From Patescibacteria group bacterium (lineage in GTDB: Bacteria; Patescibacteriota; Patescibacteriia; 2-12-FULL-60-25): DNA of 64,000 bases. The notes beneath the pieces were generated by a model. The model saw only the letters and a list, made by a program, of their open reading frames with translations. It was not told the DNA's origin and did not search any database. Position numbers and translations under genes: made by a program. This document shows, piece by piece, positions 1-64,000 of this stretch. Where the stretch lies: NCBI GenBank assembly GCA_028715505.1, contig JAQURS010000006.1, positions 1-64,000 on the forward strand, in the 5' to 3' direction. Positions within the stretch are counted from its first letter, which is position 1; every line of letters starts with the position of its first letter.

Positions 1-2
1 TC

Positions 3-371
3 CCAAGACTGAAAGCTTTGAAAATGTATGAATCACATCATCAGATCAAGAGTGATTTGTTGGCCACGGCTGGGTTGGATTTTCACCGCGAATCGCACTT
101 TGGCGGTCCATACGTCAAACTCGCGCCAAACGAGTTTTCGGAAAGCGCCATTTTGTCTTTATTGAAAAACGGCAGTTATGAAATTGAAAGAGGCGGCCTA
201 CGGATCGGCCCGCGTGCCGAGCTGGGAGGTTTGAACCGATGGAGGATCGGATTTGGCAGTTTTTTCTCGACTGGGTTGATCGGATCTGGAAAGCGGATTG
301 GTAAATGGATGCACGAACGGAATTTGAGCATGCCTAAAAAATTGAAGGAGGCGATCAGAAAACGTTTATGA
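3..371 (+). CDS. C-terminal part of an unidentified protein (5' end outside window)
   Basis: The frame is open from the first bases of the window, so this is the 3' end of a gene that starts upstream; the TTG at 18 is only a default start. About 120 residues are visible. The last 25 are Lys/Arg-rich, and I see no signal peptide, membrane segment or recognisable motif. The stop overlaps the next start (ATGA at 368-371), so it is the leading visible member of the glycan operon. A role in sugar handling is a guess from context only. Confidence 0.6.
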   Translation, partial: PRLKALKMYESHHQIKSDLLATAGLDFHRESHFGGPYVKLAPNEFSESAILSLLKNGSYEIERGGLRIGPRAELGGLNRWRIGFGSFFSTGLIGSGKRIGKWMHERNLSMPKKLKEAIRKRL

Positions 372-1504
372 AATTACTGATTGCCACAGGCATTTATCCG
401 CCCGAAATCGGCGGGCCAGCCGGCTACGTGCGCGGCTTGGCAACCGAGCTTGTCCGCCGCAGCCATCAGGTCTCGGTCGTGACTTACGGGACGGAAGAAA
501 CTGAAAAGCTCCATCAAGCCGATGGTCGCGGCTTTAGTTTAACCGTTATCCCGCGCACGTTCGGACCTTTGGTCCGGTACTGCCGCTACGCTTTGGCAGT
601 ACGCCGGCTGGCCCGGGCTGCCGATCTGGTTTACCTGCAAGGCCCGGTTTCTGAAGGCTTTCCTGGCATGGTCGGGGCTTTGTTGGCCGGCAAACCAACC
701 GTCTTAAAAATCGTAGGGGATTACGCCTGGGAACAATACCAACAAACGTCCGTCAAAAATCCCGAGCTACTCGATGAATTTTTAGGCCATCGCCACGGAG
801 GCAAGATCAGGATCTTCGAGGTTTTAGAGCGTTGGACGGCCAAGCGGTCAAAACAAATCATTGTGCCGAGCAAGTATCTCGCGTCAGTCGTTGAGAAGTG
901 GGGGATGGCGCCGGAAAAGATTAAAGTCATTTACAACAGCATTGAACCGTTACCTTCTGTTAGCGGTAAGAATTTAAGGTCAGAGCTTAAACTCGAAAAT
1001 AAAAAAATAATTCTGACTGTCGTGCGGGCCGTACCGTGGAAGGGCGGAGATTTTCTTTGTGATTGCTTGAAGGAGTTACCGGAAGATTATGTTTTAGTCG
1101 TGGCGGGCGACGGTCCGAGTTTGGAGGCTTGGAAAAAATACGCGGAACAATTGGACGTCTCAGCTAGAGTCAAATGGCTTGGGCGGCTTTCAAGAACAGA
1201 TGTTGCGGATTGGTATCGGATAGCTGACGTTTTCGCATTAGCGACGGGTTACGAAGGATTTCCTCACGTAGTAGTCGAAGCCTGTTCAACCGGCTTGCCC
1301 TGCATCGTGAGCGACCGCGGAGGCAATCCTGAGACAAAGGATTTTTATCCTGACTTAGTCACGGTCGCCTCGTATCGGGACAAACAAGCTTGGCTTGAGG
1401 CGATCAAGCGATCTGGTGGAAGAAGGGACGGACAGAAGAATGCAGAACTAAATTTCGAGCACATGGTTGATCAAACGGCCGGAATTTTAACTTCGAACAT
1501 ATGA
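368..1504 (+). CDS. GT4 family glycosyltransferase
   Basis: A cytoplasmic GT-B fold enzyme that would transfer a sugar from a nucleotide donor onto the growing lipid-linked glycan. The N-terminal half has the glycine loop typical of GT4 (EIGGPAG, about residues 13-19). The C-terminal half carries the donor-site EX7E pattern in EGFPHVVVEA (about 296-305), followed by a G-LPCIVSD strand. The length of 378 aa is normal for the family. It overlaps both neighbours by ATGA, which points to translational coupling. Donor and acceptor cannot be read from the sequence. Confidence 0.9.
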   Translation: MKLLIATGIYPPEIGGPAGYVRGLATELVRRSHQVSVVTYGTEETEKLHQADGRGFSLTVIPRTFGPLVRYCRYALAVRRLARAADLVYLQGPVSEGFPGMVGALLAGKPTVLKIVGDYAWEQYQQTSVKNPELLDEFLGHRHGGKIRIFEVLERWTAKRSKQIIVPSKYLASVVEKWGMAPEKIKVIYNSIEPLPSVSGKNLRSELKLENKKIILTVVRAVPWKGGDFLCDCLKELPEDYVLVVAGDGPSLEAWKKYAEQLDVSARVKWLGRLSRTDVADWYRIADVFALATGYEGFPHVVVEACSTGLPCIVSDRGGNPETKDFYPDLVTVASYRDKQAWLEAIKRSGGRRDGQKNAELNFEHMVDQTAGILTSNI

Positions 1505-2580
1505 AAGTCCTGATGATCAGTTTGGAAAGAGGCTTGTTTGAAGACGGATCCGTGAGACGCCGCATTGTCGAACAAAATCAAAAAGTCGAAGAGTTGACGA
1601 TCCTGGTTTTGGGCAAGCAGCTTTTTGACCAGATGGTCGCGCCAAACGTCAGAGTGGTTTCGACGGCTTCTTGGTTCAGGTTTTTTTATATTTTCGATGC
1701 TTGGCATCGTTTATGGGTTTGGCGGAAGGAAGAATTTGACGTGGTCACAACCGATACGGTTGAAACGGCTTTGGTAGGCGCTTTTGCTGCGCGGATTTTC
1801 GTGGCCGCTTGGGCCGTTCAGGATCATGGTTATTATTTTCATGGCGATTATTATCGTAAGGAATCTTTTACCAACCGTTTCCTTTATCTCTTCATGCGCT
1901 GGGCGGTCAAGCGTGCTGAAGCCGTGCGAGTCGTAAGCCAAAGGACGGAAAATGCCTTGATCAAGCTTGGCGTTTCGCCGGACAAGATCGTTAGGTTCCC
2001 GTTGGCTGTCACAAGCAACGTACAACGTATAACGTACGACGTTGCTGAAAATATTGGATCATATTTTTTGCTCGTTGCGCGTTTCGTGCCCATCAAGCGC
2101 ATCGACCTGGCAATTCACGCGTTTAGTCTGATCGCCAACAGTCATCCTGACTTGAAGCTGGTCATCCAGGGTCGCGGACCATTGGAAGGACAAATCCGCA
2201 AAAAGATTCAAGAATTCGGGCTTGAGGACCGGATCGAGATTCGACCTTGGGGTGAAAATCTTTCAGAGTCGTACAGCGACGCCTTGGCGACTTTGATCAC
2301 ATCCGACCGCGAAGGTTTCGGCATGACGGCGGTTGAGTCGTTAACATGCGGAACTCCCGTCATTATGACTGACGTGGGCTGTGCCGGTGAAGTCGTCAAA
2401 GACGGGGAAAATGGGTACGTCGTCCCGGTCGGGGATGTTGACGCGTTGGCAGATAGAATGGAGAGGGTGATTATGGATTCGGCTATGCTTAGGGAAAAAG
2501 CCCGGGATTATTCTTGGACGAGCGAAGGCCCAGGGATGTTTGATTTGTATCAAAAGGCGCTCGCGAACCGTCATAAATAG
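1501..2580 (+). CDS. GT4 family glycosyltransferase
   Basis: A second GT-B glycosyltransferase, 359 aa, coupled to the previous gene by ATGA. The donor-binding core is clear: YFLLVARFVPIKR (about residues 187-199) and EGFGMTAVES (about 270-279), followed by GTPVIMTDVG. The N-terminal domain is less typical and lacks the usual G-G loop. Between the domains, residues about 172-182 (SNVQRITYDVA) are encoded by a palindromic stretch of four 7-bp repeats, described separately. Specificity unknown. Confidence 0.88.
   Translation: MKVLMISLERGLFEDGSVRRRIVEQNQKVEELTILVLGKQLFDQMVAPNVRVVSTASWFRFFYIFDAWHRLWVWRKEEFDVVTTDTVETALVGAFAARIFVAAWAVQDHGYYFHGDYYRKESFTNRFLYLFMRWAVKRAEAVRVVSQRTENALIKLGVSPDKIVRFPLAVTSNVQRITYDVAENIGSYFLLVARFVPIKRIDLAIHAFSLIANSHPDLKLVIQGRGPLEGQIRKKIQEFGLEDRIEIRPWGENLSESYSDALATLITSDREGFGMTAVESLTCGTPVIMTDVGCAGEVVKDGENGYVVPVGDVDALADRMERVIMDSAMLREKARDYSWTSEGPGMFDLYQKALANRHK
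2014..2046. repeat. Palindromic 7-bp tandem repeat inside a glycosyltransferase gene
   Basis: Four consecutive heptamers of the form AACGTAY (2017-2023, 2024-2030, 2031-2037 and a degenerate 2038-2044) lie between inverted arms AGCAACGT (2014-2021) and ACGTTGCT (2039-2046). The tract sits in frame in the coding sequence. The unit length is not a multiple of three, so gain or loss of a unit would shift the frame. Confidence 0.75.
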
Positions 2581-2581
2581 T

Positions 2582-3586
2582 ATGGATCAGCGTCTGCTTT
2601 TCGTAACTCAAACCGTTGACCGGCAAGACGGTGTTCTTGGCTTTGTCGTTCGTTGGTTGGAAGAATTCGTGGCCCAGAACGTCAAATTAACCGTCTTTGC
2701 CAGAATTTTGAAAAAAGAAGATTTGCCGCCCGATGTCCGTGGAATTGAAATAGGAAAACCAAAAATTCGGCGTATCTTAAAACTCTGGTGGTATTCGATT
2801 AAATACAGGCAGGAATACGATTCCGTTTTAGTCCACATGACTCCCGAGATCTTGGTTTTAGGCTGGCCGGTTTGGTTTTTGCTCCGAAAAAAAGTTTATC
2901 TTTGGTATATCCATCCTAAAGTATCGCGCTGGCTCAAGATTGGATCACTTCTTTGTCAAAAGATATTCACAGCCACGGAAAACAGCATTTCGCTCCAAAC
3001 TTCCAAGAAGACGGTTGTTGGCCATGGAATCGACACGGAAGTTTTCAAGCCCGTCATCGAAGACAAAAACCAGCCAGTCGTGCTTTACGTGGGCAGGATT
3101 TCGCCCATCAAACACGTCGAGAGCCTGGTCGAGTTTTTGGGTAAGTACCATCAAACCTACCCTTCGGATAACTGGATTTTTTCTTTAGTCGGATCATATC
3201 GCGGCCACGAGGATTATTTCGAAAGCATAAAAAAGCGGGCAGCTGAATTGGGGATTGGGGACCGAATGATCCAGCATGAACCGGTCGAACACAGCCTGTT
3301 GCCCGAAGTTTTTTCGGCGGCTTGCGTCAGTTTGCACGCCACGCCAACCGGAAGTTTGGATAAGGTCGTATTGGAATCGTTGGCTTGCGGCACGCCGGTC
3401 ATCGCGGTCGGAAAGGATTATCTCGCGTTGAGGGGCGTCATGGACATGAATAATCCGCGGTCTTTGGAGGATTTGCACGCTCTGCTCATGAACCCTAAAA
3501 TCGACATCGAAGCCAGGCAGGGTATAATTGATAAGCATGATTTAAAACGGCTTATATCTGTTTTGGTTCCTAACCTTTCGAAATGA
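2582..3586 (+). CDS. Glycosyltransferase, GT4-like
   Basis: A 335-residue GT-B type transferase. I start it at ATG 2582 (MDQRLLFVTQ), one base after the previous stop (TAG-T-ATG), rather than at the in-frame ATG 2540, which would run back into the neighbour. The donor domain is recognisable from VVLYVGRISPIKH (about residues 165-177) and VVLESLACGTPVIAVG near residue 260. The acceptor domain is divergent. No Shine-Dalgarno is visible, so expression probably relies on coupling to the upstream gene. Confidence 0.82.
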   Translation: MDQRLLFVTQTVDRQDGVLGFVVRWLEEFVAQNVKLTVFARILKKEDLPPDVRGIEIGKPKIRRILKLWWYSIKYRQEYDSVLVHMTPEILVLGWPVWFLLRKKVYLWYIHPKVSRWLKIGSLLCQKIFTATENSISLQTSKKTVVGHGIDTEVFKPVIEDKNQPVVLYVGRISPIKHVESLVEFLGKYHQTYPSDNWIFSLVGSYRGHEDYFESIKKRAAELGIGDRMIQHEPVEHSLLPEVFSAACVSLHATPTGSLDKVVLESLACGTPVIAVGKDYLALRGVMDMNNPRSLEDLHALLMNPKIDIEARQGIIDKHDLKRLISVLVPNLSK

Positions 3587-3589
3587 TTT

Positions 3590-4876
3590 ATGCGGGTTAT
3601 AGATTACTTGATGAAAAGAAGGGGTACGCTTAAAGAGTTGATGGTTTATTCCCTCCAAACTTACGGCGTAACCGTGGTCAGCATGATCGGAGCCATCATA
3701 ACGGTGCGCGTCCTAGACCGTTACGAATATGGCATTTATGGGATTATTTTTTCTATAATTGGAATAGTCTACGTCGTCTTAAATGCCGGGATCGTGCGTC
3801 AGGTAAGCAATCGCATCCTAGCGTCGCCACTTGAACAGGATGAGAAACGGTTGTACATGGCTTACACAAAGCAAGGTTTTATTTACACGTCACTGGTGGG
3901 AATAGCTTTGATTCCGGTTTTTTTGATTTTTTATGATTTTAAAACCACGCTCTACATATTTATCGCATTATTCGCCCAACACCTGATGGGCTTTATCGGG
4001 CTGTTGATTTTTTCCGAGATACGGGAGAGGAAACTGAAAGAATATTATTTACTCGAGACTTTGATCGAATACTCGAGGGTAGTCTTGCCGGTTTTAGGCG
4101 TAATTATTTTTAGGAATTTAGCTGGATATTTCGCAGGTTCTGCTTTAATCGTATTGGCTTCGGTCATCCTGATTTTTTCTTTCGCGTATTGGAGGAAAAA
4201 GGCCATGCATTACCTGTCAGAGATAAGGTTGTCATCCGTAAGTTTCAAAGAGTTCGGGCACTTGATCAGACTCGGTCTCAGCATGTCTTTGGAAAGCGGC
4301 GCGGCCACGCTTTACGCTTCGGCCCTGATTTTAATGGGCGCGACGTATCTGGGCGTGACTCAGGCGGCCGACCTTAAGGTCCTGATGGGTTATTTTACCG
4401 CCCTCGGCATGACCCTTTTGCCGCTAAACCGATGGGTGACTTTTCATCTTCCTAAGAAAATATCAAATTCGTCTAATCCGTTCCGTGAGCTTCTCAGGAT
4501 CGCGGGTTTAGCCACGGTCTTTATCCTCGCGGTTTATTTGGTCGGAGTTTTGGTCGGTCCCTGGCTCCTCCCGTTGGTTTATGGGCAGAAGTACGCGGGA
4601 GCCGCGGCGTACATTCCGTGGATCGGAGGCATGTTGGTATTCTCGTCCATGGCGATCGGTCTTAGCACGATCTCGAGGCAATATAAATTAAGTTTTTTGA
4701 ATGGCATCGTGAGCTTGACTAATATCGTTTTAGGTCTAATATTCGTAGTCAGTCCGTTTGGCCCTAGGAGCATCGCGGGATTCTCAATCTTTTATAGCTT
4801 ATGGCTTTTGCCTGCTTTAATCGCCACATATGCATTGGTCTATTTCCGAATACAAAGAAAAGTGGACAACGCGTGA
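3590..4876 (+). CDS. Polysaccharide flippase, Wzx/MVF-like
   Basis: A polytopic membrane protein of 428 aa with about 12 hydrophobic segments over its whole length, starting near residue 20 (YGVTVVSMIGAIITVRVL). The arrangement and length match the MOP/Wzx superfamily of lipid-linked oligosaccharide flippases, including an N-terminal LDRYEYGIYG, a common feature at the first loop. It would move the polyprenyl-linked glycan made by the neighbouring enzymes across the membrane. Its 3' end overlaps the next methyltransferase start by 47 nt. Confidence 0.85.
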   Translation: MRVIDYLMKRRGTLKELMVYSLQTYGVTVVSMIGAIITVRVLDRYEYGIYGIIFSIIGIVYVVLNAGIVRQVSNRILASPLEQDEKRLYMAYTKQGFIYTSLVGIALIPVFLIFYDFKTTLYIFIALFAQHLMGFIGLLIFSEIRERKLKEYYLLETLIEYSRVVLPVLGVIIFRNLAGYFAGSALIVLASVILIFSFAYWRKKAMHYLSEIRLSSVSFKEFGHLIRLGLSMSLESGAATLYASALILMGATYLGVTQAADLKVLMGYFTALGMTLLPLNRWVTFHLPKKISNSSNPFRELLRIAGLATVFILAVYLVGVLVGPWLLPLVYGQKYAGAAAYIPWIGGMLVFSSMAIGLSTISRQYKLSFLNGIVSLTNIVLGLIFVVSPFGPRSIAGFSIFYSLWLLPALIATYALVYFRIQRKVDNA

Positions 4877-5492
4877 TTTCCTAAAAGCCTCGTTGCCGCA
4901 CCTTAAGGGTGATGTTTTGGATTACGGCGGAGGCACCCAAAAGTATCGAAGCATCATCGAAAGTGCCCAGAGTGTCACTAGCTATAAGGCATTTGACGTA
5001 GCGGAAATTCCAGGCGTCGATTTTGTGGGCGACGTTCACCAATCAGGCCTCGAAACCGCAAGATTCGACACCGTTGTTTGCACCCAGGTTTTGGAACACA
5101 CGGAAAGGCCCTGGGAAGTCGTTAAGGAAATTGCACGGATTTGCAAAGCGCAAGGGACGGTCATCTTAAGCGTTCCTTTCTTGATCGGTTACCACCCATG
5201 TCCTAATGATTTTTATCGTTTCTCTTTTCAGGGCGTGGAGGCATTGTGCCAAGATGATTTTGAGCTGGTTCAAGCTTGGACTTACGGCGGCTTGGACCAG
5301 ATACTCCGCTCAAGCGATGAATTTTCGACCGAATACAGTTATGAGAAATTCTTGAAGATTGATACGACCAGGAAGAAGAGTATGGCCTCATCTCTTAAAA
5401 AGAAATTTTGGAAATTGGCTTATAAAATTATTGGAGCGAGGCAAATACCTTCAATTTACTCAAACGTGGGTTGTATTTTAAAGAGGAAGTGA
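4830..5492 (+). CDS. SAM-dependent methyltransferase (class I)
   Basis: A 220-aa Rossmann-fold methyltransferase. Motif I is VLDYGGGTQ (about residues 28-36), and the post-motif CTQVLEHTERPWEV (about 87-100) and AQGTVILSVP are typical of the Methyltransf_11 group. The start at 4830 lies inside the flippase gene; the N-terminus KWTTRDFLK is plausible for the family. It shares CTQVLEH and a conserved P-(N/Y)-DF-(Y/F)-R element with the next gene, so the two are probably paralogs. Likely methylates a sugar or lipid intermediate; substrate unknown. Confidence 0.82.
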   Translation: MHWSISEYKEKWTTRDFLKASLPHLKGDVLDYGGGTQKYRSIIESAQSVTSYKAFDVAEIPGVDFVGDVHQSGLETARFDTVVCTQVLEHTERPWEVVKEIARICKAQGTVILSVPFLIGYHPCPNDFYRFSFQGVEALCQDDFELVQAWTYGGLDQILRSSDEFSTEYSYEKFLKIDTTRKKSMASSLKKKFWKLAYKIIGARQIPSIYSNVGCILKRK

Positions 5493-5493
5493 T

Positions 5494-6159
5494 ATGGCTT
5501 ATATTTTTCAGAAGGAGAGAATTTTGATCCGCAATCGAGTGGCTGATTTCATTTCTAGGTTTTCAATCAAGGGTAGAGTACTCGATTTGGGTGCGGGTGA
5601 CGTGCTTCGCTATAAGGATCTTTTTAAACAAGCTGATCAGTATTTGACCCAGGACCATAGGGAAGCCGCCAATTACAAGCATGATTTCGTTTGTGACGCT
5701 TCAAGGGTTCCCGCTCCGGACGCCAGTTTTGACGTCATTATTTGTACTCAGGTTTTGGAACACGTGCCCAACCCGTTTCTGGTCATGGAGGAAGCTGCCA
5801 GGCTTTTGCGGCCCGGCGGGCGGCTGATACTTACCGTGCCGCAAACCAATGAGATCCATGAAGCGCCTTATGATTTTTTTCGTTACACCAAATATGGGAT
5901 CATGGAAATGTCCAAGAAGTGCGGGCTAAAAGTCGAAGAAATCCACGGGCTGGGTGATTTCTGGACCATGCGGGTGAAGGAAGCGCAACGTTTTTGGATA
6001 GAGTGCCTTAACCTATACTCTCATCCGATCCCCGCTAAATTGTTCTCGGTGTGCTTCAGGATGTGTTATGGATTGGCCGAGTGGTCTGATAATCATTTGG
6101 TTCCCGATCGATTACAAGGCAGGTTTACCATTGGTTGGGCCGCTTTGCTGAGCAAGTAG
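5494..6159 (+). CDS. SAM-dependent methyltransferase (class I)
   Basis: A 221-aa methyltransferase starting one base after the previous stop (TGA-T-ATG). The SAM-binding loop is VLDLGAGDVL (about residues 29-38), the acidic and post-I region is FDVIICTQVLEHVPNPF (about 80-96), and LLRPGGRLILTVPQ follows. It resembles its upstream neighbour in the PYDFFRYTK segment. Probably methylates a component of the surface glycan. The substrate cannot be inferred. Confidence 0.85.
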   Translation: MAYIFQKERILIRNRVADFISRFSIKGRVLDLGAGDVLRYKDLFKQADQYLTQDHREAANYKHDFVCDASRVPAPDASFDVIICTQVLEHVPNPFLVMEEAARLLRPGGRLILTVPQTNEIHEAPYDFFRYTKYGIMEMSKKCGLKVEEIHGLGDFWTMRVKEAQRFWIECLNLYSHPIPAKLFSVCFRMCYGLAEWSDNHLVPDRLQGRFTIGWAALLSK

Positions 6160-6160
6160 T

Positions 6161-7324
6161 ATGAAGATTGCGATAGTCACGGATGAATTTCCGCCAACTT
6201 CGCGCGGAGGCAGCGGTGTCGTGGCCTGGAGAGAGGCTCAGGCCTTGGCCGACCGGGGCCATCAGGTAATGGTTTTCACCCCTGCATCGTCGGAAAAATT
6301 GATTTCTGAAAAATTTCAAGTAAAACAAATCGGCCCGGAAAATCCGGTCAAACGGAATGCCTGGCAAATCGTCTCCGATCATCAGTTTCTGGATTTCTTG
6401 AAGCCGTTCCTGATTGATTTCAAACCGGATGCTGTCCATTGTCATCACGTGACGAGTTTCTTCGGGCTGGCGACGGTTGACTGGTGCTCCCAAAAATACA
6501 AAACGGTCGTTACTATCCATGATGCCAACTGGATTTTACCCGACAAGGTCTGGGTCGATGAGGGCGGCTATCAGCCGGGTTTTTGGCGGGCCATTCTCAC
6601 GCACCGGCTGAGCTATAACCCCTGGTTGAAATCAACTTCGGATAAGATATTTAAGCGGGCCAAGGCAGTCATATTCGTGAGCGACGCCATTAGGCTTTAT
6701 TACGAAAGCGTGCTTGGTCGATCCGATAATTTTATTACTCTGCACAACGCGTTGGAGTTGGGAGATTGGCCTTATGTTGAGTATTCACCGTCCGATCCGG
6801 TTAGGCTAGGCTTTGCCGGACGCATGAATGCCGCAAAAGGATTGGATTTATTTGTTTCTCTCGTTGAGAAAATGAATAACCTCGGCCTAAGAACAATCGG
6901 ATCGATCATTGGGCAGGAAGATCGTTACAATCGTTTGCTTTCGTATTTCGAGGAAAAGCGCAAATTGATGTTCGAATATGGCGGTTTCATTAAAGATGAC
7001 GCTGCCTTGCGGAGTTGGTACGCCAGCCTCGACGCTTCTTACGCGGGATCCGCCTATCTTGATCCGTTTCCCAATGTGGCAATGGAATCTTTGGCCGTTG
7101 GCCGGGGGGTAATTGTTGGGCCGTATACCGGGTCGCGCGAAATCGTTGATGATTCGGTCGGTTACAGAATGACCCCGGAAAACCTTAAAGACGTCACGTC
7201 CGTAGCCCGCGAACTATCGGAAGCCAAGCCTTTTGCTGGTTGGGCGGAAAATTGCGCGAAAAAAAGGGATGGATTTGGGATGGAGGATCACGTGCGCCGC
7301 CTATTAGATGTCTATTGCGGATAG
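6161..7324 (+). CDS. GT4 family glycosyltransferase
   Basis: A 387-aa GT-B enzyme. The acceptor domain opens with DEFPPTSRGGSGVVAWREA (residues 7-25), the classical GT4 glycine loop. The donor domain has VRLGFAGRMNAAKGLD (about 215-230) and FPNVAMESLAVGRGVIV (about 304-320), where the second acidic residue of the EX7E pair is kept and the first is Asp. The spacing from the previous gene is one base (TAG-T-ATG). It ends this block, followed by a 49-bp gap before gmd. Confidence 0.9.
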   Translation: MKIAIVTDEFPPTSRGGSGVVAWREAQALADRGHQVMVFTPASSEKLISEKFQVKQIGPENPVKRNAWQIVSDHQFLDFLKPFLIDFKPDAVHCHHVTSFFGLATVDWCSQKYKTVVTIHDANWILPDKVWVDEGGYQPGFWRAILTHRLSYNPWLKSTSDKIFKRAKAVIFVSDAIRLYYESVLGRSDNFITLHNALELGDWPYVEYSPSDPVRLGFAGRMNAAKGLDLFVSLVEKMNNLGLRTIGSIIGQEDRYNRLLSYFEEKRKLMFEYGGFIKDDAALRSWYASLDASYAGSAYLDPFPNVAMESLAVGRGVIVGPYTGSREIVDDSVGYRMTPENLKDVTSVARELSEAKPFAGWAENCAKKRDGFGMEDHVRRLLDVYCG

Positions 7325-7373
7325 CTTGTGATTCGGATAACATTGTTTTGATTTTTAAGACTTTTAATTTTAT

Positions 7374-8390
7374 ATGAAAACCGCTTTGATAACGGGCATT
7401 ACGGGTCAGGATGGTTATTTTTTGTCGAAATTACTGCTTTCAAAAGGCTATGAAGTCCACGGCTTGGTCCGCAGGAACAGTCAGATGTCGTATGGCACGC
7501 TCAGAAGCCTTGACGAAGAGACGTTTAAAAAAATAAAGATCCATTGGGGCGACGTGACTGACCACACCGTTGTTGTTAAATTGATCAATGACGTGAAATT
7601 CGATGAGATATATCATTTAGCGGCGCAAAGTTTCGTGGCCTTGAGCTTTACCAATCCGCAAGTTACTTACGAAACGAATATTGGCGGCACCTTGAACGTC
7701 GTAAATGCCGTCAAAGAATTCAGTCCCAAGACGCGTTTGTATTTTGCGGCGACTTCGGAACTCTACGGCAAAGCGCAAACCAAGCCTCAGAATGAGGCGA
7801 CGCCTTTTTATCCCAGGAGTCCGTACGGTGTTTCAAAGTTGGCCGGGTTTTGGACGGTTAAAAATTACCGCGAAGCTTATGACCTTTTCATGTGCAGCGG
7901 CATTCTTTTTAATCATGAGTCGGAGATGAGAGGGGAGGAGTTTGTCACGAAAAAAATCGTCAAAGGGGCGATTGACGTTTCACGCGGCAAACGGGAATTT
8001 TTTGAGATAGGGAATTTGAACGCGAGGCGAGATTGGGGTTACGCCGACGACTACGTGGAAGGAATGTGGACAATGCTCCAGCAACCCGCGCCGGACGACT
8101 TCGTTTTAGCTACGGGTGAAAATCACAGCATAAGGGATTTTGTGGACATGGCCTTCAAGCGTTTGAAAATTGAGCTCTCATGGGAAGGGGAGGGCGTAAA
8201 TGAGATCGGCAAAAACAAGGCGGACGGCAGAGTCTTGGTTAAAGTTAACCCCGAATTTTTTAGGCCGTCCGAAGTTGAAGATTTGATAGGAGACGCTTCC
8301 AAAGCTAAGTCCGTCTTGGGTTGGTCATCCAAAGTCGGTTTTGAAGAGTTGGTTAATAAAATGGTTGATTACGAGCTTGGGGCGATATGA
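7374..8390 (+). CDS. gmd: GDP-mannose 4,6-dehydratase
   Basis: Converts GDP-mannose to GDP-4-keto-6-deoxymannose, the entry to fucose, rhamnose and related 6-deoxy sugars. This is an extended SDR enzyme of normal length (338 aa). It has the NAD(P) loop GITGQDG (residues 7-13), the TSELYG motif with the catalytic Thr-Glu pair (about 126-131), FYPRSPYGVSK with the Tyr/Lys pair (about 151-155), and the GMD-specific FNHESEMRGEEFVTKKI. The AT-rich 49-bp gap upstream may hold a weak promoter. No GMER/fucose synthase or RMD is obvious nearby, so the final sugar is open. Confidence 0.95.
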   Translation: MKTALITGITGQDGYFLSKLLLSKGYEVHGLVRRNSQMSYGTLRSLDEETFKKIKIHWGDVTDHTVVVKLINDVKFDEIYHLAAQSFVALSFTNPQVTYETNIGGTLNVVNAVKEFSPKTRLYFAATSELYGKAQTKPQNEATPFYPRSPYGVSKLAGFWTVKNYREAYDLFMCSGILFNHESEMRGEEFVTKKIVKGAIDVSRGKREFFEIGNLNARRDWGYADDYVEGMWTMLQQPAPDDFVLATGENHSIRDFVDMAFKRLKIELSWEGEGVNEIGKNKADGRVLVKVNPEFFRPSEVEDLIGDASKAKSVLGWSSKVGFEELVNKMVDYELGAI

Positions 8391-9445
8391 GAATACTGGT
8401 TCTGTGCGAAACGTTGTCCTTAAAGGATGGATGGGGGCACTTTTCCAAATCGACGGCCGAAGGTTTCGCCCGGCAGGGCCATCAAGTAGAGATTTTGACA
8501 TCAGAGCAGACTTCGCGGGTGAAGTTGCCGAAATTCAAAGAAGGTTTGCTCGCTTGGATGATTGGCGGGTTTAGATTGGGTTTTTGGCTCAAGCGCAACC
8601 CATTTGATCTGATATATATCCCGGTTGAGCCTTACGCTCGGCTGTATTGGTTTTTCGGCAGGATACCGTTTGTCCTCACGATGCATGGCACTTACGTAGA
8701 ACCGAAAGCCCACGGCCCCGCTTGGGCTAGGAGGGCTTTCGAGAACGCTTTAAACGAAGCCGCGGCTTTGACCGTGGCCTCGGCTTATACTTTTACATTC
8801 TTGAAAGAGGACGTTCGTCCCAAATGCCGGATCGTTCCGCACGCGGTTGATTTATCTTTGGAATCCGATCCCTACGCGACGATTGAAAAACCGGTCGGCT
8901 CGCCGATTATCTTATCGGTCGGCGCGATCAAGCCCAGAAAAGGTTTTGATAAATTAATCATGGGTTTTGTCGAATTCCTAAAGGTTGCACCGGAGGCTAA
9001 ACTCATAATCATCGGTTCCCGCTCACACGCCCCTTTTGGTGAGTTTCTATTGAGCTTGACCAGAGATAATGGTTTGGAAAATAAAGTTTCATTTTTAGGT
9101 TCCGTCAGCCAAGAGGAGTTGCTTGGGTGGTATCGGGCGTGCGACGTCTTCGCGCTGACCTCCGTTACCAAAGGGGGCTTCGAAGGTTTTGGACTTGTTT
9201 ACCTGGAAGCCAATCTTTTTGGCAAACCGAGCGTCGGTAACAGGGAGTCGGGTGCCGTCAGTGCGATCCGCGAAGGAGTGAGCGGCTACCTGTGCGATGC
9301 CGATGATCCGAAAGATGTCTCGGCTGCGCTCCAAAAAGCCGTGGGCTTGGACTCGTCGGCCATCAAAAATTACGCCCTCGAGCAAAACTGGGACAATAGG
9401 GCCAGGGAGTACTTGGAGATTTTTCAAAACGTCCTTAACCGATAA
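8387..9445 (+). CDS. GT4 family glycosyltransferase
   Basis: A 352-aa GT-B transferase coupled to gmd by an ATGA overlap. The N-terminal loop KDGWGHFSKSTAEGFARQGH (residues 13-32) replaces the GG loop. The donor site shows ILSVGAIKPRKGFDK (about 175-189) and EGFGLVYLEANLFGKP (about 266-281). The coupling suggests use of the GDP-sugar made by Gmd, which is an inference. It converges with the next gene, with an 11-bp overlap of the 3' ends. Confidence 0.9.
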   Translation: MRILVLCETLSLKDGWGHFSKSTAEGFARQGHQVEILTSEQTSRVKLPKFKEGLLAWMIGGFRLGFWLKRNPFDLIYIPVEPYARLYWFFGRIPFVLTMHGTYVEPKAHGPAWARRAFENALNEAAALTVASAYTFTFLKEDVRPKCRIVPHAVDLSLESDPYATIEKPVGSPIILSVGAIKPRKGFDKLIMGFVEFLKVAPEAKLIIIGSRSHAPFGEFLLSLTRDNGLENKVSFLGSVSQEELLGWYRACDVFALTSVTKGGFEGFGLVYLEANLFGKPSVGNRESGAVSAIREGVSGYLCDADDPKDVSAALQKAVGLDSSAIKNYALEQNWDNRAREYLEIFQNVLNR

Positions 9446-10559
9446 AATCCAAAATATTTTTGGAGCGGTTAAGCCAGGTGTATTTTTTTACTTTAAGGTA
9501 TGCTCGAGCGGCTTTGGCTCTGGCTGATTCGGCGTCGGATAAAGTTTTTCGGATTGCCCGGGCCAAGTCTATCGGATCGTCGGGCAGGCAGAACTCGGCT
9601 TCTTCATCAGTTAAGATTTCACGCAAACTTGGAAGATTGCTGGCCACGATTGGCGTTTGGCTGGCCATGTACTCGAAAAGTTTAAGGGGAGAAGTATAGC
9701 GTTCCGAAATGGCTACCTTGGCGGTGTTGGGAAGAACCAGAACGTCGGCTGCTTTCAGCCACGTTGCCAGGTCGACCCTCGATAAATTAGCGATATTTTC
9801 GAATTCCGGATTAGTGAATTTCGCCCTGAATTTACCGATGCTTTCTGGAGTACCTCCTACGAAGTAGAATTTGACTTGAGGCGTGAGCTTGGCGGCATTG
9901 GCCAAAACATCGACCCCTTTCCAATCGTGCAATTGGCCTGCATAAACCGCCATCTGCTGGTCGATGGGCAGGTTGAGCCGTCGCCTGGCTTCCGCCCGAT
10001 CCAGTTCAACGTCAAACAGTCCAAAGTCCACGCCATCAGGCGCAGTCAAAATTTTATTTTCAGGAGTTTTGAAAATTTCAACCAGGTCAGTCTTCAAGCC
10101 CCGCGAAATGGTGACGATGCCCGCGGCTTTTTTGATCTCCCAAGCGTAGAGCGAGACCAACCGTTTAGGCAATTGATGGCATTCAAAAAAAGTCTTATAG
10201 CCTTTTAGGGCGAATAATTTAACCAGTTCGGGTGAACGGGTATAGATTACGGAATTTTTTTCGATTTTTAATAAAGCGCATGCGAAAAGAAAAGACAGGC
10301 TGGTTAACCCGAAGGCGAGAGTCTCTGGGATCCAGGGATAGGCCTGTGCATCAAAAATTGGCAGGTAGGTCACGTTTATCGGTTTTTTTAAACCGTAATA
10401 TTCCTTACCATCCGACTTTATGTTATTGCTGCGCTGTGGGACCACCAGCTCAACCTCCGCGCCCGTTTCGGAAAAGGCCTCGCACATTTTGGCGATTTGG
10501 TAACCATGCGCTTTTTCCGTTGGAAACCGGATGTTTGAAACGTAAAAAATTTTATCCAT
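9435..10559 (-). CDS. GT4 family glycosyltransferase
   Basis: A 374-aa GT-B enzyme on the minus strand. I use ATG 10559 (MDKIFYVSNIRF), not the in-frame upstream start at 10586, because the latter would run into the preceding gene's coding end at 10565. Features: HGYQIAKMCEAF in place of the GG loop, MAVYAGQLHDWKGVD (about 205-219) and SPLKLFEYMASQTPIVAS (about 285-302), an EX-type donor site of the exopolysaccharide GT4 class. Last gene of the minus-strand block 9435-13784. Confidence 0.87.
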   Translation of the reverse strand: MDKIFYVSNIRFPTEKAHGYQIAKMCEAFSETGAEVELVVPQRSNNIKSDGKEYYGLKKPINVTYLPIFDAQAYPWIPETLAFGLTSLSFLFACALLKIEKNSVIYTRSPELVKLFALKGYKTFFECHQLPKRLVSLYAWEIKKAAGIVTISRGLKTDLVEIFKTPENKILTAPDGVDFGLFDVELDRAEARRRLNLPIDQQMAVYAGQLHDWKGVDVLANAAKLTPQVKFYFVGGTPESIGKFRAKFTNPEFENIANLSRVDLATWLKAADVLVLPNTAKVAISERYTSPLKLFEYMASQTPIVASNLPSLREILTDEEAEFCLPDDPIDLARAIRKTLSDAESARAKAARAYLKVKKYTWLNRSKNILDFIG

Positions 10560-10564
10560 AACTT

Positions 10565-11278
10565 TCAATCTTTTTTGGGTTGGCAAAGGAAAACAAAAAT
10601 GCGCGGCTCTTGGTTAGCGAAGAATTCCTTTATACTCGGGCCGTCACCTTGGCTGTAGATGTCGTTTTTGAATCCGAATATTTTTCTCAGCAAGCCATAA
10701 AACTTCCTGACGAGATAATGAGTGTAGATTTTAGGAAGCAGCCTCTGCCCCATGATTTTTTTAATTTCAAAATATTGGGCGAGTTCCGCTTCGAGCTCGG
10801 GGCGAGTGAATTCCTTGACATGGAATTTATTGAGGGGTTTCTCGGTCCAAGGCGAGGTAATTCGTTTATTGGGCGTGGAAAGCAATAGCGTGCCGCCGGG
10901 TTTGAGCCATAACCTCAGGTTTTCCAAATATTTTCGGCGGTCCTGTTCCTCGAGATGTTCGATTGTTTCAAAGCTGACAACCAAATCAAACCTCGAGGGG
11001 GTGAAAATGGGGTCGCAAGCCGATGATTTTATGAAGTTCAAATTCGGCCGATTGTAATTGCCTTTGGCGAAAGCGATACTTTCTTCGGAGAGGTCGACCC
11101 CGGTCACGTTATTGGCTACTTGGCAGAGCTCGTAAGAGCCGTAGCCGGCGCCGCAGGCGATATCCAAAACTTTTTTACCGACCGCCAAGCCCATGGCCAG
11201 GGCGTATCTCGCCTCATGCTCTTCGGCCAGGCGGGGCTTAAGCACGCCCGGTATGAATTGTTCGCCGGTGAAAATCAT
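10565..11278 (-). CDS. SAM-dependent methyltransferase (class I)
   Basis: A 237-aa methyltransferase with VLDIACGAGYGSYELC (about residues 36-51) as SAM loop, GVDLSEESIAFA as the acidic loop, and VVSFETIEHLEEQ plus WLKPGGTLLLSTPNK. The N-terminus MIFTGEQFIPG is a recurrent opening of glycan-cluster methyltransferases. It overlaps the upstream GT4 gene by 4 nt. Likely modifies a sugar or the growing chain end; whether it acts at O, N or C is not visible. Confidence 0.87.
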   Translation of the reverse strand: MIFTGEQFIPGVLKPRLAEEHEARYALAMGLAVGKKVLDIACGAGYGSYELCQVANNVTGVDLSEESIAFAKGNYNRPNLNFIKSSACDPIFTPSRFDLVVSFETIEHLEEQDRRKYLENLRLWLKPGGTLLLSTPNKRITSPWTEKPLNKFHVKEFTRPELEAELAQYFEIKKIMGQRLLPKIYTHYLVRKFYGLLRKIFGFKNDIYSQGDGPSIKEFFANQEPRIFVFLCQPKKD

Positions 11279-12330
11279 AATTCTTTCCTAATTTTATCAG
11301 TTAAAACCGGCAAGCTGAAATTGGCTTGGACGACCGTCCGTCCTTTCTGGCCGGTCTCCGTCAACTTCGAATGATTTTCGAGCGCCTGGCGGATTGAGTG
11401 GGCCAATGCCTCCGGATCGTCCATGGGGCAGAAAAAGATCGATTCGCCGTCTTGAAAATACTCCGCCATGTCTGGATTTTGGCCCGTAATGACCGGCTTG
11501 CCGCAAGCGGCGCACTCCAAAACTTTATTTGGGATGACTCTTTTGGCTTTTTCCGTTTGACCGAAAATTCCCAAACAGAGGTCGGCTGATTTGACGTAAC
11601 TTATGAGCTCGGAATATGGGACCGGAGGGATGAAAGACGTTTGTCCGAGAATATTCAGTTTTTCGGCAAGGGCCTTCATCTCGTCAAAAGTCTGGCCACG
11701 GCCAATGATCGAAAAATGGACGGGTAAATCTTTCGCCAGAGCGATGGCTTTTAGGATAACGTCAATGCCCTGCAAAGGAATAAAGCTTCCGTAAAAAAGA
11801 ATTTCCGTTTTCTGGGATTGGTCGGAAGGACGGTTCGGTTGAGCATCAATCCAATCGATATCGACCGTGACGGGCAGGATGACGCACGGCTTCGTGGCAT
11901 TAATTTTAAAAGTTTTGGTGAAGTATTCCTTGTGTCCTCGCGTATCAAAAACCAAAACGTCCGCCAAGCGGCAGCATAGGTAATCCTCAAGATAAAGGTA
12001 AAGCGCTTTAACGGATAAAGGTTTAACGGTTTTCCTGTCGCCGACCAAACTGTCGTACATCGAAGTGAAGGCGTCAAAAATGACGCGCTTGCCGTAAATT
12101 TTGGCGGCCAGCATCGGTAGCCAGCGCGAGTTGGAAGGCCAAAGAAAAAAGATCCGGGAACCTTTAAACGGATGGAATAAGAGATGAAAAAACAGACCAA
12201 GGGAGCTTTCTCCCGGCGAAAGAGCCTCGTCTATTTCGAGTTCGCCAAAAGCTTCCCGCAACGCCCTCAAAAGAACTTGGTTTCGGGGATAAGCCGATGC
12301 GTTGCTTTGGATGACCGCCAAGCTAGCCAT
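11275..12330 (-). CDS. GT4 family glycosyltransferase
   Basis: A 351-aa GT-B protein. The donor domain is clear: EILFYGSFIPLQGID (about residues 176-190) and IPNKVLECAACGKPVITG (about 262-279), with a C-terminal region DPEALAHSIRQAL. The N-terminal domain is divergent and includes the hydrophobic FFHLLFHPFKGSRIFF (about 47-62), possibly a membrane-association surface. The gene sits 6 bp after the UDP-sugar dehydrogenase gene and overlaps the methyltransferase gene by 4 nt. Confidence 0.85.
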   Translation of the reverse strand: MASLAVIQSNASAYPRNQVLLRALREAFGELEIDEALSPGESSLGLFFHLLFHPFKGSRIFFLWPSNSRWLPMLAAKIYGKRVIFDAFTSMYDSLVGDRKTVKPLSVKALYLYLEDYLCCRLADVLVFDTRGHKEYFTKTFKINATKPCVILPVTVDIDWIDAQPNRPSDQSQKTEILFYGSFIPLQGIDVILKAIALAKDLPVHFSIIGRGQTFDEMKALAEKLNILGQTSFIPPVPYSELISYVKSADLCLGIFGQTEKAKRVIPNKVLECAACGKPVITGQNPDMAEYFQDGESIFFCPMDDPEALAHSIRQALENHSKLTETGQKGRTVVQANFSLPVLTDKIRKEL

Positions 12331-12336
12331 AGACGG

Positions 12337-13170
12337 TTAGACTAGTGATTCTTTATCGGGTGAGCCCTCTGACCATTTGATGTCCATTCCTTGGTTACTG
12401 ACCAATGGATTGTTATAAGTCTCGGCGGCTTTAAGTAAGCTAAGGTCCATGCCGTTATTTTCGCCCAATTGAATAATGGCCCGCGTGTCCTTGGGCAGGC
12501 ATTTTCCCCCATAACCGCGATATCCCTTATGGAATATTTCAAGATGGGTTTTGCCAATCATGGGTTCGGCCTGCGCGCACTCCTTAATATTGTCGTAGTT
12601 GATGCCTAAAGCCTGGCAAAGGTCGTACATTTGGTTGGCGTAAGCGACTTTGAGCGCGAAAAAAGCGTTATTGAAATACTTGACTAATTCGGCTTCCTTG
12701 GCCGGCATGATTTTTTCAAACGGCGCGCGAGGCATGAGCCCCATGACCATTTCGGCGTCGGCGCGGCTGGCGAGCGTGTAACCGACTATCTGCCGGTTGG
12801 GATGCTGCATGTCGTAATCGGCCGTGACCTCAGTCAGAAATTCCGGGCAAAAAAGGAGACGGTGCGAGGGGAAATCTTTTTGCAAAGCGTCGGTCGTGTC
12901 TGGCAGGACCGTGGATTTGATTACCACAACCTTGCCGATTCCATCCAAAGTTTCGATCGCCTGACGCAAATACGAATCGTCAAAGCCATGGCCGTCCAGG
13001 TAATATGGGGTCGGTACGGCCACGAATACCACGTCGGCCGCTTGGAGCGAGGTTTTATCGGCTAAACCCTTGGGAGGATCATAAAGCGCGGCTTTGATAT
13101 TCTGGGATTTGAAATAACGGTCGAGCGCCCCACCCACCATCCCCGTACCCATGATAGCAATTTTCGGCAT
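12337..13170 (-). CDS. ugd: UDP-glucose / nucleotide-sugar dehydrogenase, short form
   Basis: Oxidises a nucleotide sugar (classically UDP-glucose to UDP-glucuronate) with NAD. The N-terminal Rossmann loop is GTGMVGG (residues 7-13). The central domain has the catalytic cysteine in GGKCLPKD (about 219-226) and EAELVKYFNNAFFALKVAYAN, the hallmark of the UDPG/MGDP dehydrogenase central helix. The protein ends at 277 aa, whereas typical members are 400-450 aa and carry a C-terminal UDP-binding domain; that domain is absent here. UDP-glucuronate would feed the tandem UXS-like genes at 26434-28508. Confidence 0.85.
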   Translation of the reverse strand: MPKIAIMGTGMVGGALDRYFKSQNIKAALYDPPKGLADKTSLQAADVVFVAVPTPYYLDGHGFDDSYLRQAIETLDGIGKVVVIKSTVLPDTTDALQKDFPSHRLLFCPEFLTEVTADYDMQHPNRQIVGYTLASRADAEMVMGLMPRAPFEKIMPAKEAELVKYFNNAFFALKVAYANQMYDLCQALGINYDNIKECAQAEPMIGKTHLEIFHKGYRGYGGKCLPKDTRAIIQLGENNGMDLSLLKAAETYNNPLVSNQGMDIKWSEGSPDKESLV

Positions 13171-13181
13171 ATAATTATTTC

Positions 13182-13784
13182 TTATTTTACGGCAATGATT
13201 TTCATCATGTACCGCTTATCATGCCTTTCGAAATCGTAATCTTCCTCTTTCACTTCCTTAAATGAAAGGGCTGAAAGCTCGCTCATGAACCTTGCGGCAT
13301 CGAGTATGCAAAGATGGATGTCGTATTGGTCCTTTTGGGCGCCGTGCATATATCGGAGCACTTCGTCCGTGCAACCGTCTTGTCGGTATCTCTCCATGAT
13401 TTTGTGCAAAGAAGGGACGCCAATTTCCAATCGGCCTCCGATTTTAAGTATCCGATGGAATTCCTTCAGGATTGAGCGCATGTCATTTAGGTTGAAGTGT
13501 TCCAGGGTGGCGACGGAAATTATCACGTCCGCGCTTTCAGATTCAAAGGGAAGAGGACCGTTGATATCGGTCACCACGTCGACTTCGGGCGCGTCCAAAA
13601 TATCGACGTTCAAATAGTCGTCGGATAGCGGCATCCGGCCTCCGGATATCTCCAGTATTTTTTGATCGCCTTTTTGATATCGCGAAAGACGGTATTTCCT
13701 ATTCAGCCTGGCCGCCTGCCGGTAAATCGTCCGGTTTGTCTTAAAAAACAATTTAAGCAGTTTGTTAAGCATAGAATCCGACAT
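13182..13784 (-). CDS. SAM-dependent methyltransferase (class I), short
   Basis: A 200-aa protein with a compact methyltransferase core: KILEISGGRMPLS (about residues 43-55) as a diverged SAM loop, YLNVDILDAPEVD as the acidic loop, ADVIISVATLEHFNL (about 84-98), and LKIGGRLEIGVPS. The basic N-terminus (residues 8-38) may contact lipid or membrane. First gene of the minus-strand block, facing asnB across an 89-bp divergent region. Confidence 0.78.
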   Translation of the reverse strand: MSDSMLNKLLKLFFKTNRTIYRQAARLNRKYRLSRYQKGDQKILEISGGRMPLSDDYLNVDILDAPEVDVVTDINGPLPFESESADVIISVATLEHFNLNDMRSILKEFHRILKIGGRLEIGVPSLHKIMERYRQDGCTDEVLRYMHGAQKDQYDIHLCILDAARFMSELSALSFKEVKEEDYDFERHDKRYMMKIIAVK

Positions 13785-13830
13785 TTTTTAGCCCTTTTCC
13801 ATACCGGGAGATTAGACGAAATTTAGGGAT

Positions 13831-13859
13831 TAGACAAGCCCGTCGATTTTCAGTATTCT
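13831..13859 (+). promoter_or_regulatory. Putative promoter of asnB
   Basis: TAGACA (13831-13836), 17-bp spacer, TATTCT (13854-13859), ending 14 bp before the ATG of asnB. It lies in the 89-bp divergent gap between two blocks of the glycan locus. Confidence 0.5.
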
Positions 13860-13873
13860 TCTCCTAGATTTAT

Positions 13874-15736
13874 ATGTGCGGCATTGCCGGATTCACGGGG
13901 TTAGGTTCAGAGGATCAATTGCGCCGCATGGCCAACGCCATAGAGCGCCGCGGCCCTGATGACCAAGGTTTTTATTTGGCCGAGGGCGTCGGATTTGGCT
14001 TCCGCCGCCTAAGCATAATCGACGTGGCAGGCGGGCATCAGCCGCTTTCGAACGAAAACGGGACGGTTTGGGTAATGTTGAATGGCGAAATTTACGGATA
14101 CCAGTCGGTCATGGATGAGCTTAGAACCAAAGGCCATCAATTCAAAACCAGGTCGGACACGGAGGTGATTGTCCATGCCTACGAAGAATGGGGAGACGGA
14201 TTCATTGAGAAACTCCATGGCATGTTTGCCGTCGCGTTGTGGGACGTGCCTCGCCAAAGGCTGTTTTTGGCGCGTGACCGGATGGGCAAGAAGCCGCTTT
14301 ACTGGACTGTTAAGAATCAGACTCTTTGGTTCGCTTCGGAGCTAAAGGCTTTGATCGCCGCCGGCGCGGTCGAACGTGAAATCGATTTGGTTTCAATGGG
14401 CATGTACTTCCGCACGGACGCCGTGCCGACGCCCAGAAGCATATTTAAAAACGTTCAAAAATTAGAGCCGGCCACGGCCATGGCTTGGTCCAATGGCCGG
14501 ATTGAGAAGGTTTGGAAATTTTGGGAACCGGAGATCAAGGTCGATCAATCGACGCCAGAAGACACTTTGAACGGACTTCGAAAGTTAATCGATCAATCGG
14601 TCGCCGACCGTCTCGTTTCCGACGTGCCGCTCGGCCTTTTCCTTTCCGGTGGTTTGGATTCGGCCGTCGTAGCCGAAAGCGCGGCGCGGCAAGGCGGCCG
14701 CATGAAAGCTTTCACCATCGGTTTCGATGATCCGAGCCATGACGAAAGCGGATCGGCTAGATTAGTCGCCCAAGCGCTCGGTCTTGAGCACTATGTTGAT
14801 GTTTTAAAACCGGAAGCGGCCCTTGGCATGATCGCGGAGGCCGTGAATTTATTGGATGAACCTCTGGCCGACGCCTCAATCCTGCCCCAAATGCTCCTTT
14901 CGAAATTTACGCGCGAGCAAGTCACGGTCGCGCTTTCGGGCGATGGGGGAGATGAATTGCTTTTAGGTTACCAACACATTAAACCTCATCAGGTCTTAAA
15001 TGGCTTTGGCCACAAGGGTCTTCAAAATATTTTCAAATCAGTTTTGAATTTCGTTCCGGCCGGCGACGGTTATTTTAGTTTTGGATTTAAAGCGCAACGC
15101 TTGGCAAGGGGATTGGGCGCGCCTGATCCGTGGTCACGCGACGTCCTTTGGCGCGGCGCAATGGATCACGATTCTCTAGGCGGGTTGTTGCTGCCTGAGA
15201 TTGCCGAGCAGGTTAAGATCGACGCGGCCGAAGAAGCGCTGAGGTCAAGGGCCGAAGAATTAAAAACAGATAACTTTTGGCAAAAGTGGTCATGGGCTTA
15301 CCTCCGGACGTTTTTAATGGACGAAGTCTTGGTTAAAGTCGATCGGGCAACCATGTGGTTCGCGCTGGAAGCCCGCGCTCCGCTTTTGGACATCAGGGTG
15401 GTGGAATATCTACTTAACGTTCCATCCGCGTACAAACTCGGTGCGTGGCAAGGCAAGAGGATCTTTAAGGAGCTTCTCAGGGGCAAAGTGCCCGACTCAG
15501 TGTTGAACAAACCGAAACACGGATTTGCCGTGCCGGTCGGAAGTTGGCTGAAAGGACCTTTGGCATCCAAATTCGCCGATTTGACCTCCGACGAAAAGTT
15601 GAGGACTCAGGGTCTTTTTGACCACGCGTCGGTTCGAAAAATGGCCAAAGAGCACGAGGCCGGAAGGATTGACAGACGCAAGGAAATGTGGGCCATATTC
15701 ATGTTTCAATTGTGGTATGATGCCTGGGTCAAATAA
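13874..15736 (+). CDS. asnB: Asparagine synthetase (glutamine-hydrolysing)
   Basis: Transfers amide nitrogen from glutamine to an acyl-adenylate, classically aspartate to asparagine. Met-Cys2 opens the mature class II amidotransferase (MCGIAGFTG), with the RRGPDDQG and RLSIIDVAGGHQPL signatures in the first 60 residues. The PP-loop SGGLDSAVV is near residue 257, and KVDRATMWFALEARAPLLD is typical AsnB. The length of 620 aa is normal. AsnB paralogs are common in polysaccharide loci, where they may amidate uronic acids; the short dehydrogenase nearby could supply such a sugar. That alternative is an inference. Confidence 0.93.
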   Translation: MCGIAGFTGLGSEDQLRRMANAIERRGPDDQGFYLAEGVGFGFRRLSIIDVAGGHQPLSNENGTVWVMLNGEIYGYQSVMDELRTKGHQFKTRSDTEVIVHAYEEWGDGFIEKLHGMFAVALWDVPRQRLFLARDRMGKKPLYWTVKNQTLWFASELKALIAAGAVEREIDLVSMGMYFRTDAVPTPRSIFKNVQKLEPATAMAWSNGRIEKVWKFWEPEIKVDQSTPEDTLNGLRKLIDQSVADRLVSDVPLGLFLSGGLDSAVVAESAARQGGRMKAFTIGFDDPSHDESGSARLVAQALGLEHYVDVLKPEAALGMIAEAVNLLDEPLADASILPQMLLSKFTREQVTVALSGDGGDELLLGYQHIKPHQVLNGFGHKGLQNIFKSVLNFVPAGDGYFSFGFKAQRLARGLGAPDPWSRDVLWRGAMDHDSLGGLLLPEIAEQVKIDAAEEALRSRAEELKTDNFWQKWSWAYLRTFLMDEVLVKVDRATMWFALEARAPLLDIRVVEYLLNVPSAYKLGAWQGKRIFKELLRGKVPDSVLNKPKHGFAVPVGSWLKGPLASKFADLTSDEKLRTQGLFDHASVRKMAKEHEAGRIDRRKEMWAIFMFQLWYDAWVK

Positions 15737-15743
15737 GCAAAAT

Positions 15744-16697
15744 ATGCCCGAAATCAAATCAGTTTCAGTCGTTATTCCCGTTTTTAATGAAGTCGAAAAC
15801 CTGCCTATCCTGAATGATCAGTTAGTGGCTTCGGCCGACGGGCTGCCGAGCCTTTCTTTTGAATTCATATACGTCGACGACGGATCAAAAGACGGGAGCG
15901 TCGAGGCCCTTCGAAAATTGGCATCCGATCCCCGGGTCAAGATAGTGGTCTTCAACCGCAACACCGGCCAGACGGCGGCCATGTCATGTGGCATTAAATC
16001 GGCCACGGGTGACGTGATCATACCTATGGACGCCGATTTGCAGAATGATCCGGCCGACATCCCGAGGTTTTTGGAAAAAATCAACGAAGGATATTCGTGC
16101 ATTTCGGGCTGGCGCAAAAACCGCAAAGACACTTTGGTCTTGCGCAAGATTCCTTCCTGGACGGCCAACTCCATCATATCCTGGATGACGGGCGTGCATC
16201 TCCACGATTACGGTTGCAGCATGAAAGCCTACCTGCGCGAGATTATCCAAGGCGTGGAACTTTACGGCGAAATGCACCGTTTCATCCCGGCATACGCGGC
16301 CTGGTCCGGCGCCAAGGTCACCGAAATCGTCGTAAACCACCGCCCGCGCGTCCATGGAATTTCCAAGTACGGCATTTCCCGCGTTTTCAAAGTAGTGCTT
16401 GATTTGATTGTCGTTAAATTTTTGACTAAATACTTTAACAAGCCCATGCACTTCTTCGGCGCGGCGGGTTTCATTTCTTTATTCCTGGGCGTCTTATCTG
16501 AGTTGATCGCCATCGTCTATAAAATCGCGGGCCTTAAAGATTTCGTGCAAACGCCCTTGCCTACGATCGGCGCTATGTTCTTGATTGTGGGCGTGCAATT
16601 CATACTCTTTGGTTTAGTGGCCGAAGTTTTGATGAGGACGTATTACGAATCGCAGGGATCGACGCCTTTCCATATCAAGGAAAAAATTAATTTATGA
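15744..16697 (+). CDS. GT2 polyprenyl-phosphate sugar transferase (GtrB/DPM1-like)
   Basis: Transfers a sugar from a nucleotide donor to a polyprenyl phosphate, making the donor used by GT-C enzymes outside the membrane. The GT-A core shows SVVIPVFNE (about residues 7-15), VDDGSKDGS, and DADLQNDPADIP, the DXD metal site (about 93-104). Two C-terminal membrane segments (about 232-255 and 268-298) match the GtrB/ArnC type. I start at ATG 15744 (MPEIKSVS), 7 bp after asnB; an in-frame start at 15618 would lie within asnB. The length is 317 aa. Confidence 0.9.
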   Translation: MPEIKSVSVVIPVFNEVENLPILNDQLVASADGLPSLSFEFIYVDDGSKDGSVEALRKLASDPRVKIVVFNRNTGQTAAMSCGIKSATGDVIIPMDADLQNDPADIPRFLEKINEGYSCISGWRKNRKDTLVLRKIPSWTANSIISWMTGVHLHDYGCSMKAYLREIIQGVELYGEMHRFIPAYAAWSGAKVTEIVVNHRPRVHGISKYGISRVFKVVLDLIVVKFLTKYFNKPMHFFGAAGFISLFLGVLSELIAIVYKIAGLKDFVQTPLPTIGAMFLIVGVQFILFGLVAEVLMRTYYESQGSTPFHIKEKINL

Positions 16698-17683
16698 AAC
16701 GTTCCTTATTGTCCCATCTCGAATGTCCGCTTTGCCATCAACCATTTGGGCTTGAAGTGAAATCTGAAGAAGGTGAAGAGATCATGGAAGGCGATTTGGC
16801 TTGCGCCTGCCGGCATTACCCGATCATCAGGGGAGTACCGCGGCTTTTACCCGGCACCAGCGACGTTAAAAACGTAACCACGGCCGAACGTTTTGGCGTT
16901 GAATGGAAACAGTTTTCCGAATTGTCGGACAAATACGAGGATCAATTTTTGAGTTGGATCGAACCGGTCGGTCGCGAGCATTTCGTCGGCAAATTGGTTT
17001 TAGACGTGGGTTGCGGTAAGGGCAGGCATGTTTGGTGCTCCAATAAGTTCGGCGCCCGGGAAGTGATTGGCGTCGATCTCTCCCAGGCCGTGGACGCGGC
17101 TTTCGAGAATGTCGGCAGATTGCCGAACGTCCATATCATCCAGGCGGACGTTTACAGCTTGCCTCTTAAACCGGAATTTGATTACGCCTATTCCATCGGA
17201 GTGTTGCACCACACGCCCAACCCGGCTAAATCCTTCCAATGCATGGTGGATAAGGTTAGGTCGGGCGGATCTGTTTCGGCCTGGGTTTACGGCCGGGAAG
17301 GCAACGGTTGGATCATCTATATCCTGAATCCGATCAGACGGGTCACTTCGATGCTGCCTTTGCCCATAACCAAAGCTTTGTCGTTCATCCTGGCCGCGAT
17401 CATGCAGGCGGGGCTCAAAATTTTTTACTGGCCGGCGGAGCATTTTGATCGGCTTAAATGGTTGAAAAAAATATTGCCTTATTCGGCTTACCTTTGTTCA
17501 ATCGCGGATTTCCCGTTTAAGGAAAATTACCTAATTGTTTACGACCATCTACTGCCCGAGATCGCTTTTTACGTAAAAAAAGAGGAGATCACGGATTGGT
17601 TTGCCGCGGGCAAGCTGGGGGACGCGGTCATTACCCAGAGATACGGGAACAGTTGGCGCGGGTTCGGAGTCAAACCGCTCTGA
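16694..17683 (+). CDS. Methyltransferase with N-terminal Trm112-like zinc ribbon
   Basis: A 329-aa two-part protein. Residues 10-55 form a small CxxC...CxC module ending in YPIIRGVPRLLP, typical of Trm112-like zinc ribbons fused to methyltransferases. The SAM domain follows, with LVLDVGCGKGRHVW (about residues 101-114), GVDLSQAVDAA, and SIGVLHHTPNPAKSF. The C-terminal third is hydrophobic in places (LPLPITKALSFILAAIMQ) and may dock at the membrane. It overlaps the GT2 gene by 4 nt. Confidence 0.86.
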   Translation: MKRSLLSHLECPLCHQPFGLEVKSEEGEEIMEGDLACACRHYPIIRGVPRLLPGTSDVKNVTTAERFGVEWKQFSELSDKYEDQFLSWIEPVGREHFVGKLVLDVGCGKGRHVWCSNKFGAREVIGVDLSQAVDAAFENVGRLPNVHIIQADVYSLPLKPEFDYAYSIGVLHHTPNPAKSFQCMVDKVRSGGSVSAWVYGREGNGWIIYILNPIRRVTSMLPLPITKALSFILAAIMQAGLKIFYWPAEHFDRLKWLKKILPYSAYLCSIADFPFKENYLIVYDHLLPEIAFYVKKEEITDWFAAGKLGDAVITQRYGNSWRGFGVKPL

Positions 17684-17687
17684 TCCT

Positions 17688-18446
17688 ATGAACGAATCGG
17701 AGTACCGTATTGAAAATGAAGTCCAGGAAAAGCACTGGTGGTATGCCGGACGCAGGAAGTTGTTATCCGACAGTTTTGAATATCTTTCGGGTTTAGAAAA
17801 AGGGCGTCCGTTTAAATTAGCTTACGACATTGGTTGCGGTACCGTGGGGAACGCGAGGTGCGTTAAAAAATACATTGATGAATTAATTGGAATAGAACCG
17901 AATGCCGAGGCTTGCGGTTTGGCGAAAGGGCATCGGGAATACCGCGATATAATTAATGCCGGTCTTGAGCAAGCGCGCTCGGATCATGCTTTAAGCCAAG
18001 CCGATGTGGTTATTGCCATGGATGTTTTGGAACATTTGGAGGATGACGAAAAGGGAGCGGATGTTTTGGGCGGGCTGGTAAGACCGGGCGGTTACGTCGT
18101 GGTAACGGTTCCAGCCTTCATGTCACTGTGGGGATTTCAGGACGTGGTCTCAAAACATTTCAGGAGATACCGCCTGGGGCAGTTGACGCGTTTGCTGGAG
18201 GAAAGGGGATTTAAGATCCTAAAGAAGACGTATTTCAACGTTGCTTTATTTCCCGTCATCTGGGCCTGGCGCAAACTTTCCCGATACTGGAAACCGAAAA
18301 ATCTGGAAAGCGAAAATCAAATAAATTCCGAATTCCTCAACTTTTTAGCCAAGGCCCTGTTCAAATTGGAAATTCATTTGATTAAGTTGGGTTTATATTT
18401 TCCTTTCGGGGTATCGGCTTGCGTGATCGCACAAAAAATAAATTAA
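17688..18446 (+). CDS. SAM-dependent methyltransferase (class I)
   Basis: A 252-aa protein. I start at ATG 17688 (MNESEYRIENE), 4 bp after the preceding stop; starting further upstream would re-enter the previous gene. The N-terminal EKHWWYAGRRKLL is a familiar signature of methyltransferases near glycosyltransferases. Core motifs: AYDIGCGTVGNA (about residues 46-57), VIAMDVLEHLEDD (about 106-118), RPGGYVVVTVPAF. The KHFRRYRLGQL segment is also family-typical. Substrate unknown. Confidence 0.86.
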   Translation: MNESEYRIENEVQEKHWWYAGRRKLLSDSFEYLSGLEKGRPFKLAYDIGCGTVGNARCVKKYIDELIGIEPNAEACGLAKGHREYRDIINAGLEQARSDHALSQADVVIAMDVLEHLEDDEKGADVLGGLVRPGGYVVVTVPAFMSLWGFQDVVSKHFRRYRLGQLTRLLEERGFKILKKTYFNVALFPVIWAWRKLSRYWKPKNLESENQINSEFLNFLAKALFKLEIHLIKLGLYFPFGVSACVIAQKIN

Positions 18447-18450
18447 TTTT

Positions 18451-20064
18451 ATGCTGAATTTTTTTAGAAAACCAATGGGCTGGCTGGCTATTTCCGCGAT
18501 TCTATTGGGGGCATTCGCTCTTTGGGCCGGCCTGCATTACTGGATAGTCGCTTACGGGACGGATAACGTCCCGCTGACCAGGGCTTACGTGGGTGATGAG
18601 CAGGCGCCTTTGAGCGGTGCCTTGCACATGGCGCAGGCCAAAAGCCTTTTTGCCATGCAGGGTCGCGATTCGGATTATTACGGGCCGGTTTTTTCCGCGT
18701 TGGTCGCGCCGGCCGTGGCTTTGGATTACTTGGATAGAATGCGGTTGGGTCTGGTTAAAACCGCGGAAGACTACAAATTATCTTATACCTTGGATTGGGG
18801 AAGGGCTTTATTTAAGGCAAGATGGATTTCCGTCCTGTGTGGGTTCATTGGTTTAATCGCCTTATGGTATTTATTGTCCGATGAATCGCTTAATCCGCGC
18901 AATAAAAAGACGGGGCCGATTTTGGGGGTATTGCTTTTGGCCACGAATTTTTATTATTTTTTGTATTCCGGTTGGCTTAGGCATTGGATATTTCTTACGG
19001 TTTTTTTGGTGGCGCAATTCCTTTTTTTGGTGAAAATCAAAAAAAGTTCAAAAAAAATTCATTGGTTCGGTTTCTTGGCCGTTTCATTGATGGGCTTCGG
19101 AATCAGCATGCATTCGGCCTTGATTTACCAAATCATGTGGTTGCCTTTGCTTTACAATTGGGCGCGGAACTCGAATTGGAGGGAGCTTAAGAAATTTTTG
19201 ATTTACCTGATTCTTTACGGGGTGGGTCTGGCGCTTATAATTTTTTGGAATCCCACCCCGTACTTTAGGTTATGGGCATTTTCGGAGGTTCCAACGACCC
19301 ACTTGGCCATTAATCCCTTACCCGTCTTGGGTTATTACCTGGGGGTGATTGTTTTTAACCAACCTTTTTTGGCGGTTTCGTTTTTGGCAGGTTTATTCCT
19401 CGCCTTCAAGACAAGACTTTATAAGGAAGGCTGGTTCTGGATGATGGCTTTGCCGGCTTTGGCCCATTTGATCTTGTTTCCTTTCTTGTTTCACGCGGAA
19501 CCCAGATACATCATGCCCGTGACGGCCGTCATCATCATTTTGTGCGTTTGCATCCTCCAACGCTCGGAGATGAAGCGTCTGGGATTAGTCGTCGCCGGAC
19601 TGCTGGCCGCGGAAATCGCTTTCCAATCAGCCATGGATTTCCGCTGGTCGTGGTTGGCCAGTTTCGGGCCCGAAGAAAAAATAGCCATTAGTTACATCAG
19701 ATCAGTCGAGGATAAGAGTCGAATTTTGTTTTTCGGTCATATTCTCGGCGCGTCGCACACAAAAGAATCGTACGTTAAATTTGTCCAAGTATGCATTGGC
19801 GCCAATCCGGCGGACCTCTTCAAATATTTGACGACGATCGATCCTCCTGGCCAGCCCAAACCGCTTTCGGTGGATTACGTTTGCAGAGAAAAGAGCAGCG
19901 GCGGACCGGGCGTTAAATACGATTATTTCCTCACTCCGGTGGGATTCGAATTGGCATCCAATTTTTTTGAAGAAAGGACGCTCCGGATGTGGTTCTCGAA
20001 AGACCTCAGGCTTACTTACAAAGTGACCGGCACGGGAGGCGCGACTAAAGACCTAACGTTTTGA
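18451..20064 (+). CDS. GT-C type membrane glycosyltransferase (PMT/ArnT-like), putative
   Basis: A 537-aa membrane protein with an N-terminal anchor (residues 10-34), an extracytoplasmic loop containing VGDEQAPLSGAL (about 48-59), where an acidic pair is typical of GT-C catalysis, and then about ten further hydrophobic segments up to residue 395. The last 140 residues look soluble. It would use a polyprenyl-phosphate sugar, as made by the GT2 genes here, on the outer face of the membrane. The family assignment rests on topology and the DE loop, not on a decisive motif. It converges with the next gene (20-bp overlap). Confidence 0.65.
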   Translation: MLNFFRKPMGWLAISAILLGAFALWAGLHYWIVAYGTDNVPLTRAYVGDEQAPLSGALHMAQAKSLFAMQGRDSDYYGPVFSALVAPAVALDYLDRMRLGLVKTAEDYKLSYTLDWGRALFKARWISVLCGFIGLIALWYLLSDESLNPRNKKTGPILGVLLLATNFYYFLYSGWLRHWIFLTVFLVAQFLFLVKIKKSSKKIHWFGFLAVSLMGFGISMHSALIYQIMWLPLLYNWARNSNWRELKKFLIYLILYGVGLALIIFWNPTPYFRLWAFSEVPTTHLAINPLPVLGYYLGVIVFNQPFLAVSFLAGLFLAFKTRLYKEGWFWMMALPALAHLILFPFLFHAEPRYIMPVTAVIIILCVCILQRSEMKRLGLVVAGLLAAEIAFQSAMDFRWSWLASFGPEEKIAISYIRSVEDKSRILFFGHILGASHTKESYVKFVQVCIGANPADLFKYLTTIDPPGQPKPLSVDYVCREKSSGGPGVKYDYFLTPVGFELASNFFEERTLRMWFSKDLRLTYKVTGTGGATKDLTF

Positions 20065-21145
20065 ACAAGGAACCGGAGCCGGCTAAATAAAACAAAATAA
20101 GGTTGATCGCGCAAGGGACTGCTCCCAAGGCTAGTTTAGTTACCCGATTTTTAATTCCTAATTTTTCGATAGCCGATTGGAAACCCGACAAGGCAATCGG
20201 AAAAATGAATATGAACTGGAAAAATAAAATTCGGCTGATGAAGACGGGCCAAGCCAGTACCGTCAGCCCGGGAGGGATGAGACACAAGAAAGCCTTCCGG
20301 TTCTGCCAGCGTTTCCAATGAAACAGCCCGTAAACGAAAAATACCCACAGTAAATTGAACGCGCTGAGCATCGTGCCCAAGAAGCTGATCAGATTGCGCT
20401 TGTAAGTCTGCTCATTGGAACCGAGCCAGTTTAGGAAACTATAGCCAGAAATGATGCTAGCTTGATATTGGGCCAATATGCCGATAGCGGCAAATGGGAC
20501 AAACGAGACTAAAAAATAGATCAGGGTTTTTTTCAAACCTATCTGCTTATAATTGGCCAATAGGTAAAGCGCTCCGAAAAGCATGCCCATGCCGCCCGTT
20601 TCTTTGGTCGCGAATCCCAGGCCGGATAGCAAACCCGCCAAAAGGAAAATCCAGAGTCTTTGTTTTTTGACGGCCCGGATGAACATCAGGATGGTTAGGA
20701 CCGCGAAAAAGTAACCGCCCAAATCGGTCAAAAGGGCGAAACAGTATTTAAGCACCGGATAAGCGGTAATGAACCAAAGCGTGCCGAGGGCAGCGTAACC
20801 GTCAGTAAAAGATAGTTCGCGAAAAAGTAAGAAAAGCAGGGCGACAATTCCAAAATAAAAAATTAAATTAAGGATCAAGATCGAATTTTCGGGAGATAAC
20901 CAGGGGGAGATGGCGGCGCCCGCGTAACCGTAAACCGGTTTGAGGAGGCGGGCTTGCATGCTTAACAGCGCGGCCGGATCTTGAGGGGCGCCTTTTCCGG
21001 AATAAAACCGGATCATGTCAACGTAGCTGCGCGTATCCCCGTATTGTTTTTGGTAAACGCCTAAAACCGAAAAATCGAAAACGGCGACCAGGGCGGCGAA
21101 AAGCAAAACCGCGCCAAGCCATTTCTTTGAATTTGACAGGGTCAT
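20045..21145 (-). CDS. GT-C-like polytopic membrane protein, putative glycosyltransferase
   Basis: A 366-aa membrane protein starting at ATG 21145, whose ATGA overlaps the stop of the GT2 gene upstream; starting at 21259 would add 38 residues read through that gene. About ten hydrophobic segments are visible. The first periplasmic loop contains [13 protein letters not shown] (about residues 34-46), in the position where GT-C enzymes carry catalytic acidic residues. It pairs genetically with a polyprenyl-phosphate sugar synthase, the usual donor supplier. Confidence 0.62.
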
Positions 21146-21933
21146 AGCAAGGCTTTGAAGAAAGCGATTACGATCAAGACGGCCAGGACTCCAAGGATGA
21201 CGGCCGTAACCTTCATGTTCGTGGCCTGAGATGATTGGTTGTATTTCCAAATGCACCAAAGGGCGCGGAAACCGTCTTTGGCGCCGATTTTTTTGCCTTC
21301 CGCATAAGAACGCCCGCGATAAGTAATGCCTGTTTCGTAAACGGTGATTTTGTTTTCACGTACAAGCTTGGCCAACTTGGCCGTGAATTCGGGCTCGAAG
21401 CCAAAACGATTGTCCACCAGAGTCATGCCTTTCAAAATGTCTTTTTTAAAAACTTTGTAGCAAGTTTCCATGTCCGTTACGTACAAGTCGGAAAAAATGT
21501 TCGACAGCCGGGTTAAAAATTTATTTCCCATGGTATGCCAGAAAGCCAGCACGCGGTGGGGATCGCCGCCTAAATACCGGCTGCCGTAAACCACGTCGGC
21601 TTTGCCTTCGGCGATCGGCAAGAGCAGCTTGGGATATTCTCCGGGGTCGTATTCCATGTCGGCGTCTTGAATCAGGATCACGTCGCCGGAAGCTTTTTCA
21701 AACCCAGTCCTTAAAGCCGCGCCTTTGCCTTTATTCACTTCGTGGTAAGCGATGGCATAACCTTGTCCTTCCAAACCCTTCAAAATCTCGGTGGTCCCGT
21801 CTTTGGAACAGTCGTCCACCAGTACGATCTCTTTTTCCAAGCCAGGGAGCAAGGGAGCCTCTTGGACGATTTTTAAGACGTTCAGCAAAGTCTGTTTTTC
21901 GTTGTAAACCGGAATGACAATGGATACCTTCAT
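21142..21933 (-). CDS. GT2 dolichyl/polyprenyl-phosphate mannosyltransferase-like
   Basis: A 263-aa GT-A enzyme: [13 protein letters not shown] (residues 4-16), [14 protein letters not shown] (about 37-50), and the metal site [14 protein letters not shown] (about 89-102). These are the hallmarks of DPM1-type synthases, with a single C-terminal membrane helix (about 241-261). It probably makes polyprenyl-phosphate sugar for the GT-C-like protein whose gene overlaps its stop codon. Confidence 0.88.
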
Positions 21934-21994
21934 ATGGTTCGGAGGTTACACTATCTTTTTTATCTAGTAAAATGCTAACCTATCGGGTAAGAAC

Positions 21995-22720
21995 ATGCTT
22001 TTCGACCTCTGCCTGCCGGCCCGCAACGAGGGCGCCATCATCCAAGACGTCTTGCGGCGGCTGGTTAAGGCCCTGAATGATATTAGTTGCGATTGGCGGA
22101 TTATCGTGGCCGTCAATGGAACAACGGACGATACCGTCCAACGGATTGAAGAATACCGGCAAATGAGTCCGGATCATGCCAGCCGGATAGTATTTATTGA
22201 GCGTCCTGAGCCCGGCAAAGGCGCGGCCATTAAATTCGCGGCGCAATATTCCCAGGCCGATCTCTTTGGTTTCATCGACGCGGACCTTTCCGCCGATCCG
22301 GAGATGATTGTTCCCATGGCCAACCGTTTGATCCGGGGTGGATCCGACTTGGTGATCGGTTCCCGCTTAATTAACATCAAGACCACCAACCGCGGATTCC
22401 TGAGGACGCTTTCTTCGCAGTTCTTCAATTTGATGGCTCATCTCATCCTGGGCGTCAAAGTCAAAGACGCCCAGTGCGGGTTAAAAATCATGAATTCGAA
22501 GGCTAAGAATTTGCTGTCAAAATGCCGCGAAGAAGGCTGGTTCCTGGATATTGAATTTTTGGCTAAAGCGGTGCAAGATGGCCTCATCGTAACGGAAGTT
22601 CCCGTCCCTTGGATAGAATTCCGCTATGCTGGGCGAAAAAGCCAGGTAAACATGGTCAAAGACGGCTGGCAGGCCGTTAAAGCCATGCTGCGCATCAAGC
22701 GCTCGAACAAATATGTTTAA
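21995..22720 (+). CDS. GT2 family glycosyltransferase
   Basis: A 241-aa soluble GT-A protein: DLCLPARNEGAII (residues 3-15), VAVNGTTDDTVQRI (about 39-52), FGFIDADLSADPEM (about 88-101, with the DXD site) and VKDAQCGLKIMNSKA. Without C-terminal membrane helices it resembles the short DPM1-like group. A TAAAAT box at 21968-21973 with GTTACA 17 bp upstream could drive it. Overlaps the next gene by 8 nt. Confidence 0.85.
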   Translation: MLFDLCLPARNEGAIIQDVLRRLVKALNDISCDWRIIVAVNGTTDDTVQRIEEYRQMSPDHASRIVFIERPEPGKGAAIKFAAQYSQADLFGFIDADLSADPEMIVPMANRLIRGGSDLVIGSRLINIKTTNRGFLRTLSSQFFNLMAHLILGVKVKDAQCGLKIMNSKAKNLLSKCREEGWFLDIEFLAKAVQDGLIVTEVPVPWIEFRYAGRKSQVNMVKDGWQAVKAMLRIKRSNKYV

Positions 22721-24092
22721 TTTCCGGATCAGGTTTAAGCAATCCCTTCTTTTGCTGGGTGATTTTGTCGTTTTCCAATTGGCCGTGCCTCTCATGTTGC
22801 TTATCCGCTACGGCCAGATCACGCCCGAAAATTACAACCAACACGCTTTCCCGTTTTTCATCCTGTCCCTGATTTGGCTGGTCGGTTTTTATGTGGCTGG
22901 TTTGTACGACCTCAAGCTTTCGCGCGACACGATGAAGTTCTTGCGCACGTTCTTCGAAGGGGCGGTGGCCAACCTGCTCGTTTCGCTCGGATTCTTTTAT
23001 TTGCTGCCCATCTTCGGAATCACGCCGCGCACAAACTTGCTCTTGTTCTTCGCTTTGGTTTTAGTTTTGGATTACGCCTGGCGCATGGGTTTCAATTTCC
23101 TGATCGCCAAATCGATTTTTAAGACGCGGGTTCTTTTCGTAGGCACGCCGGAAGACGCGATCCACATCGACGACCTGATTCGCCAAGGCGCGCCCGGCTT
23201 TGAACTTAAAGCCGTCATCCAGACCGCGCCCGGCACCCGTTTTGACGACAATAAGGTGGTTTGGTACGCCTCGCCCACCGACATTAAAGAACTCGTCAAA
23301 AAGAATTTAGTCGACACGATCGTCATCGGCCACCGGCCGGAAGAAGTGCCGGGATTGTTGGACGCGCTTTACGACACGATTTTTTCCGCGGTCAATTTGG
23401 TCGATCGCACGACTTTCGAGGAGATCGCCACGGGTTGCATTCCGCTCGAACACATTTCGCAAAGCTGGTTCCTTTCGCACATCAGGGAAGGGGAGAAAAT
23501 TGCTTACGAAGGCATTAAACGCTTCGTGGATTTAGTGATCGCCGTCCCGGTCGGATTGGTGACCCTGGTCCTTTTCCCGATCTTGGCCTTGCTCGTCAGG
23601 ATTAGTTCTCCGGGTCCGATCCTCATCCGGCAGCAGCGCGTCGGGTTGAAAGGAAAAATTTTCACGCTTTATAAATTCCGCTCCATGCGTCAGGACGCCG
23701 AGGCGGACGGACGGCCGGTTCTGGCTTCCGACCAGAAGAACGATCCGCGCGTCACAAAGATCGGAAAATTCCTCCGCGCCACGAGTTTGGACGAACTGCC
23801 ACAGATTTGGAATATCTTGCGCGGCGATATGTCCGTGCTGGGCCCGCGTCCTGAACGACCGGAATTCGTCGAACAACTGACGGCTAAGATGCCATATTAT
23901 GCGTTGCGCCATCTGACACGTCCCGGAATTTCTGGCTGGGCTCAGGTTAACTTCCGTTACGCCTCATCCTTTGAAGATAACCTTAAAAAATTGCAATACG
24001 ACCTTTATTACATCAAGCACCGTTCGCTCATGCTTGATCTGGCTATTTTGCTAAAAACCATTCGCATTGTGCTGCGCAGGATAGGCATTTAA
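22713..24092 (+). CDS. Polyprenyl-phosphate sugar-1-phosphate transferase (WbaP/WcaJ type)
   Basis: Starts glycan synthesis by placing a sugar-1-phosphate on undecaprenyl phosphate. This is a large two-part phosphoglycosyltransferase of 459 aa. Four membrane helices lie in residues 10-130, a Rossmann-like CoA-binding region starts at about 140 (TRVLFVGTPEDAIHI), and the catalytic bacterial sugar transferase domain spans about 265-455. The catalytic domain has RFVDLVIA, PGPILIRQQRVG, FTLYKFRSM, DELPQIWNILRGDMSVLGPRPE and RPGISGWAQV. The complete motif set suggests an active enzyme and marks this locus as a full assembly pathway. Confidence 0.93.
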   Translation: MFNFRIRFKQSLLLLGDFVVFQLAVPLMLLIRYGQITPENYNQHAFPFFILSLIWLVGFYVAGLYDLKLSRDTMKFLRTFFEGAVANLLVSLGFFYLLPIFGITPRTNLLLFFALVLVLDYAWRMGFNFLIAKSIFKTRVLFVGTPEDAIHIDDLIRQGAPGFELKAVIQTAPGTRFDDNKVVWYASPTDIKELVKKNLVDTIVIGHRPEEVPGLLDALYDTIFSAVNLVDRTTFEEIATGCIPLEHISQSWFLSHIREGEKIAYEGIKRFVDLVIAVPVGLVTLVLFPILALLVRISSPGPILIRQQRVGLKGKIFTLYKFRSMRQDAEADGRPVLASDQKNDPRVTKIGKFLRATSLDELPQIWNILRGDMSVLGPRPERPEFVEQLTAKMPYYALRHLTRPGISGWAQVNFRYASSFEDNLKKLQYDLYYIKHRSLMLDLAILLKTIRIVLRRIGI

Positions 24093-24096
24093 CAGG

Positions 24097-24125
24097 TCGA
24101 CGTTTCGGGGAGTTTGGGCTACAAT
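24097..24125 (+). promoter_or_regulatory. Leaderless-type promoter of the secreted protease
   Basis: TCGACG (24097-24102), 17-bp spacer, TACAAT (24120-24125). Only 6 bp separate the -10 from the ATG at 24132, so transcription would begin at or next to the start codon. Confidence 0.6.
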
Positions 24126-24131
24126 CCTCCT

Positions 24132-26030
24132 ATGTTTAAAAAATCTTTTTTAGTCGGGCCTCTGCTGGCTTTTTTGGCTTTATCCAACGCTTCCGCGGCT
24201 TTGGCCGCTGAGCCGCTTTCGCTCCTGCCGAATGACACTTTTTACAACCACCAATGGGGAATGGACTACGTCCGCGCGCCTGAAGCCTGGGCAACGATGT
24301 ACGGCCTTGGATCAAAACAGCCGACTTCGACCCGCGAAGTGGTCGTGGCCCAAATCGACGGCGGAATAGATTTTTCCCATCCTGATTTGAAGGACGCGCT
24401 TTGGACTAATCCTGATGAGATTTTGAACGGCAAAGATGACGATGAAAACGGTTACGTGGACGATTTGCACGGTTGGAATTTCGTAAATAGCACGAGTGAT
24501 CCGAAGCCCGTCAAAAGCATTTTGTACATGAACGGCTCGTTTGAACACGGGACTTCGGTGGCGACTATGATCGTCGGTCGCGGCAACGACAACATCGGAG
24601 TGGCAGGTATGGCTTGGAAGGCTAAGATCATGCCGCTCGTCATTTTGGGAGCCACGGGATCGGGCGAGACGAGTGATCTGGTGCAGGCTATCCGGTACGC
24701 CATCGCCAACCGGGCGGACATCATCAGCATGAGTTTGGAAGGTAGCGCCCAAGATCCGGAAGTTAAAACAGCCATTCAAGACGCCACGGCCAGGGGCATT
24801 TTAGTCGTCATGGCCGCTGGCAACGAAAGCGCGAACCTGGACAATGAACCGGCTTATCCCTCGTGTTACCCCGGAGCGGCTGGGCAGAGCGTTTTAGTGG
24901 TATCAGCCATCGAAAGCAACGGTTCCAAGCATGATTCAACTAATTTTGGCGACCAGTGCGTGAATATCGCCGCGCCCGGAGCGGATATTACGTCGGGCCG
25001 GCCGACTTTTGACGAACAAGGCGGAAGGGAAAATGTTTCGGGTTATGGCACTTGGAGCGGGACCTCGTTGGCCGTGCCTTTTGTCTCGGGCGTGGCGGCT
25101 TTGCTAAAAGCGGAGCATCCGGATTGGACGGGCGAGCAATTGGCCTCGCGTATCCTGGCGACTGTCCAGCCATTCAAAAAAGGAGTTGCCTCAACAGGCA
25201 TGGGCAAAGGAGTTTTGGACGCGGGCGCGGCTTTGGCTCCGGTTGATGCTTCGAAATACGGCCCATGGCAATTGCTGGCGGCCAACCCAGGCCAACCGCC
25301 GGTTATTAAAATCGAGGACGAGGCAGGCAAATTGATCTATTCGTTCCCGGCCGGCAATCCAGGTGACAAACGCGGACTTAGAGCCGCCTTCATCCGTTGG
25401 GACGCGGACAGAAAACCGGATGTTTTGGTCACGGCCCAAGGCGATGAAAAAGGGGAGTGGCGGGTATACCGTTGGGACGGCGTGCTTTTGGCAGCCGGGC
25501 AAGCCAGCCAAAACGCGGACGACAAAATTAAGGGCGGTTTGCTTTTAGCCACGCAGGATTTACGGGCGGCCAATCTTGACCAAGGACTTTTGACCGAAGC
25601 CGATGGCGACCGGGCCTGGCGGATGGATCCGACCGATGGTCTGGGTAAGCCTTTTTACGCCACGTCTGATCTCAAACCCATGGGCACGTTAGCCGTTGGC
25701 ATCCAGCGGCCCGAACAAGCCATGTTCATGCTGACCCGCTCGTCGCCGAATTCAGAGCTGGTCGTCCTTCGTGACACCGGCGTGGGCGAGGCTTCGGCCG
25801 TTACGACCACCAAGCCTTACAATCTTAAGATGGCCCGGGGCCGGACGCCGGATGGCCGGGAAGCCGTCAGCCTGATCCAAAGCGGCAAGCCGACATACCT
25901 GGTGGAAAGGAATGGTTTTATGGACGTGACGCATGAAGATGTTAAAGTTTCGCGTTGGTTGCAAGCGCCTCTTGGTTTAGACGACGTCAAGAATCCAGGA
26001 TTTAAGTTTTATGACTTCTGGCCTAGATAG
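24132..26030 (+). CDS. Secreted S8 (subtilisin-like) serine protease
   Basis: A 632-aa exported peptidase. The signal peptide (residues 1-27) is basic, then hydrophobic, then ends ALAAEP. The catalytic Asp is in QIDGGIDFSHPDL (about residue 74), His in FEHGTSVATMI (about 138) and Ser in SGTSLAVPFVSG (about 312), so the triad is complete. From about 380 on, the protein has beta-rich segments such as PDVLVTAQGDEKGEW that resemble FG-GAP/propeller-like repeats. I start at ATG 24132; the in-frame TTG at 24114 precedes the -10 box. It could process surface proteins. Confidence 0.9.
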   Translation: MFKKSFLVGPLLAFLALSNASAALAAEPLSLLPNDTFYNHQWGMDYVRAPEAWATMYGLGSKQPTSTREVVVAQIDGGIDFSHPDLKDALWTNPDEILNGKDDDENGYVDDLHGWNFVNSTSDPKPVKSILYMNGSFEHGTSVATMIVGRGNDNIGVAGMAWKAKIMPLVILGATGSGETSDLVQAIRYAIANRADIISMSLEGSAQDPEVKTAIQDATARGILVVMAAGNESANLDNEPAYPSCYPGAAGQSVLVVSAIESNGSKHDSTNFGDQCVNIAAPGADITSGRPTFDEQGGRENVSGYGTWSGTSLAVPFVSGVAALLKAEHPDWTGEQLASRILATVQPFKKGVASTGMGKGVLDAGAALAPVDASKYGPWQLLAANPGQPPVIKIEDEAGKLIYSFPAGNPGDKRGLRAAFIRWDADRKPDVLVTAQGDEKGEWRVYRWDGVLLAAGQASQNADDKIKGGLLLATQDLRAANLDQGLLTEADGDRAWRMDPTDGLGKPFYATSDLKPMGTLAVGIQRPEQAMFMLTRSSPNSELVVLRDTGVGEASAVTTTKPYNLKMARGRTPDGREAVSLIQSGKPTYLVERNGFMDVTHEDVKVSRWLQAPLGLDDVKNPGFKFYDFWPR

Positions 26031-26424
26031 AATCCGCAAAGAAATTCCAAAACTTACGAAGTTCGTTATCGTTGGTTCAACGACCTTCTTGTTGCAGACG
26101 TTTTTGTATTACGTTTTTTCGCGTTGGCTGGTCAGTTACCTGCCCAGGACCATGACTTATTTTTTGGCGGTCGTATACTCTTTAGTTTACAACTATTCGC
26201 TCAATCGGGCGTGGACTTTTAACAGACACGCGGCCGCCAAAGGCTCGGTCAAGCGCTATGCCGTCGTGGCCGTCGTGGCCAGCGTTATTAGTTCAATATT
26301 GTTCTGGATTGGGCATGATTGGCTGCATTTTTACGATCTTTACGTGGTAGTGGGCGTTAACCTGCTGGTACCTCTTTATACTTTCGTGGCGCACCGCCAG
26401 TACACCTTCCGCAATGTGGTATAA
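26011..26424 (+). CDS. GtrA-like membrane protein
   Basis: A 137-aa protein with four hydrophobic segments (about residues 16-35, 46-66, 82-100, 108-128), LTKFVIVGSTTFLLQ at the first and NRAWTFNR after the second, the signature of GtrA/DPMS-flippase-like proteins. Members are thought to help polyprenyl-phosphate sugars cross the membrane, or to act with GtrB-type synthases. It overlaps the protease gene end by 20 nt. Confidence 0.9.
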   Translation: MTSGLDRIRKEIPKLTKFVIVGSTTFLLQTFLYYVFSRWLVSYLPRTMTYFLAVVYSLVYNYSLNRAWTFNRHAAAKGSVKRYAVVAVVASVISSILFWIGHDWLHFYDLYVVVGVNLLVPLYTFVAHRQYTFRNVV

Positions 26425-26425
26425 T
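26417..26425 (+). promoter_or_regulatory. Extended -10 promoter of the UXS-like pair
   Basis: TGG-TATAAT (26417-26425): a perfect -10 with the extended TG element, overlapping the stop of the GtrA gene and ending 8 bp before ATG 26434. No good -35 is visible, as expected for an extended -10. Confidence 0.7.
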
Positions 26426-26433
26426 GTCGCGGT

Positions 26434-27438
26434 ATGGGAGGATCCTTTGAGCGCAAAAACGTCATCGTCACGGGCGGGGCGGGTTTCATGGGTTCGCACC
26501 TTTGCAGCCGGCTGATTAAGGATCACAACGTGATTTGCGTGGACAATTTCATAACCAGTTCGGTTTCGAACATCGACCATCTTTTGCGCGAGCCGCATTT
26601 TGAATTCATCAACCACGACATCACGCAGCCGATCGAACTTTCGCGCCAAAAGGAACTGGAGCGTTTCAGGATTGACGTGAACGGGATCCAGGAGATTTAC
26701 CATTTAGCTTGCCCGATTTCCAAAAAACATTTCGACGATTTCAAGATCGCCACGGTGCTCACTAATTCGGTGGGAGTCAAACACGTGCTGGATATCGCCG
26801 TGGCCAACCAAGCTAAGGTCCTGTACGCCTCGTCCAGCGTTTTGTACGGCAACCGTCCGAGCGGCCACGCCGTCAAGGAAACGGATGAATGCCATTTGAA
26901 CCATTTGACCACCCGCGGGGCTTACGACGAAGGTAAGCGTTTTTCGGAAGCCATCCTGCAGACTTACGCCGACGTGTACGGTTTAGACATAAAAATCGCG
27001 CGTATCTTCCGCACTTACGGCCCGCGCATGAAGATTTTTGATGGCAACTTGATTCCCGACATGGTATTGAACGCGCTCGACGGCAAAGACATAATCATTT
27101 CGGGCGACGAGGAAACGCGTACTTCGCTCTGCAACGTCAAAGACACGGTGGACGGTTTAATCAGGCTCATGTCCTCGCCGATTGATTTGACGCTCGTTAA
27201 TTTGGGATCAGACCAAGAAATGAGGTTGGTGAGCGTGGCGCAAAAGATTTTAAACATCACAGGATCCGCTTCCCGGGTTCGTTTCTCTTCGCAACCGCAA
27301 GGTTACATCGACCCGGGTTTACCGGATATCACGCGCGCCAAGGAGTTGCTCGGTTGGGTGCCGCTTATCCGCCTGGACGACGGCTTGAAGGAAATGGTTG
27401 ATTACGCCGATTCGCACAAGAACCAAATAACTTTCTGA
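26434..27438 (+). CDS. NAD-dependent epimerase/dehydratase, UDP-glucuronate decarboxylase-like
   Basis: An extended SDR enzyme of 334 aa acting on a nucleotide sugar. The NAD loop is GGAGFMGSH (about residues 14-22), and the Tyr/Lys catalytic pair lies in AYDEGKRFSEA (about 163-173), the form typical of UXS-type decarboxylases. The segment that carries the UXS Glu (TSEVYG) reads SSSVLYG here, so that residue is missing. The enzyme may be an epimerase or a modified decarboxylase. It is followed 3 bp later by a clear paralog. Confidence 0.85.
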   Translation: MGGSFERKNVIVTGGAGFMGSHLCSRLIKDHNVICVDNFITSSVSNIDHLLREPHFEFINHDITQPIELSRQKELERFRIDVNGIQEIYHLACPISKKHFDDFKIATVLTNSVGVKHVLDIAVANQAKVLYASSSVLYGNRPSGHAVKETDECHLNHLTTRGAYDEGKRFSEAILQTYADVYGLDIKIARIFRTYGPRMKIFDGNLIPDMVLNALDGKDIIISGDEETRTSLCNVKDTVDGLIRLMSSPIDLTLVNLGSDQEMRLVSVAQKILNITGSASRVRFSSQPQGYIDPGLPDITRAKELLGWVPLIRLDDGLKEMVDYADSHKNQITF

Positions 27439-27440
27439 TT

Positions 27441-28508
27441 ATGCCTCCCATTTACGACAAGAAAAACATCCTAGTCTCGGGCGGAGCCGGCTTCATCGGA
27501 TCGCATTTGTGCGAAAAGCTTTTGGCCGACGGCGCGAGGGTGATTTGCGTGGACAACTTGGTATCGTCCGCGCTTGGCAACATCGATTTCCTGCTCAAGA
27601 ACCCGGATTTCGAGTTCATCCGGCAGGATATCAACGTTCCATTCGACCCGGAGATTTTTCCGGAGCTTGAACGCTTCAAGATAAAATTCCAGGGAATCCA
27701 GGAGATTTACCATCTGGCTTGCCCCATGAACGCCAAACTTTTCGAGCAGACCAGGATGCAGACTTTGCTGACGAACAGCTTGGGAACCAAGAACATGCTG
27801 GACTTGGCTTTGAAATACAAAGCTAAGTTCCTCTTCACCTCTACCTCGACCGTCTACGGCCCGCGGCCGGAGGATAACCATCCCGTCAAGGAGAACGAGA
27901 TTGGTTGCGTGGACATGCTTTCGCCGCGCGCCTGTTACGACGAAGGCAAGCGTTTTGCCGAAACTTCCTGCCAGACTTACCGCGAGGTCCACGGACTGGA
28001 CGTTAAAATCACGCGCATTTTCCGCACCTACGGCCCGCGCGAAAGGTTGTTCGCGGGCGAGATGATCCCGGATTTCATTTTAAACGCGCTCGATAACAAA
28101 GACATCGAAATTTTCGGCGATGAGACTTTCAGCACTTCATTGTGCTACGTGACGGACGTGGTGGACGGACTTATCAAGCTCATGGCCACGGACGGCAACT
28201 TGGGCCCGGTCAATCTGGGCAGCGAAGTCGATTTGCCGATTCTGAATATCGTTCAAAGCATTTTGGAGATGACCGGCTCGAGCAGCCGCGTGGTCTTCCA
28301 GCCCGCCTTGTTGTTCATGACTCCGCTTGGCTTGCCTGATTTGACCAAAGCCAAGGAAAAACTCGGTTGGATGCCGCTCGTCCGGATGGATGAAGGGTTG
28401 AAACAAATTATCGATTACACCATGGCGCATAAGAATCTTTTGATGACGACTTTTAATCCCGGATTGAAAACGCCCGATTCGAATCCGCCTGCCGCGCCCA
28501 CGGCCTAG
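27441..28508 (+). CDS. NAD-dependent epimerase/dehydratase, UXS-like paralog
   Basis: A 355-aa extended SDR, paralog of the previous gene along its whole length: GGAGFIGSH (about residues 14-22), CYDEGKRFAET (about 166-176), and RIFRTYGPRERLF. The UXS Glu position is again altered (TSTVYG). A 20-residue Pro-rich tail distinguishes it. The -10-like context is absent, so it is probably co-transcribed with the first. The pair could form a heteromer or catalyse successive steps on UDP-glucuronate-derived sugars. Confidence 0.85.
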   Translation: MPPIYDKKNILVSGGAGFIGSHLCEKLLADGARVICVDNLVSSALGNIDFLLKNPDFEFIRQDINVPFDPEIFPELERFKIKFQGIQEIYHLACPMNAKLFEQTRMQTLLTNSLGTKNMLDLALKYKAKFLFTSTSTVYGPRPEDNHPVKENEIGCVDMLSPRACYDEGKRFAETSCQTYREVHGLDVKITRIFRTYGPRERLFAGEMIPDFILNALDNKDIEIFGDETFSTSLCYVTDVVDGLIKLMATDGNLGPVNLGSEVDLPILNIVQSILEMTGSSSRVVFQPALLFMTPLGLPDLTKAKEKLGWMPLVRMDEGLKQIIDYTMAHKNLLMTTFNPGLKTPDSNPPAAPTA

Positions 28509-28534
28509 ACTTTTGAATTAATTTTGCCTAAGAT
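28506..28534 (+). promoter_or_regulatory. Leaderless-type promoter of a GT2 gene
   Basis: TAGACT (28506-28511), 17-bp spacer, TAAGAT (28529-28534), 6 bp before ATG 28541. It overlaps the end of the UXS-like paralog. Confidence 0.58.
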
Positions 28535-28540
28535 GCCGAT

Positions 28541-29233
28541 ATGCGAGTTATTGGCGTCATCCCGGCGTATAACGAAAGCTCCCGCATTGCCCAAGTGCTG
28601 CGGGAAAGTTTGTCGTATCTGGATGGCGTGGTCGTGGTTGATGACGGTTCAAGCGATAACACTTCCGAAGTCGCGGCCAAGGTTGATCCGCGCGTAGTCG
28701 TCATAAAACATCCGGTCAACCGCAACCAGGGCGCGGCCCTTCGGACAGGCACCAAGGCGGCTTTGTTGGTAGGCGCGGAAATTATCGTCCATCTCGACGC
28801 GGATGGTCAACACGACCCCAATGATTTGCCGGTTTTGATCAAACCCATCGCGGATGGCCAGGCGGATATCGCGCTCGGTTCGCGTTTCATGGGCATCGAA
28901 GCGACCGGCATGCCGGTTTTGCGCCGTTGGCTGCTTAAGGCCGGACGCTGGTTCAATATTTTAGCGCTCGGCATTTCCAAGAAAATCACTGATCCGCAGA
29001 GCGGTTTGCGGGCCATGACGGCCGAAGCCGCCAAGCGCATCAATTTTCATCAAGACGGCAAAGCTCACGCCTCTGAGATCCTCAGGCTGGTCACGCGTTC
29101 AGGCTTGCGTTGGGTTGAGATTCCGGCTCACATCAAATACACGCAAGATACCCTGACAAAGGTGGGTACGAACCGTACTACGGACGCTTTTTCCATAGCT
29201 TGGAACCTGTTTATCGGCGTGTTTACAAAATAA
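28541..29233 (+). CDS. GT2 family glycosyltransferase (DPM1-like)
   Basis: A 230-aa GT-A enzyme: GVIPAYNESSRI (residues 4-15), VVVDDGSSDNTSEV (about 30-43), and HLDADGQHDPNDLP (about 86-99) with the DXD site. There are no membrane helices. Short DPM1-like enzymes of this kind usually accompany a DUF2304 protein, and one follows here. Likely makes polyprenyl-phosphate sugar. Confidence 0.88.
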   Translation: MRVIGVIPAYNESSRIAQVLRESLSYLDGVVVVDDGSSDNTSEVAAKVDPRVVVIKHPVNRNQGAALRTGTKAALLVGAEIIVHLDADGQHDPNDLPVLIKPIADGQADIALGSRFMGIEATGMPVLRRWLLKAGRWFNILALGISKKITDPQSGLRAMTAEAAKRINFHQDGKAHASEILRLVTRSGLRWVEIPAHIKYTQDTLTKVGTNRTTDAFSIAWNLFIGVFTK

Positions 29234-29242
29234 CCGTTATAT

Positions 29243-29271
29243 TGGACTTTTGGCCGGTTTAAGGCTAAGAT
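29243..29271 (+). promoter_or_regulatory. Leaderless-type promoter of the DUF2304 gene
   Basis: TGGACT (29243-29248), 17-bp spacer, TAAGAT (29266-29271), 9 bp before ATG 29281. An in-frame GTG at 29272 directly abuts the -10 and is therefore an unlikely start. Confidence 0.55.
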
Positions 29272-29280
29272 GTGGCCGTT

Positions 29281-29619
29281 ATGTTAATCCAAATATTGCT
29301 AGTTTTAGGCTTTATTTTCGCTTTGTGGCTGACTTGGAAGAGGTTTAGGCAGGACGTCATCTCGCTCGGGGAAGCCTTGGCTTGGTCTTTGCTTTGGGCG
29401 GGCGGCATCGCGGTTTCGATCCTGCCAAAGCTGACGGAATACCTGGCAGCCTTTTTTGGAGTCGGTCGCGGCGTTGATTTGATACTTTACGCGGCGGTCG
29501 CTATCCAGTTTTTCTTGATTTTTAAGTTGTTCGTCAAACACGAAAAGCTCGAACGTCTTTTGACTAAGTTGGTGCAGGATCAGTCCTTGAAGGATTTGGA
29601 AAAGAACAAGTCGAATTAG
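29281..29619 (+). CDS. DUF2304 family membrane protein
   Basis: A 112-aa protein with three hydrophobic helices (about residues 2-20, 32-52, 60-82) and a charged C-terminal helix (KHEKLERLLTKLVQD). Size and topology match DUF2304, small membrane partners found beside GT2 polyprenyl-phosphate sugar synthases. It may anchor the soluble GT2 enzyme encoded just upstream. The GT2 gene that follows begins one base after its stop (TAG-T-ATG). Confidence 0.8.
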   Translation: MLIQILLVLGFIFALWLTWKRFRQDVISLGEALAWSLLWAGGIAVSILPKLTEYLAAFFGVGRGVDLILYAAVAIQFFLIFKLFVKHEKLERLLTKLVQDQSLKDLEKNKSN

Positions 29620-29620
29620 T

Positions 29621-30706
29621 ATGGAAGACGCGCTCAGGCCGGTGGTTGACGTCATAGTAGTTTCTTACGACCACGCGCGGTTTTTTGATAACCTTTTTTT
29701 GTCTTTGGCCAAAGTCAATTATCCGCGCGACCGTTGGCGGCTGCACGTGGTCATCAACAAAGATAATGACGGCACGCTGGAAGCGGCCAATCGTTTGAAA
29801 GAGCAATATCAACCCGAGTTGCCCGAGTTACAAATCCACGAGCCGCACGCTAACTTGGGATTTTCCGGCGGAAACAACCTGGCGATCAACTGGGCCATGC
29901 GGAACGGCGCGGAATACGTTTATCTTTTGAATCCTGATACGACGGTTGATCCGGAATTTTTGACGGAAGTTGTCAAAGTCGCCCAAAGCCAAGAGGGGAT
30001 CGGTTCTGTCCAATCGCTGCTTTTACGCGGACACAACCCCGGTGAGATTAATTCGCGCGGCAATGCGTTGCATTTTTTGGGATTCGGTTATTGCCAAGGT
30101 GACCATGATCCGATTTCTACGGCGCCCGACGAAACCGTCGACATTGCTTATCCTTCGGGCGCGGGCGTTCTCTTTCCCATTAAAGTATTGGAAACCGTCG
30201 GCCTGTTGGACGAGACTTTATTTTCCTATCACGAAGATCTAGATCTTGGCTGGCGCATCCTGCTCTCTGGCCACCGCAACGTGCTGGCGCCTAAGAGTTT
30301 GGTTAATCATTACTACGATTTTTCCAGGTCGATTACCAAATGGCATTGGATGGAACGCAATCGATTGGCCGTGGTGTTAAAGAATTATTCCCTGCCGACT
30401 TTGGTCTTCCTGGCGCCGGCTTTGATTGCCACGGACGTGGCCATTTGGGCTTTCGCGGTCAAAGGCGGATGGCTTAAGGAAAAATGGAAGGCAAACGCGT
30501 GGTACTTAAAGCCGAGTACGTGGAGATATATTTTAGCCGGGCGCGAGCAAATCAGGCGCATTAGGCGCGTTCCGGATTGGCTCATCCTGCGAAAAATGAC
30601 TTGGAAGATCGAATATCAGGACATGAAAGCCGGATGGGCGGAAAAAATCGCCAATCCTTTTTGGAAAGCTTTTTACGTCAGCTACCGCTTGATCGTCCGC
30701 TGGTAA
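29621..30706 (+). CDS. GT2 family glycosyltransferase (rhamnosyltransferase-like)
   Basis: A 361-aa GT-A enzyme of the WcaA/rhamnosyltransferase type: VIVVSYDHARF (about residues 9-19), NLGFSGGNNLAI (about 78-89), YLLNPDTTVDPEFL (about 102-115) and YHEDLDLGWRI (about 203-213) with the ED acceptor motif. A hydrophobic helix at about 255-275 may anchor it. It probably adds a sugar to the lipid-linked chain. Confidence 0.9.
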   Translation: MEDALRPVVDVIVVSYDHARFFDNLFLSLAKVNYPRDRWRLHVVINKDNDGTLEAANRLKEQYQPELPELQIHEPHANLGFSGGNNLAINWAMRNGAEYVYLLNPDTTVDPEFLTEVVKVAQSQEGIGSVQSLLLRGHNPGEINSRGNALHFLGFGYCQGDHDPISTAPDETVDIAYPSGAGVLFPIKVLETVGLLDETLFSYHEDLDLGWRILLSGHRNVLAPKSLVNHYYDFSRSITKWHWMERNRLAVVLKNYSLPTLVFLAPALIATDVAIWAFAVKGGWLKEKWKANAWYLKPSTWRYILAGREQIRRIRRVPDWLILRKMTWKIEYQDMKAGWAEKIANPFWKAFYVSYRLIVRW

Positions 30707-30707
30707 T

Positions 30708-31808
30708 ATGAAAGTCGTTCACGTTTGCTGCGTCGCGCCGCCCGAAGCCGGGGGAATGGGAGCCGTGGCTTATCAGGAAGTTTCGCGTCTGCGTAAACTT
30801 GGGGTGGATGCCGTTTTGGTTGCGCCGCAAACCCTCACCCCCAGCCCCTCTCCCATCGAGCTCAGCTCGACAGGAGAGGGGAGCATCGTTCGTCTTCCGG
30901 CTGTACGCATCGGCAACGTGGCGCGGATGTTTGGTTTGGATAAAATCGTCAAAGACGCGGACGTAGTTCATTTACATTATCCTTTTTATTTCACGTCTGG
31001 TTTGATCGCGCGCTGGCGCCGTCAAAATAAAATTAAAAAGTTAGTCATCACCTTGCACATGGACGCCACGGATAAAGGCTGGCGCTGGCTGGCGGCTTAT
31101 TTGCACAGAACACTTTTTCAAAAACGCCTTTTGGATTCGGCGGACGTTTTACTTGTCTCGACTTTAGATTACGCGCAAAATTCTTCTTTTGCTCCCTGGG
31201 TTGGGACGCCCAAGCTTCACGAATTGCCTTTTGGCGTGGATACGGAAGCTTTTCGTCCCACGAACGCCCAACATCCTGCGTTTGTGATTGGCATGGTCGG
31301 AGTCATGGACCGCGCGCATCCTTTTAAAGGCGTGGACGTATTTTTGCGCGCTTTGGCTAAATTGCCGAATCACGTCCAAGGTTTGTTGGTCGGAGACGGG
31401 GACCGTCGGAAAGATTACGAGTTATTGGCCAAAGAACTTGGGATTAGCGAGAGGACGAAGTTTGTCGGCCGGTTGGACCGCGATAAATTAATTGAAGCTT
31501 TTCAATCCATGGATGTTTTTGCTTTCCCGAGCACGAGCCGGGCCGAAGCTTTTGGGCTTGTCCTCTTGGAAGCTATGGCTTGCGGCGTGCCGGTGATCGC
31601 GAGCGACTTGCCCGGAGTGCGAGCCGTGGCCAAAGATGCCGGCTTGATTGTTCCCATCAACGATTCCGATGCTTTGGCTGCCGGCCTGCGCCGCATGCTT
31701 GAAGATCAAGCATGGCGCCAAAGCCTGGCTTTGGCGGCGCGGGAAAAGGCGGAGCGATTTGGCTGGCAAAACCATGTGACAAAGCTCATGGAACTTTATA
31801 GCTTATGA
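30708..31808 (+). CDS. GT4 family glycosyltransferase with palindromic insertion
   Basis: A 366-aa GT-B enzyme starting one base after the previous stop (TAA-T-ATG). The N-terminal loop is PPEAGGMGAVAYQE (about residues 9-22), and the donor site is EAFGLVLLEAMACGVPVIAS (about 281-300). Residues about 42-58 (TLTPSPSPIELSSTGEG) are encoded by a G+C-rich palindrome that looks like an inserted repeat; they fall in the surface loop region of the acceptor domain. The flanking coding sequence is intact and in frame. Confidence 0.9.
   Translation: MKVVHVCCVAPPEAGGMGAVAYQEVSRLRKLGVDAVLVAPQTLTPSPSPIELSSTGEGSIVRLPAVRIGNVARMFGLDKIVKDADVVHLHYPFYFTSGLIARWRRQNKIKKLVITLHMDATDKGWRWLAAYLHRTLFQKRLLDSADVLLVSTLDYAQNSSFAPWVGTPKLHELPFGVDTEAFRPTNAQHPAFVIGMVGVMDRAHPFKGVDVFLRALAKLPNHVQGLLVGDGDRRKDYELLAKELGISERTKFVGRLDRDKLIEAFQSMDVFAFPSTSRAEAFGLVLLEAMACGVPVIASDLPGVRAVAKDAGLIVPINDSDALAAGLRRMLEDQAWRQSLALAAREKAERFGWQNHVTKLMELYSL
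30845..30881. repeat. Palindromic repeat element inserted in frame in a gene
   Basis: Arms CCCCTCTCC (30845-30853) and GGAGAGGGG (30873-30881) enclose a second pair, TCGAGCT (30856-30862) and AGCTCGA (30864-30870), around a single C, with one CA/CA internal loop. The preceding CCCTCACCCCCAG (from about 30834) belongs to the same element type. Confidence 0.8.
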
Positions 31809-32944
31809 GAATTGCAATTTTGACTAACGCGTTCCCGCCTTTGTCCCGCGGCGGCGCCGGCCGGATAGCGGACGTGCAGGCCGACTGGCTCGTGCGACAT
31901 GATTACGAGGTCAAAGTCTGGACGCCCGAGCCTTTTCCGGAAACTCAAGGCCACGCGCCGGTCGAAGCTTTTAAACCAAGGACCAGCGTGCCTTTCGCCA
32001 AACTCTCGAAATCAAATCCGTTAACCCGCTTGTTTTTCCATTTGGAAGATTTAGCGCCCAACCTCAAAGCCGTTGACCAGATTCGCGCTTGGAAGCCGGA
32101 TGTTTTGATTACGCATAATCTCACTGGTTGCGGATGGGGCACGCCGCGCATCCTCAAAGCCGCCGGCATCCGGTGGATTCATATTTTGCACGACGTGCAG
32201 ATGTTTGAGCCGAGCGGACAGATGTTTTGCGAGGAGCAGGATTGGAAAAAAACTTGGCGCAAGTTTTGGTCCTCGCGCCGCGCTAAAGCCTTTGGCCAGC
32301 CGGACGTCGTGATTAGTCCGTCGCAATGGCTTTTGGATGAGCATAAAAAATATGGCTTGCTGAAGGATGTTAATACCCAAGTCCTGCCAAACCCGGTGGA
32401 GATCCCACGCGGTTATTGCGAAAACAAAATCAATGACGAGTTGAGAGTTGTTTGCAATGCGCGATTGTCGGAAGATAAAGGCATTCAAGTCCTTTTGGAT
32501 GCTTGGCAATCCATTGAACCGCGTTTAGGCAAACTCGAGTTGATTAGCGACGGCCCGATGATGGCTAAAATCAAAAAGCTGGAAGACCCGAGCATCGTCG
32601 TCCACGGCCAATTGCCGCATGAGGAAGCCATGATTGTAATGTCCTCGGCTAACCTGCTCGTCATGCCGTCTATCATCATGGAAAACCAACCCACCGTCTT
32701 GCTCGAAGCCGTAGCCGCGGGCATTAACGTCGTGGCCTCCGACGTGGGCGGCGTGCGCGAAATGTTGCAGGGTTATGGCACCATCGTCCCGCCCGACGAC
32801 TCAAAAGCTTTAGCCCAAGCCATCGAATCCGCCATCAACCAACTTATCAACCCCCAAATCCGCGAACAAATCATCGCGATGCATAATGTGGATGAGGTGA
32901 TGGACAAACTTGTAGAATTAACAATGTCTGTCATTCCCGTATAG
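31805..32944 (+). CDS. GT4 family glycosyltransferase
   Basis: A 379-aa GT-B enzyme, ATGA-coupled to the previous gene. Acceptor domain: FPPLSRGGAGRIADVQADWL (about residues 11-30). Donor domain: RVVCNARLSEDKGIQ (about 215-229) and MENQPTVLLEAVAAGINVVAS (about 291-311). It is the last gene of the glycan locus before the AT-rich island. Confidence 0.9.
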   Translation: MRIAILTNAFPPLSRGGAGRIADVQADWLVRHDYEVKVWTPEPFPETQGHAPVEAFKPRTSVPFAKLSKSNPLTRLFFHLEDLAPNLKAVDQIRAWKPDVLITHNLTGCGWGTPRILKAAGIRWIHILHDVQMFEPSGQMFCEEQDWKKTWRKFWSSRRAKAFGQPDVVISPSQWLLDEHKKYGLLKDVNTQVLPNPVEIPRGYCENKINDELRVVCNARLSEDKGIQVLLDAWQSIEPRLGKLELISDGPMMAKIKKLEDPSIVVHGQLPHEEAMIVMSSANLLVMPSIIMENQPTVLLEAVAAGINVVASDVGGVREMLQGYGTIVPPDDSKALAQAIESAINQLINPQIREQIIAMHNVDEVMDKLVELTMSVIPV

Positions 32945-32971
32945 GTTAGAAGAAATGAAAAATTTGTACCT

Positions 32972-33613
32972 ATGCTAAAAGACCTACAAATAAACTTGAT
33001 CAAATGTAATCTAAACTGTGAGGGTATTAAAAATGATCCGAAGAAAGGAGTTATTCCAAGATGTTTGGTTCTTGAAGAAAGAGAGGGAAAGAATAATTGC
33101 ATTGTGGTCGGGTTGAATCCTGGTAAATGTAACAAACAAGAGAGGCGATACCTTTTAAAGAATGGAATTAAATTTAATACTTTTTCGAGGTACTTTTTTG
33201 AGAGTGGTCTGAAGGACCGGCCATATTTTAAAAGAACACGAGACTTGATTACTTTATTAGGCTTTAGAGGAGATATTTTATGGACGGATTTGGCAAAATG
33301 TGAATGCTTAGGAAAAAATGGGAAACTGCCGGTCCAAACTTTAAGGGTCTGTATTGATAGATACTTAAGGAAAGAGGTTGAGATGTTTGAGTGCTCAACT
33401 ATTTTTGCCTTAGGAAATGTCGCTTTTGATTTTTGTGCATTGAGCTTCCCCGACCATTTTGTTGTCGGATTACCTCATCCCAGCGGTTCCTACGGTGATT
33501 TTTATAAACTGAAGAAAAGAGTAAAACGGTATACCAAATATTATTTGAAAAATATATCTAAAACAAAAGATAGTAACCATAACTATCAAGCTATCCAATT
33601 ATCCAAAATTTAA
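32972..33613 (+). CDS. Uracil-DNA glycosylase superfamily-like protein
   Basis: A 213-aa protein with UDG-fold landmarks: IVVGLNPGKCNK (about residues 45-56) matches motif 1 (GxxPG), STIFALGNVAFD (about 146-157) matches the central strand, and VGLPHPSGSYG (about 168-178) matches motif 2 (HPS). Four Cys near the N-terminus and around residue 110 could bind a metal but do not form the classical Fe-S pattern. Base composition is much more A+T-rich than the flanking genes, a sign of recent transfer. Whether it excises uracil is not shown. Confidence 0.7.
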   Translation: MLKDLQINLIKCNLNCEGIKNDPKKGVIPRCLVLEEREGKNNCIVVGLNPGKCNKQERRYLLKNGIKFNTFSRYFFESGLKDRPYFKRTRDLITLLGFRGDILWTDLAKCECLGKNGKLPVQTLRVCIDRYLRKEVEMFECSTIFALGNVAFDFCALSFPDHFVVGLPHPSGSYGDFYKLKKRVKRYTKYYLKNISKTKDSNHNYQAIQLSKI

Positions 33614-33620
33614 AAATATT

Positions 33621-34007
33621 ATGTTCACCGGCATCATTATCGAAGAAAGTCTTGAGAAAAAAGACATTCTTACAAAATTAAGAATTCTTAGCACTGAAGT
33701 CGAGGCCGTAACCGAGGAACACAAGACGCCATGGATTAAACAGTGGACCATGCATACGGTGGAAATTCCGGAAGAGCAAGCGGATGAAACTGCTAAAGAA
33801 ATCAGCGAGGCTTTGGAAACGGCGCACAACTGGTACGCGGATTTTAAGAATCGCGATTTTCATTACATCATTTTTCGCAACAAAGTTTTTAAAGTTGACC
33901 GTTCAAAAAGTGAACAGTACGACGATGTCGTCAAATACGGAGTCTCTTTGGGCATCCCTGACTACCAACTCGATTTTTCACCCGCCATGCAAGAATGGCA
34001 GAGATGA
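33621..34007 (+). CDS. Conserved protein of unknown function
   Basis: A 128-aa soluble protein with a strongly structured sequence: MFTGIIIEESLEKKDI, TEEHKTPWIKQWTMHTVEI (about residues 34-52), FHYIIFRNKVFKVDR (about 84-98) and YGVSLGIPDYQLDF near the end. I have the impression that it belongs to a small conserved family in CPR and other genomes, but I know no function. A decayed copy of its last 18 codons lies at 34610-34663, beyond the next gene. Confidence 0.75.
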   Translation: MFTGIIIEESLEKKDILTKLRILSTEVEAVTEEHKTPWIKQWTMHTVEIPEEQADETAKEISEALETAHNWYADFKNRDFHYIIFRNKVFKVDRSKSEQYDDVVKYGVSLGIPDYQLDFSPAMQEWQR

Positions 34008-34028
34008 TAAAACAGCGCATTAATCAAA

Positions 34029-34607
34029 ATGGATCTCACTTTGAGTTCTTACTCCGACCAAGTCTTTCAAAATCTTGCTTTACCGCAAGGGGATTTGACT
34101 AAAAAAGAATTTTTGAATTGCACGTTTAAGCGATGCAATTTTAGCGCGTCTGATTTTACTGGCACGTTTTTCGTTGATTGCAAATTTTTTGATTGTGACC
34201 TTTCTAACGTTAAAGTCAACAATTGCAGCATGCAGGGAGTATTTTTCGAGAACTGCAAACTGGTTGGCGTTAAGTTTAGGACGATTAATAATTTACTGGT
34301 GAGTTTGTCTTACAAGAATTGCCTCATCGAACTATGTGACTTTGGCCTATTATCCATGAAACAAACTCAGTTTATCGGATGTACTGTTAGGGAAGATGAT
34401 TTTAGCGAAGCGAATTTGTCAGAGTCCAGTTTTGTCGGTTCTGATCTGCAGGCCAGCAAATTCATAAACACCAATTTGGAAAAAACGGACTTTACGAAAG
34501 CCATCAATTATTACATCGACCCGTTACAAAATAAAATAAAAAAAGCCAAGTTTTCCCAACCGGAAGTCTTGGCTTTGCTTTTAGGGTTTGGGATTGAGAT
34601 TAAATAA
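34029..34607 (+). CDS. Pentapeptide-repeat protein (Qnr-like)
   Basis: A 192-aa protein in which every fifth residue is Phe, Leu, Val or Met over about residues 15-155, with Cys, Asp and Ser between (for example CTFKRCNFSASDF, CKFFDCDLSNVKV). This gives the square right-handed beta-helix of the pentapeptide-repeat family. The end (NYYIDPLQNKIKKAKF, then SQPEVLALLLGFGI) matches the C-terminal cap of Qnr/McbG-like gyrase-protecting proteins. Gyrase protection is a family-based possibility. No signal peptide. Confidence 0.85.
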   Translation: MDLTLSSYSDQVFQNLALPQGDLTKKEFLNCTFKRCNFSASDFTGTFFVDCKFFDCDLSNVKVNNCSMQGVFFENCKLVGVKFRTINNLLVSLSYKNCLIELCDFGLLSMKQTQFIGCTVREDDFSEANLSESSFVGSDLQASKFINTNLEKTDFTKAINYYIDPLQNKIKKAKFSQPEVLALLLGFGIEIK

Positions 34608-34609
34608 AC

Positions 34610-34663
34610 ATTCCTGACTGTCAACTTGATTTTTCGTCCGCTATGCAGGAATGGGTGAGGTAA
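34610..34663 (+). pseudogene. Decayed 3' end of a second copy of the 33621-34007 gene
   Basis: In frame from 34610 this reads IPDCQLDFSSAMQEWVR followed by TAA. The intact gene ends IPDYQLDFSPAMQEWQR followed by TGA. The match stops upstream, immediately after the pentapeptide-repeat gene's stop codon. Confidence 0.85.
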
Positions 34664-34691
34664 ATCACTTGACAGAAACCTCAATTCATGG

Positions 34692-34711
34692 AACGTCTAT
34701 ATAGAGACGTT
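34692..34711. promoter_or_regulatory. Inverted repeat before the basic unknown protein
   Basis: AACGTCT (34692-34698) and AGACGTT (34705-34711) flank a 6-bp centre; TTTTG follows and the ATG is at 34717. TATATA (34698-34703) in the centre could be a -10, making the palindrome an operator. Alternatively it is a weak hairpin terminator. Confidence 0.5.
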
Positions 34712-34716
34712 TTTGC

Positions 34717-35127
34717 ATGAAGATTTACAGAACTAAAATCGAGGCTTTTGCTGGCACGAGCTATAAGGAAATAAACAGAAAAGCGACAGGCTTTTATCAA
34801 CAGATAAAGAAACGAACGAAGCGACGACCTTATGTTCGTTCGGCGTACTTTGGCAGAGCCAAGGTTTTCCTCGGATTATTTTGGAGTCATCTGCGTCAAA
34901 AGAACTATTGGGACCAGACAAGGAGATTGAAGTATTTTAGCTGTGGAATCGAATTAATCAGCAAATCGAAGATTGAGCCTGTATCAAAAGAGAATCCAAA
35001 TAAGACAGGGGAAATTTTGCATAGATTTGCGGGCGCTACCGCAAAGGACGAGTTATTTTTCGTGCAAATTAAAGAAGATAAACAAAGCGGCCAAAAATGG
35101 TTGATGTCAATTTTTCCCGTCAATTAA
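34717..35127 (+). CDS. Small basic protein of unknown function
   Basis: A 136-aa protein, very basic in its first 80 residues (KKRTKRRPYVRSAYFGRAKVF). The C-terminal half, IEPVSKENPNKTGEILHRF to FFVQIKEDKQSGQKW and SIFPV, resembles what I recall of the phage/EndoU/colicin-like nuclease folds (PBECR group), but I see no certain catalytic set. It sits alone behind an inverted repeat in the AT-rich island. A toxin- or nuclease-like role is speculative. Confidence 0.6.
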   Translation: MKIYRTKIEAFAGTSYKEINRKATGFYQQIKKRTKRRPYVRSAYFGRAKVFLGLFWSHLRQKNYWDQTRRLKYFSCGIELISKSKIEPVSKENPNKTGEILHRFAGATAKDELFFVQIKEDKQSGQKWLMSIFPVN

Positions 35128-35128
35128 C

Positions 35129-35185
35129 AGAAAAAGACTCTCCGCTAATTGTAGTTTATAAACTACGGGCCGAAAGTCTTTTTCT
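35129..35185. terminator. Nested-hairpin bidirectional terminator
   Basis: Outer arms AGAAAAAGACT (35129-35139) and AGTCTTTTTCT (35175-35185) enclose a perfect palindrome, GTAGTTTA/TAAACTAC (35151-35166). T-runs lie on both strands. A second small hairpin, TCAGGC/GCCTGA, follows at about 35190-35207. Confidence 0.7.
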
Positions 35186-35245
35186 ATATTCAGGCTACCA
35201 TGCCTGAGGGAATTGTCAAGAATAGATAGCCTGTTGATAAGCATC

Positions 35246-37375
35246 CTAATTGGTCGCGATTGGTTTTGGTTCCGGCTTTTTCAAATCAAACACGTAAACA
35301 TTAACTTTGCCGTTCGAGATTGACCATGAATCCTGGGCAATGTCGGTTATCTTTTGGTTTAGCTCGCTGGCTTTCCACCAATAATCGTTGATGACCACGA
35401 AAACCAAATCCGATTGGCCGAGCTTGGCCGCGTCGCGGACAGTGTCCCATGATGGATCTTGGTAAGTCATTTTGAGGTAAGAAGCGTAAAGCGGGCCGCC
35501 GGTGGGGATGGGATAAAAGAAAACGTCGCCCGCGTAGCGTTTGAACCCGTATTCTTTGACGGCCGCGGCCGAAACGCTTTGGTCGGCCAGAACCGTGTAC
35601 GGCCGGCCTTTGGCGTAACGGTCGATCCAACGCACGGCCTCAACGTCGTCCGCGCCCGTGCTCCAGCCGCGGCTGGCTTGCACGGCATCGTGCCTGGGCA
35701 AAGCGTTGTAAGCGTTAGCCGCGCCAATCGAGGCAAACAGGATGATGGCCACGGCTGAAGCCAGGGGAATGGAACGTTTTATTCTTTCAAGCAAATATCC
35801 CACGGCCGGGATGCTGCCGATGAGCAGGAGCAAGGTCGCGATCTGCCAAAGGCGCGCCGCGTAATCTCCTTTTTCGTATTGGATTAGGAAAGTGAAATCA
35901 CCGGCGTTTTCCAAAAGCCCGGACGAAATCCAAAGCGAAACGGCGCTGATCAAAAGAACCAGCATGGCCCATCGTTCGTTATTTTTGGAGATGATCAAGC
36001 TCGCAATAATGCCCAAAAGCCCAATTGCGGGCAGGGCAATGCCAATGAGCGATGACCAAGCCGGCCAAAGCACGTATTTATTGCCAAGCCACGGGATGAT
36101 CTTTGAAAGCTGTTCAATCCATCCTGAAAGTTGAGTGATGTTGGCCAAGTTCCAATCAATGGCCAACGCGCCTTGGTATTGGCTCGCGAAAAAGAAAATG
36201 GCCGGGATCGCGAAACCGGAGATGATAGCTAACGGCCAAGCCAAATGTTTTCGCCATGATTGTTTGTCGCCCAAAACAAAAAGCGAAGCCACGATCAAAG
36301 CGCAGGGGATGCCGGCTAAGGGATGGATCGTCGCGCTCCAGGCGCAAAGCCAAAACGGCGCGTAAAAGCTTAAAACTTTTTGGCGCGCGCCCAAGGCCAG
36401 CATGACGGACGAGATACCGAGCACGGCGGCTAAGCCTTGCGGCGTGGTGGCCACGAACATGCCGAGCGGAAAGAGAACGAGGGCCGTGGCCGCTTGCCCG
36501 ATCCAAGATTGTTTCCTAAAAGCCAGCACGGCGCTGGCCGGCAGGAGGATGGATGCCAGGACGGGAACCAGCCAACGGTCAACTTCGGCCAAAGGCAATC
36601 CGCCCACGCGAGCAAGCCAGGTGGTGAAAACGTATTGGCCGATGTAGTAAAAAGGTTTTGGGTTTAAGAATCCGGTTTTGAGCAAAACTTGCTCGCCGGC
36701 CAGATGTAAAAATCCATCGAAGCCGTAACCAATACGGTAGATGATGGGCGCGAGACCGAGCGTGGCGGCTATGGCCATGCCCGCGTGCAGGGCGGTCAGC
36801 AATCCGGACCTCACGTAAACAGCCGAAGCGGCGCACAACGCCCAAAGCAAAGCCATGGCCGCGATCGTGCCGGCCGCGAGCAACGGCCAAGGCGTGCGGA
36901 TCGTTTCGACCGTGCGGGCGTCCCAAGCGCTTTGCAAAACAAATCCAAAAGCCAACAAGCCGGCGCCCGCGAGGGCGATCGCCATCAAGCGCCGTCTTGA
37001 AGTCCATTTTTCTTCTTCCACCGGCAAAGCCGTTTCGTTCTCTTGCTCGATTTTCAAGCTGCTTAAATGCGCCATAGCCATGGCAATCACCAACGACCAA
37101 GTGTCAGAGACTCGTCCCAAAGCGCCGCCCGCGTAAAACCAAATAGTTTGGATGACGCTTTGCACGGCCAGGAAAACCAGCAGACCTAAAAGCCAGGATT
37201 TTAACCAATGCCGGTTGGGCAAAACATTTTTACCAAAAACATAGGCGTGGAACAGGATGGCGAAAACCCAAAAGATGGGTTTGGCCAACCCAACGTCTAT
37301 TTTTAGATATTCCAAGCCAAGGATTATGACTATGAAAACTATTCCGGCCAGGGCGTCGAGGGTTCTTTCTCCCAT
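35246..37375 (-). CDS. Large polytopic membrane protein, unknown (GT-C-like topology)
   Basis: A 709-aa protein started at ATG 37375 (MGERTLDAL). About 15 hydrophobic segments fill residues 5-560, with a charged cytoplasmic loop at about 108-128 (EQENETALPVEEEKW). A soluble C-terminal domain (about 575-709) contains VRWIDRYAKGRPYTVLADQS and ends in a Pro-rich tail. The layout resembles membrane glycosyltransferases or ligases, but no catalytic loop can be named. It is divergent from the phosphatidyltransferase gene. Confidence 0.7.
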   Translation of the reverse strand: MGERTLDALAGIVFIVIILGLEYLKIDVGLAKPIFWVFAILFHAYVFGKNVLPNRHWLKSWLLGLLVFLAVQSVIQTIWFYAGGALGRVSDTWSLVIAMAMAHLSSLKIEQENETALPVEEEKWTSRRRLMAIALAGAGLLAFGFVLQSAWDARTVETIRTPWPLLAAGTIAAMALLWALCAASAVYVRSGLLTALHAGMAIAATLGLAPIIYRIGYGFDGFLHLAGEQVLLKTGFLNPKPFYYIGQYVFTTWLARVGGLPLAEVDRWLVPVLASILLPASAVLAFRKQSWIGQAATALVLFPLGMFVATTPQGLAAVLGISSVMLALGARQKVLSFYAPFWLCAWSATIHPLAGIPCALIVASLFVLGDKQSWRKHLAWPLAIISGFAIPAIFFFASQYQGALAIDWNLANITQLSGWIEQLSKIIPWLGNKYVLWPAWSSLIGIALPAIGLLGIIASLIISKNNERWAMLVLLISAVSLWISSGLLENAGDFTFLIQYEKGDYAARLWQIATLLLLIGSIPAVGYLLERIKRSIPLASAVAIILFASIGAANAYNALPRHDAVQASRGWSTGADDVEAVRWIDRYAKGRPYTVLADQSVSAAAVKEYGFKRYAGDVFFYPIPTGGPLYASYLKMTYQDPSWDTVRDAAKLGQSDLVFVVINDYWWKASELNQKITDIAQDSWSISNGKVNVYVFDLKKPEPKPIATN

Positions 37376-37419
37376 AAACAATAATGCGCAATTATGGTAG
37401 CATAAATGGCAATTATTGT

Positions 37420-38022
37420 ATGGCCACCCTGACCAGCCGGAGTTTGATGACGAATGACACCATTGTTTTGTACCGCCATGACCGGTTTTTAGCCAAAACG
37501 ATCCTTCCCCTCATCCCAAAATGGGTCAAACCTAACCATTTGACGGTTCTTAGGTTTATCTCCATTCCTTTCGTGGCTTACCTGACTTGGACGGAGAATT
37601 GGGCTTGGCTTATTCCGGTTTTCATCCTGTCCGGCTTGACCGACATGCTGGACGGCACGCTGGCCCGCGTGCGCAAGCAAATCACTTTATGGGGCACGAT
37701 TGCCGATCCGGCGGCGGATAAACTTTTGATCGGCTCAGTGGCCGTGTTGTTTTTAGCTCGTGAAATCAGTTTTCTTTTGGCTTTCACTTTAGTCTTCCTG
37801 GAGTTCTTGATTATCCTTGGCGCGTATATGAGGAAAAGGCGAGGGGAGTACATCAGCGCCAATTGGTCGGGTAAGATGAAGATGTTGCTCCAGGTGATCG
37901 CCATTGCTGGTTTGATTATCGCTAAACTTTTCGCGATCGCTTGGCTCACCCCAATTTGCGTCGCTTTAATCATCACCTCGTTTTTCTTCGCGATCGTGTC
38001 TTTGGTAACTTACGGGTTATAG
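37420..38022 (+). CDS. CDP-alcohol phosphatidyltransferase (PgsA-like)
   Basis: A phospholipid head-group transferase of 200 aa. The class motif is complete: DGTLAR, eight residues, G, three residues, D, three residues, D (about residues 69-91). There are five or six hydrophobic helices. PgsA (glycerol-3-phosphate acceptor) is the commonest match at this size, but the acceptor cannot be read. ATG 37420 (MATLTSRS) or 37447 (MTNDTIVLY) are both possible starts; neither has a Shine-Dalgarno. Confidence 0.85.
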   Translation: MATLTSRSLMTNDTIVLYRHDRFLAKTILPLIPKWVKPNHLTVLRFISIPFVAYLTWTENWAWLIPVFILSGLTDMLDGTLARVRKQITLWGTIADPAADKLLIGSVAVLFLAREISFLLAFTLVFLEFLIILGAYMRKRRGEYISANWSGKMKMLLQVIAIAGLIIAKLFAIAWLTPICVALIITSFFFAIVSLVTYGL

Positions 38023-38030
38023 ATTCCTCC

Positions 38031-38103
38031 GGTCGCCTTAGGCGACCACCTCCCTTAAGCAAGGGAGGTCTAATTAATGAGTGCCCCCTTTTTGTAAAGG
38101 GGG
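38031..38103. repeat. Cluster of three perfect hairpin repeats
   Basis: GGTCGCC-TTA-GGCGACC (38031-38047), ACCTCCCTT-AAGC-AAGGGAGGT (38048-38069) and CCCCCTTT-TTGT-AAAGGGGG (38084-38103) follow directly after the phosphatidyltransferase stop. A fourth, AAGACC-GCGAA-GGTCTT, lies at 38138-38154 and could terminate the facing lipoprotein gene. The 163-bp gap holds nothing else. Confidence 0.85.
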
Positions 38104-38184
38104 AAGCAAAGGGGGAATCAACCAACGCAAACGAAACAAGACCGCGAAGGTCTTGGAGTAGGTGGGAGGCGCCGGAGTCGGCGT

Positions 38185-39000
38185 CTATTTTTTGTGGCAG
38201 GTCCAGAGGCCCTGGGTGTTGATCACCATGGCCTCCTCGCCGATGGCGCAGGAGCAGGGCGGGATCATGTAGTTCTTCGCGTCGGCGCCTTGCAGGCAAC
38301 CAACGGTCTGACCGGTGCAGGTCTGCTTGATGACTTGCTCTGAGTGTTTCTTGCCTTCGGCCAGCACGAGCGTGTAGACCCGTTCGGCTTTCACGCCTTC
38401 CTTGCACTCGTACCGCACGCTTTGGTCGCGTACGTATGGCGCGAACTTCTGGGGTTCCTTGGCAACGCCATGATTGCCTGGAGGTTGCCAGTGAGCGGAA
38501 GGAACAACCTTGGCGGTCGGAGGAACCGGCGGAACGGGAGGCGGCGCGACAGTCGCGCTAAGCGGAACGAAAGGCGCGATGCTCGGAAGCGGCGGGGGCG
38601 CCAGGACCGTGGGAGCGGCAGTCGTCGTGGACTGCGTGCTCTGCGTGTAGGCGCCGGTCTGGAAGGTGTAGCTTTGCACGTTGCCGTTCGCGATCGGTTC
38701 GGGCAATACAGCCTGGTTCGGATAGATCAGGCAGTACGTCGAAGGGTCGCGGTCGGCCACGGAGTTGAACCACGAGTACATCGTGGGTCCCACGGCGCAC
38801 ATGCACCGCACGGCGACGAGCTGGGAACCGATCGTGATGTCTTCGCGATTCGGGGCCTGTCCCTGGCACTCGGACGGATACGACAGCATTTCTGCGGCCG
38901 GCGCATTGTCCTTGGTCTGGTCACGGCGCACGCAGCTGGCCGTTACGATGACGAGCGCGACAAACGAGAGCGAGATCAAAATCGAATTCAGGTTTTTCAC
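38185..39000 (-). CDS. Cysteine-rich lipoprotein with Pro-rich linker
   Basis: A 271-aa exported lipoprotein. The start is GTG 39000, placed 6 nt after a strong AAAAGGAGG; an ATG at 39036 would lie upstream of that site. The signal peptide ends in the lipobox VTASC (Cys about 23). Two related Cys modules, RCMCAVG (about 67-73) and PCSCAIG (about 247-253), each with further Cys, flank a Pro/Val/Ala linker (APPPVPPVPP). The paired CxCA(V/I)G modules suggest a duplicated disulfide-bonded domain of unknown function. The strong RBS and codon choice differ from the neighbours. Confidence 0.75.
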   Translation of the reverse strand: MKNLNSILISLSFVALVIVTASCVRRDQTKDNAPAAEMLSYPSECQGQAPNREDITIGSQLVAVRCMCAVGPTMYSWFNSVADRDPSTYCLIYPNQAVLPEPIANGNVQSYTFQTGAYTQSTQSTTTAAPTVLAPPPLPSIAPFVPLSATVAPPPVPPVPPTAKVVPSAHWQPPGNHGVAKEPQKFAPYVRDQSVRYECKEGVKAERVYTLVLAEGKKHSEQVIKQTCTGQTVGCLQGADAKNYMIPPCSCAIGEEAMVINTQGLWTCHKK

Positions 39001-39006
39001 GGAACG

Positions 39007-39015
39007 CCTCCTTTT
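39007..39015 (-). promoter_or_regulatory. Strong Shine-Dalgarno of the lipoprotein gene
   Basis: AAAAGGAGG on the minus strand, 6 nt before GTG 39000. It decides the start codon. It is one of only two convincing Shine-Dalgarno sites in the window. Confidence 0.85.
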
Positions 39016-39100
39016 GAGAGCGAAAAGTCTCCTCATCTCTTACTGTGTGGAACAGCAAGGGATATGTCAACCTAGCATAAATCCGGCGTTAGGTCAAGTG

Positions 39101-39130
39101 TTGGCCGAACGCCTAGCCATCTGCTACAAT
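39101..39130 (+). promoter_or_regulatory. Promoter of the MurE-like gene
   Basis: TTGGCC (39101-39106), 18-bp spacer, TACAAT (39125-39130), ending 10 bp before ATG 39141. On the opposite strand TTGACC (39092-39097) with TAGGTT 17 bp away could serve the divergent lipoprotein gene. Confidence 0.5.
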
Positions 39131-39140
39131 CATCAAAATT

Positions 39141-40469
39141 ATGTTGCATGGAATCAAGGTTTTCATCGAAAAGATCGCACCCGCCTCATGGTTAAGTTTT
39201 TATCACAAAATTTTGGCTAATTTAGCGGCTTTTATTTACGATTATCCCTCTCAAAAAATGGTCATAGTTGGCGTTACCGGCACTAACGGTAAGACGACCA
39301 CGGCTTATCTGATTGCCAAAGCCTTGGAAGCCGACGGGTCAAAAACCGGCTGCACCACCACCGCCCTGTTTAAGATCGCGGATAAAGAGTGGTTGAATGA
39401 CACTAAAATGACCATGCTTGGCCGGTTTGCTTTGCAGAAATATCTTTCGCAGATGGTCAAAGCCGGATGCAAATACGCCGTGATTGAGACCTCTTCGCAA
39501 GGCATACTCCAACATCGCCATGAACAGATCGCTTATGACATAGGCGTTTTCACTAATCTCACGCCCGAACACGTCGAGGCGCACGGCGGATTTGAAAATT
39601 ACAAACAGGCTAAGATAAAACTATTCAAACATTTAGCGGCCTTGCCTCCTAAAAAGATCAACGGACAAACCGTGTCGCGGGCTTTGGTTTTGAATCAAGA
39701 CGACCAACACGCGCAAGATTTCGTTGTCCCCGGTCCGCAAATCGTTTGGTATGGATTGAATCAGGGAGCTTTGAAAGCGGCAAACGTCAACGACTCCGCG
39801 GAAGGCATCTCATTTGCTCTGGCTGATTTGTCGGTCAGGCTCCAACTTATGGGTCGCGTTAACGCTTACAACGCCTTGGCCGCCTTGGCCGTTTGCCAAG
39901 TCGTCGGCATTGACCTCAAGGCCGCCGCCCAAAAACTTGGGGAGATTAAAAACATGCCGGGCCGTTTTGAAAAGATCGAAGCCGGGCAGCCTTGGAAAGT
40001 CATCGTGGATTACGCGCCGGAGCCGGAATCTTTGAAAAGATTGTATGAGGAATTAAAAGTCATGAGGTCTGGAAAAATCATCCACGTGCTAGGTTCATGC
40101 GGCGGCGGTCGTGACGTGGCGCGCCGTCCGGTGCTTGGTCAACTGGCAGCCCAAAACGCGGATTACGTCATCGTGACCAACGAGGATCCATATGACGACG
40201 ATCCCATGCAGATCATCCAACAAGTCGCCGAAGGGGCCAAACAAGGCGGCAAACGCGAAGGTGAAAATCTATTTTTGATTTTGGATCGGGCCGAAGCCAT
40301 CCAAAAAGCCATGAGCCTGGCCGAGCCGGGTGATCTCGTGCTTTTGACGGGCAAAGGCTCCGAACAGCGCATGTGCGTGGCCGGTGGCCGGAAAATCCCG
40401 TGGGACGACCGCGAAGCCGCGCGGCAAGCCATTAAGTCGGCCATTGCGCGGCAAGCCCAAACGGCATAA
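39141..40469 (+). CDS. Mur ligase family protein (MurE-like), short N-terminus
   Basis: An ATP-dependent amide ligase of cell-wall synthesis. The P-loop GVTGTNGKTTTAY lies at about residues 48-60, ETSSQGILQHRH (about 117-128) and FTNLTPEHVEAHGG (about 136-149) are MurE-type signatures, and HVLGSCGGGRD and GKGSEQRM mark the C-terminal domain. MurE proteins normally have about 100 residues of UDP-binding domain before the P-loop; here only about 47 are present. It may act on a non-standard substrate such as a partial muropeptide. Length 442 aa. Confidence 0.85.
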   Translation: MLHGIKVFIEKIAPASWLSFYHKILANLAAFIYDYPSQKMVIVGVTGTNGKTTTAYLIAKALEADGSKTGCTTTALFKIADKEWLNDTKMTMLGRFALQKYLSQMVKAGCKYAVIETSSQGILQHRHEQIAYDIGVFTNLTPEHVEAHGGFENYKQAKIKLFKHLAALPPKKINGQTVSRALVLNQDDQHAQDFVVPGPQIVWYGLNQGALKAANVNDSAEGISFALADLSVRLQLMGRVNAYNALAALAVCQVVGIDLKAAAQKLGEIKNMPGRFEKIEAGQPWKVIVDYAPEPESLKRLYEELKVMRSGKIIHVLGSCGGGRDVARRPVLGQLAAQNADYVIVTNEDPYDDDPMQIIQQVAEGAKQGGKREGENLFLILDRAEAIQKAMSLAEPGDLVLLTGKGSEQRMCVAGGRKIPWDDREAARQAIKSAIARQAQTA

Positions 40470-40481
40470 ACTATCTCCATC

Positions 40482-41141
40482 ATGTTCAGACTAGATTCAG
40501 TCATGCAGCTCAAAGACGAAGAGCAAATCAAGGCCATGGTGCGCCGCCACGCGGTCACCCTGATCGGGCCGTTGCTTTTGGCCATGCTTTCGATCGTCAT
40601 TCCGTTCTTTTTCCTGTTCCCGCTTTTCAATCTCGGCATCTTTGGCGTCATCGTCTTTGCGGTATTAATCATCATTGGCGCGTTCCTGGCTTTCAGGACG
40701 ATTTTTGTTTGGGATAACGACGTTTTGATTGTGACTAACTTAAGGATCGTGGACATCGACCAGCACGGATTGTTCTCGCGCCACGTTTCGGAAGCTAATC
40801 TGAGCGCCATCCAGGACGTGTCGTGGAAAAAGCAGGGCTTCTGGCAAACCTTGTTCCGCATGGGAAGCGTGACGGTCCAAACGGCGGGAGCCACGGCCAC
40901 CATCCAAGGCGATGATTTGCCCAGGCCCGAGAAGATCCAGAATCTGATCAATGACACCCGGCACGAAGCCCCGAGCCCGACCGCTCCGCCGCAGACGCCG
41001 GTCGAAAAGGACCGCCGCTCGCGCATCCGGCACATCGCGGCCATGCTTGAGGAAATTAAGGATGAGGAAGTGATGGAAGTGGAAAATCTGCTCGAAAAGA
41101 AAACCAAAGAAAAATCAATGCAGACTTTGTTTAATTCATAA
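40482..41141 (+). CDS. PH-domain (bPH2/DUF304-like) membrane protein
   Basis: A 219-aa protein with two membrane helices (about residues 26-47 and 51-70), followed by a bacterial PH-like domain: DNDVLIVTNLRIVDIDQHGLFSRH, then IQDVSWKKQGFWQTLFRMGSVTVQTAG. A charged C-terminal coiled region (about 180-219) ends the protein. Genes of this type often sit with envelope and division genes in CPR genomes. No defined biochemical role. Confidence 0.8.
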   Translation: MFRLDSVMQLKDEEQIKAMVRRHAVTLIGPLLLAMLSIVIPFFFLFPLFNLGIFGVIVFAVLIIIGAFLAFRTIFVWDNDVLIVTNLRIVDIDQHGLFSRHVSEANLSAIQDVSWKKQGFWQTLFRMGSVTVQTAGATATIQGDDLPRPEKIQNLINDTRHEAPSPTAPPQTPVEKDRRSRIRHIAAMLEEIKDEEVMEVENLLEKKTKEKSMQTLFNS

Positions 41142-41142
41142 C

Positions 41143-41553
41143 ATGCCGACTAACCGACCAAGCTCCCTGGTTTCAAAAGCCAAATGGCCTTTGTTCCTGA
41201 TGGCCAACGTGGCGGTTTTGTTAGTGGTGGGCGTGGCCACGATCCGGGAGTCGTACCGCGGCTGGACGGTGGACGCGGAAATCAGGAGCCTGGAGCAAAA
41301 AGCCCAGTCTTTGGAGGGCAGAAAAATGCAGTTAAGCGAGCTGGCCGCCAAGATGCAGGACCAAGCGTTTATCGAGAAGGAAGCCCGATCCAAACTCGGC
41401 CTGCAAAAGCCAGGCGAACACGTGGTGGTATTGGAGGGCGTGGCGGCCACGCAAACGGCTTGGCAGCTTAACCCGAACGTTCAGCAGGTGAATCCTTCGG
41501 ACACGGAGTCAAATCCCAAGCGATGGTGGAATTATTTCACGGCCAACGATTAA
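41143..41553 (+). CDS. Septum formation initiator, FtsB/DivIC-like
   Basis: A 136-aa bitopic protein: a short cytoplasmic N-terminus, one membrane helix (about residues 17-37), then a coiled coil (VDAEIRSLEQKAQSLEGRK and onwards, about 45-80) and the EARSKLGLQKPGEHVV motif (about 80-95) typical of FtsB/DivIC. It would link FtsL and FtsQ-like proteins at the septum. It begins one base after the previous stop. Confidence 0.85.
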   Translation: MPTNRPSSLVSKAKWPLFLMANVAVLLVVGVATIRESYRGWTVDAEIRSLEQKAQSLEGRKMQLSELAAKMQDQAFIEKEARSKLGLQKPGEHVVVLEGVAATQTAWQLNPNVQQVNPSDTESNPKRWWNYFTAND

Positions 41554-41584
41554 AATTAACAATCAAGAATTAATAATTTATTTT

Positions 41585-42205
41585 ATGTCGCAGAAAAACA
41601 AGCTGATTACGCTTTTCTCGGTTTTGGGAGGGCTGATCGTCATCGCCGGACTGGGCGGACTTTTGGTCTACGGGGTTTATTACAAACAGAATGACGCGGG
41701 TGTGACGCGCCTGGTGGCCAAGGCTTTTAACATGCCGGCCGCCAAGGTCGGCAACGCCACCGTCTCTTATGCCGAATTCCTTTCGGTGCGGGACGCGATC
41801 AGAAAGTTCACGGCGAGTGAAGCTGGTAAACAGGTCGAAGCCGTCCTGCCGCCGGACAAAGAATTGAACCAGAATATCCTCGAGAGACTCATCCGCCAGG
41901 AATTGACCAAACAATTGGCCGATCAGAAAAAAATAACCGTGGCGGACGAGGATTTGAATACCATTTTCCAGGACGTCGTCAAAGTCGCGGCTTCTTCCAC
42001 CACGCCCGACGTGAACCAGTACCTCCTGAGCAATTATGGTTGGAACGAGAACGATTTCCGCGAGCAGGTCTTAAGGCCGGCTTTGCTTGAGCAAAAATTG
42101 GCCATCAGCATGGCCGGGGGAGACCAAACCAAGCAAAACGCCATGGAGGACGAGCTGGTTGCCATGCGCGCCAAACCGGAAGTGGTTGTTTATTTGAAGT
42201 TCTAG
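41585..42205 (+). CDS. SurA N-terminal domain-like secreted/anchored chaperone
   Basis: A 206-aa protein with an N-terminal membrane anchor (about residues 8-31), then a helical domain: GNATVSYAEFLSVRDAIRKF (about 57-76), LNQNILERLIRQELTKQLA and DVNQYLLSNYGWNENDFREQ. This is the SurA-N/trigger-factor-like peptide-binding fold. There is no parvulin isomerase domain, so it is a chaperone-only version. A strong terminator follows. Confidence 0.75.
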   Translation: MSQKNKLITLFSVLGGLIVIAGLGGLLVYGVYYKQNDAGVTRLVAKAFNMPAAKVGNATVSYAEFLSVRDAIRKFTASEAGKQVEAVLPPDKELNQNILERLIRQELTKQLADQKKITVADEDLNTIFQDVVKVAASSTTPDVNQYLLSNYGWNENDFREQVLRPALLEQKLAISMAGGDQTKQNAMEDELVAMRAKPEVVVYLKF

Positions 42206-42231
42206 ACGGTAGCCAGACTATTCAGCAAACC

Positions 42232-42258
42232 AAAAACCGAGATTTTATCTCGGTTTTT
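42232..42258. terminator. Bidirectional intrinsic terminator
   Basis: AAAAACCGAGAT (42232-42243), TTT loop, ATCTCGGTTTTT (42247-42258): a perfect stem with T-runs on both strands, serving the SurA-like gene and the facing tRNA-Thr. Confidence 0.9.
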
Positions 42259-42261
42259 ATC

Positions 42262-42336
42262 TGGAGCCAGCTCCGGGATTTGAACCCGGGACCTCTGCTT
42301 TACGAAAGCATTGCTCTACCGCTGAGCTAAGCTGGC
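42262..42336 (-). tRNA. tRNA-Thr (anticodon CGU)
   Basis: A complete cloverleaf on the minus strand, 75 nt including an encoded CCA. Acceptor GCCAGCT pairs with AGCTGGC; the D arm is GCTC/GAGC; the T arm is CCGGG-TTCAAAT-CCCGG. The anticodon loop TTCGTAA gives CGU, reading ACG. The top anticodon-stem pair is a mismatch (A27-G43). It is divergent from the RlpA-like gene. Confidence 0.95.
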
Positions 42337-42344
42337 AATTGGGC

Positions 42345-42373
42345 TATCCAAGGGAAAGGTTTTTTAGTATACT
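42345..42373 (+). promoter_or_regulatory. Leaderless-type promoter of the RlpA-ftsEX operon
   Basis: TATACT (42368-42373) ends 6 bp before ATG 42380. A weak TATCCA lies 17 bp upstream (42345-42350). The AGTATACT core is palindromic. Confidence 0.55.
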
Positions 42374-42379
42374 TTCCGC

Positions 42380-43255
42380 ATGCGTAAGCTCTGTTATTTG
42401 TTTTTAATGACTGGAAGTTTACTGTTTGTAGGCCTGGGAGTCAAGGCGCTGCCGGCGGTCGCGGCTGAACTAAGCGGATATAGGCAATTTTTTTTGGACC
42501 AGGGTTTTTTAGGCCGGGCTTTTAAATTGGATGTGGATGAATTCAACCTGTCGTTTTCCTTCGCAGCCGACAGTATTCCACAGCCCGGCGTGCTCCATTT
42601 GGTCACCAAAAGCACAACCTCAACCGTTTCTATTTTGGGTTATAAGCGTTTCGGCAAGGACGTGAACGTGGATTGGACGACCAATGCCGCCGAAACTCCC
42701 CAGTTCGTCACGATACAGCTGAAAGACCAGATGTGCGGAGTCGAAAATTGGCACGAGTGCGCCATCGAGGAAACCTTCCAGGGCAAGACGAGCTTGATCC
42801 GGGCCAAGCAAAAAACCATCGGCTCGGCCGAAGTCAAAATCCACATGGGCGCCACGGTTAGGCTGGTTGAAGTCGAAGGTTACATGGCCATGGGAAAAGC
42901 TTCGTGGTACGCCTACAAAAAATGCCCGTGCGCGGCTTCGCCTGATTTTCCGAAAGGCACTTTGGTCAAAGTAACGAACGCGGATAAGCCGTCAAAAACC
43001 GTGGTCGTCAAGATAAATGATTACGGGCCGGAGCGCGACAAGTTCCCCGACAGGGCCATTGACCTGGATAAAGTCGCGTTCAAAACCCTGGCCTCGCTTT
43101 CGGCGGGCGTGATCAAAGTGATTGTTGAGCCTTTAGCTAAAGATGATCCAGCCGCGTTGGCTTATAACGGAAACAGTAAGCAGTTAGCCGTCGCCAAAAC
43201 GACAGCGCCCGTAACGCCGCCTCCGCCCAAACCGCAAATTGAATGGGCCCTCTAA
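42380..43255 (+). CDS. RlpA-like secreted protein (double-psi beta-barrel)
   Basis: A 291-aa exported protein with a signal peptide (residues 1-30). The N-terminal half (about 35-170) is beta-rich and unrecognised. An RlpA-like barrel follows (about 171-255): MGKASWYAYKKCPCAASPD and GTLVKVTNADKPSKTVVVKI, then NDYGPERDKFPDRAIDLDK, which keeps the catalytic-type Asp of RlpA (NDRGP). RlpA enzymes cleave denuded peptidoglycan strands at the septum. The immediate linkage to ftsE and ftsX supports a division role. Confidence 0.85.
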   Translation: MRKLCYLFLMTGSLLFVGLGVKALPAVAAELSGYRQFFLDQGFLGRAFKLDVDEFNLSFSFAADSIPQPGVLHLVTKSTTSTVSILGYKRFGKDVNVDWTTNAAETPQFVTIQLKDQMCGVENWHECAIEETFQGKTSLIRAKQKTIGSAEVKIHMGATVRLVEVEGYMAMGKASWYAYKKCPCAASPDFPKGTLVKVTNADKPSKTVVVKINDYGPERDKFPDRAIDLDKVAFKTLASLSAGVIKVIVEPLAKDDPAALAYNGNSKQLAVAKTTAPVTPPPPKPQIEWAL

Positions 43256-43256
43256 C

Positions 43257-43943
43257 ATGATTGTCCTGAAACGCGTTTCAAAAGTTTATCCGCCCGACGT
43301 GCACGGCCTGCGCGATTTGTCTTTGCATATTAAACCGGGGGAATTCGTGTCCATCGTGGGCACGAGCGGTGCTGGCAAAACGACTTTGGCTAAATTGCTG
43401 ATCGCCGAAGAAAGGCCGACCCGCGGCACGATTGAGATCGGCGGCTGGGACATTACCAATATCAAGCAACGGGAGGTTCCTTTGTTGCGCCGCCAGATCG
43501 GCGTTATTTTTCAGGATTTCAAACTTCTGCAGAAAAAAACTGTTTGGGAAAACGTAGCTTTCGCCTTGGAAGTGGCGGGGGAGACGCGCCGCCGCATTTA
43601 CGACGTTGTGCCGCACGTATTGAAGATCGTGGGACTCGACCAGAAGGCGCATCGTTTTCCGCAACAGCTTTCGGGCGGCGAACAGCAACGCGTGGTCATC
43701 GCCCGGTCGCTCGTGCACCGGCCCAAGATCCTGTTGGCCGATGAGCCCACCGGAAATTTGGATACCATGAATACGCGCGAAATCATCGACGTGCTTAAAA
43801 AGATCAACTCTTTCGGCAGCACGGTTGTTTTGGTCACCCACAACCGCGAAGTGGTTAACGCTTTGCGTCAGCGCGTCATAACTTTGGCCGAAGGCCGCGT
43901 CATCTCAGACCAGGCCGAAGGCAAATATTTGTTGCCATCCTGA
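43257..43943 (+). CDS. ftsE: Cell division ATP-binding protein FtsE
   Basis: An ABC ATPase of 228 aa that powers FtsX and activates peptidoglycan hydrolases at division. Start at ATG 43257 (TAA-C-ATG junction). Walker [10 protein letters not shown] (about residues 34-42), Q-loop VIFQDFKLL, signature LSGGEQQR (about 138-145), Walker [13 protein letters not shown] (about 158-169), H-loop [19 protein letters not shown] is FtsE-typical. Confidence 0.95.
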
Positions 43944-43944
43944 T

Positions 43945-44865
43945 ATGATGATTATCACTTCAACCGGCAGGATCATCGCCTTTGCCTGGAAAAACTTCAC
44001 GCGCAACGCCTGGATCGGCTTGGCCACCATTGTGGTGCTCGTGTTGTCGACGCTTTCGGTTAATATCCTGCTCGGCGTTAATGCCGTGTCCGATTCAGCT
44101 TTGCACAGGCTGGAAGACAAGATCGACGTCAGTGTTTACTTTTTGCCGGAAACTCCGCCCGTCATTCTGGATTCTGCCAGAGCTTACATGGCTTCCTTGC
44201 CTCAAACGAAAGAAATCGACCTTTTGAGTTCTGATCAGGCGTTGAATGATTTTAAGGAAAGGCACAAGAACGATCCCAAGATCCTGACGGCTTTGGGCGA
44301 GTTGGATAAAAATCCGCTTGGCGCCTCGATCATAATCAAAGCTAAAACGACCGCCGATTATCCTTTTTTGGTTGAGGCTTTGCAAAATCCGCAGTTCGCC
44401 AATTACGTTGAATCCAAAACTTACGACGACAACGCGGCCGCTATCCAACGCGTCCAGCAAATCAGCCAGTCGGCGCGTTACTTCGGCATCATGCTGATAG
44501 CGATCTTCACGATTTTCTCCATCCTGATTGTTTATAACTCGATCCGCATCGCCATTTACACGCAACGCGAAGAGCTGGGAATCATGCGTTTGGTTGGCGC
44601 TGGGACTGCCTTTGTCCGTCTGCCGCTCATCTTAAGTGGCGTGCTGCAAGCCATTCTGGCCCTGCTTATCACGGCCTTGATTGTCATGACGGCCATCGCT
44701 TTCCTTGATCCAAAACTCAGGTCATTGTTCGACGGCGGCGATTCCGGTTTGCAAGGTTATTTCCTGATTAACGCCTGGCCGCTCATTGGAATCCAGTCGG
44801 CTGCTATCATCCTGCTAGTCGCGCTTTCATCTTGGGCGGCGGCCGGTAAATATCTCAAAAAGTAA
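43945..44865 (+). CDS. ftsX: Cell division protein FtsX
   Basis: A 306-aa membrane partner of FtsE, one base downstream of it. Cytoplasmic start, first helix about residues 22-44, an extracytoplasmic domain (about 50-165, beginning KIDVSVYFLPETP) that would contact hydrolase activators, then three C-terminal helices (about 180-205, 225-250, 275-300) with YTQREELGIMRLVGAG in the cytoplasmic loop. The organisation is canonical. Confidence 0.95.
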   Translation: MMIITSTGRIIAFAWKNFTRNAWIGLATIVVLVLSTLSVNILLGVNAVSDSALHRLEDKIDVSVYFLPETPPVILDSARAYMASLPQTKEIDLLSSDQALNDFKERHKNDPKILTALGELDKNPLGASIIIKAKTTADYPFLVEALQNPQFANYVESKTYDDNAAAIQRVQQISQSARYFGIMLIAIFTIFSILIVYNSIRIAIYTQREELGIMRLVGAGTAFVRLPLILSGVLQAILALLITALIVMTAIAFLDPKLRSLFDGGDSGLQGYFLINAWPLIGIQSAAIILLVALSSWAAAGKYLKK

Positions 44866-44866
44866 T

Positions 44867-45628
44867 ATGAAGATAGTGGGCTTTGAAAAATCCCCGTTCG
44901 CCAAAGCGGAAATAAGCCGCTTGGTTGGGATTTTGCCCGATTATCTGACGGAAGATTTGGGATCCATCGCTTATGCCCACTCATTACCCGAGGGCTACAG
45001 GTTGAAGGGCATCGATCACGCCAAGGTTAGGAGTTTGGTTTTGCCTGGAGAAAGCAAGAAGATGATTTTCGTGTCGCCCGGGCATGAAAATGAACAGGAA
45101 AGGTTTTTTTACGCGGCCAGGTTTTTAAACGACTTCCTCCGGACCCTAGCCGTGGGCATGCTGGCAGATCAGGAACGCGCCGATTTGGTGACGCAAGCTT
45201 TTTCGACCAGGCCGAGATCGGCTGATCCGGAAACCTGGCGAAAATCTTTGGTCAACCGTTTTTGCAGTCGCGGCATATCAATGGATGATGCTTTGGACCT
45301 TTGCCATGACGTCGAAGAAGTTTTGGGCGAGTTGGATCAAGAGTTCGACGTGCCCAAAGCGGCTTACGATTTATCCCGGTGGCACCAAGGCGTCATTCGG
45401 AGATTGGCCAGCGAATCAGTCCGCAAGATGATCAATTCCAGTTTGGAAGACAAATACGACCGGGCCGGTTGGCTGCACCGGATATTGCACGGCGATTCAG
45501 CCAAGCACGGCCAAGCTTTGCCCGAAGAAGTGGCCGGACACCTCCGCGTTTTGCTGGCCCAAGGCGAGGCGCACCGCGCGGCTTCGCTCCACGGATTAGC
45601 TGAAGCCCTCGAAGCATATGAAGCATGA
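44867..45628 (+). CDS. Unknown soluble protein following ftsX
   Basis: A 253-aa protein starting one base after ftsX (TAA-T-ATG). No motif I recognise. The first 75 residues look like an alpha/beta domain (MKIVGFEKSPFAKAEI to KKMIFVSPGHENEQ). From 76 on it is almost all helical with many Arg, Asp and Glu. No signal peptide or membrane segment. Its position in the rlpA-ftsE-ftsX unit suggests a cell-cycle or envelope role, which is an inference from context only. Confidence 0.7.
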   Translation: MKIVGFEKSPFAKAEISRLVGILPDYLTEDLGSIAYAHSLPEGYRLKGIDHAKVRSLVLPGESKKMIFVSPGHENEQERFFYAARFLNDFLRTLAVGMLADQERADLVTQAFSTRPRSADPETWRKSLVNRFCSRGISMDDALDLCHDVEEVLGELDQEFDVPKAAYDLSRWHQGVIRRLASESVRKMINSSLEDKYDRAGWLHRILHGDSAKHGQALPEEVAGHLRVLLAQGEAHRAASLHGLAEALEAYEA

Positions 45629-46031
45629 GACTTTAGTCATCATGAGCCCGGAGTTTGAGATGCTGGGCGAGATGAACCTGAACGGTTCGGCTTGCGGGCA
45701 ATTGAATTTGAATCGCGAAGGCGAAGCGCTTTTAGGCGCGCACGTGGCCGATTGGCAGACGCGCGGAGTATCGGCCCAGGATCCCACGTTAATTAAATTC
45801 GAAGGCGGAGTCGGCCAAGTTTTTTGCGACGAGAGAGTAGCCATGAGCTCCGATGATTTTGCCGACGCGTTTAGGCAATGGCTGGATGACCATGGTTTCG
45901 CGCACCTGACTTTGCCTACGGGAGCCTTGCTGGCTTTTTGTGAAATTCAAAAGATGCCCGTCGACCCGCAAAAAAAATACGAGCTGGCGCTCATGTTGCG
46001 GGATCTGCCCGTCCACAAATTAACGAACTAG
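45618..46031 (+). CDS. Unknown small soluble protein
   Basis: A 137-aa protein overlapping the previous gene by 11 nt. It opens MKHETLVIMSPEFEMLGE and contains FRQWLDDHGFAHLTLP (about residues 86-101). Alpha/beta-like, no signal, no recognised motif. It is the last gene of the rlpA-ftsEX unit and converges with the znuB-like gene (12-bp overlap). Confidence 0.65.
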   Translation: MKHETLVIMSPEFEMLGEMNLNGSACGQLNLNREGEALLGAHVADWQTRGVSAQDPTLIKFEGGVGQVFCDERVAMSSDDFADAFRQWLDDHGFAHLTLPTGALLAFCEIQKMPVDPQKKYELALMLRDLPVHKLTN

Positions 46032-46826
46032 GGCTTTTTGGCCGCCCAGGATCAAAACGAAGATCGCAATGCCGCAGAGCACGATGACGGCGCCGGTTGG
46101 CATATTGAAGTAGATGGAAAGCGCGATGCCGGCCAAAACGGTTACTTCGGCGATGATGATGCTGTAAACCATTAGTGCGCGGAAAGATTTAGCCAATAAT
46201 TTTGCGCAAGAAACGGGAATAATGAGCAACGCGCTCACCAAGGCCACACCCAGGATTTTGATGCCAAGCACGGCCGCCATGGCCACCACCACGTAAAGCA
46301 AAGTTTGATAGAGAACAACCGGCACGCCAGAGATGCGCGCGATTTCCTGGTTTAAAACCAAAAGCGCCATGCGTTTGTATTCAGCGAGCAGGAAAATTAT
46401 GATCAAAGCCGAGAGAACGAGCATCAAGGCCAGTTCGGACCATTTGATGGAAAGGATGTTGCCAAAAAGGAAACCGATCAAGTCCGGTTGGTAGCCGCTT
46501 TTCAAAGCCAACAATATGACACCGGTGGCCATGCCGGCCGTAAAGATCAAGCCCACAATGGCATCCGAGGCGATTTTGGTTCTCCGCTCGAGCCAAGACA
46601 TGACCACGGCTAAAACGGCGGAGACTCCCAAAGCCGTGAGCAGGGGATTGGAGTTGATTAAAATGCCGAGTGCCACGCCCGAAAGTGAGGCGTGCGCGAT
46701 GCCGTCGCTGAAAAAAGCCATGCGCCGTAACACGACGAAGATGCCAAGCAGCGCCAAAAGCGCGCCCAGGATAACTCCCGCGATAATGGCCCTTTGGACA
46801 AAGGGCAAAGCCAGCCATTCCATCAT
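46020..46826 (-). CDS. znuB: Zinc/manganese ABC transporter permease (ABC-3)
   Basis: A 268-aa permease with eight or nine helices. GALLALLGIFVVLRRMAFFSDGIAHASLSG (about residues 16-45 as separate segments) is the ABC-3 hallmark, with DGIAH characteristic of ZnuB/MntB proteins. It moves Zn(II) or Mn(II) with the ATPase and binding protein encoded just upstream on the same strand. The ATGA overlap with znuC shows operon structure. Confidence 0.9.
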   Translation of the reverse strand: MMEWLALPFVQRAIIAGVILGALLALLGIFVVLRRMAFFSDGIAHASLSGVALGILINSNPLLTALGVSAVLAVVMSWLERRTKIASDAIVGLIFTAGMATGVILLALKSGYQPDLIGFLFGNILSIKWSELALMLVLSALIIIFLLAEYKRMALLVLNQEIARISGVPVVLYQTLLYVVVAMAAVLGIKILGVALVSALLIIPVSCAKLLAKSFRALMVYSIIIAEVTVLAGIALSIYFNMPTGAVIVLCGIAIFVLILGGQKALVR

Positions 46827-47521
46827 AAGTTCGGGGCAGACCAGCCGATGGGTTGGCCGAAAAGTTTCTGCAGCACGTCTTTGGTCAGGACTTGGCGCGG
46901 AGGGCCGTTGGCCACGAGCGTTTTTTTAACGCAGAGCACCTGATCGGCCATTTCGTATACGACGCCCACGTCGTGGCTGATCAACATGATGGTCGCTTCG
47001 TGCTCCTGGTTAACGTGGCGGATGAGTTCGTAAAAAGTTTTGGCGCCTTCGATGTCTATGCCGGCCGAGGGTTCATCTAGAAATAAAAGGTCGGGTTCCT
47101 TAATTAAAGCCTGGGCGATCAAGACGCGTTGCAACTCACCGCCTGAAAGCTCTCCAATCAATTTATCGGCCAGCTTATCCGCTTTGACTTCGTGGCAGAC
47201 CTCTTGGGCCCGCGACGCGTCGGTCGGGGAGGCGAAAGACAGGAACTCGTTGACCGTGATCGGCAAGGAACGGTCGAAATCAAAGCGTTGCGGCACGTAG
47301 CTGATGCGAGGCAAACTTTCTTGAACGGGCTTTTGGAAAATTTTGACAATGCCTTCGGAATGGACAAAGCCGAGCAAGGCCCTGAACAGAGTCGTTTTGC
47401 CTGAACCATTCGGCCCAATGACGGCCGTCACGCTGCCTTTGGCAACTTCAAAATTAAGGCGATCTAAAATCGTCTGGTTTCCGAACCTGACGGTCAGGTT
47501 CTTGGCGGAAACGGCAGACAT
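46823..47521 (-). CDS. znuC: Zinc/manganese ABC transporter ATPase
   Basis: A 232-aa ABC ATPase: Walker A GPNGSGKTT (about residues 36-44), YVPQRFDFDRSLPI as the Q-loop region, signature LSGGELQR (about 123-130), Walker B LLFLDEPSAGID (about 143-154), H-loop LISHDVGVVYE. The DFDRSLP stretch is typical of ZnuC/MntB metal transporters. One base separates it from the binding-protein gene. Confidence 0.92.
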   Translation of the reverse strand: MSAVSAKNLTVRFGNQTILDRLNFEVAKGSVTAVIGPNGSGKTTLFRALLGFVHSEGIVKIFQKPVQESLPRISYVPQRFDFDRSLPITVNEFLSFASPTDASRAQEVCHEVKADKLADKLIGELSGGELQRVLIAQALIKEPDLLFLDEPSAGIDIEGAKTFYELIRHVNQEHEATIMLISHDVGVVYEMADQVLCVKKTLVANGPPRQVLTKDVLQKLFGQPIGWSAPNL

Positions 47522-47522
47522 G

Positions 47523-48443
47523 TTATTTGAGGGCGTTAACTATGACGTTGGCATTATACCTCATCATGTCAATGTATCCCATGTTGAGGTAACCGCCTTC
47601 GGGATCGAGCATGGCGGTTTTAAGTTTGAGATCCTGCGTGAAGGGAATTAGTCTTTGTTCCGAAAGTTGCGGCTCGGAAAAAATCGTCTTGACGCCGTAT
47701 TGTTTGACGAGGTTCTGCAAGTCGGCGATTTGCTTGGGCGTGGGTTCTTTGCCCGGGCTGATTTCAAACGTGCCGGCGATTTTAAGGCCGTACGCGTCGG
47801 CGAAATAACCCCAGGCGTTGTGGTGTGTAATCATCTCTTTTTGAGAAACTTTGGAAAGCTGATCCCGTATTTCCCTGTCCAAAGCATCCAATTTGACCAG
47901 ATACTCGGCCAGGTTTTTTTCGTATTCGGCTTTGTGGGCAGGGTCGACCGACGAAAGCTCACTAGCAATGTTCTGACACATGATTTTCGCGTTTGAGACG
48001 TCCAGCCAGTAGTGTGGATCGACTGTCTGATTTGGGGTGTCTGGATCAATTTGATCGACGGGTAGTTGCCGGAACTTGATCCCGCGGTCCGCTCGGAGGT
48101 TAGTGGCACCCGGCACGTTCTCGACAATCGGGCCAACCCAATTATCTAAGCCTTGGCCGATGGAAAAGATTAATTTTGTTCCCTGGAGTGAGCGGATTTG
48201 TTCAGGGGTGGACTCAAACGTATGGGGGCTGGCGCCGGCCGGCAAGATGGTTTGAACGGTCACGTATTGGCCCCCGACTTGCCCGATCATGTCGGCTAAG
48301 GGATGAATGGTGGCGGCCACGCGTAACTTCCCATCCGCGACATTTTTCGGCGGTGCCTTGTAAAACATGCCGATCACCAAAATAACCGCGGTAGCGATTA
48401 GGATAATTAGGATGGTCCTGAATACGGCTGCCTTGATCAACAT
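47523..48443 (-). CDS. znuA: Zinc/manganese ABC transporter substrate-binding protein
   Basis: A 306-aa cluster A-I binding protein, membrane-anchored by an N-terminal helix (about residues 8-27). The metal-site histidines sit in ASPHTFE (about 72), DPHYWLD (about 142) and MITHHNAW (about 207); an acidic ligand probably sits in MLDPEGGYL near the C-terminus. The three-His pattern fits Zn better than Mn, but no His-rich loop is present. First gene of the minus-strand operon, with a leaderless-type promoter. Confidence 0.9.
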   Translation of the reverse strand: MLIKAAVFRTILIILIATAVILVIGMFYKAPPKNVADGKLRVAATIHPLADMIGQVGGQYVTVQTILPAGASPHTFESTPEQIRSLQGTKLIFSIGQGLDNWVGPIVENVPGATNLRADRGIKFRQLPVDQIDPDTPNQTVDPHYWLDVSNAKIMCQNIASELSSVDPAHKAEYEKNLAEYLVKLDALDREIRDQLSKVSQKEMITHHNAWGYFADAYGLKIAGTFEISPGKEPTPKQIADLQNLVKQYGVKTIFSEPQLSEQRLIPFTQDLKLKTAMLDPEGGYLNMGYIDMMRYNANVIVNALK

Positions 48444-48450
48444 ATCTCTG

Positions 48451-48478
48451 ATTTTACGTTATTTGTGATATAATTCAA
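48451..48478 (-). promoter_or_regulatory. Leaderless-type promoter of znuA
   Basis: On the minus strand TTGAAT (48473-48478), 16-bp spacer, TAAAAT (48451-48456), 7 bp before ATG 48443. Its -35 overlaps the -10 of the divergent Cache gene. I could not find a convincing Zur palindrome. Confidence 0.55.
48466..48474 (+). promoter_or_regulatory. Extended -10 promoter of the Cache-domain gene
   Basis: TGA-TATAAT (48466-48474), 33 bp before ATG 48508. This would leave a short leader, unlike most promoters here. Confidence 0.5.
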
Positions 48479-48507
48479 GCAAACCAATAATTCTTTATTT
48501 TCGTACC

Positions 48508-49029
48508 ATGAAAAAACTTACTCCAATTTTGGGCGTGGTGGCCGTGGCGTTGATTGCTTTGGCCGCCGGGCTATACATCGGTAAGGCCCTGCTCCCGGGC
48601 GCGTCGCCCAAAACCGACCCGCGCGACGAGCTCATTAAGTCCCAAGTCCAGTCGGCGTATTCCGTACTGGATCAGCTAAATAAGAAAGCGCAAGCGGGCG
48701 AGATTAAACTCAGCTACGCCAAAAAACTGGGAGCCGATATCTTGCGCGAGATGCGTTACGGTCAGGATGGTTATTTCTTCGCCGACACTTCCGAGGGCGT
48801 GAACGTGGTGCTTTACGGCGATAAGACCGTCGAAGGCAAGAACCGGCGCGACGCCAATATAAACGGCGTTTATTACGTCCAAAAGATCGCCGAGGCCGCT
48901 AAAACGGGCAACGGCTACACGGATTATTTCTTTCCCAAGAAAGGGGAGACGGCGCCTTCGGCCAAGAAAGCTTTCAGCATGTATTTCCAACCTTTTGATT
49001 GGGTGATCGGGACGGGGTATTACAGATAG
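48508..49029 (+). CDS. Stand-alone single-Cache (sCache_2) protein
   Basis: A 173-aa protein with an N-terminal anchor (about residues 5-27), then a helix and an extracytoplasmic ligand-binding domain of the sCache_2 type: LREMRYGQDGYFFADTSEG (about 80-98), YVQKIAEAAKTGNGYTDYFF, FDWVIGTGYY at the end. Such domains are normally the sensor part of chemoreceptors or kinases; here nothing is fused to it. It could be a secreted solute sensor or scavenger. Confidence 0.85.
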   Translation: MKKLTPILGVVAVALIALAAGLYIGKALLPGASPKTDPRDELIKSQVQSAYSVLDQLNKKAQAGEIKLSYAKKLGADILREMRYGQDGYFFADTSEGVNVVLYGDKTVEGKNRRDANINGVYYVQKIAEAAKTGNGYTDYFFPKKGETAPSAKKAFSMYFQPFDWVIGTGYYR

Positions 49030-49040
49030 GCTTGATCATT

Positions 49041-49077
49041 AATAAAAACCGGTAGCCTACGGCTACCGGTTTTTATT
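49041..49077. terminator. Bidirectional intrinsic terminator
   Basis: A 17-bp perfect stem (49041-49057 with 49061-49077) with a 3-bp loop TAC and T/A runs at the base. It serves the Cache gene and the facing tRNA-Gln, and its last base is the terminal A of the tRNA CCA. Confidence 0.92.
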
Positions 49078-49150
49078 GGTTCCGGGACAGGGATTCGAAC
49101 CCCGATTCACGGCTTCAAAGGCCGCTGTCCTACCATTAGACGATCCCGGA
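49077..49150 (-). tRNA. tRNA-Gln (anticodon UUG)
   Basis: A complete cloverleaf on the minus strand, 74 nt with encoded CCA. Acceptor TCCGGGA/TCCCGGA, D arm GTCT/GGAC, anticodon stem GCGGC/GCCGT with loop CTTTGAA (anticodon UUG), T loop TTCGAAT, discriminator A. Confidence 0.95.
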
Positions 49151-49160
49151 TTGCGCGCGC

Positions 49161-49189
49161 ATTGTGCCACTTTATTTGGGCTTGGTCAA
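49161..49189 (-). promoter_or_regulatory. Promoter of tRNA-Gln
   Basis: On the minus strand TTGACC (49184-49189), 17-bp spacer, CACAAT (49161-49166), 10 bp before the tRNA 5' end. Confidence 0.65.
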
Positions 49190-49226
49190 GCCTAAAATTT
49201 AGTTAAAAAATATCCACATCCTACCC

Positions 49227-49254
49227 TTGACCGACTCGTTATGGATGTTATGTT
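49227..49254 (+). promoter_or_regulatory. Putative promoter of the structured RNA
   Basis: TTGACC (49227-49232), 16-bp spacer, TATGTT (49249-49254). Expected start near 49261, which coincides with the 5' edge of the proposed closing helix. Confidence 0.5.
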
Positions 49255-49260
49255 TTAAGT

Positions 49261-49650
49261 GCCGCTGATCATTGTGCTCCCGGTCAAACCAACGATGCAT
49301 CCAAGCGGTTGCCCAAACGTCCTTTCCCAAGCTTCATAACATGTGCCGCGCTTTTCTACCGATGAGTGCAACCCTTTCATTCCTCCTTTTCCTTTTTTCC
49401 GATCCCGATTCCTTCCGCCTCCTCCCGCCCTCCACCTCCCACAAACTCATCACACGAAACGCGCCTACATGTTATCCCATCTTGACCCACGTCAAGAACA
49501 AGCTCGCAACTTCACAGTTGTAGAGCCTTATCCAGCTTCCCGACAGTCCGCCGCTTGTCCCTTCTTCTTTTCTCCTTCTCTGTCCACCCCCGCCTCATTC
49601 TCTCCAGCGGGGCTTCGTTTTATACAGGGAGATTTGACGATTAATTTTTT
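49261..49650 (+). ncRNA. Putative structured noncoding RNA, unknown class
   Basis: The window's only long stretch without a convincing gene. Nested complementary segments are visible: CCGCTG (49262-49267) with CAGCGG (49605-49610); CAAGCGGT (49302-49309) with GCCGCTTG (49550-49557); ATAACATGT (49336-49344) with ACATGTTAT (49467-49475); GCGC (49348-49351) with GCGC (49461-49464); GATGAGT (49361-49367) with ACTCATC (49445-49451). Local hairpins lie at 49270-49297, 49480-49497 and 49502-49526. Two long loops (about 49368-49444 and 49558-49604) are almost pure C/U and contain CCTCC. A GC hairpin (49588-49612) and T-runs follow. It matches none of the RNase P, tmRNA, SRP or 6S signatures I know. 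The frames across it encode nothing protein-like. Confidence 0.6.
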
Positions 49651-49693
49651 TAAGAGTATTTTTGTAATCTAATTCTTGACCCGCACATGCAAT

Positions 49694-49840
49694 ATGTCAT
49701 TTGATGACGTAACAGCAGTCCCGAATAGCGACGAGTCAACTCAGGTTGAAACTCCAGTCCAAGAAGGAACGCCCTCAACGCCTGCCGAAGAGAGCTCCAC
49801 CGCGAGTGAACCAACCGAAGAAGGAGCCGCTCAGGCCTAA
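49694..49840 (+). CDS. Small acidic ORF (48 aa)
   Basis: ATG 49694 opens a 48-codon frame starting MSFDDVTAVPNSDES and ending EEGAAQA. It is rich in Glu, Ser, Thr and Pro with no Lys or Arg, so it is likely disordered. A textbook terminator begins 13 bp after its stop, which supports it as a real transcript end. No Shine-Dalgarno. I recognise no family. It could instead be the 3' part of the adjacent RNA transcript. Confidence 0.5.
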   Translation: MSFDDVTAVPNSDESTQVETPVQEGTPSTPAEESSTASEPTEEGAAQA

Positions 49841-49852
49841 TTGGTAAAATGG

Positions 49853-49880
49853 AACCCGCTTAAAGCGGGTTTTATTTTTT
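49853..49880. terminator. Bidirectional intrinsic terminator
   Basis: AACCCGCTT (49853-49861) and AAGCGGGTT (49863-49871) with a run of T to 49880. It overlaps the last codons of the facing Smr gene. Confidence 0.9.
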
Positions 49881-50237
49881 ATTTGGCGCGAGGGCAACCA
49901 AAGTCACGCCGTTCATTTGCCTGGGGTCATTGCTGTTCCTGAATTTGACCACGAATTTTTTAGATTTATCAAGATAATCCGCCACCATCTTCTGCAAGGT
50001 TCCGCTACCTCGACCATGTATGACTTTGACGATTTTGACTCCCGTTCTGGGCGGATCCATAAATTCCTTATGCAAAAAATTCCCCAAGGCGTCTATGGCT
50101 AATTTAGGTTCAAGATCGTGCAGGTCGACTTTCGGAGTCTCATTGCTTAACTCGGCCGCGAAGAAAGCGATCTCAATCGGATCGGAGGGTTCCTCGGGCA
50201 CGGGAGACTCAATTCTTGGCGTGTTTCTCCATTTCAT
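49872..50237 (-). CDS. Smr-domain protein
   Basis: A 121-aa stand-alone Smr (small MutS-related) domain: KVDLHDLEPKLAIDALGNFL (about residues 35-54), then VKIVKVIHGRGSGTLQKMV (about 64-82), which carries the HGxGxG signature of Smr nucleases, and VTLVAL at the end. The first 30 residues are Pro/Glu-rich. Smr domains nick DNA or cleave RNA, for example on stalled ribosomes. I start at ATG 50237, which lies 6 bp after a -10 box; the ATG at 50273 lies in the -35. Confidence 0.88.
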   Translation of the reverse strand: MKWRNTPRIESPVPEEPSDPIEIAFFAAELSNETPKVDLHDLEPKLAIDALGNFLHKEFMDPPRTGVKIVKVIHGRGSGTLQKMVADYLDKSKKFVVKFRNSNDPRQMNGVTLVALAPNKK

Positions 50238-50243
50238 TCGTTC

Positions 50244-50273
50244 AATATATAACTGATAACTTACAACTGACAA
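50244..50273 (-). promoter_or_regulatory. Leaderless-type promoter of the Smr gene
   Basis: On the minus strand TTGTCA (50268-50273), 18-bp spacer, TATATT (50244-50249), 6 bp before ATG 50237. It shares its -35 bases with the divergent nuclease promoter. Confidence 0.65.
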
Positions 50274-50295
50274 GAGTGGATTGGTCTGTTAGACT
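50267..50295 (+). promoter_or_regulatory. Leaderless-type promoter of the nuclease gene
   Basis: CTGACA (50267-50272), 17-bp spacer, TAGACT (50290-50295), 7 bp before ATG 50303. The -35 hexamer overlaps that of the divergent Smr promoter by 5 bp. Confidence 0.65.
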
Positions 50296-50302
50296 TACGG
50301 AT

Positions 50303-50887
50303 ATGTCGCGGCGCCGATTGGTATCCATACTCTCGTTTCTCATGTTTTTGGGCGTGATAGCCATATGGAGGATCACTTTAGACATTCCGCCAAACCCGGT
50401 TGCGCCCATAAATACGGCGACTTCTACCGCGCCGATCGTCATGGCGACCACAACCGCGCGGACCAACGCGCTCGTCGTTCGGGTGGTGGACGGGGACACG
50501 ATCGACGTCAAACTAGATTCGGAGCCTGAGAAGGAATACAAAGTCAGATTGTTAGGCGTCAACACGCCAGAAACCGTCGACCCGCGCCGGCCGGTGCAAT
50601 GTTTTGGCCACGAGGCCTCGGACTTCACGAAAGCCTCGTTAAATGGTAAGCGTATATGGCTCGCGGCCGATTCCCAAGCCGACGAACGCGATAAATACGG
50701 ACGTTTACTGCGCAATGTTTATTTGGATGACGGGACTGATTTTAACGCCAAGCTCGTTTCCCAAGGTTACGCTTACGCCTATGTCTCGTTTCCCCAGGAT
50801 CCGGCGCGTAAAGCCGAAATTCGCAGGCTTGAGACCGAAGCAAAAACCGAAAAAAGGGGACTGTGGGCGCCGGGAGCGTGTAACTAA
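50303..50887 (+). CDS. Staphylococcal nuclease-like (thermonuclease) secreted protein
   Basis: A 194-aa exported or anchored SNase. An N-terminal helix (about residues 6-25) is followed by a Thr/Ala linker, then the catalytic fold: VVRVVDGDTIDV (about 56-67), YKVRLLGVNTPETV (about 77-90) with the catalytic Arg and Glu, and ERDKYGRLLRNVYL (about 128-141) with the second Arg. The site is complete. It may degrade environmental nucleic acid to supply nucleotides, which fits a lineage with few biosynthetic genes. Confidence 0.92.
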   Translation: MSRRRLVSILSFLMFLGVIAIWRITLDIPPNPVAPINTATSTAPIVMATTTARTNALVVRVVDGDTIDVKLDSEPEKEYKVRLLGVNTPETVDPRRPVQCFGHEASDFTKASLNGKRIWLAADSQADERDKYGRLLRNVYLDDGTDFNAKLVSQGYAYAYVSFPQDPARKAEIRRLETEAKTEKRGLWAPGACN

Positions 50888-50890
50888 ATT

Positions 50891-52027
50891 ATGACGCAAC
50901 ATCAAAAAATTCTTTGGGCCAGGCGGATCATGTTCTGGTTTGCCATGATCGGGTTGTTTGCCGCTTCCTACCTTTTATATACCTACGCCACCGGCACAGA
51001 GTTGAAATGCGGCCTGGTGCACGGTTGCGAAATCGTGAGGAACTCCAAGTGGTCCAGCTTTTTCGGCATCCCAACCCCGGTTTTTGGAGTCATTTTTTAT
51101 CTGGCCATCATCATCCTTTCGATCTACCGCGCCTACGCCCCGCATAAGAACGTGATTTACGCGCGTTGGCTGATTATTTTGATGGCGATCGCCGGTTTTG
51201 CCGAATCAATTTATCTCACTTCAGTCCAAAGTTTCGTGTTGCATGCTTTTTGCTTTTGGTGCCTGATTTCGGCTGCCGCGGCCACGGGAATCTTCATTTT
51301 TGTCTGGCTGGATAGGAAGATGGAACTCGGAATCGAGACTGCGTCCAAAGAATTGAAAATTGTTTTCTCTTCCCTGTTGATTGGATTAGTGGCGGGCGGG
51401 ATCGGTTTCTATTATCTTTTGCAACCGGCGCCCGTCAGGCCGATTAACGTGACGATCGGACAGGCTGAAAATCAAAACAATCAAGCGACTTCAACGCCTG
51501 AAACGCCCGAAGAATTTCCGGTCGTGGCTACCTCGACTCCCATCGAGGGTCCGGCCGACGCCAAAGTCACGCTGGTCGAGTTTTTCGATTTCCAATGCCC
51601 GGCCTGCGGCGTTTATCATAAGATGGTCATGTTGCCCTTGCGCGAAAAATATAAGGGCAAAATAAAATTCGCGCCCAGGAACTTTCCGTTGGCCGACGCC
51701 CATCAGCAGGCCATGGGAGCGGCCATCGCGGGCGTCTGCGCTCAAAGGCAAAATAAATTCTTCGAATACTTCGATCTGCTTTATTCCAACCAAAAAGCGC
51801 TTAGCCGTCCCGACCTGGAAAAAGCGGCGCAATCGCTCGGTTTGGACATGAATAAATTCAAAACTTGTTTGGACGACAGCTCGGCCAAGAACCAGGTGAT
51901 CTACGATTACAACGCCGGTCGCGCGTTCGGCATCTCTTCCACGCCAACCCTTATCCTCAATAACGGATTGATCGACGGCGCGCCGAATTTGGACGCCATG
52001 AGCAAGTTGATTGACGAAAGATTATAA
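50891..52027 (+). CDS. VKOR-DsbA fusion, disulfide-forming enzyme
   Basis: A 378-aa fusion that makes disulfides in exported proteins. Residues 1-155 form a vitamin K epoxide reductase domain of four or five helices with the shuttle pair CGLVHGC (Cys about 40 and 46) and the quinone-site CFWC (about 120-123). After a helix at about 160-182 and a Thr/Pro/Glu linker (about 190-215) comes a DsbA/thioredoxin domain: TLVEFFDFQCPACGVYHKM with the CPAC active site (about 236-239) and a cis-Pro in SSTPTLILNN (about 349-358). Electrons can pass from substrate to CPAC to the VKOR part to quinone. Follows the nuclease gene by 3 bp. Confidence 0.93.
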   Translation: MTQHQKILWARRIMFWFAMIGLFAASYLLYTYATGTELKCGLVHGCEIVRNSKWSSFFGIPTPVFGVIFYLAIIILSIYRAYAPHKNVIYARWLIILMAIAGFAESIYLTSVQSFVLHAFCFWCLISAAAATGIFIFVWLDRKMELGIETASKELKIVFSSLLIGLVAGGIGFYYLLQPAPVRPINVTIGQAENQNNQATSTPETPEEFPVVATSTPIEGPADAKVTLVEFFDFQCPACGVYHKMVMLPLREKYKGKIKFAPRNFPLADAHQQAMGAAIAGVCAQRQNKFFEYFDLLYSNQKALSRPDLEKAAQSLGLDMNKFKTCLDDSSAKNQVIYDYNAGRAFGISSTPTLILNNGLIDGAPNLDAMSKLIDERL

Positions 52028-52031
52028 AAGG

Positions 52032-52060
52032 AAGGACGGTTGACCAAGCCGTCCTTTTTT
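52032..52060 (+). terminator. Intrinsic terminator
   Basis: AAGGACGG (52032-52039) and CCGTCCTT (52049-52056), then a T-run to 52060. Ends the nuclease-VKOR/DsbA unit. Confidence 0.9.
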
Positions 52061-52097
52061 GTTAGCGTTGGCACAACTCGAACTTTGAGGTGCGAAG

Positions 52098-53009
52098 ATG
52101 GAACGCAAGGAACGCGCGCGAATCGTAGGCCTTGTCACCAACGTGATCAATGACTTGGTCTTTCAAGGCATGCTTCGAAAGATGGCCAACGGCAAGATCC
52201 GAGCCTTCATATCCGATCTCGACGGGACGGTGGGCAAGCGTCAACTTCTGATCAGCTTGCTGTTATTTTTGGGGGAAACCTTTTCGGACAAAAAGGTCGC
52301 CATCCGGCCGCTGGAACTGGCCATGCGAGACTACCTCGACGGCAAGCTGATTTTCCCCGAAGTGGTCTCGATTGCCCTCAGGGTCTTGCCGGACGCGATT
52401 CGCGGCATGAACTACCAGGCGGTGGAGTATCTCGCGCGCGAGGTGGCCAGGCGTGATTTGTTGAGGACTTACCAATTCCCTCAAGCCGTCCTGAGCTGCC
52501 TGACTGGCCAACCGGTCGAGTCCAGGCGCTTGCTGCTCTCGATCACCGGGGCGCCGCAGATGGTAGCTGATCATTTCTGCCAGGCGCTCAAATTCGACGT
52601 GGCCATTGGCTGTGATTATTTTATCGATAGCGTCGGATTGTTCACGGGCGGACGGGATGAGACGCCGGCCATCAGGAAGGCTGAAGTCCTTAAGATCCTG
52701 TCCCAGGATTGCGGAATCGATCTCGACGCGAGCATCGGCATGGGCGACACCATGTCCGACCTGCCGATTTTCATGGCAACCCACATCGCACATCGTTGGG
52801 CGATCAATCCCAAACCCGAATTGCTGGCCACCATGCGCCGTAATCCGGACCACAATGTCGTTTGCGTCCACGACCATCATGCCACGGGCGTCCAGTTTTT
52901 CAGGGCACTGAGCAACGGAGGGTTCTACGAGGTCGAACGCAAGGAGTTTTTGCCCGCCGAGTTGATCGAAGCCTTACCGCGCCTTCCGTCCGAACGCCCT
53001 TTCCCTTAA
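52098..53009 (+). CDS. HAD superfamily phosphatase (SerB/HAD-IB-like)
   Basis: A 303-aa cytoplasmic HAD hydrolase. Motif I is ISDLDGTVGKR (about residues 38-48), with the nucleophilic Asp followed by the general acid Asp. LLLSITGAPQM (about 154-164) is motif II, and GIDLDASIGMGDTMSDLPIF (about 210-229) is motif III/IV. The central helical insert fits the C1 cap of HAD-IB enzymes. Substrate unknown. The start has a GAGGTG site 7 nt upstream (52087-52092), unusual here, and codon choice looks different from the neighbours, as in the lipoprotein gene at 38185. Confidence 0.82.
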   Translation: MERKERARIVGLVTNVINDLVFQGMLRKMANGKIRAFISDLDGTVGKRQLLISLLLFLGETFSDKKVAIRPLELAMRDYLDGKLIFPEVVSIALRVLPDAIRGMNYQAVEYLAREVARRDLLRTYQFPQAVLSCLTGQPVESRRLLLSITGAPQMVADHFCQALKFDVAIGCDYFIDSVGLFTGGRDETPAIRKAEVLKILSQDCGIDLDASIGMGDTMSDLPIFMATHIAHRWAINPKPELLATMRRNPDHNVVCVHDHHATGVQFFRALSNGGFYEVERKEFLPAELIEALPRLPSERPFP

Positions 53010-53010
53010 C

Positions 53011-53033
53011 CCGACGATGAGTCGGTCTTTTTT
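53011..53033 (+). terminator. Intrinsic terminator
   Basis: CCGAC (53011-53015), GATGA loop, GTCGG (53021-53025), then TCTTTTTT. Ends the HAD gene. Confidence 0.85.
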
Positions 53034-53040
53034 GTAAACC

Positions 53041-53069
53041 TGGACGGGTAAGCTGGGGGTGGGTAAGGT
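53041..53069 (+). promoter_or_regulatory. Leaderless-type promoter of pepA
   Basis: TGGACG (53041-53046), 17-bp spacer, TAAGGT (53064-53069), 9 bp before ATG 53079. Confidence 0.5.
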
Positions 53070-53078
53070 ATATCGGCT

Positions 53079-54590
53079 ATGAAATACGAAATAATCCCAT
53101 CGGGAGGTTTGGCGGAGGTTACGGCCGACGCGATCGTCGAAGGCCTTTACCAGGAAGACCAGCCAAAAATCGGCCAGGGTTATTTGCCAGAAGTGACGAC
53201 TAAGGCCGTTTTGGCGGAACTTCGCCGTCGCGAGTTTGACGCCAAGGAAGGGGATGTTTACGTGTTGCCTTTATTGGGTTTCAAGCAATTTAAATACTTG
53301 ATCGTCATCGGATTGGGCAAAAAGAACAATTACGACGCCAATCAACTTCGGGCCGTTGGAGCCAAGGCCATCAAGGCGGCCAACGGTTATCGCGCGCAAA
53401 AAATCGTTTTTCATCCGGATTGGTTAAGGAAGGCTAAAGATCTTGTGGGTGGAATTCAGGCTTTGGTCGAAGGGATTGAATTGGGTGGATATCACTTTGC
53501 CTCTTACCGCAAGCGGACGGCTGCTGAACAACAGAAAAAACATAAAGCCGAGGAGATTGTTTTGATGGCCGAAGATAGGATCTCAAGAGTTAAGATTGAA
53601 AAAGGCCTTGAACTGGGTAAATTATTTTCGGAAGCGACCATTTTGGCGCGTGACATGGTTAATACGCCGTCCATGGATATGCATCCCGAGCAGATGGTTT
53701 CAATCGCTCAATCATTAGCTGCCCGCGGCACGAACGTCACCTGCAAAGTTTTTGATAAGGCAGGAATGGAAAAACTTGGCATGAAAGCTTCGTTGGCGGT
53801 CGGTCAGGGATCAAAACATGAGCCGAGATTCGTGCATCTGGTTTATAAGCCAAAGCAGCGGAGTACAAAAAAGATCGCGTTGATTGGCAAGGGATTGACT
53901 TTCGACTCTGGTGGCCTATCGCTTAAGCCGGCCGATCACATGACTGACATGAAGATCGATATGGCTGGAGCGGCGGCGGTCATCGGAGTTTTTAAGGCTT
54001 TACCACTCTTAAAGCCGCGCGTCGAAGTCCATGGATTATTTATCGCGGCCGAGAACATGCCCGGAGGCGGCGCTTACCGCCCGGGTGACGTTGTCGCTGC
54101 TTTGGACGGAACGACAATCGAAGTCGAGAATACGGACGCGGAAGGTCGCATTACGTTAGCCGACGCTTTGTCTTATGCCGCGCTCAGGATCAAGCCCCAA
54201 GCCATGGTTGATCTCGCGACTTTGACCGGCGCCGTCATAGTGGCTTTAGGGAGTGATATCTCCGGATTGTTTTGCTCGAATAAGGAATTGAAGACAGCCC
54301 TTGTCCAAGCGGCCGGTGAGGCGGGGGAGACTGTTTGGGAACTGCCTCTCTATCAACCATATAAAGAACAGAATAAGTCAAAAATCGCGGATATCAGGAA
54401 TGTTGGCGGGCGTCCGGGTGGTTCCATCACGGCCGCTTTGTTTTTGGAGAAGTTCACGCACGATGTACCTTGGGCGCACATCGATGTGGCCGGACCGGTT
54501 TACGCCGAGAAGGAATCAAAGCCGGAATGGGTGAACGGCGGCACTGGTTGGGGAGTACGCTTACTTCTGAATTACCTTAGGAACTTGTAA
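53079..54590 (+). CDS. pepA: Leucyl aminopeptidase (M17)
   Basis: A cytosolic two-metal aminopeptidase of 503 aa. The N-terminal domain (about 1-165) has ADAIVEGLYQ and YVLPLLGFKQFKYLIVIG. The catalytic domain has IGKGLTFDSGGLSLKP (about residues 269-284), DMKIDMAGAAAV, NTDAEGRITLADAL (about 350-363) and LATLTGAVIVALG. Metal ligands (Lys, Asp, Asp, Asp, Glu) and the Arg of NTDAEGR are all present. It would recycle peptides. Confidence 0.96.
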   Translation: MKYEIIPSGGLAEVTADAIVEGLYQEDQPKIGQGYLPEVTTKAVLAELRRREFDAKEGDVYVLPLLGFKQFKYLIVIGLGKKNNYDANQLRAVGAKAIKAANGYRAQKIVFHPDWLRKAKDLVGGIQALVEGIELGGYHFASYRKRTAAEQQKKHKAEEIVLMAEDRISRVKIEKGLELGKLFSEATILARDMVNTPSMDMHPEQMVSIAQSLAARGTNVTCKVFDKAGMEKLGMKASLAVGQGSKHEPRFVHLVYKPKQRSTKKIALIGKGLTFDSGGLSLKPADHMTDMKIDMAGAAAVIGVFKALPLLKPRVEVHGLFIAAENMPGGGAYRPGDVVAALDGTTIEVENTDAEGRITLADALSYAALRIKPQAMVDLATLTGAVIVALGSDISGLFCSNKELKTALVQAAGEAGETVWELPLYQPYKEQNKSKIADIRNVGGRPGGSITAALFLEKFTHDVPWAHIDVAGPVYAEKESKPEWVNGGTGWGVRLLLNYLRNL

Positions 54591-54623
54591 CTCAAATTGA
54601 GTGTCGTGGCATTTGTGGATAAG

Positions 54624-54637
54624 CCCTCACGTGAGGG
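54624..54637. promoter_or_regulatory. Perfect 14-bp palindrome in the glutaredoxin promoter
   Basis: CCCTCACGTGAGGG lies immediately upstream of the extended -10, where the -35 would be. It is a candidate operator. A smaller palindrome, ACTCAA-A-TTGAGT, sits at 54590-54602 at the pepA stop. Confidence 0.6.
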
Positions 54638-54639
54638 TG

Positions 54640-54648
54640 TGTTATAAT
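54640..54648 (+). promoter_or_regulatory. Extended -10 promoter of the glutaredoxin gene
   Basis: TGT-TATAAT (54640-54648): perfect -10 plus TG element, 17 bp before ATG 54666. An in-frame TTG at 54648 overlaps the -10 and is rejected as a start. Confidence 0.7.
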
Positions 54649-54665
54649 TGAGGGGCTTCTTGTTT

Positions 54666-54923
54666 ATGCACGTCACGATTTACACAACTCCGACCTGTCC
54701 TTACTGCAAGTTGGCAAAAGACTTTTTCAAGGAAAAAGGGATTGCCTTTTCGGAAATCGATGTGGCTTCCGATCCAGCCGCCGCCAATGAAATGGTCAAG
54801 AAATCCGGTCAGATGGGCGTTCCGGTGATCGAAGTGAATAGTCAGATCGTGGTCGGATGGAACCAGGCCGCGTTGCAGGAGATCATGGAAAAGAACGGGA
54901 AGAAAGCCAAAGCTACCGCTTAA
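54666..54923 (+). CDS. Glutaredoxin / NrdH-like redoxin
   Basis: An 85-aa thioredoxin-fold protein: VTIYTTPTCPYCKLAKDFF (residues 3-21) with the CPYC dithiol, the cis-Pro in MGVPVIEVN (about 50-58) and VVGWNQAAL in place of the usual GF/GG glutathione-site residues. It reduces disulfides or feeds peroxidases or ribonucleotide reductase in the cytosol. The palindrome in its promoter suggests regulation. Confidence 0.92.
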   Translation: MHVTIYTTPTCPYCKLAKDFFKEKGIAFSEIDVASDPAAANEMVKKSGQMGVPVIEVNSQIVVGWNQAALQEIMEKNGKKAKATA

Positions 54924-54953
54924 AAATAATAAATGAACCTTATTAACAAAAAT

Positions 54954-55151
54954 ATGGCTACAGCAAAAAAGTGCGGACCTCCCAAATCCAAAAAAAGCGG
55001 AGGCTATTGCGCGAAACCCGCTAAGCTTTCGGAGTCGATCATGCAGGACTTCGTCCAGCATAAGACGAGCGTGCTCGTGATCATGGCCGGAGCATTGAGC
55101 TTAGGCGCGTTGTTCTCATTGATGTTGGGGGTAAGCGCAGCTAGTTTCTAA
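54954..55151 (+). CDS. Small unknown membrane protein
   Basis: A 65-aa protein from ATG 54954 (an in-frame ATG at 54933 adds seven residues). The basic N-terminus contains CGPPKSKKSGGYC, a Cys pair spaced by 11 residues that could bind metal or form a disulfide. A hydrophobic helix ends the protein (about residues 37-62). No family recognised. It lies 30 bp after glutaredoxin and before a strong terminator, so it is probably co-transcribed with it. Confidence 0.65.
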   Translation: MATAKKCGPPKSKKSGGYCAKPAKLSESIMQDFVQHKTSVLVIMAGALSLGALFSLMLGVSAASF

Positions 55152-55166
55152 AACCTTAATAAAATA

Positions 55167-55192
55167 ACGGTCGCCCATGGCGACCGTCTTTT
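55167..55192 (+). terminator. Intrinsic terminator
   Basis: ACGGTCGCC (55167-55175), CAT, GGCGACCGT (55179-55187), then CTTTT. Ends the glutaredoxin unit. Confidence 0.88.
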
Positions 55193-55290
55193 GGTTTCTT
55201 TATTGAAAATTTATGCACAACCAAGGGAGAAAGATTGGTATTTTTATGCTAAGATAGCGTTGACTAACAAAATTGTTCGTACATATATTT

Positions 55291-58200
55291 ATGATTTTTT
55301 CATTAAGTAAAACGCCTTTCAGTAGGAGTTCTAAACTACTGATCGGGGTTTTTTTGTTCATTTCCGGCATTTTATTGTGGGGTGCCCATTCGGCCTCTGC
55401 CGCCACCTGTACCTTTGCCAGTACCGATGCGACCGAGAAAAACGATTGGAACGTGGCTGCCAACTGGGATTGCGGCGGCGGTCTAGGCACGGGTAATGTT
55501 CCTTTGGCCACGGATGATGTGGTTATTCCCGCTGCAACCTCCACTTACATCTACGCCGACACGGCTTCGGTGGCCAAGTCCATCAACATCCAAGGTACTT
55601 TTAAGCCTTGGGGAGCCAACGTTAGCGTGGCTGGGGACTGGTCCAGGACAGGCACGTTCACGGCTGGAACCAGTACCATTATTTTTAATGGCACCGTTGA
55701 TCAAACGATTAATCATGCGACTACCTTCAATAATGTAACGGTCAACAAATCCGCCGGCAGCTTGTTGGCTGGCGCAGCCGTGACGTTAGGCGGTCAGTTG
55801 ACCATGACGGACGGTACGTTTAATTTAGTGACTTTTGATTTGGCGGCTGGTTCCACGGCTACCATCGCTTCTGGAGCGGTCGTGACGTCCACCACGGGTA
55901 CCCTGACTTTTACCGGAGCTGTCACGAACGCGGGCAGCATCGGATCCAGTTCAGGTAATCAATTTTACTCAAGCACCCTTACGAATACCGGAAACCTCGA
56001 TATCGGTGCGGGTTATGCCACCACCACGGGTGCTCTGACCGGAGCCGGTACGATCAACGGCAACGCCGGTTACCTGACCGTCTCGTCTACTTTGGCTTTC
56101 ACCACGCTTAACGCCGGGACTGGAACGATAATAGCTTGGGGCATGAATGACCAGAATATCCAGGGCGCGACTTATTACACTCTTAATATAGTTAAGAGTG
56201 CGGGCACGGCCAATGTCGTGACTGGCAACTTAACGGCGACTTACCTCAATGCCAATGCCGGTAAAATAGACGCGCTTGCCAACAATCTGTGGGTTACATT
56301 AGGCACAACGGTTGCCGTGGGTGCGACTGTCACGTCTACCAGCGGTACGATCCAGCTTGACAACGGGTTTGATATCTACGGCAATCTCGGTTCCAGTAGC
56401 GGTAATTTCATGAACGACGGAATGATGATAAGCACGATTGACGGTACGTGGGATATTGGCGCGGGCACGGCCACAACTACCAGTAATATTTCGGGTAGTG
56501 GCACTATCAACGGAAATTCCGGAACTTTGGTTCTGGCCAGAAATAATAACACGGCTTGGGGCATTTTCTTCACGTTTAACCGCGGTACCGGAACCGTAAA
56601 ATACGCCAGGGCTGGCGTGCAGGGAATCCATGGTGTTTATGAATACAATAATTTGATTTTAGACAATACCGGAGATGCCATAGCTGATGCCAATGTGATA
56701 GTCCATGGGACCTTGGAAGTGAGATCGGCCAGTGTCTTTACCATGGGCACAAATAGCCTGACTGTAACCGGCGCTACAACAAATGTTGGCACGACTACCT
56801 CGACTTCAGGTACTTTAACTTTCACCGGAGCCGTGACCAACTCAGGTAATATTGGCTCCGTTGACGGCAACAAACTCTTCAGCTCAACCCTGGCCAACTC
56901 CGGCAACCTGGTCGTGGGCTCAGGCTACACGACTTCCACTGGCAACTTGACCAACACCGGAACCGTTAAGGTTGATACCGGCAAGCTCATCCTCATGGCC
57001 GATTACTCAGGCGCCGGCACCTTCACGGCTGGCACGGGCACGGTCTACCTGGATGGCACGGCCGCCCAGTCCATCCGTGGCGTAACCTTCAATAACTTAG
57101 TCATGAGAAAGGCCTCGAATACGGCCACGATCGCCACGGCTGACGCCACAGTGGGTGGCACGCTCGTTACTTCCGGCGCGGGTAAACTGGATGCTGACAC
57201 TCGCGCGCTTACTGTAACTGGCACTTCCACCATTGGTTCCGGCACGACCGTAACTTCCACCTCCGGTCTCTTGACCTTCACCGGAGCCGTTACTGGCAAT
57301 GGAACTGGGGCCATAGGTTCGTCCTCGGGTAATATGTTGTTTTCCAGTACTTTAACTTTAAACAACACTTCGTCGTTACACTTAGGCTCAGGCACGGTCA
57401 CCACTACGGGCGCTGTCTCAGGGGGCGATGTTTACGGTGATACTGGAACATTGGTTGTTGAAACCTCGTTCATCAGCACAAACTTTTTTGCCGGTTCAAG
57501 CACCGTTATCATTGATGGCGCGACCGTTGTCCACGATTTCACTTATAAAAATCTCGTGATCAAGACAGCCGGCACAGTCACGGTTGATGGCGTTACCTCT
57601 GTTAATGTCGGCGGTACGTTCCTTACCTCAGGCACGGCCGTATTTAACTTGGCTACCAATGATCTGGACGTGACTGGCGCTTCCACCATTGGTTCCGGCA
57701 CGACTGTCACCTCCACCTCCGGCACCCTGACCTTCACCGGCCTAGTCACGAACAACGGCAATATCGGTAGTTCAACGGGTAACATGAGCATGGATGCCAT
57801 AATTCTTAACGGCAGTTCAGTCTTTGATGTGGGCGCCGGTACGGCCACCACCTCAGGAATAACCTTAGCCGGTACGATCAATGGCGGAAGTGGCACCTTG
57901 GTTTTGACTGACTTCCTAAATTCCAGCGCGGGCACGTTCAACGCCCAGACCGGTACCTTGCGTATCGCTGGATCTGGTAATTACAACGTGGTTGGCTTTG
58001 CCTTTAATGACGTAGAAATGCAAAAGACGGCTGGCACGGCCACCTTCATTACCACCAGCCCGACCATAGCTGGCACGCTCATAACCTCAGGCGCTGGTAC
58101 CATGAGCACGGCTGCCCTTAACCTCACGGTGACGGGTGCTTCCACCATTGGTTCCGGCACGACCGTTACCTCAACCTCCGGCCTACTCACCTTCACTGGA

Positions 58201-60507
58201 GCCGTGACGAACGCTGGTAATATCGGATCAAACACGGGTGATAAATTATTCAGCTCAACTTTGGCCAATACGGGTGTTCTCAATGTCGGAAGTGGCACCG
58301 CTACAACCACGGGCGCTCTCTCAGGAACGGGCACCATCAACGGTAACAGTGGTACTTTGGTTATCGTCAGCACCTGGGCCGATGACGCTACCTTCAATCG
58401 TGAAACTGGCACCGTCCGTTACGCTGGAGCGGCTGATCAGACTTTGAAGGGTGTTTATCCTTACTACAATCTAGTCATTAGGACAACGGGTACGGCTACG
58501 TCTGATGCTAATACAACGGTCCAGAACGCGTTGAGCATCGAATCCGGCAGTACGCTAAATGCCTCCACTCGCAGTTTGACCGTTACCGGCGCCACCACCA
58601 ATGCCGGCACGGCCACTTCCACCACTGGCACATTAACCTTCACCGGAGCTGTGACCAACTCAGGCAACATCGGTTCTGTCTCCGGTAACAAGCTTTTCGG
58701 ATCGACTTTGACCAATAGCGGCAATTTGATCGTGGGCTCAGGAGTTTCGACCTCAACCGGTTCAGTCACGAATACGGGCACGATTAATGGAAACACTGGC
58801 AAGCTCGTCTTCTCAGCTGATTACTCTGGAGCCGGAACTTTCACTGCCAATACGGGCACGCTTACTTTCTACGGCTCTTTGGACCAATCCATCCGCGGTC
58901 TTACCGCTTATAACCTTGAAACCAGAAAGACCACAGGCAAAACGGCCACTATCGTGACGGCCAACTTGGTAGTAGGTAATAAGTTGGATACGTACGGCGC
59001 GGGCGCCTTGTCCACGGCGGCCCTTAATATGACTGTTTCCGGTGTGTCCGTCATCCGTGACAGCACCACCGTCACCTCCACCTCCGGCACCCTGGCCTTT
59101 GCCGGGATGACGAACGCCGGAAGCTTGGGCTCGAACACCGGTTCCATCACCATGACCACCCTTACGAACTCCGGCACCTTCACCCCGGGCGGCATGTCCA
59201 CCACGACCGGTACCGTGACCAACTCAGGCACCATTAAATTGAACGGCGAAACCTTAAACGTGGGCGGCAACTGGTCTGATTCCGGTACTTTGACCCCGGT
59301 GGCTGGCACGGTCCGCTTAAACGGCACGGGCGCCCAATCAATCGGCACCGAAGCCGCCTTCTACAACCTGACCATCGACAAGACCTCTGGCACGGCCACT
59401 CTGACCGGCCACGTGACCACCACCAATTTCGCGGTGGACGGCGGAACCTTTGCCGTGGCCGACAAGATCTTCTACGCCCCGGGCACCTACACCAACTTGG
59501 GCACGGTTTCCCGCACGACGGGCAAGATCAAGCACACGGCTGAGTCATACAACTGGACGAACGGCAGCGGTACCACCCAAACCAACTACGACGTCCCGAC
59601 CAGCGCCTACCTCCGCGTCCAAGACGCCAACCGCAACATGGACGGCACGGTGGCTGAAACCATCACGGTTCCGGTTACCTTGGACGGCACCTCGGGCTCG
59701 GACGCCGAAACCATCGCCTTGACTGAAACGGGCGTGGACACCGGCATCTTCTTGAGCTCGGCCGTGGGGGCCTACTCAACCACCATCGTCCACGTGGGCA
59801 ACGGCGAGATTGAAGTCATCCGGACTGGCACGGGCACCGAGACCTACACGGACAACCAAGACTCGGCTGATACCGGCGCGACCACCGCGACCGTGACCTT
59901 CACCTCTTCCTCGGGTTCAGGCGGCGGAGGCGGCGGCGGAGGCGGCGGCATGGCCCCGGTTGTTACCCAGACGGAAACCATCTTCAACGATCCGAACAGG
60001 CAGACCTACATCGCCAACCTGGCTTCCATGAACTTGCCCATCCATTCCTTGGTTAAACTCCCCGATGACGGCAAGCTCTCGACCCAGGAAGACACGGCCG
60101 TCTACTACGTGGGCAACGACGGCAAGCGCCACGCTTTCCCGAACTCCAAAGTCTTCTTCACCTGGTATTCCAACTTCGATGGCGTGACAGTCATTACGCC
60201 CTCCCAGATGGCCTCGATCCCTCTTGGCACCAATGTCCGCTACAAGCCGGGCTCAAAGATGGTGAAGTTCACCACTGATCCCAAGGTCTACGCCGTGGAC
60301 ACCAATGGCACGCTCCGCTGGGTTAAGACCGAAGACTTGGCCAAGGGCCTCTATGGAGACGCCTGGAACACCAAGATCGATGACATGAGCGACGCTTTCT
60401 TCAGCAACTACGCCTTTGGCACGGAGATCAAGACCCAGGCTGACTTCAACCTAATCAAGATCCTGTCCCTTGAGCAGTTCATCAGCGACGACTTCAATAA
60501 GTCATAA
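55291..60507 (+). CDS. Giant secreted repeat protein, probable surface layer/adhesin
   Basis: A 1,738-aa exported protein. The signal peptide (residues 1-34) ends SASAATC. An N-terminal module with CTFASTDATEKNDWN follows, then about 1,100 residues of Thr/Ser/Gly-rich beta-strand repeats in eight units of about 152 residues, predicted as a long beta-helix. From about 1,425 there are Ig-like strands (YLRVQDANRNMDGTV). A run of ten Gly (about 1,546-1,555) leads to a C-terminal module with YYVGNDGKRHAFPNSK, KPGSKMVKFTTDPKVYAVD and LRWVKTEDLAKGLYGD, which I recognise from CPR surface proteins. There is no LPXTG or C-terminal membrane anchor. I prefer ATG 55291 over the TTG at 55273. Confidence 0.88.
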   Translation: MIFSLSKTPFSRSSKLLIGVFLFISGILLWGAHSASAATCTFASTDATEKNDWNVAANWDCGGGLGTGNVPLATDDVVIPAATSTYIYADTASVAKSINIQGTFKPWGANVSVAGDWSRTGTFTAGTSTIIFNGTVDQTINHATTFNNVTVNKSAGSLLAGAAVTLGGQLTMTDGTFNLVTFDLAAGSTATIASGAVVTSTTGTLTFTGAVTNAGSIGSSSGNQFYSSTLTNTGNLDIGAGYATTTGALTGAGTINGNAGYLTVSSTLAFTTLNAGTGTIIAWGMNDQNIQGATYYTLNIVKSAGTANVVTGNLTATYLNANAGKIDALANNLWVTLGTTVAVGATVTSTSGTIQLDNGFDIYGNLGSSSGNFMNDGMMISTIDGTWDIGAGTATTTSNISGSGTINGNSGTLVLARNNNTAWGIFFTFNRGTGTVKYARAGVQGIHGVYEYNNLILDNTGDAIADANVIVHGTLEVRSASVFTMGTNSLTVTGATTNVGTTTSTSGTLTFTGAVTNSGNIGSVDGNKLFSSTLANSGNLVVGSGYTTSTGNLTNTGTVKVDTGKLILMADYSGAGTFTAGTGTVYLDGTAAQSIRGVTFNNLVMRKASNTATIATADATVGGTLVTSGAGKLDADTRALTVTGTSTIGSGTTVTSTSGLLTFTGAVTGNGTGAIGSSSGNMLFSSTLTLNNTSSLHLGSGTVTTTGAVSGGDVYGDTGTLVVETSFISTNFFAGSSTVIIDGATVVHDFTYKNLVIKTAGTVTVDGVTSVNVGGTFLTSGTAVFNLATNDLDVTGASTIGSGTTVTSTSGTLTFTGLVTNNGNIGSSTGNMSMDAIILNGSSVFDVGAGTATTSGITLAGTINGGSGTLVLTDFLNSSAGTFNAQTGTLRIAGSGNYNVVGFAFNDVEMQKTAGTATFITTSPTIAGTLITSGAGTMSTAALNLTVTGASTIGSGTTVTSTSGLLTFTGAVTNAGNIGSNTGDKLFSSTLANTGVLNVGSGTATTTGALSGTGTINGNSGTLVIVSTWADDATFNRETGTVRYAGAADQTLKGVYPYYNLVIRTTGTATSDANTTVQNALSIESGSTLNASTRSLTVTGATTNAGTATSTTGTLTFTGAVTNSGNIGSVSGNKLFGSTLTNSGNLIVGSGVSTSTGSVTNTGTINGNTGKLVFSADYSGAGTFTANTGTLTFYGSLDQSIRGLTAYNLETRKTTGKTATIVTANLVVGNKLDTYGAGALSTAALNMTVSGVSVIRDSTTVTSTSGTLAFAGMTNAGSLGSNTGSITMTTLTNSGTFTPGGMSTTTGTVTNSGTIKLNGETLNVGGNWSDSGTLTPVAGTVRLNGTGAQSIGTEAAFYNLTIDKTSGTATLTGHVTTTNFAVDGGTFAVADKIFYAPGTYTNLGTVSRTTGKIKHTAESYNWTNGSGTTQTNYDVPTSAYLRVQDANRNMDGTVAETITVPVTLDGTSGSDAETIALTETGVDTGIFLSSAVGAYSTTIVHVGNGEIEVIRTGTGTETYTDNQDSADTGATTATVTFTSSSGSGGGGGGGGGGMAPVVTQTETIFNDPNRQTYIANLASMNLPIHSLVKLPDDGKLSTQEDTAVYYVGNDGKRHAFPNSKVFFTWYSNFDGVTVITPSQMASIPLGTNVRYKPGSKMVKFTTDPKVYAVDTNGTLRWVKTEDLAKGLYGDAWNTKIDDMSDAFFSNYAFGTEIKTQADFNLIKILSLEQFISDDFNKS
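55882..59130 (+). repeat. Eight tandem repeats of about 456 bp inside the surface-protein gene
   Basis: The segment encoding V-T-S-T-(S/T)-G-(T/L)-L-T-F-(T/A)-G recurs at 55882, 56329, 56794, 57249, 57706, 58165, 58612 and 59071 (spacings 447-465 bp). Copies at 57249, 57706 and 58165 share long near-identical DNA stretches, a sign of recent duplication or gene conversion. Confidence 0.9.
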
Positions 60508-60518
60508 AGAAATAAAAT

Positions 60519-60549
60519 AAAAATTCCTCCGAAAGGGGGAATTTTTTAT
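60519..60549. terminator. Bidirectional intrinsic terminator
   Basis: AAATTCCTCC (from 60521), GAAA loop, GGGGGAATTT with T-runs. It separates the surface-protein gene from the convergent ahpC gene. Confidence 0.9.
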
Positions 60550-60559
60550 TTTCTTGAGT

Positions 60560-61087
60560 TTAAGAAGCTTTACCCAGAGTTAGCTCTCCGACTTTCCAAT
60601 CGGCGGGGCAGCGCTCTCCGGTTTGGAGGGCTTCTAGGACTCTTAGAGTTTCCGTAACCGAACGCCCAACCGATCCGTCGCTCATGATGATGTACCGGAT
60701 TTTTTGGTCCGGATCAATGATGAACAAACCACGGTTAGCTGACCCGTCTTCCATGTTGTACACGTCGTAACTCCTCGCCAGCATGTGGAGCGTGTCGGCT
60801 AGAACGGGATAATTGACTTCGGGCAAATCCCGTTCGAACCAGGCCTTATGGCTCCATTCAGAATCGGTTGAAGCGGCTAAAAGCGAAGCTCCCAGTTTAT
60901 TGAATTCGGCTTCGTGCGCGGCAAAGGCTTTGATTTCCGTTGGGCAAACGAAGGTAAAGTCCCTAGGATAGAAGAATAGAACCAGCCATTTGCCTTGATA
61001 GTCTTTGAGGCTGATTTTTTTGAAACCGTCTTTTTGGTAGGCGGTTACGCCCTCAAAGGAAGGCGCTATTTGGTTCAGATTTAACAT
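60560..61087 (-). CDS. ahpC: Peroxiredoxin, AhpC/Prx1 type
   Basis: A 175-aa two-cysteine peroxiredoxin that reduces H2O2 and organic peroxides. The peroxidatic Cys is in FYPRDFTFVCPTEIKAF (about residues 36-52), the helper Arg in SDGSVGRSVTETLRVL (about 136-151), and the resolving Cys in GERCPADW (about 157-164). No AhpF or thioredoxin reductase lies in the window; the glutaredoxin at 54666 is a candidate reductant. Last gene of the operon fur-bcp-sod-ahpC. Confidence 0.94.
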   Translation of the reverse strand: MLNLNQIAPSFEGVTAYQKDGFKKISLKDYQGKWLVLFFYPRDFTFVCPTEIKAFAAHEAEFNKLGASLLAASTDSEWSHKAWFERDLPEVNYPVLADTLHMLARSYDVYNMEDGSANRGLFIIDPDQKIRYIIMSDGSVGRSVTETLRVLEALQTGERCPADWKVGELTLGKAS

Positions 61088-61098
61088 ATTTTTATGGT

Positions 61099-61707
61099 TT
61101 AAAGCGCGACCGCGAGGGCTTTGTCGTACCTTTCCTCGACGGCCTGCCAGTTAACGTGATTTAAGAATTCCTGGATGTAAGCCTTGCGATCCGATCCGTA
61201 ATCAATGAAATAAGCGTGTTCGTAGACGTCCATTATCAAAAGGGGAAGGGCACCCCAGACTCCGCCTTGGTTGTGGGCGTCGCTGTTGTAGATCCGAAGG
61301 GCCTTATCATGCGTGTCCCAGGCTAAAACCACCCAGCCCCGGGCAGCCATGCCGCAAGCGGCGAAGTATTTTAGGAAATTATCCATCGTTCCGTACTTCG
61401 TTTCCAAATCTTTGGCGATCTTGCCGGTCGGTTTTCCGTCGCCGCCAAGATTGCCGAAGTACCATTCGTGCAGGTAAACGCCGTTAATAGCGAAAGTCTC
61501 ACCCTCTTTTAGGCCTCGCAGCTCCGAATAAGTTTGGTTGGCGGATGAGACGTCGCCGCCGTGGGAAAGAGCCTTAAGCTTTTCCGCTATCTCATCCTTT
61601 TTGTCGGCGTAACCCGCGTACAACTTATCGTGATGGATGGCCAGGGTTTTTTCGCTGATGTTACCCTGAGCTCCGCTAAAAGGAAGCGGCTGTTTAGTCG
61701 TTGGCAT
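61099..61707 (-). CDS. Superoxide dismutase (Fe/Mn type)
   Basis: A 202-aa SOD. Metal ligands: His in IHHDKLYAGYADK (about residue 24 or 25), His in VYLHEWYFGNLGG (about 80), and Asp and His in DVYEHAYFIDYGSDRKAYI (about 164 and 168). The second-sphere region WVVLAWDTHD and NQGG (about 145) are present. The N-terminal LPFSGAQGNISEKT differs from standard SODs, and GHN/HGGDV contexts are shifted. Iron or manganese cannot be told apart by eye. 11 bp precede ahpC. Confidence 0.9.
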   Translation of the reverse strand: MPTTKQPLPFSGAQGNISEKTLAIHHDKLYAGYADKKDEIAEKLKALSHGGDVSSANQTYSELRGLKEGETFAINGVYLHEWYFGNLGGDGKPTGKIAKDLETKYGTMDNFLKYFAACGMAARGWVVLAWDTHDKALRIYNSDAHNQGGVWGALPLLIMDVYEHAYFIDYGSDRKAYIQEFLNHVNWQAVEERYDKALAVAL

Positions 61708-61723
61708 AATAAAATAGATTAGG

Positions 61724-62176
61724 CTATTTAGAGATCGATTTAAGTATTTCCGCGTCTTTTGGCATGCCTGCCCGATAGAATTTTATGACGCCGTTTTTGT
61801 CGATCGCCACCACCGTGCGCTTGATGACCGTGGCCGAAAATAGTTTTTTGATGGCGCCGTACTTTTTACTGACTTTTTTATCAGTATCGATGAGCAGGGG
61901 AAAGGGGAAATGGTATTTGCCGGAGAACTTGGAATGGCTCTCGGCGTCGGCGTGGTTCACTCCGAACACGGCCGCGCCGGATTGCTCGAATTTCGACCAG
62001 TCGTCGCGGATGTTGCAAAGCTGGATAGTGCAGCCCGGCGTCATGTCGCCCGGATAAAAAATCAGGATGACCGGCTTCTTGCCCTCGAAATCGCTTAGGC
62101 TGACCTCTTTGCCTTCCTGGGTCTTAAGGGTGAACCCAGGGGCTTTGTCGCCGACTTTGATCATAGATTCTGTCAT
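61724..62176 (-). CDS. bcp: Peroxiredoxin, BCP/PrxQ type
   Basis: A 150-aa thiol peroxidase. MIKVGDKAPGFTLKTQEGK (residues 5-23), FYPGDMTPGCTIQLCNIRDD (about 40-59) with peroxidatic Cys 49 and a second Cys five residues later, as in PrxQ, and VIKRTVVAIDKNGVIKF. An alternative start is ATG 62164 (MIKVGD). Part of the oxidative-stress operon, 16 bp before sod. Confidence 0.93.
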   Translation of the reverse strand: MTESMIKVGDKAPGFTLKTQEGKEVSLSDFEGKKPVILIFYPGDMTPGCTIQLCNIRDDWSKFEQSGAAVFGVNHADAESHSKFSGKYHFPFPLLIDTDKKVSKKYGAIKKLFSATVIKRTVVAIDKNGVIKFYRAGMPKDAEILKSISK

Positions 62177-62208
62177 ATGGTGTATACGTTAGTTTCCTCC
62201 GCCTAAAT

Positions 62209-62592
62209 TCAGGCGTTAATTTTAAGACATTGGCGGCAAGTGCCTTTGGCCAGGTGGAAGATCGTCTCCGGCAGGCCGGGATAATCAGCTTGGATTTTGA
62301 TAGGTGAGACGTCCCAGATTTTGGAGCATTTCAGGCATTGGAAGTGGCCGTGCGATTCCAAGTCCGCGTCATATTTGGCGGGGCCGGAGTCGGTTTTAAT
62401 TTCCGTCACCAGTCCTTTATCCACCAAATAAGCCAAGTGCCGGTAAACGGTGGACTGGCCGATGCCGGGGATAAGGCGGCGCATTTCAGCGAGGCAAAGG
62501 TTCGCGTCAGGGTGGTCGTGCCGGCCGCGAAGCATTTCCAAAAGCACGAGCATGCGCTCGCAGTCGCGTGACCTCCGTTTGACGACTTTCAT
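62209..62592 (-). CDS. Fur-family regulator (PerR/Fur-like)
   Basis: A 127-aa metal-dependent repressor. Winged helix about residues 10-85 with GQSTVYRHLAYLVDKGLV (about 49-66) as recognition region. The dimer/metal domain has ESHGHFQCLKC (about 79-89, HxH plus CxxC) and CRQC near the C-terminus, giving a structural zinc site. The linkage to bcp, sod and ahpC argues for PerR-like peroxide sensing; Fur-type iron control is the alternative. A Fur-box palindrome overlaps its own start codon, so it is probably autoregulated. Confidence 0.92.
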   Translation of the reverse strand: MKVVKRRSRDCERMLVLLEMLRGRHDHPDANLCLAEMRRLIPGIGQSTVYRHLAYLVDKGLVTEIKTDSGPAKYDADLESHGHFQCLKCSKIWDVSPIKIQADYPGLPETIFHLAKGTCRQCLKINA

Positions 62593-62615
62593 AAATGAGA
62601 ATGATTCTCACTTAT
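62591..62615. promoter_or_regulatory. Fur/PerR box (7-1-7 palindrome, extended to 12-1-12)
   Basis: TGAGAAT (62596-62602), G, ATTCTCA (62604-62610): a perfect 7-1-7 inverted repeat. Outward, four of the next five base pairs also match (62591-62594 with 62612-62615). It overlaps the first codon of the regulator gene and lies directly downstream of its -10. Confidence 0.9.
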
Positions 62616-62644
62616 GTTTTATCCGAGAATGGAAATCTGGTCAA
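62616..62644 (-). promoter_or_regulatory. Promoter of the oxidative-stress operon
   Basis: On the minus strand TTGACC (62639-62644), 17-bp spacer, TAAAAC (62616-62621). The transcription start would fall inside the Fur box, so bound repressor would block RNA polymerase. Confidence 0.7.
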
Positions 62645-62664
62645 GTCTTGGCTGTGGACAACCA

Positions 62665-62693
62665 TGGACGGATCCAAGGGGCTTGCGTAAGAT
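62665..62693 (+). promoter_or_regulatory. Leaderless-type promoter of the lipoprotein gene
   Basis: TGGACG (62665-62670), 17-bp spacer, TAAGAT (62688-62693), 6 bp before ATG 62700. The in-frame GTG at 62694 abuts the -10 and is rejected. Confidence 0.6.
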
Positions 62694-62699
62694 GTGCGC

Positions 62700-63584
62700 A
62701 TGCAAAGCAAGTTTGTTTGGTTAACGGTCTTAACTTTGACGCTTTTTGGAGCAGGTTGCGCTTGGTTTAGCCGAAATCCGTCGATCGTTCCAGCCGGCCC
62801 AAGGCCAGCTGATTTTACCGGAGCTTCCCCGGCCGAGGCGGCCAAAAAAGTTAATTTTGTGCCGGGCAGCCAAATCGAAATTAGGCAGACTTATTTAGGC
62901 GTTGGAGCCAAATTAGATGACAAGCAGGCCGGAGATAATAAGGAGGGCGTGCGCATCGTCACTTTGGAACGTTTCGCGCCCATGGTTTACGCCAACCTGA
63001 GTTGGAAGTTGAGCAGGAGAGTCGAGGGTTCGGCTAGCACCACCGAAATGCAGACCGTGAAAGGCAAAATGACGGGCATCGAACTTAAACAGAATCATCA
63101 GCTTTATCTGCCCGGATATTGGCCAAGCGAGGCTTTGAACGTCAGCAACTTGAGCGCGATTTGGCTTTCGGAAGACGTTTATAACGCTTTATCGAAAAAT
63201 AAATTGGCTGGAATTAATTTCGGCATCCTAGATACGAGCCTGTATGGCGCTTTGAATACTTCGAAAGTTTTCTCGGAAGCCATCAAATCACTGCAAGACC
63301 AAGTGGGTCAGGCGGAGTTAAAAGAAGATTTGGACGTGACGCGCGCCGAAGAGACGTTCTCGGATTGGACTTTGAACATCAATGGCCAAGACGTTAAGGT
63401 GCAAGTCATAAAAGCCAAAAGCTGGTTCGGTGAAATCGTGGTCCTGAACAACCCGCAGAACCCGTTGATCTTGAAAATGACTTTCGATCCGGCTATCCCG
63501 GACGCCGCGAGTAAAATTAAAAATTACGATTTGCTAAAAACCCTGCTTGGTTACGAAGTCACCAGGCTGGATAACGTACAGTAA
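62700..63584 (+). CDS. Putative lipoprotein of unknown function
   Basis: A 294-aa exported protein. The signal peptide (residues 1-19) ends LFGAGC, an acceptable though not ideal lipobox with Cys about 20. The mature part has beta-rich and helical stretches (ITLERFAPMVYANLSWKL-like region, then LSAIWLSEDVYNALSKNKL at about 150-168), and DVKVQVIKAKSWFGEIVVL (about 240-258). No family recognised. It is divergent from the Fur regulator, 107 bp away, but the Fur box is on the far side of its promoter. Confidence 0.7.
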   Translation: MQSKFVWLTVLTLTLFGAGCAWFSRNPSIVPAGPRPADFTGASPAEAAKKVNFVPGSQIEIRQTYLGVGAKLDDKQAGDNKEGVRIVTLERFAPMVYANLSWKLSRRVEGSASTTEMQTVKGKMTGIELKQNHQLYLPGYWPSEALNVSNLSAIWLSEDVYNALSKNKLAGINFGILDTSLYGALNTSKVFSEAIKSLQDQVGQAELKEDLDVTRAEETFSDWTLNINGQDVKVQVIKAKSWFGEIVVLNNPQNPLILKMTFDPAIPDAASKIKNYDLLKTLLGYEVTRLDNVQ

Positions 63585-63998
63585 TTAAGTCCGGAAAGGA
63601 TTTTCCGTCGGGATCTCGGATTTGGGATGGAGATAGCGCCAGTAAACAGCCTCACGGACCATATTAAGCGCGTCGATGCCGGCGAGCCTTGTTTTGTCGC
63701 CTTCCGTCTTTTCGTCATTCATGAGGCCGTAGAGTTTGTTGGTTTCTTCCTCGAGAAATCTCAGGGCCCGTTCATCTCCGGGGATGTCTTTTGGGCTTGA
63801 GCCGCGGGCAAGTATCTTTAGCAGGTTCGTCCAAAGCGCGGCGTCGGGTTTCGCGTCCTCATCCGGGGTTTTCGACCAACCTTCGCGGTTGGCTTGCGTC
63901 AACTTCTTTTGGAGCAAGGCCTTAACTTCTTCCATTGAATAATCAGGCGCGGGCATCCATGAATCCGGCAAATTGGTCAGGGCCAGATTGCGCAACCG
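63585..63998 (-). CDS. Unknown protein, probably truncated by the window end
   Basis: About 137 codons in a frame that stays open to the window edge; the TTG at 63995 is only a default start. Highly charged and mostly helical, with EEVKALLQKKLTQANREGW and GIDALNMVREAVYWRYLHP. No motif recognised. Its stop codon abuts the stop of the convergent lipoprotein gene. Confidence 0.6.
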   Translation of the reverse strand, partial: RLRNLALTNLPDSWMPAPDYSMEEVKALLQKKLTQANREGWSKTPDEDAKPDAALWTNLLKILARGSSPKDIPGDERALRFLEEETNKLYGLMNDEKTEGDKTRLAGIDALNMVREAVYWRYLHPKSEIPTENPFRT

Positions 63999-64000
63999 TT

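Follow-up and report, generated by a model that had tools for sequence, protein, structure and literature searches.

A predicted structured RNA gene with long pyrimidine-rich strands, shared by four species within a Patescibacteria genus

Positions 49227-49622 (plus strand) of the window, the 64,000-nucleotide stretch of a Patescibacteria genome that was analysed here, are, judged from the sequence, a standalone RNA gene with a promoter and a terminator. The predicted product is a real structured RNA that belongs to a familiar general kind but to no listed Rfam family, and it is lineage-restricted, being known so far from four species of a single Patescibacteria genus. The locus combines the general features of a trans-acting structured noncoding RNA, namely its own promoter and terminator, noncoding sequence and a conserved fold. 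We favor the reading, to which we assign a probability of about one half, that this is a standalone lineage-restricted RNA acting in trans by presenting unpaired pyrimidine strands, probably to a protein. The intergenic span that holds it lies between a tRNA-Gln gene (49077-49150, minus strand) and a gene for an Smr-domain protein (49872-50273, minus strand), and contains the following features, with the 5' end of the RNA inferred from the promoter and the 3' end from the terminator:

49212-49226, plus strand: upstream element ATCCACATCCTACCC, directly 5' of the -35 box and near-invariant in the four species
49227-49254, plus strand: promoter, with TTGACC (49227-49232), a 16-nt spacer, a TGn extended -10 and TATGTT (49249-49254)
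49261-49622, plus strand: noncoding RNA of ~362 nt, called from its fold z score, its homologs in three species and its broken reading frames
49261-49309, plus strand: 5' hairpin P1 (P1a 49261-49266/49304-49309; P1b 49270-49275/49292-49297), with the loop words UUGUGC and CCGGU
49336-49475, plus strand: long arm P2 (P2a 49336-49345/49466-49475; P2b 49348-49356/49456-49464; P2c 49361-49367/49445-49451)
49368-49444, plus strand: pyrimidine-rich apical loop of P2, including CCTCCTTTT at 49382-49390 and CCTCCTCCC at 49418-49426
49480-49497, plus strand: hairpin P3 (49480-49486/49491-49497), at the same position in all four species
49498-49558, plus strand: P4 (49498-49503/49553-49558), immediately 3' of P3, enclosing 49 nt that include a hairpin (49506-49511/49516-49521)
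49559-49587, plus strand: pyrimidine-rich single-stranded 3' linker, within the second-ranked 72-nt pyrimidine tract
49588-49622, plus strand: intrinsic terminator, a stem (49588-49593/49607-49612) followed by a U-rich tail

When 193 genomes were searched at the DNA level, convincing relatives came only from three further species in the genus, STD1_126 (G004, JAQULH010000003.1), SKS1.bin59 (G002, JAJZQU010000004.1) and RA.bin129 (G005, JAKLEH010000015.1); the G004 homolog is 72% identical to the RNA locus of the present genome (G000) across 420 nt. A covariance model of the promoter and 5' domain recovers the same four species; its other scores, over 9 genomes of the genus, 41 of the family and a wider sample of 193 from the class, are no better than chance. 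Weak matches to this model elsewhere in the class (E 0.004 to 0.06) were taken as chance, the six alignments that were read having neither the promoter, the loop words nor the helices, and the surroundings of the best of these matches, in G008, appear to be coding. A motif scan of 84,980 GTDB species returned the three known relatives and four matches in unrelated bacteria, about the number expected by chance and none with the surrounding features; three motif matches in IMG/VR are likewise near chance expectation and without those features. Phage and plasmid records contain no match to the RNA. Only a single copy of 49261-49622 was found.

The flanks of tRNA-Gln and Smr, where an initial annotation of this DNA had suggested that homologs be collected, yielded them in G004, G002 and G005, but a synteny search found no hidden copy there in G001, G003, G006, G008, G012 or G013. 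In an aminopeptidase tree G001, which is without the RNA, is nested inside the group that bears it; the RNA must therefore have been lost, or altered until no longer recognizable, at least once, and is thus dispensable and not essential. G006 also has no RNA, either at the locus or by model search, and its position in the tree is not fixed. In all four species the RNA adjoins tRNA-Gln and is oriented toward the Smr gene. The tRNA gene is divergent from it in three species and co-directional in G005, and a phosphoribosyl-transferase-like gene lies between the RNA and Smr in G004, G002 and G005 and is missing from the G000 window. Promoter, RNA and terminator remain together although these neighbors rearrange. 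The span also includes a small acidic open reading frame (49636-49840, plus strand) that starts at about 49703 and has no Pfam match; it has a separate promoter (TTGACG-17-TATTTT), and its leader is similar to CTAATTCTTGACCCG..GCATATG. Frames like it lie beside Smr in G004, G001 and G006.

The promoter TTGACC-16-TATGTT, proposed in the initial annotation, is present, and none of the four species departs from its spacer length or lacks the TGn. Across the upstream element and promoter 33 of 43 positions are invariant, a count that leaves out a 1-nt insertion in G005, the sole deviation of note in the upstream element. RNAalifold (model R1) pairs the upstream element with the -10 region in an imperfect dyad (49212-49254) that is kept in the four species, which suggests that transcription from this promoter is regulated, the dyad possibly being an operator; no second copy of the element was found among the 464 kb of G000 sampled. 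The terminator hairpin (CCCCGC/GCGGGG) lies ~330 nt downstream of the promoter, and its stem and U-rich tail are retained in all four species, placing the 3' end of the RNA near 49622.

Minimum free energies compared with dinucleotide shuffles give z scores of -6.0 (G000), -5.3 (G004), -2.1 (G002) and -3.9 (G005), and the P2 domain alone gives -5.1, -5.0, -2.4 and -2.5, respectively. RNAalifold z scores on plain MAFFT alignments weaken from -4.9 (G000 and G004) to -2.4 (three sequences) and -1.3 (four), because, we believe, MAFFT misplaces the G005 helices; the helix comparison was made by position for that species, and covers four sequences. P1a has the same sequence in all four species, while P1b varies in sequence and register, and no segment of the RNA is better conserved than the 5' strand and loop of P1, where 19 of 25 positions are invariant. 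P2, whose paired sequences in G000 are TAACATG/CATGTTA, GCGC and GATGAGT/ACTCATC, has pairing probabilities of 0.96 to 0.99 in that species. P2c, P3 and P4 hold their positions while their sequences change between species. P2c is absent from G002 and becomes GCTCGT/ACGAGC in G005 (GCUCGU/ACGAGC in the RNA), with a chance below 0.005 of a helix at its place. P3 in G005 has the changed sequence GGCGATCGC/GCGAACGCC (RNA form GGCGAUCGC/GCGAACGCC) with one mismatch, and its local-fold P values are 0.006 (G000), 0.014 (G004) and below 0.001 (G005). P4 occurs at one location with three differing sequences, all Watson-Crick (GCCCUCC/GGAGGGC in G005), encloses 41 to 49 nt across species and has a chance of 0.001 to 0.006 per sequence of arising at its place; it competes with local pairs in G000 and G005.

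These folds bear out the initial description of an unclassified structured RNA of ~360 nt, with three homologs, position-conserved helices and no Rfam match, and revise its helices. Of the four nested long-range pairs then proposed, two stand: 49336-49344/49467-49475 (P2a) and 49361-49367/49445-49451 (P2c), with pairing probabilities of 0.96 and 0.99. The pair 49302-49309/49550-49557 is peculiar to G000, since its 3' partner sequence is missing in the other three species, and its arms are used by P1a and P4. The arms of the outermost pair, 49262-49267/49605-49610, are invariant in four species, but they overlap P1a and the terminator stem, both of which are preferred in folding, and the pair may represent an alternative state. 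That description did not include P1, the intrinsic terminator or the module formed by P3 and P4.

Genome-wide statistics were taken from a 464-kb sample of G000, comprising the window and 400 kb from contigs C1-C3. The 72-nt tracts at 49372 (86% C+T) and 49537 (82%) rank first and second in this sample, once a single higher entry, a masked N run, is set aside, which agrees with the near-pure pyrimidine loops reported earlier. By C-over-G skew, the 362-nt RNA comes third among 22,822 windows. Long unpaired runs are 85% to 88% pyrimidine in G000, G004 and G002, and 75% in G005. The composition of the P2 loop is kept in G004, its length and sequence are not, and the loop is far shorter in G002; in the 3' linker, three species share parts of a CCCTTCTT-like sequence. 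A composition that persists while the sequence changes points to a protein, or to pairing with very loose requirements. However, given the weaker bias in G005 and the short loop in G002, the pyrimidines may not be the functional part.

Comparison between the species supports the layout of the gene, with a strong promoter of its own and an intrinsic terminator, and the folded and pyrimidine-rich parts of the RNA. In the reading that we prefer, the RNA would be expressed and act in trans. The helices would serve as a scaffold that keeps the near-G-free pyrimidine strands single, and these would be bound by a protein that reads composition and not exact sequence, with the conserved P1 loop giving specificity. 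Rho, S1-like proteins and cold-shock proteins, which all bind such strands in other bacteria, are candidate partners. Crude short motif patterns for the genes of Rho, S1, Hfq and cold-shock proteins found no match in the 464 kb of G000.

Because the P1 loop is invariant, a classic antisense seed remains the main rival. The RNA would then be a trans-acting antisense sRNA whose 5' hairpin loop (GAUCAUUGUGC..CCGGU) pairs near the start codon of a single mRNA or a small number of them. In favor of this, no other part of the RNA is as well conserved as the loop, and the complement of the loop resembles a ribosome-binding site, GGAGGCACAAUGAUC, in G004 and G002. The AUG-like part of this resemblance is, however, not retained in G005 (AUA), P1b takes up part of the seed segment in pairing, and no convincing target emerged when the unpaired segments were scanned for duplexes with 456 gene starts. 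In that scan the lowest duplex energies mostly came from leaders rich in GC or purines, among them those of GGGAG-leader genes on contig C3 of G000. We consider an antisense function unlikely on balance, though it has a better claim than any of the readings that follow. Contig C3 also carries, at positions 1-4100 of the sequence L124 (minus strand), a row of small genes, several with a repeated hairpin leader, GAATCTCTGTCG..CGACAGGACGGAGATTC, and GGGAG before the start.

Somewhat less probable again is that the RNA is a sponge that titrates protein, its two near-G-free pyrimidine strands being offered to a general single-strand binder (Rho or S1-like) and thereby tuning termination or translation initiation.

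The initial annotation had also suggested that the loops bind Shine-Dalgarno sequences, and the doubtful rival that builds on this is a cuckoo-like anti-Shine-Dalgarno sRNA whose CCUCC loops mask such sequences and stop translation. Both CCTCCTTTT at 49382-49390 and its complement AAAAGGAGG are present as reported, the latter on the minus strand at 39015-39007, immediately before a GTG, as one site only. The CCUCC sites in the loops are unpaired (0.83 to 1.0), and the G000 RNA carries one CCUCCUCCC. Nevertheless, the number of CCUCC motifs in the whole RNA matches its composition (P 0.06 to 0.38), and the motif does not stay at fixed positions across species. Shine-Dalgarno words are also scarce: counted from first-ATG starts, which are approximate, a 4-nt word occurs at -15 to -5 in 70 of 414 genes, against 30 of 414 in a control window, so that only ~10% of genes have a signal above background. 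The binding proposal thus did not hold up. The 16S tail CACCUCCUUUCU is canonical in six species. In the same sample of the window and 400 kb of contigs C1-C3, a T precedes ATG in 59% of genes.

RNase P RNA, tmRNA, SRP RNA and 6S RNA had been set aside earlier as identities for this RNA, and the Rfam search proposed at that time agrees, naming no known class. At gathering thresholds, the only Rfam 15 matches in the window are two tRNAs, and permissive filters add only chance matches. RNase P RNA (RF00010) is encoded elsewhere (G000:C1:195260-195728) and so is tmRNA (RF00023; G000:C10:1168-1562), the RNA locus matching neither family, and ARAGORN finds no tmRNA within the window. A strongly diverged known class, for example SRP RNA or 6S RNA, is nonetheless suggested by the genus itself: the small and large SRP RNA models (RF00169, RF01854) have no match in five of its genomes (G000, G001, G002, G004 and G005), and the 6S RNA model (RF00013) finds nothing above cut-off in six genomes and nothing in G000. 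However, species without the RNA likewise have no detected SRP RNA, the RNA shows none of the cores that these classes require, permissive Rfam filters bring out no match beyond chance, and loss in G001 is unexpected for an essential RNA, which makes such an identity highly improbable. The undetected SRP RNA of the genus may be diverged, in an unassembled part, or absent. No paper on structured noncoding RNAs from Patescibacteria came up in our literature searches.

The adjacency of the small acidic frame, on the same strand in G000 and G004, raises the marginally more remote alternative that the RNA is its long leader, with an attenuator; yet the frame has its own promoter 3' of the terminator, G001 and G006 have the frame without the RNA, and G002 has the RNA without the frame. 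Least credible of all is a protein-coding gene or chance sequence: open frames of 83 and 109 codons traverse the RNA, but they are broken between species by 1- and 2-base indels and stops, while promoter, helices and terminator are conserved.

Among known systems, the RNA resembles the cuckoo/alpha-r14 sRNAs of Alphaproteobacteria (e.g., NfeR1) in being a hairpin RNA with C-rich unpaired loops, one of which in G000 contains CCUCCUCCC. Members of that family have three hairpins with an identical unpaired CCUCCUCCC in each (PMC10746234). The present RNA, by contrast, has this sequence once in G000 and in none of the three relatives, is much longer and differently laid out, and does not belong to the family. 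It is also like Yfr1 of cyanobacteria, a family of structured, standalone sRNAs that is likewise conserved within a single bacterial group. Yfr1 carries an unpaired C/U-rich motif. It is described as near-universal in cyanobacteria and conserves a single motif, whereas the present RNA is found in four species and conserves composition only; at the level of alignment, the comparison with Yfr1 consists of the Rfam scan alone. Rho utilization (rut) sites are long unpaired C-rich, G-poor strands, a likeness to the present strands that is compositional only; rut sites are carried by transcripts destined for termination, whereas these strands belong to an RNA that has its own intrinsic terminator. 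RNase P RNA, tmRNA, SRP RNA and 6S RNA are likewise structured bacterial RNAs of 100 to 400 nt with their own promoters, and differ in being Rfam families, which this RNA does not match.

A structured RNA outside Rfam with a conserved promoter and fold suggests that these reduced genomes acquire and shed RNA genes peculiar to them. If the sponge reading is true, the RNA would act in cells that rarely use Shine-Dalgarno sequences. The combination of pyrimidine strands with a scarce Shine-Dalgarno signal offers a testable link to Shine-Dalgarno-independent translation or to Rho.
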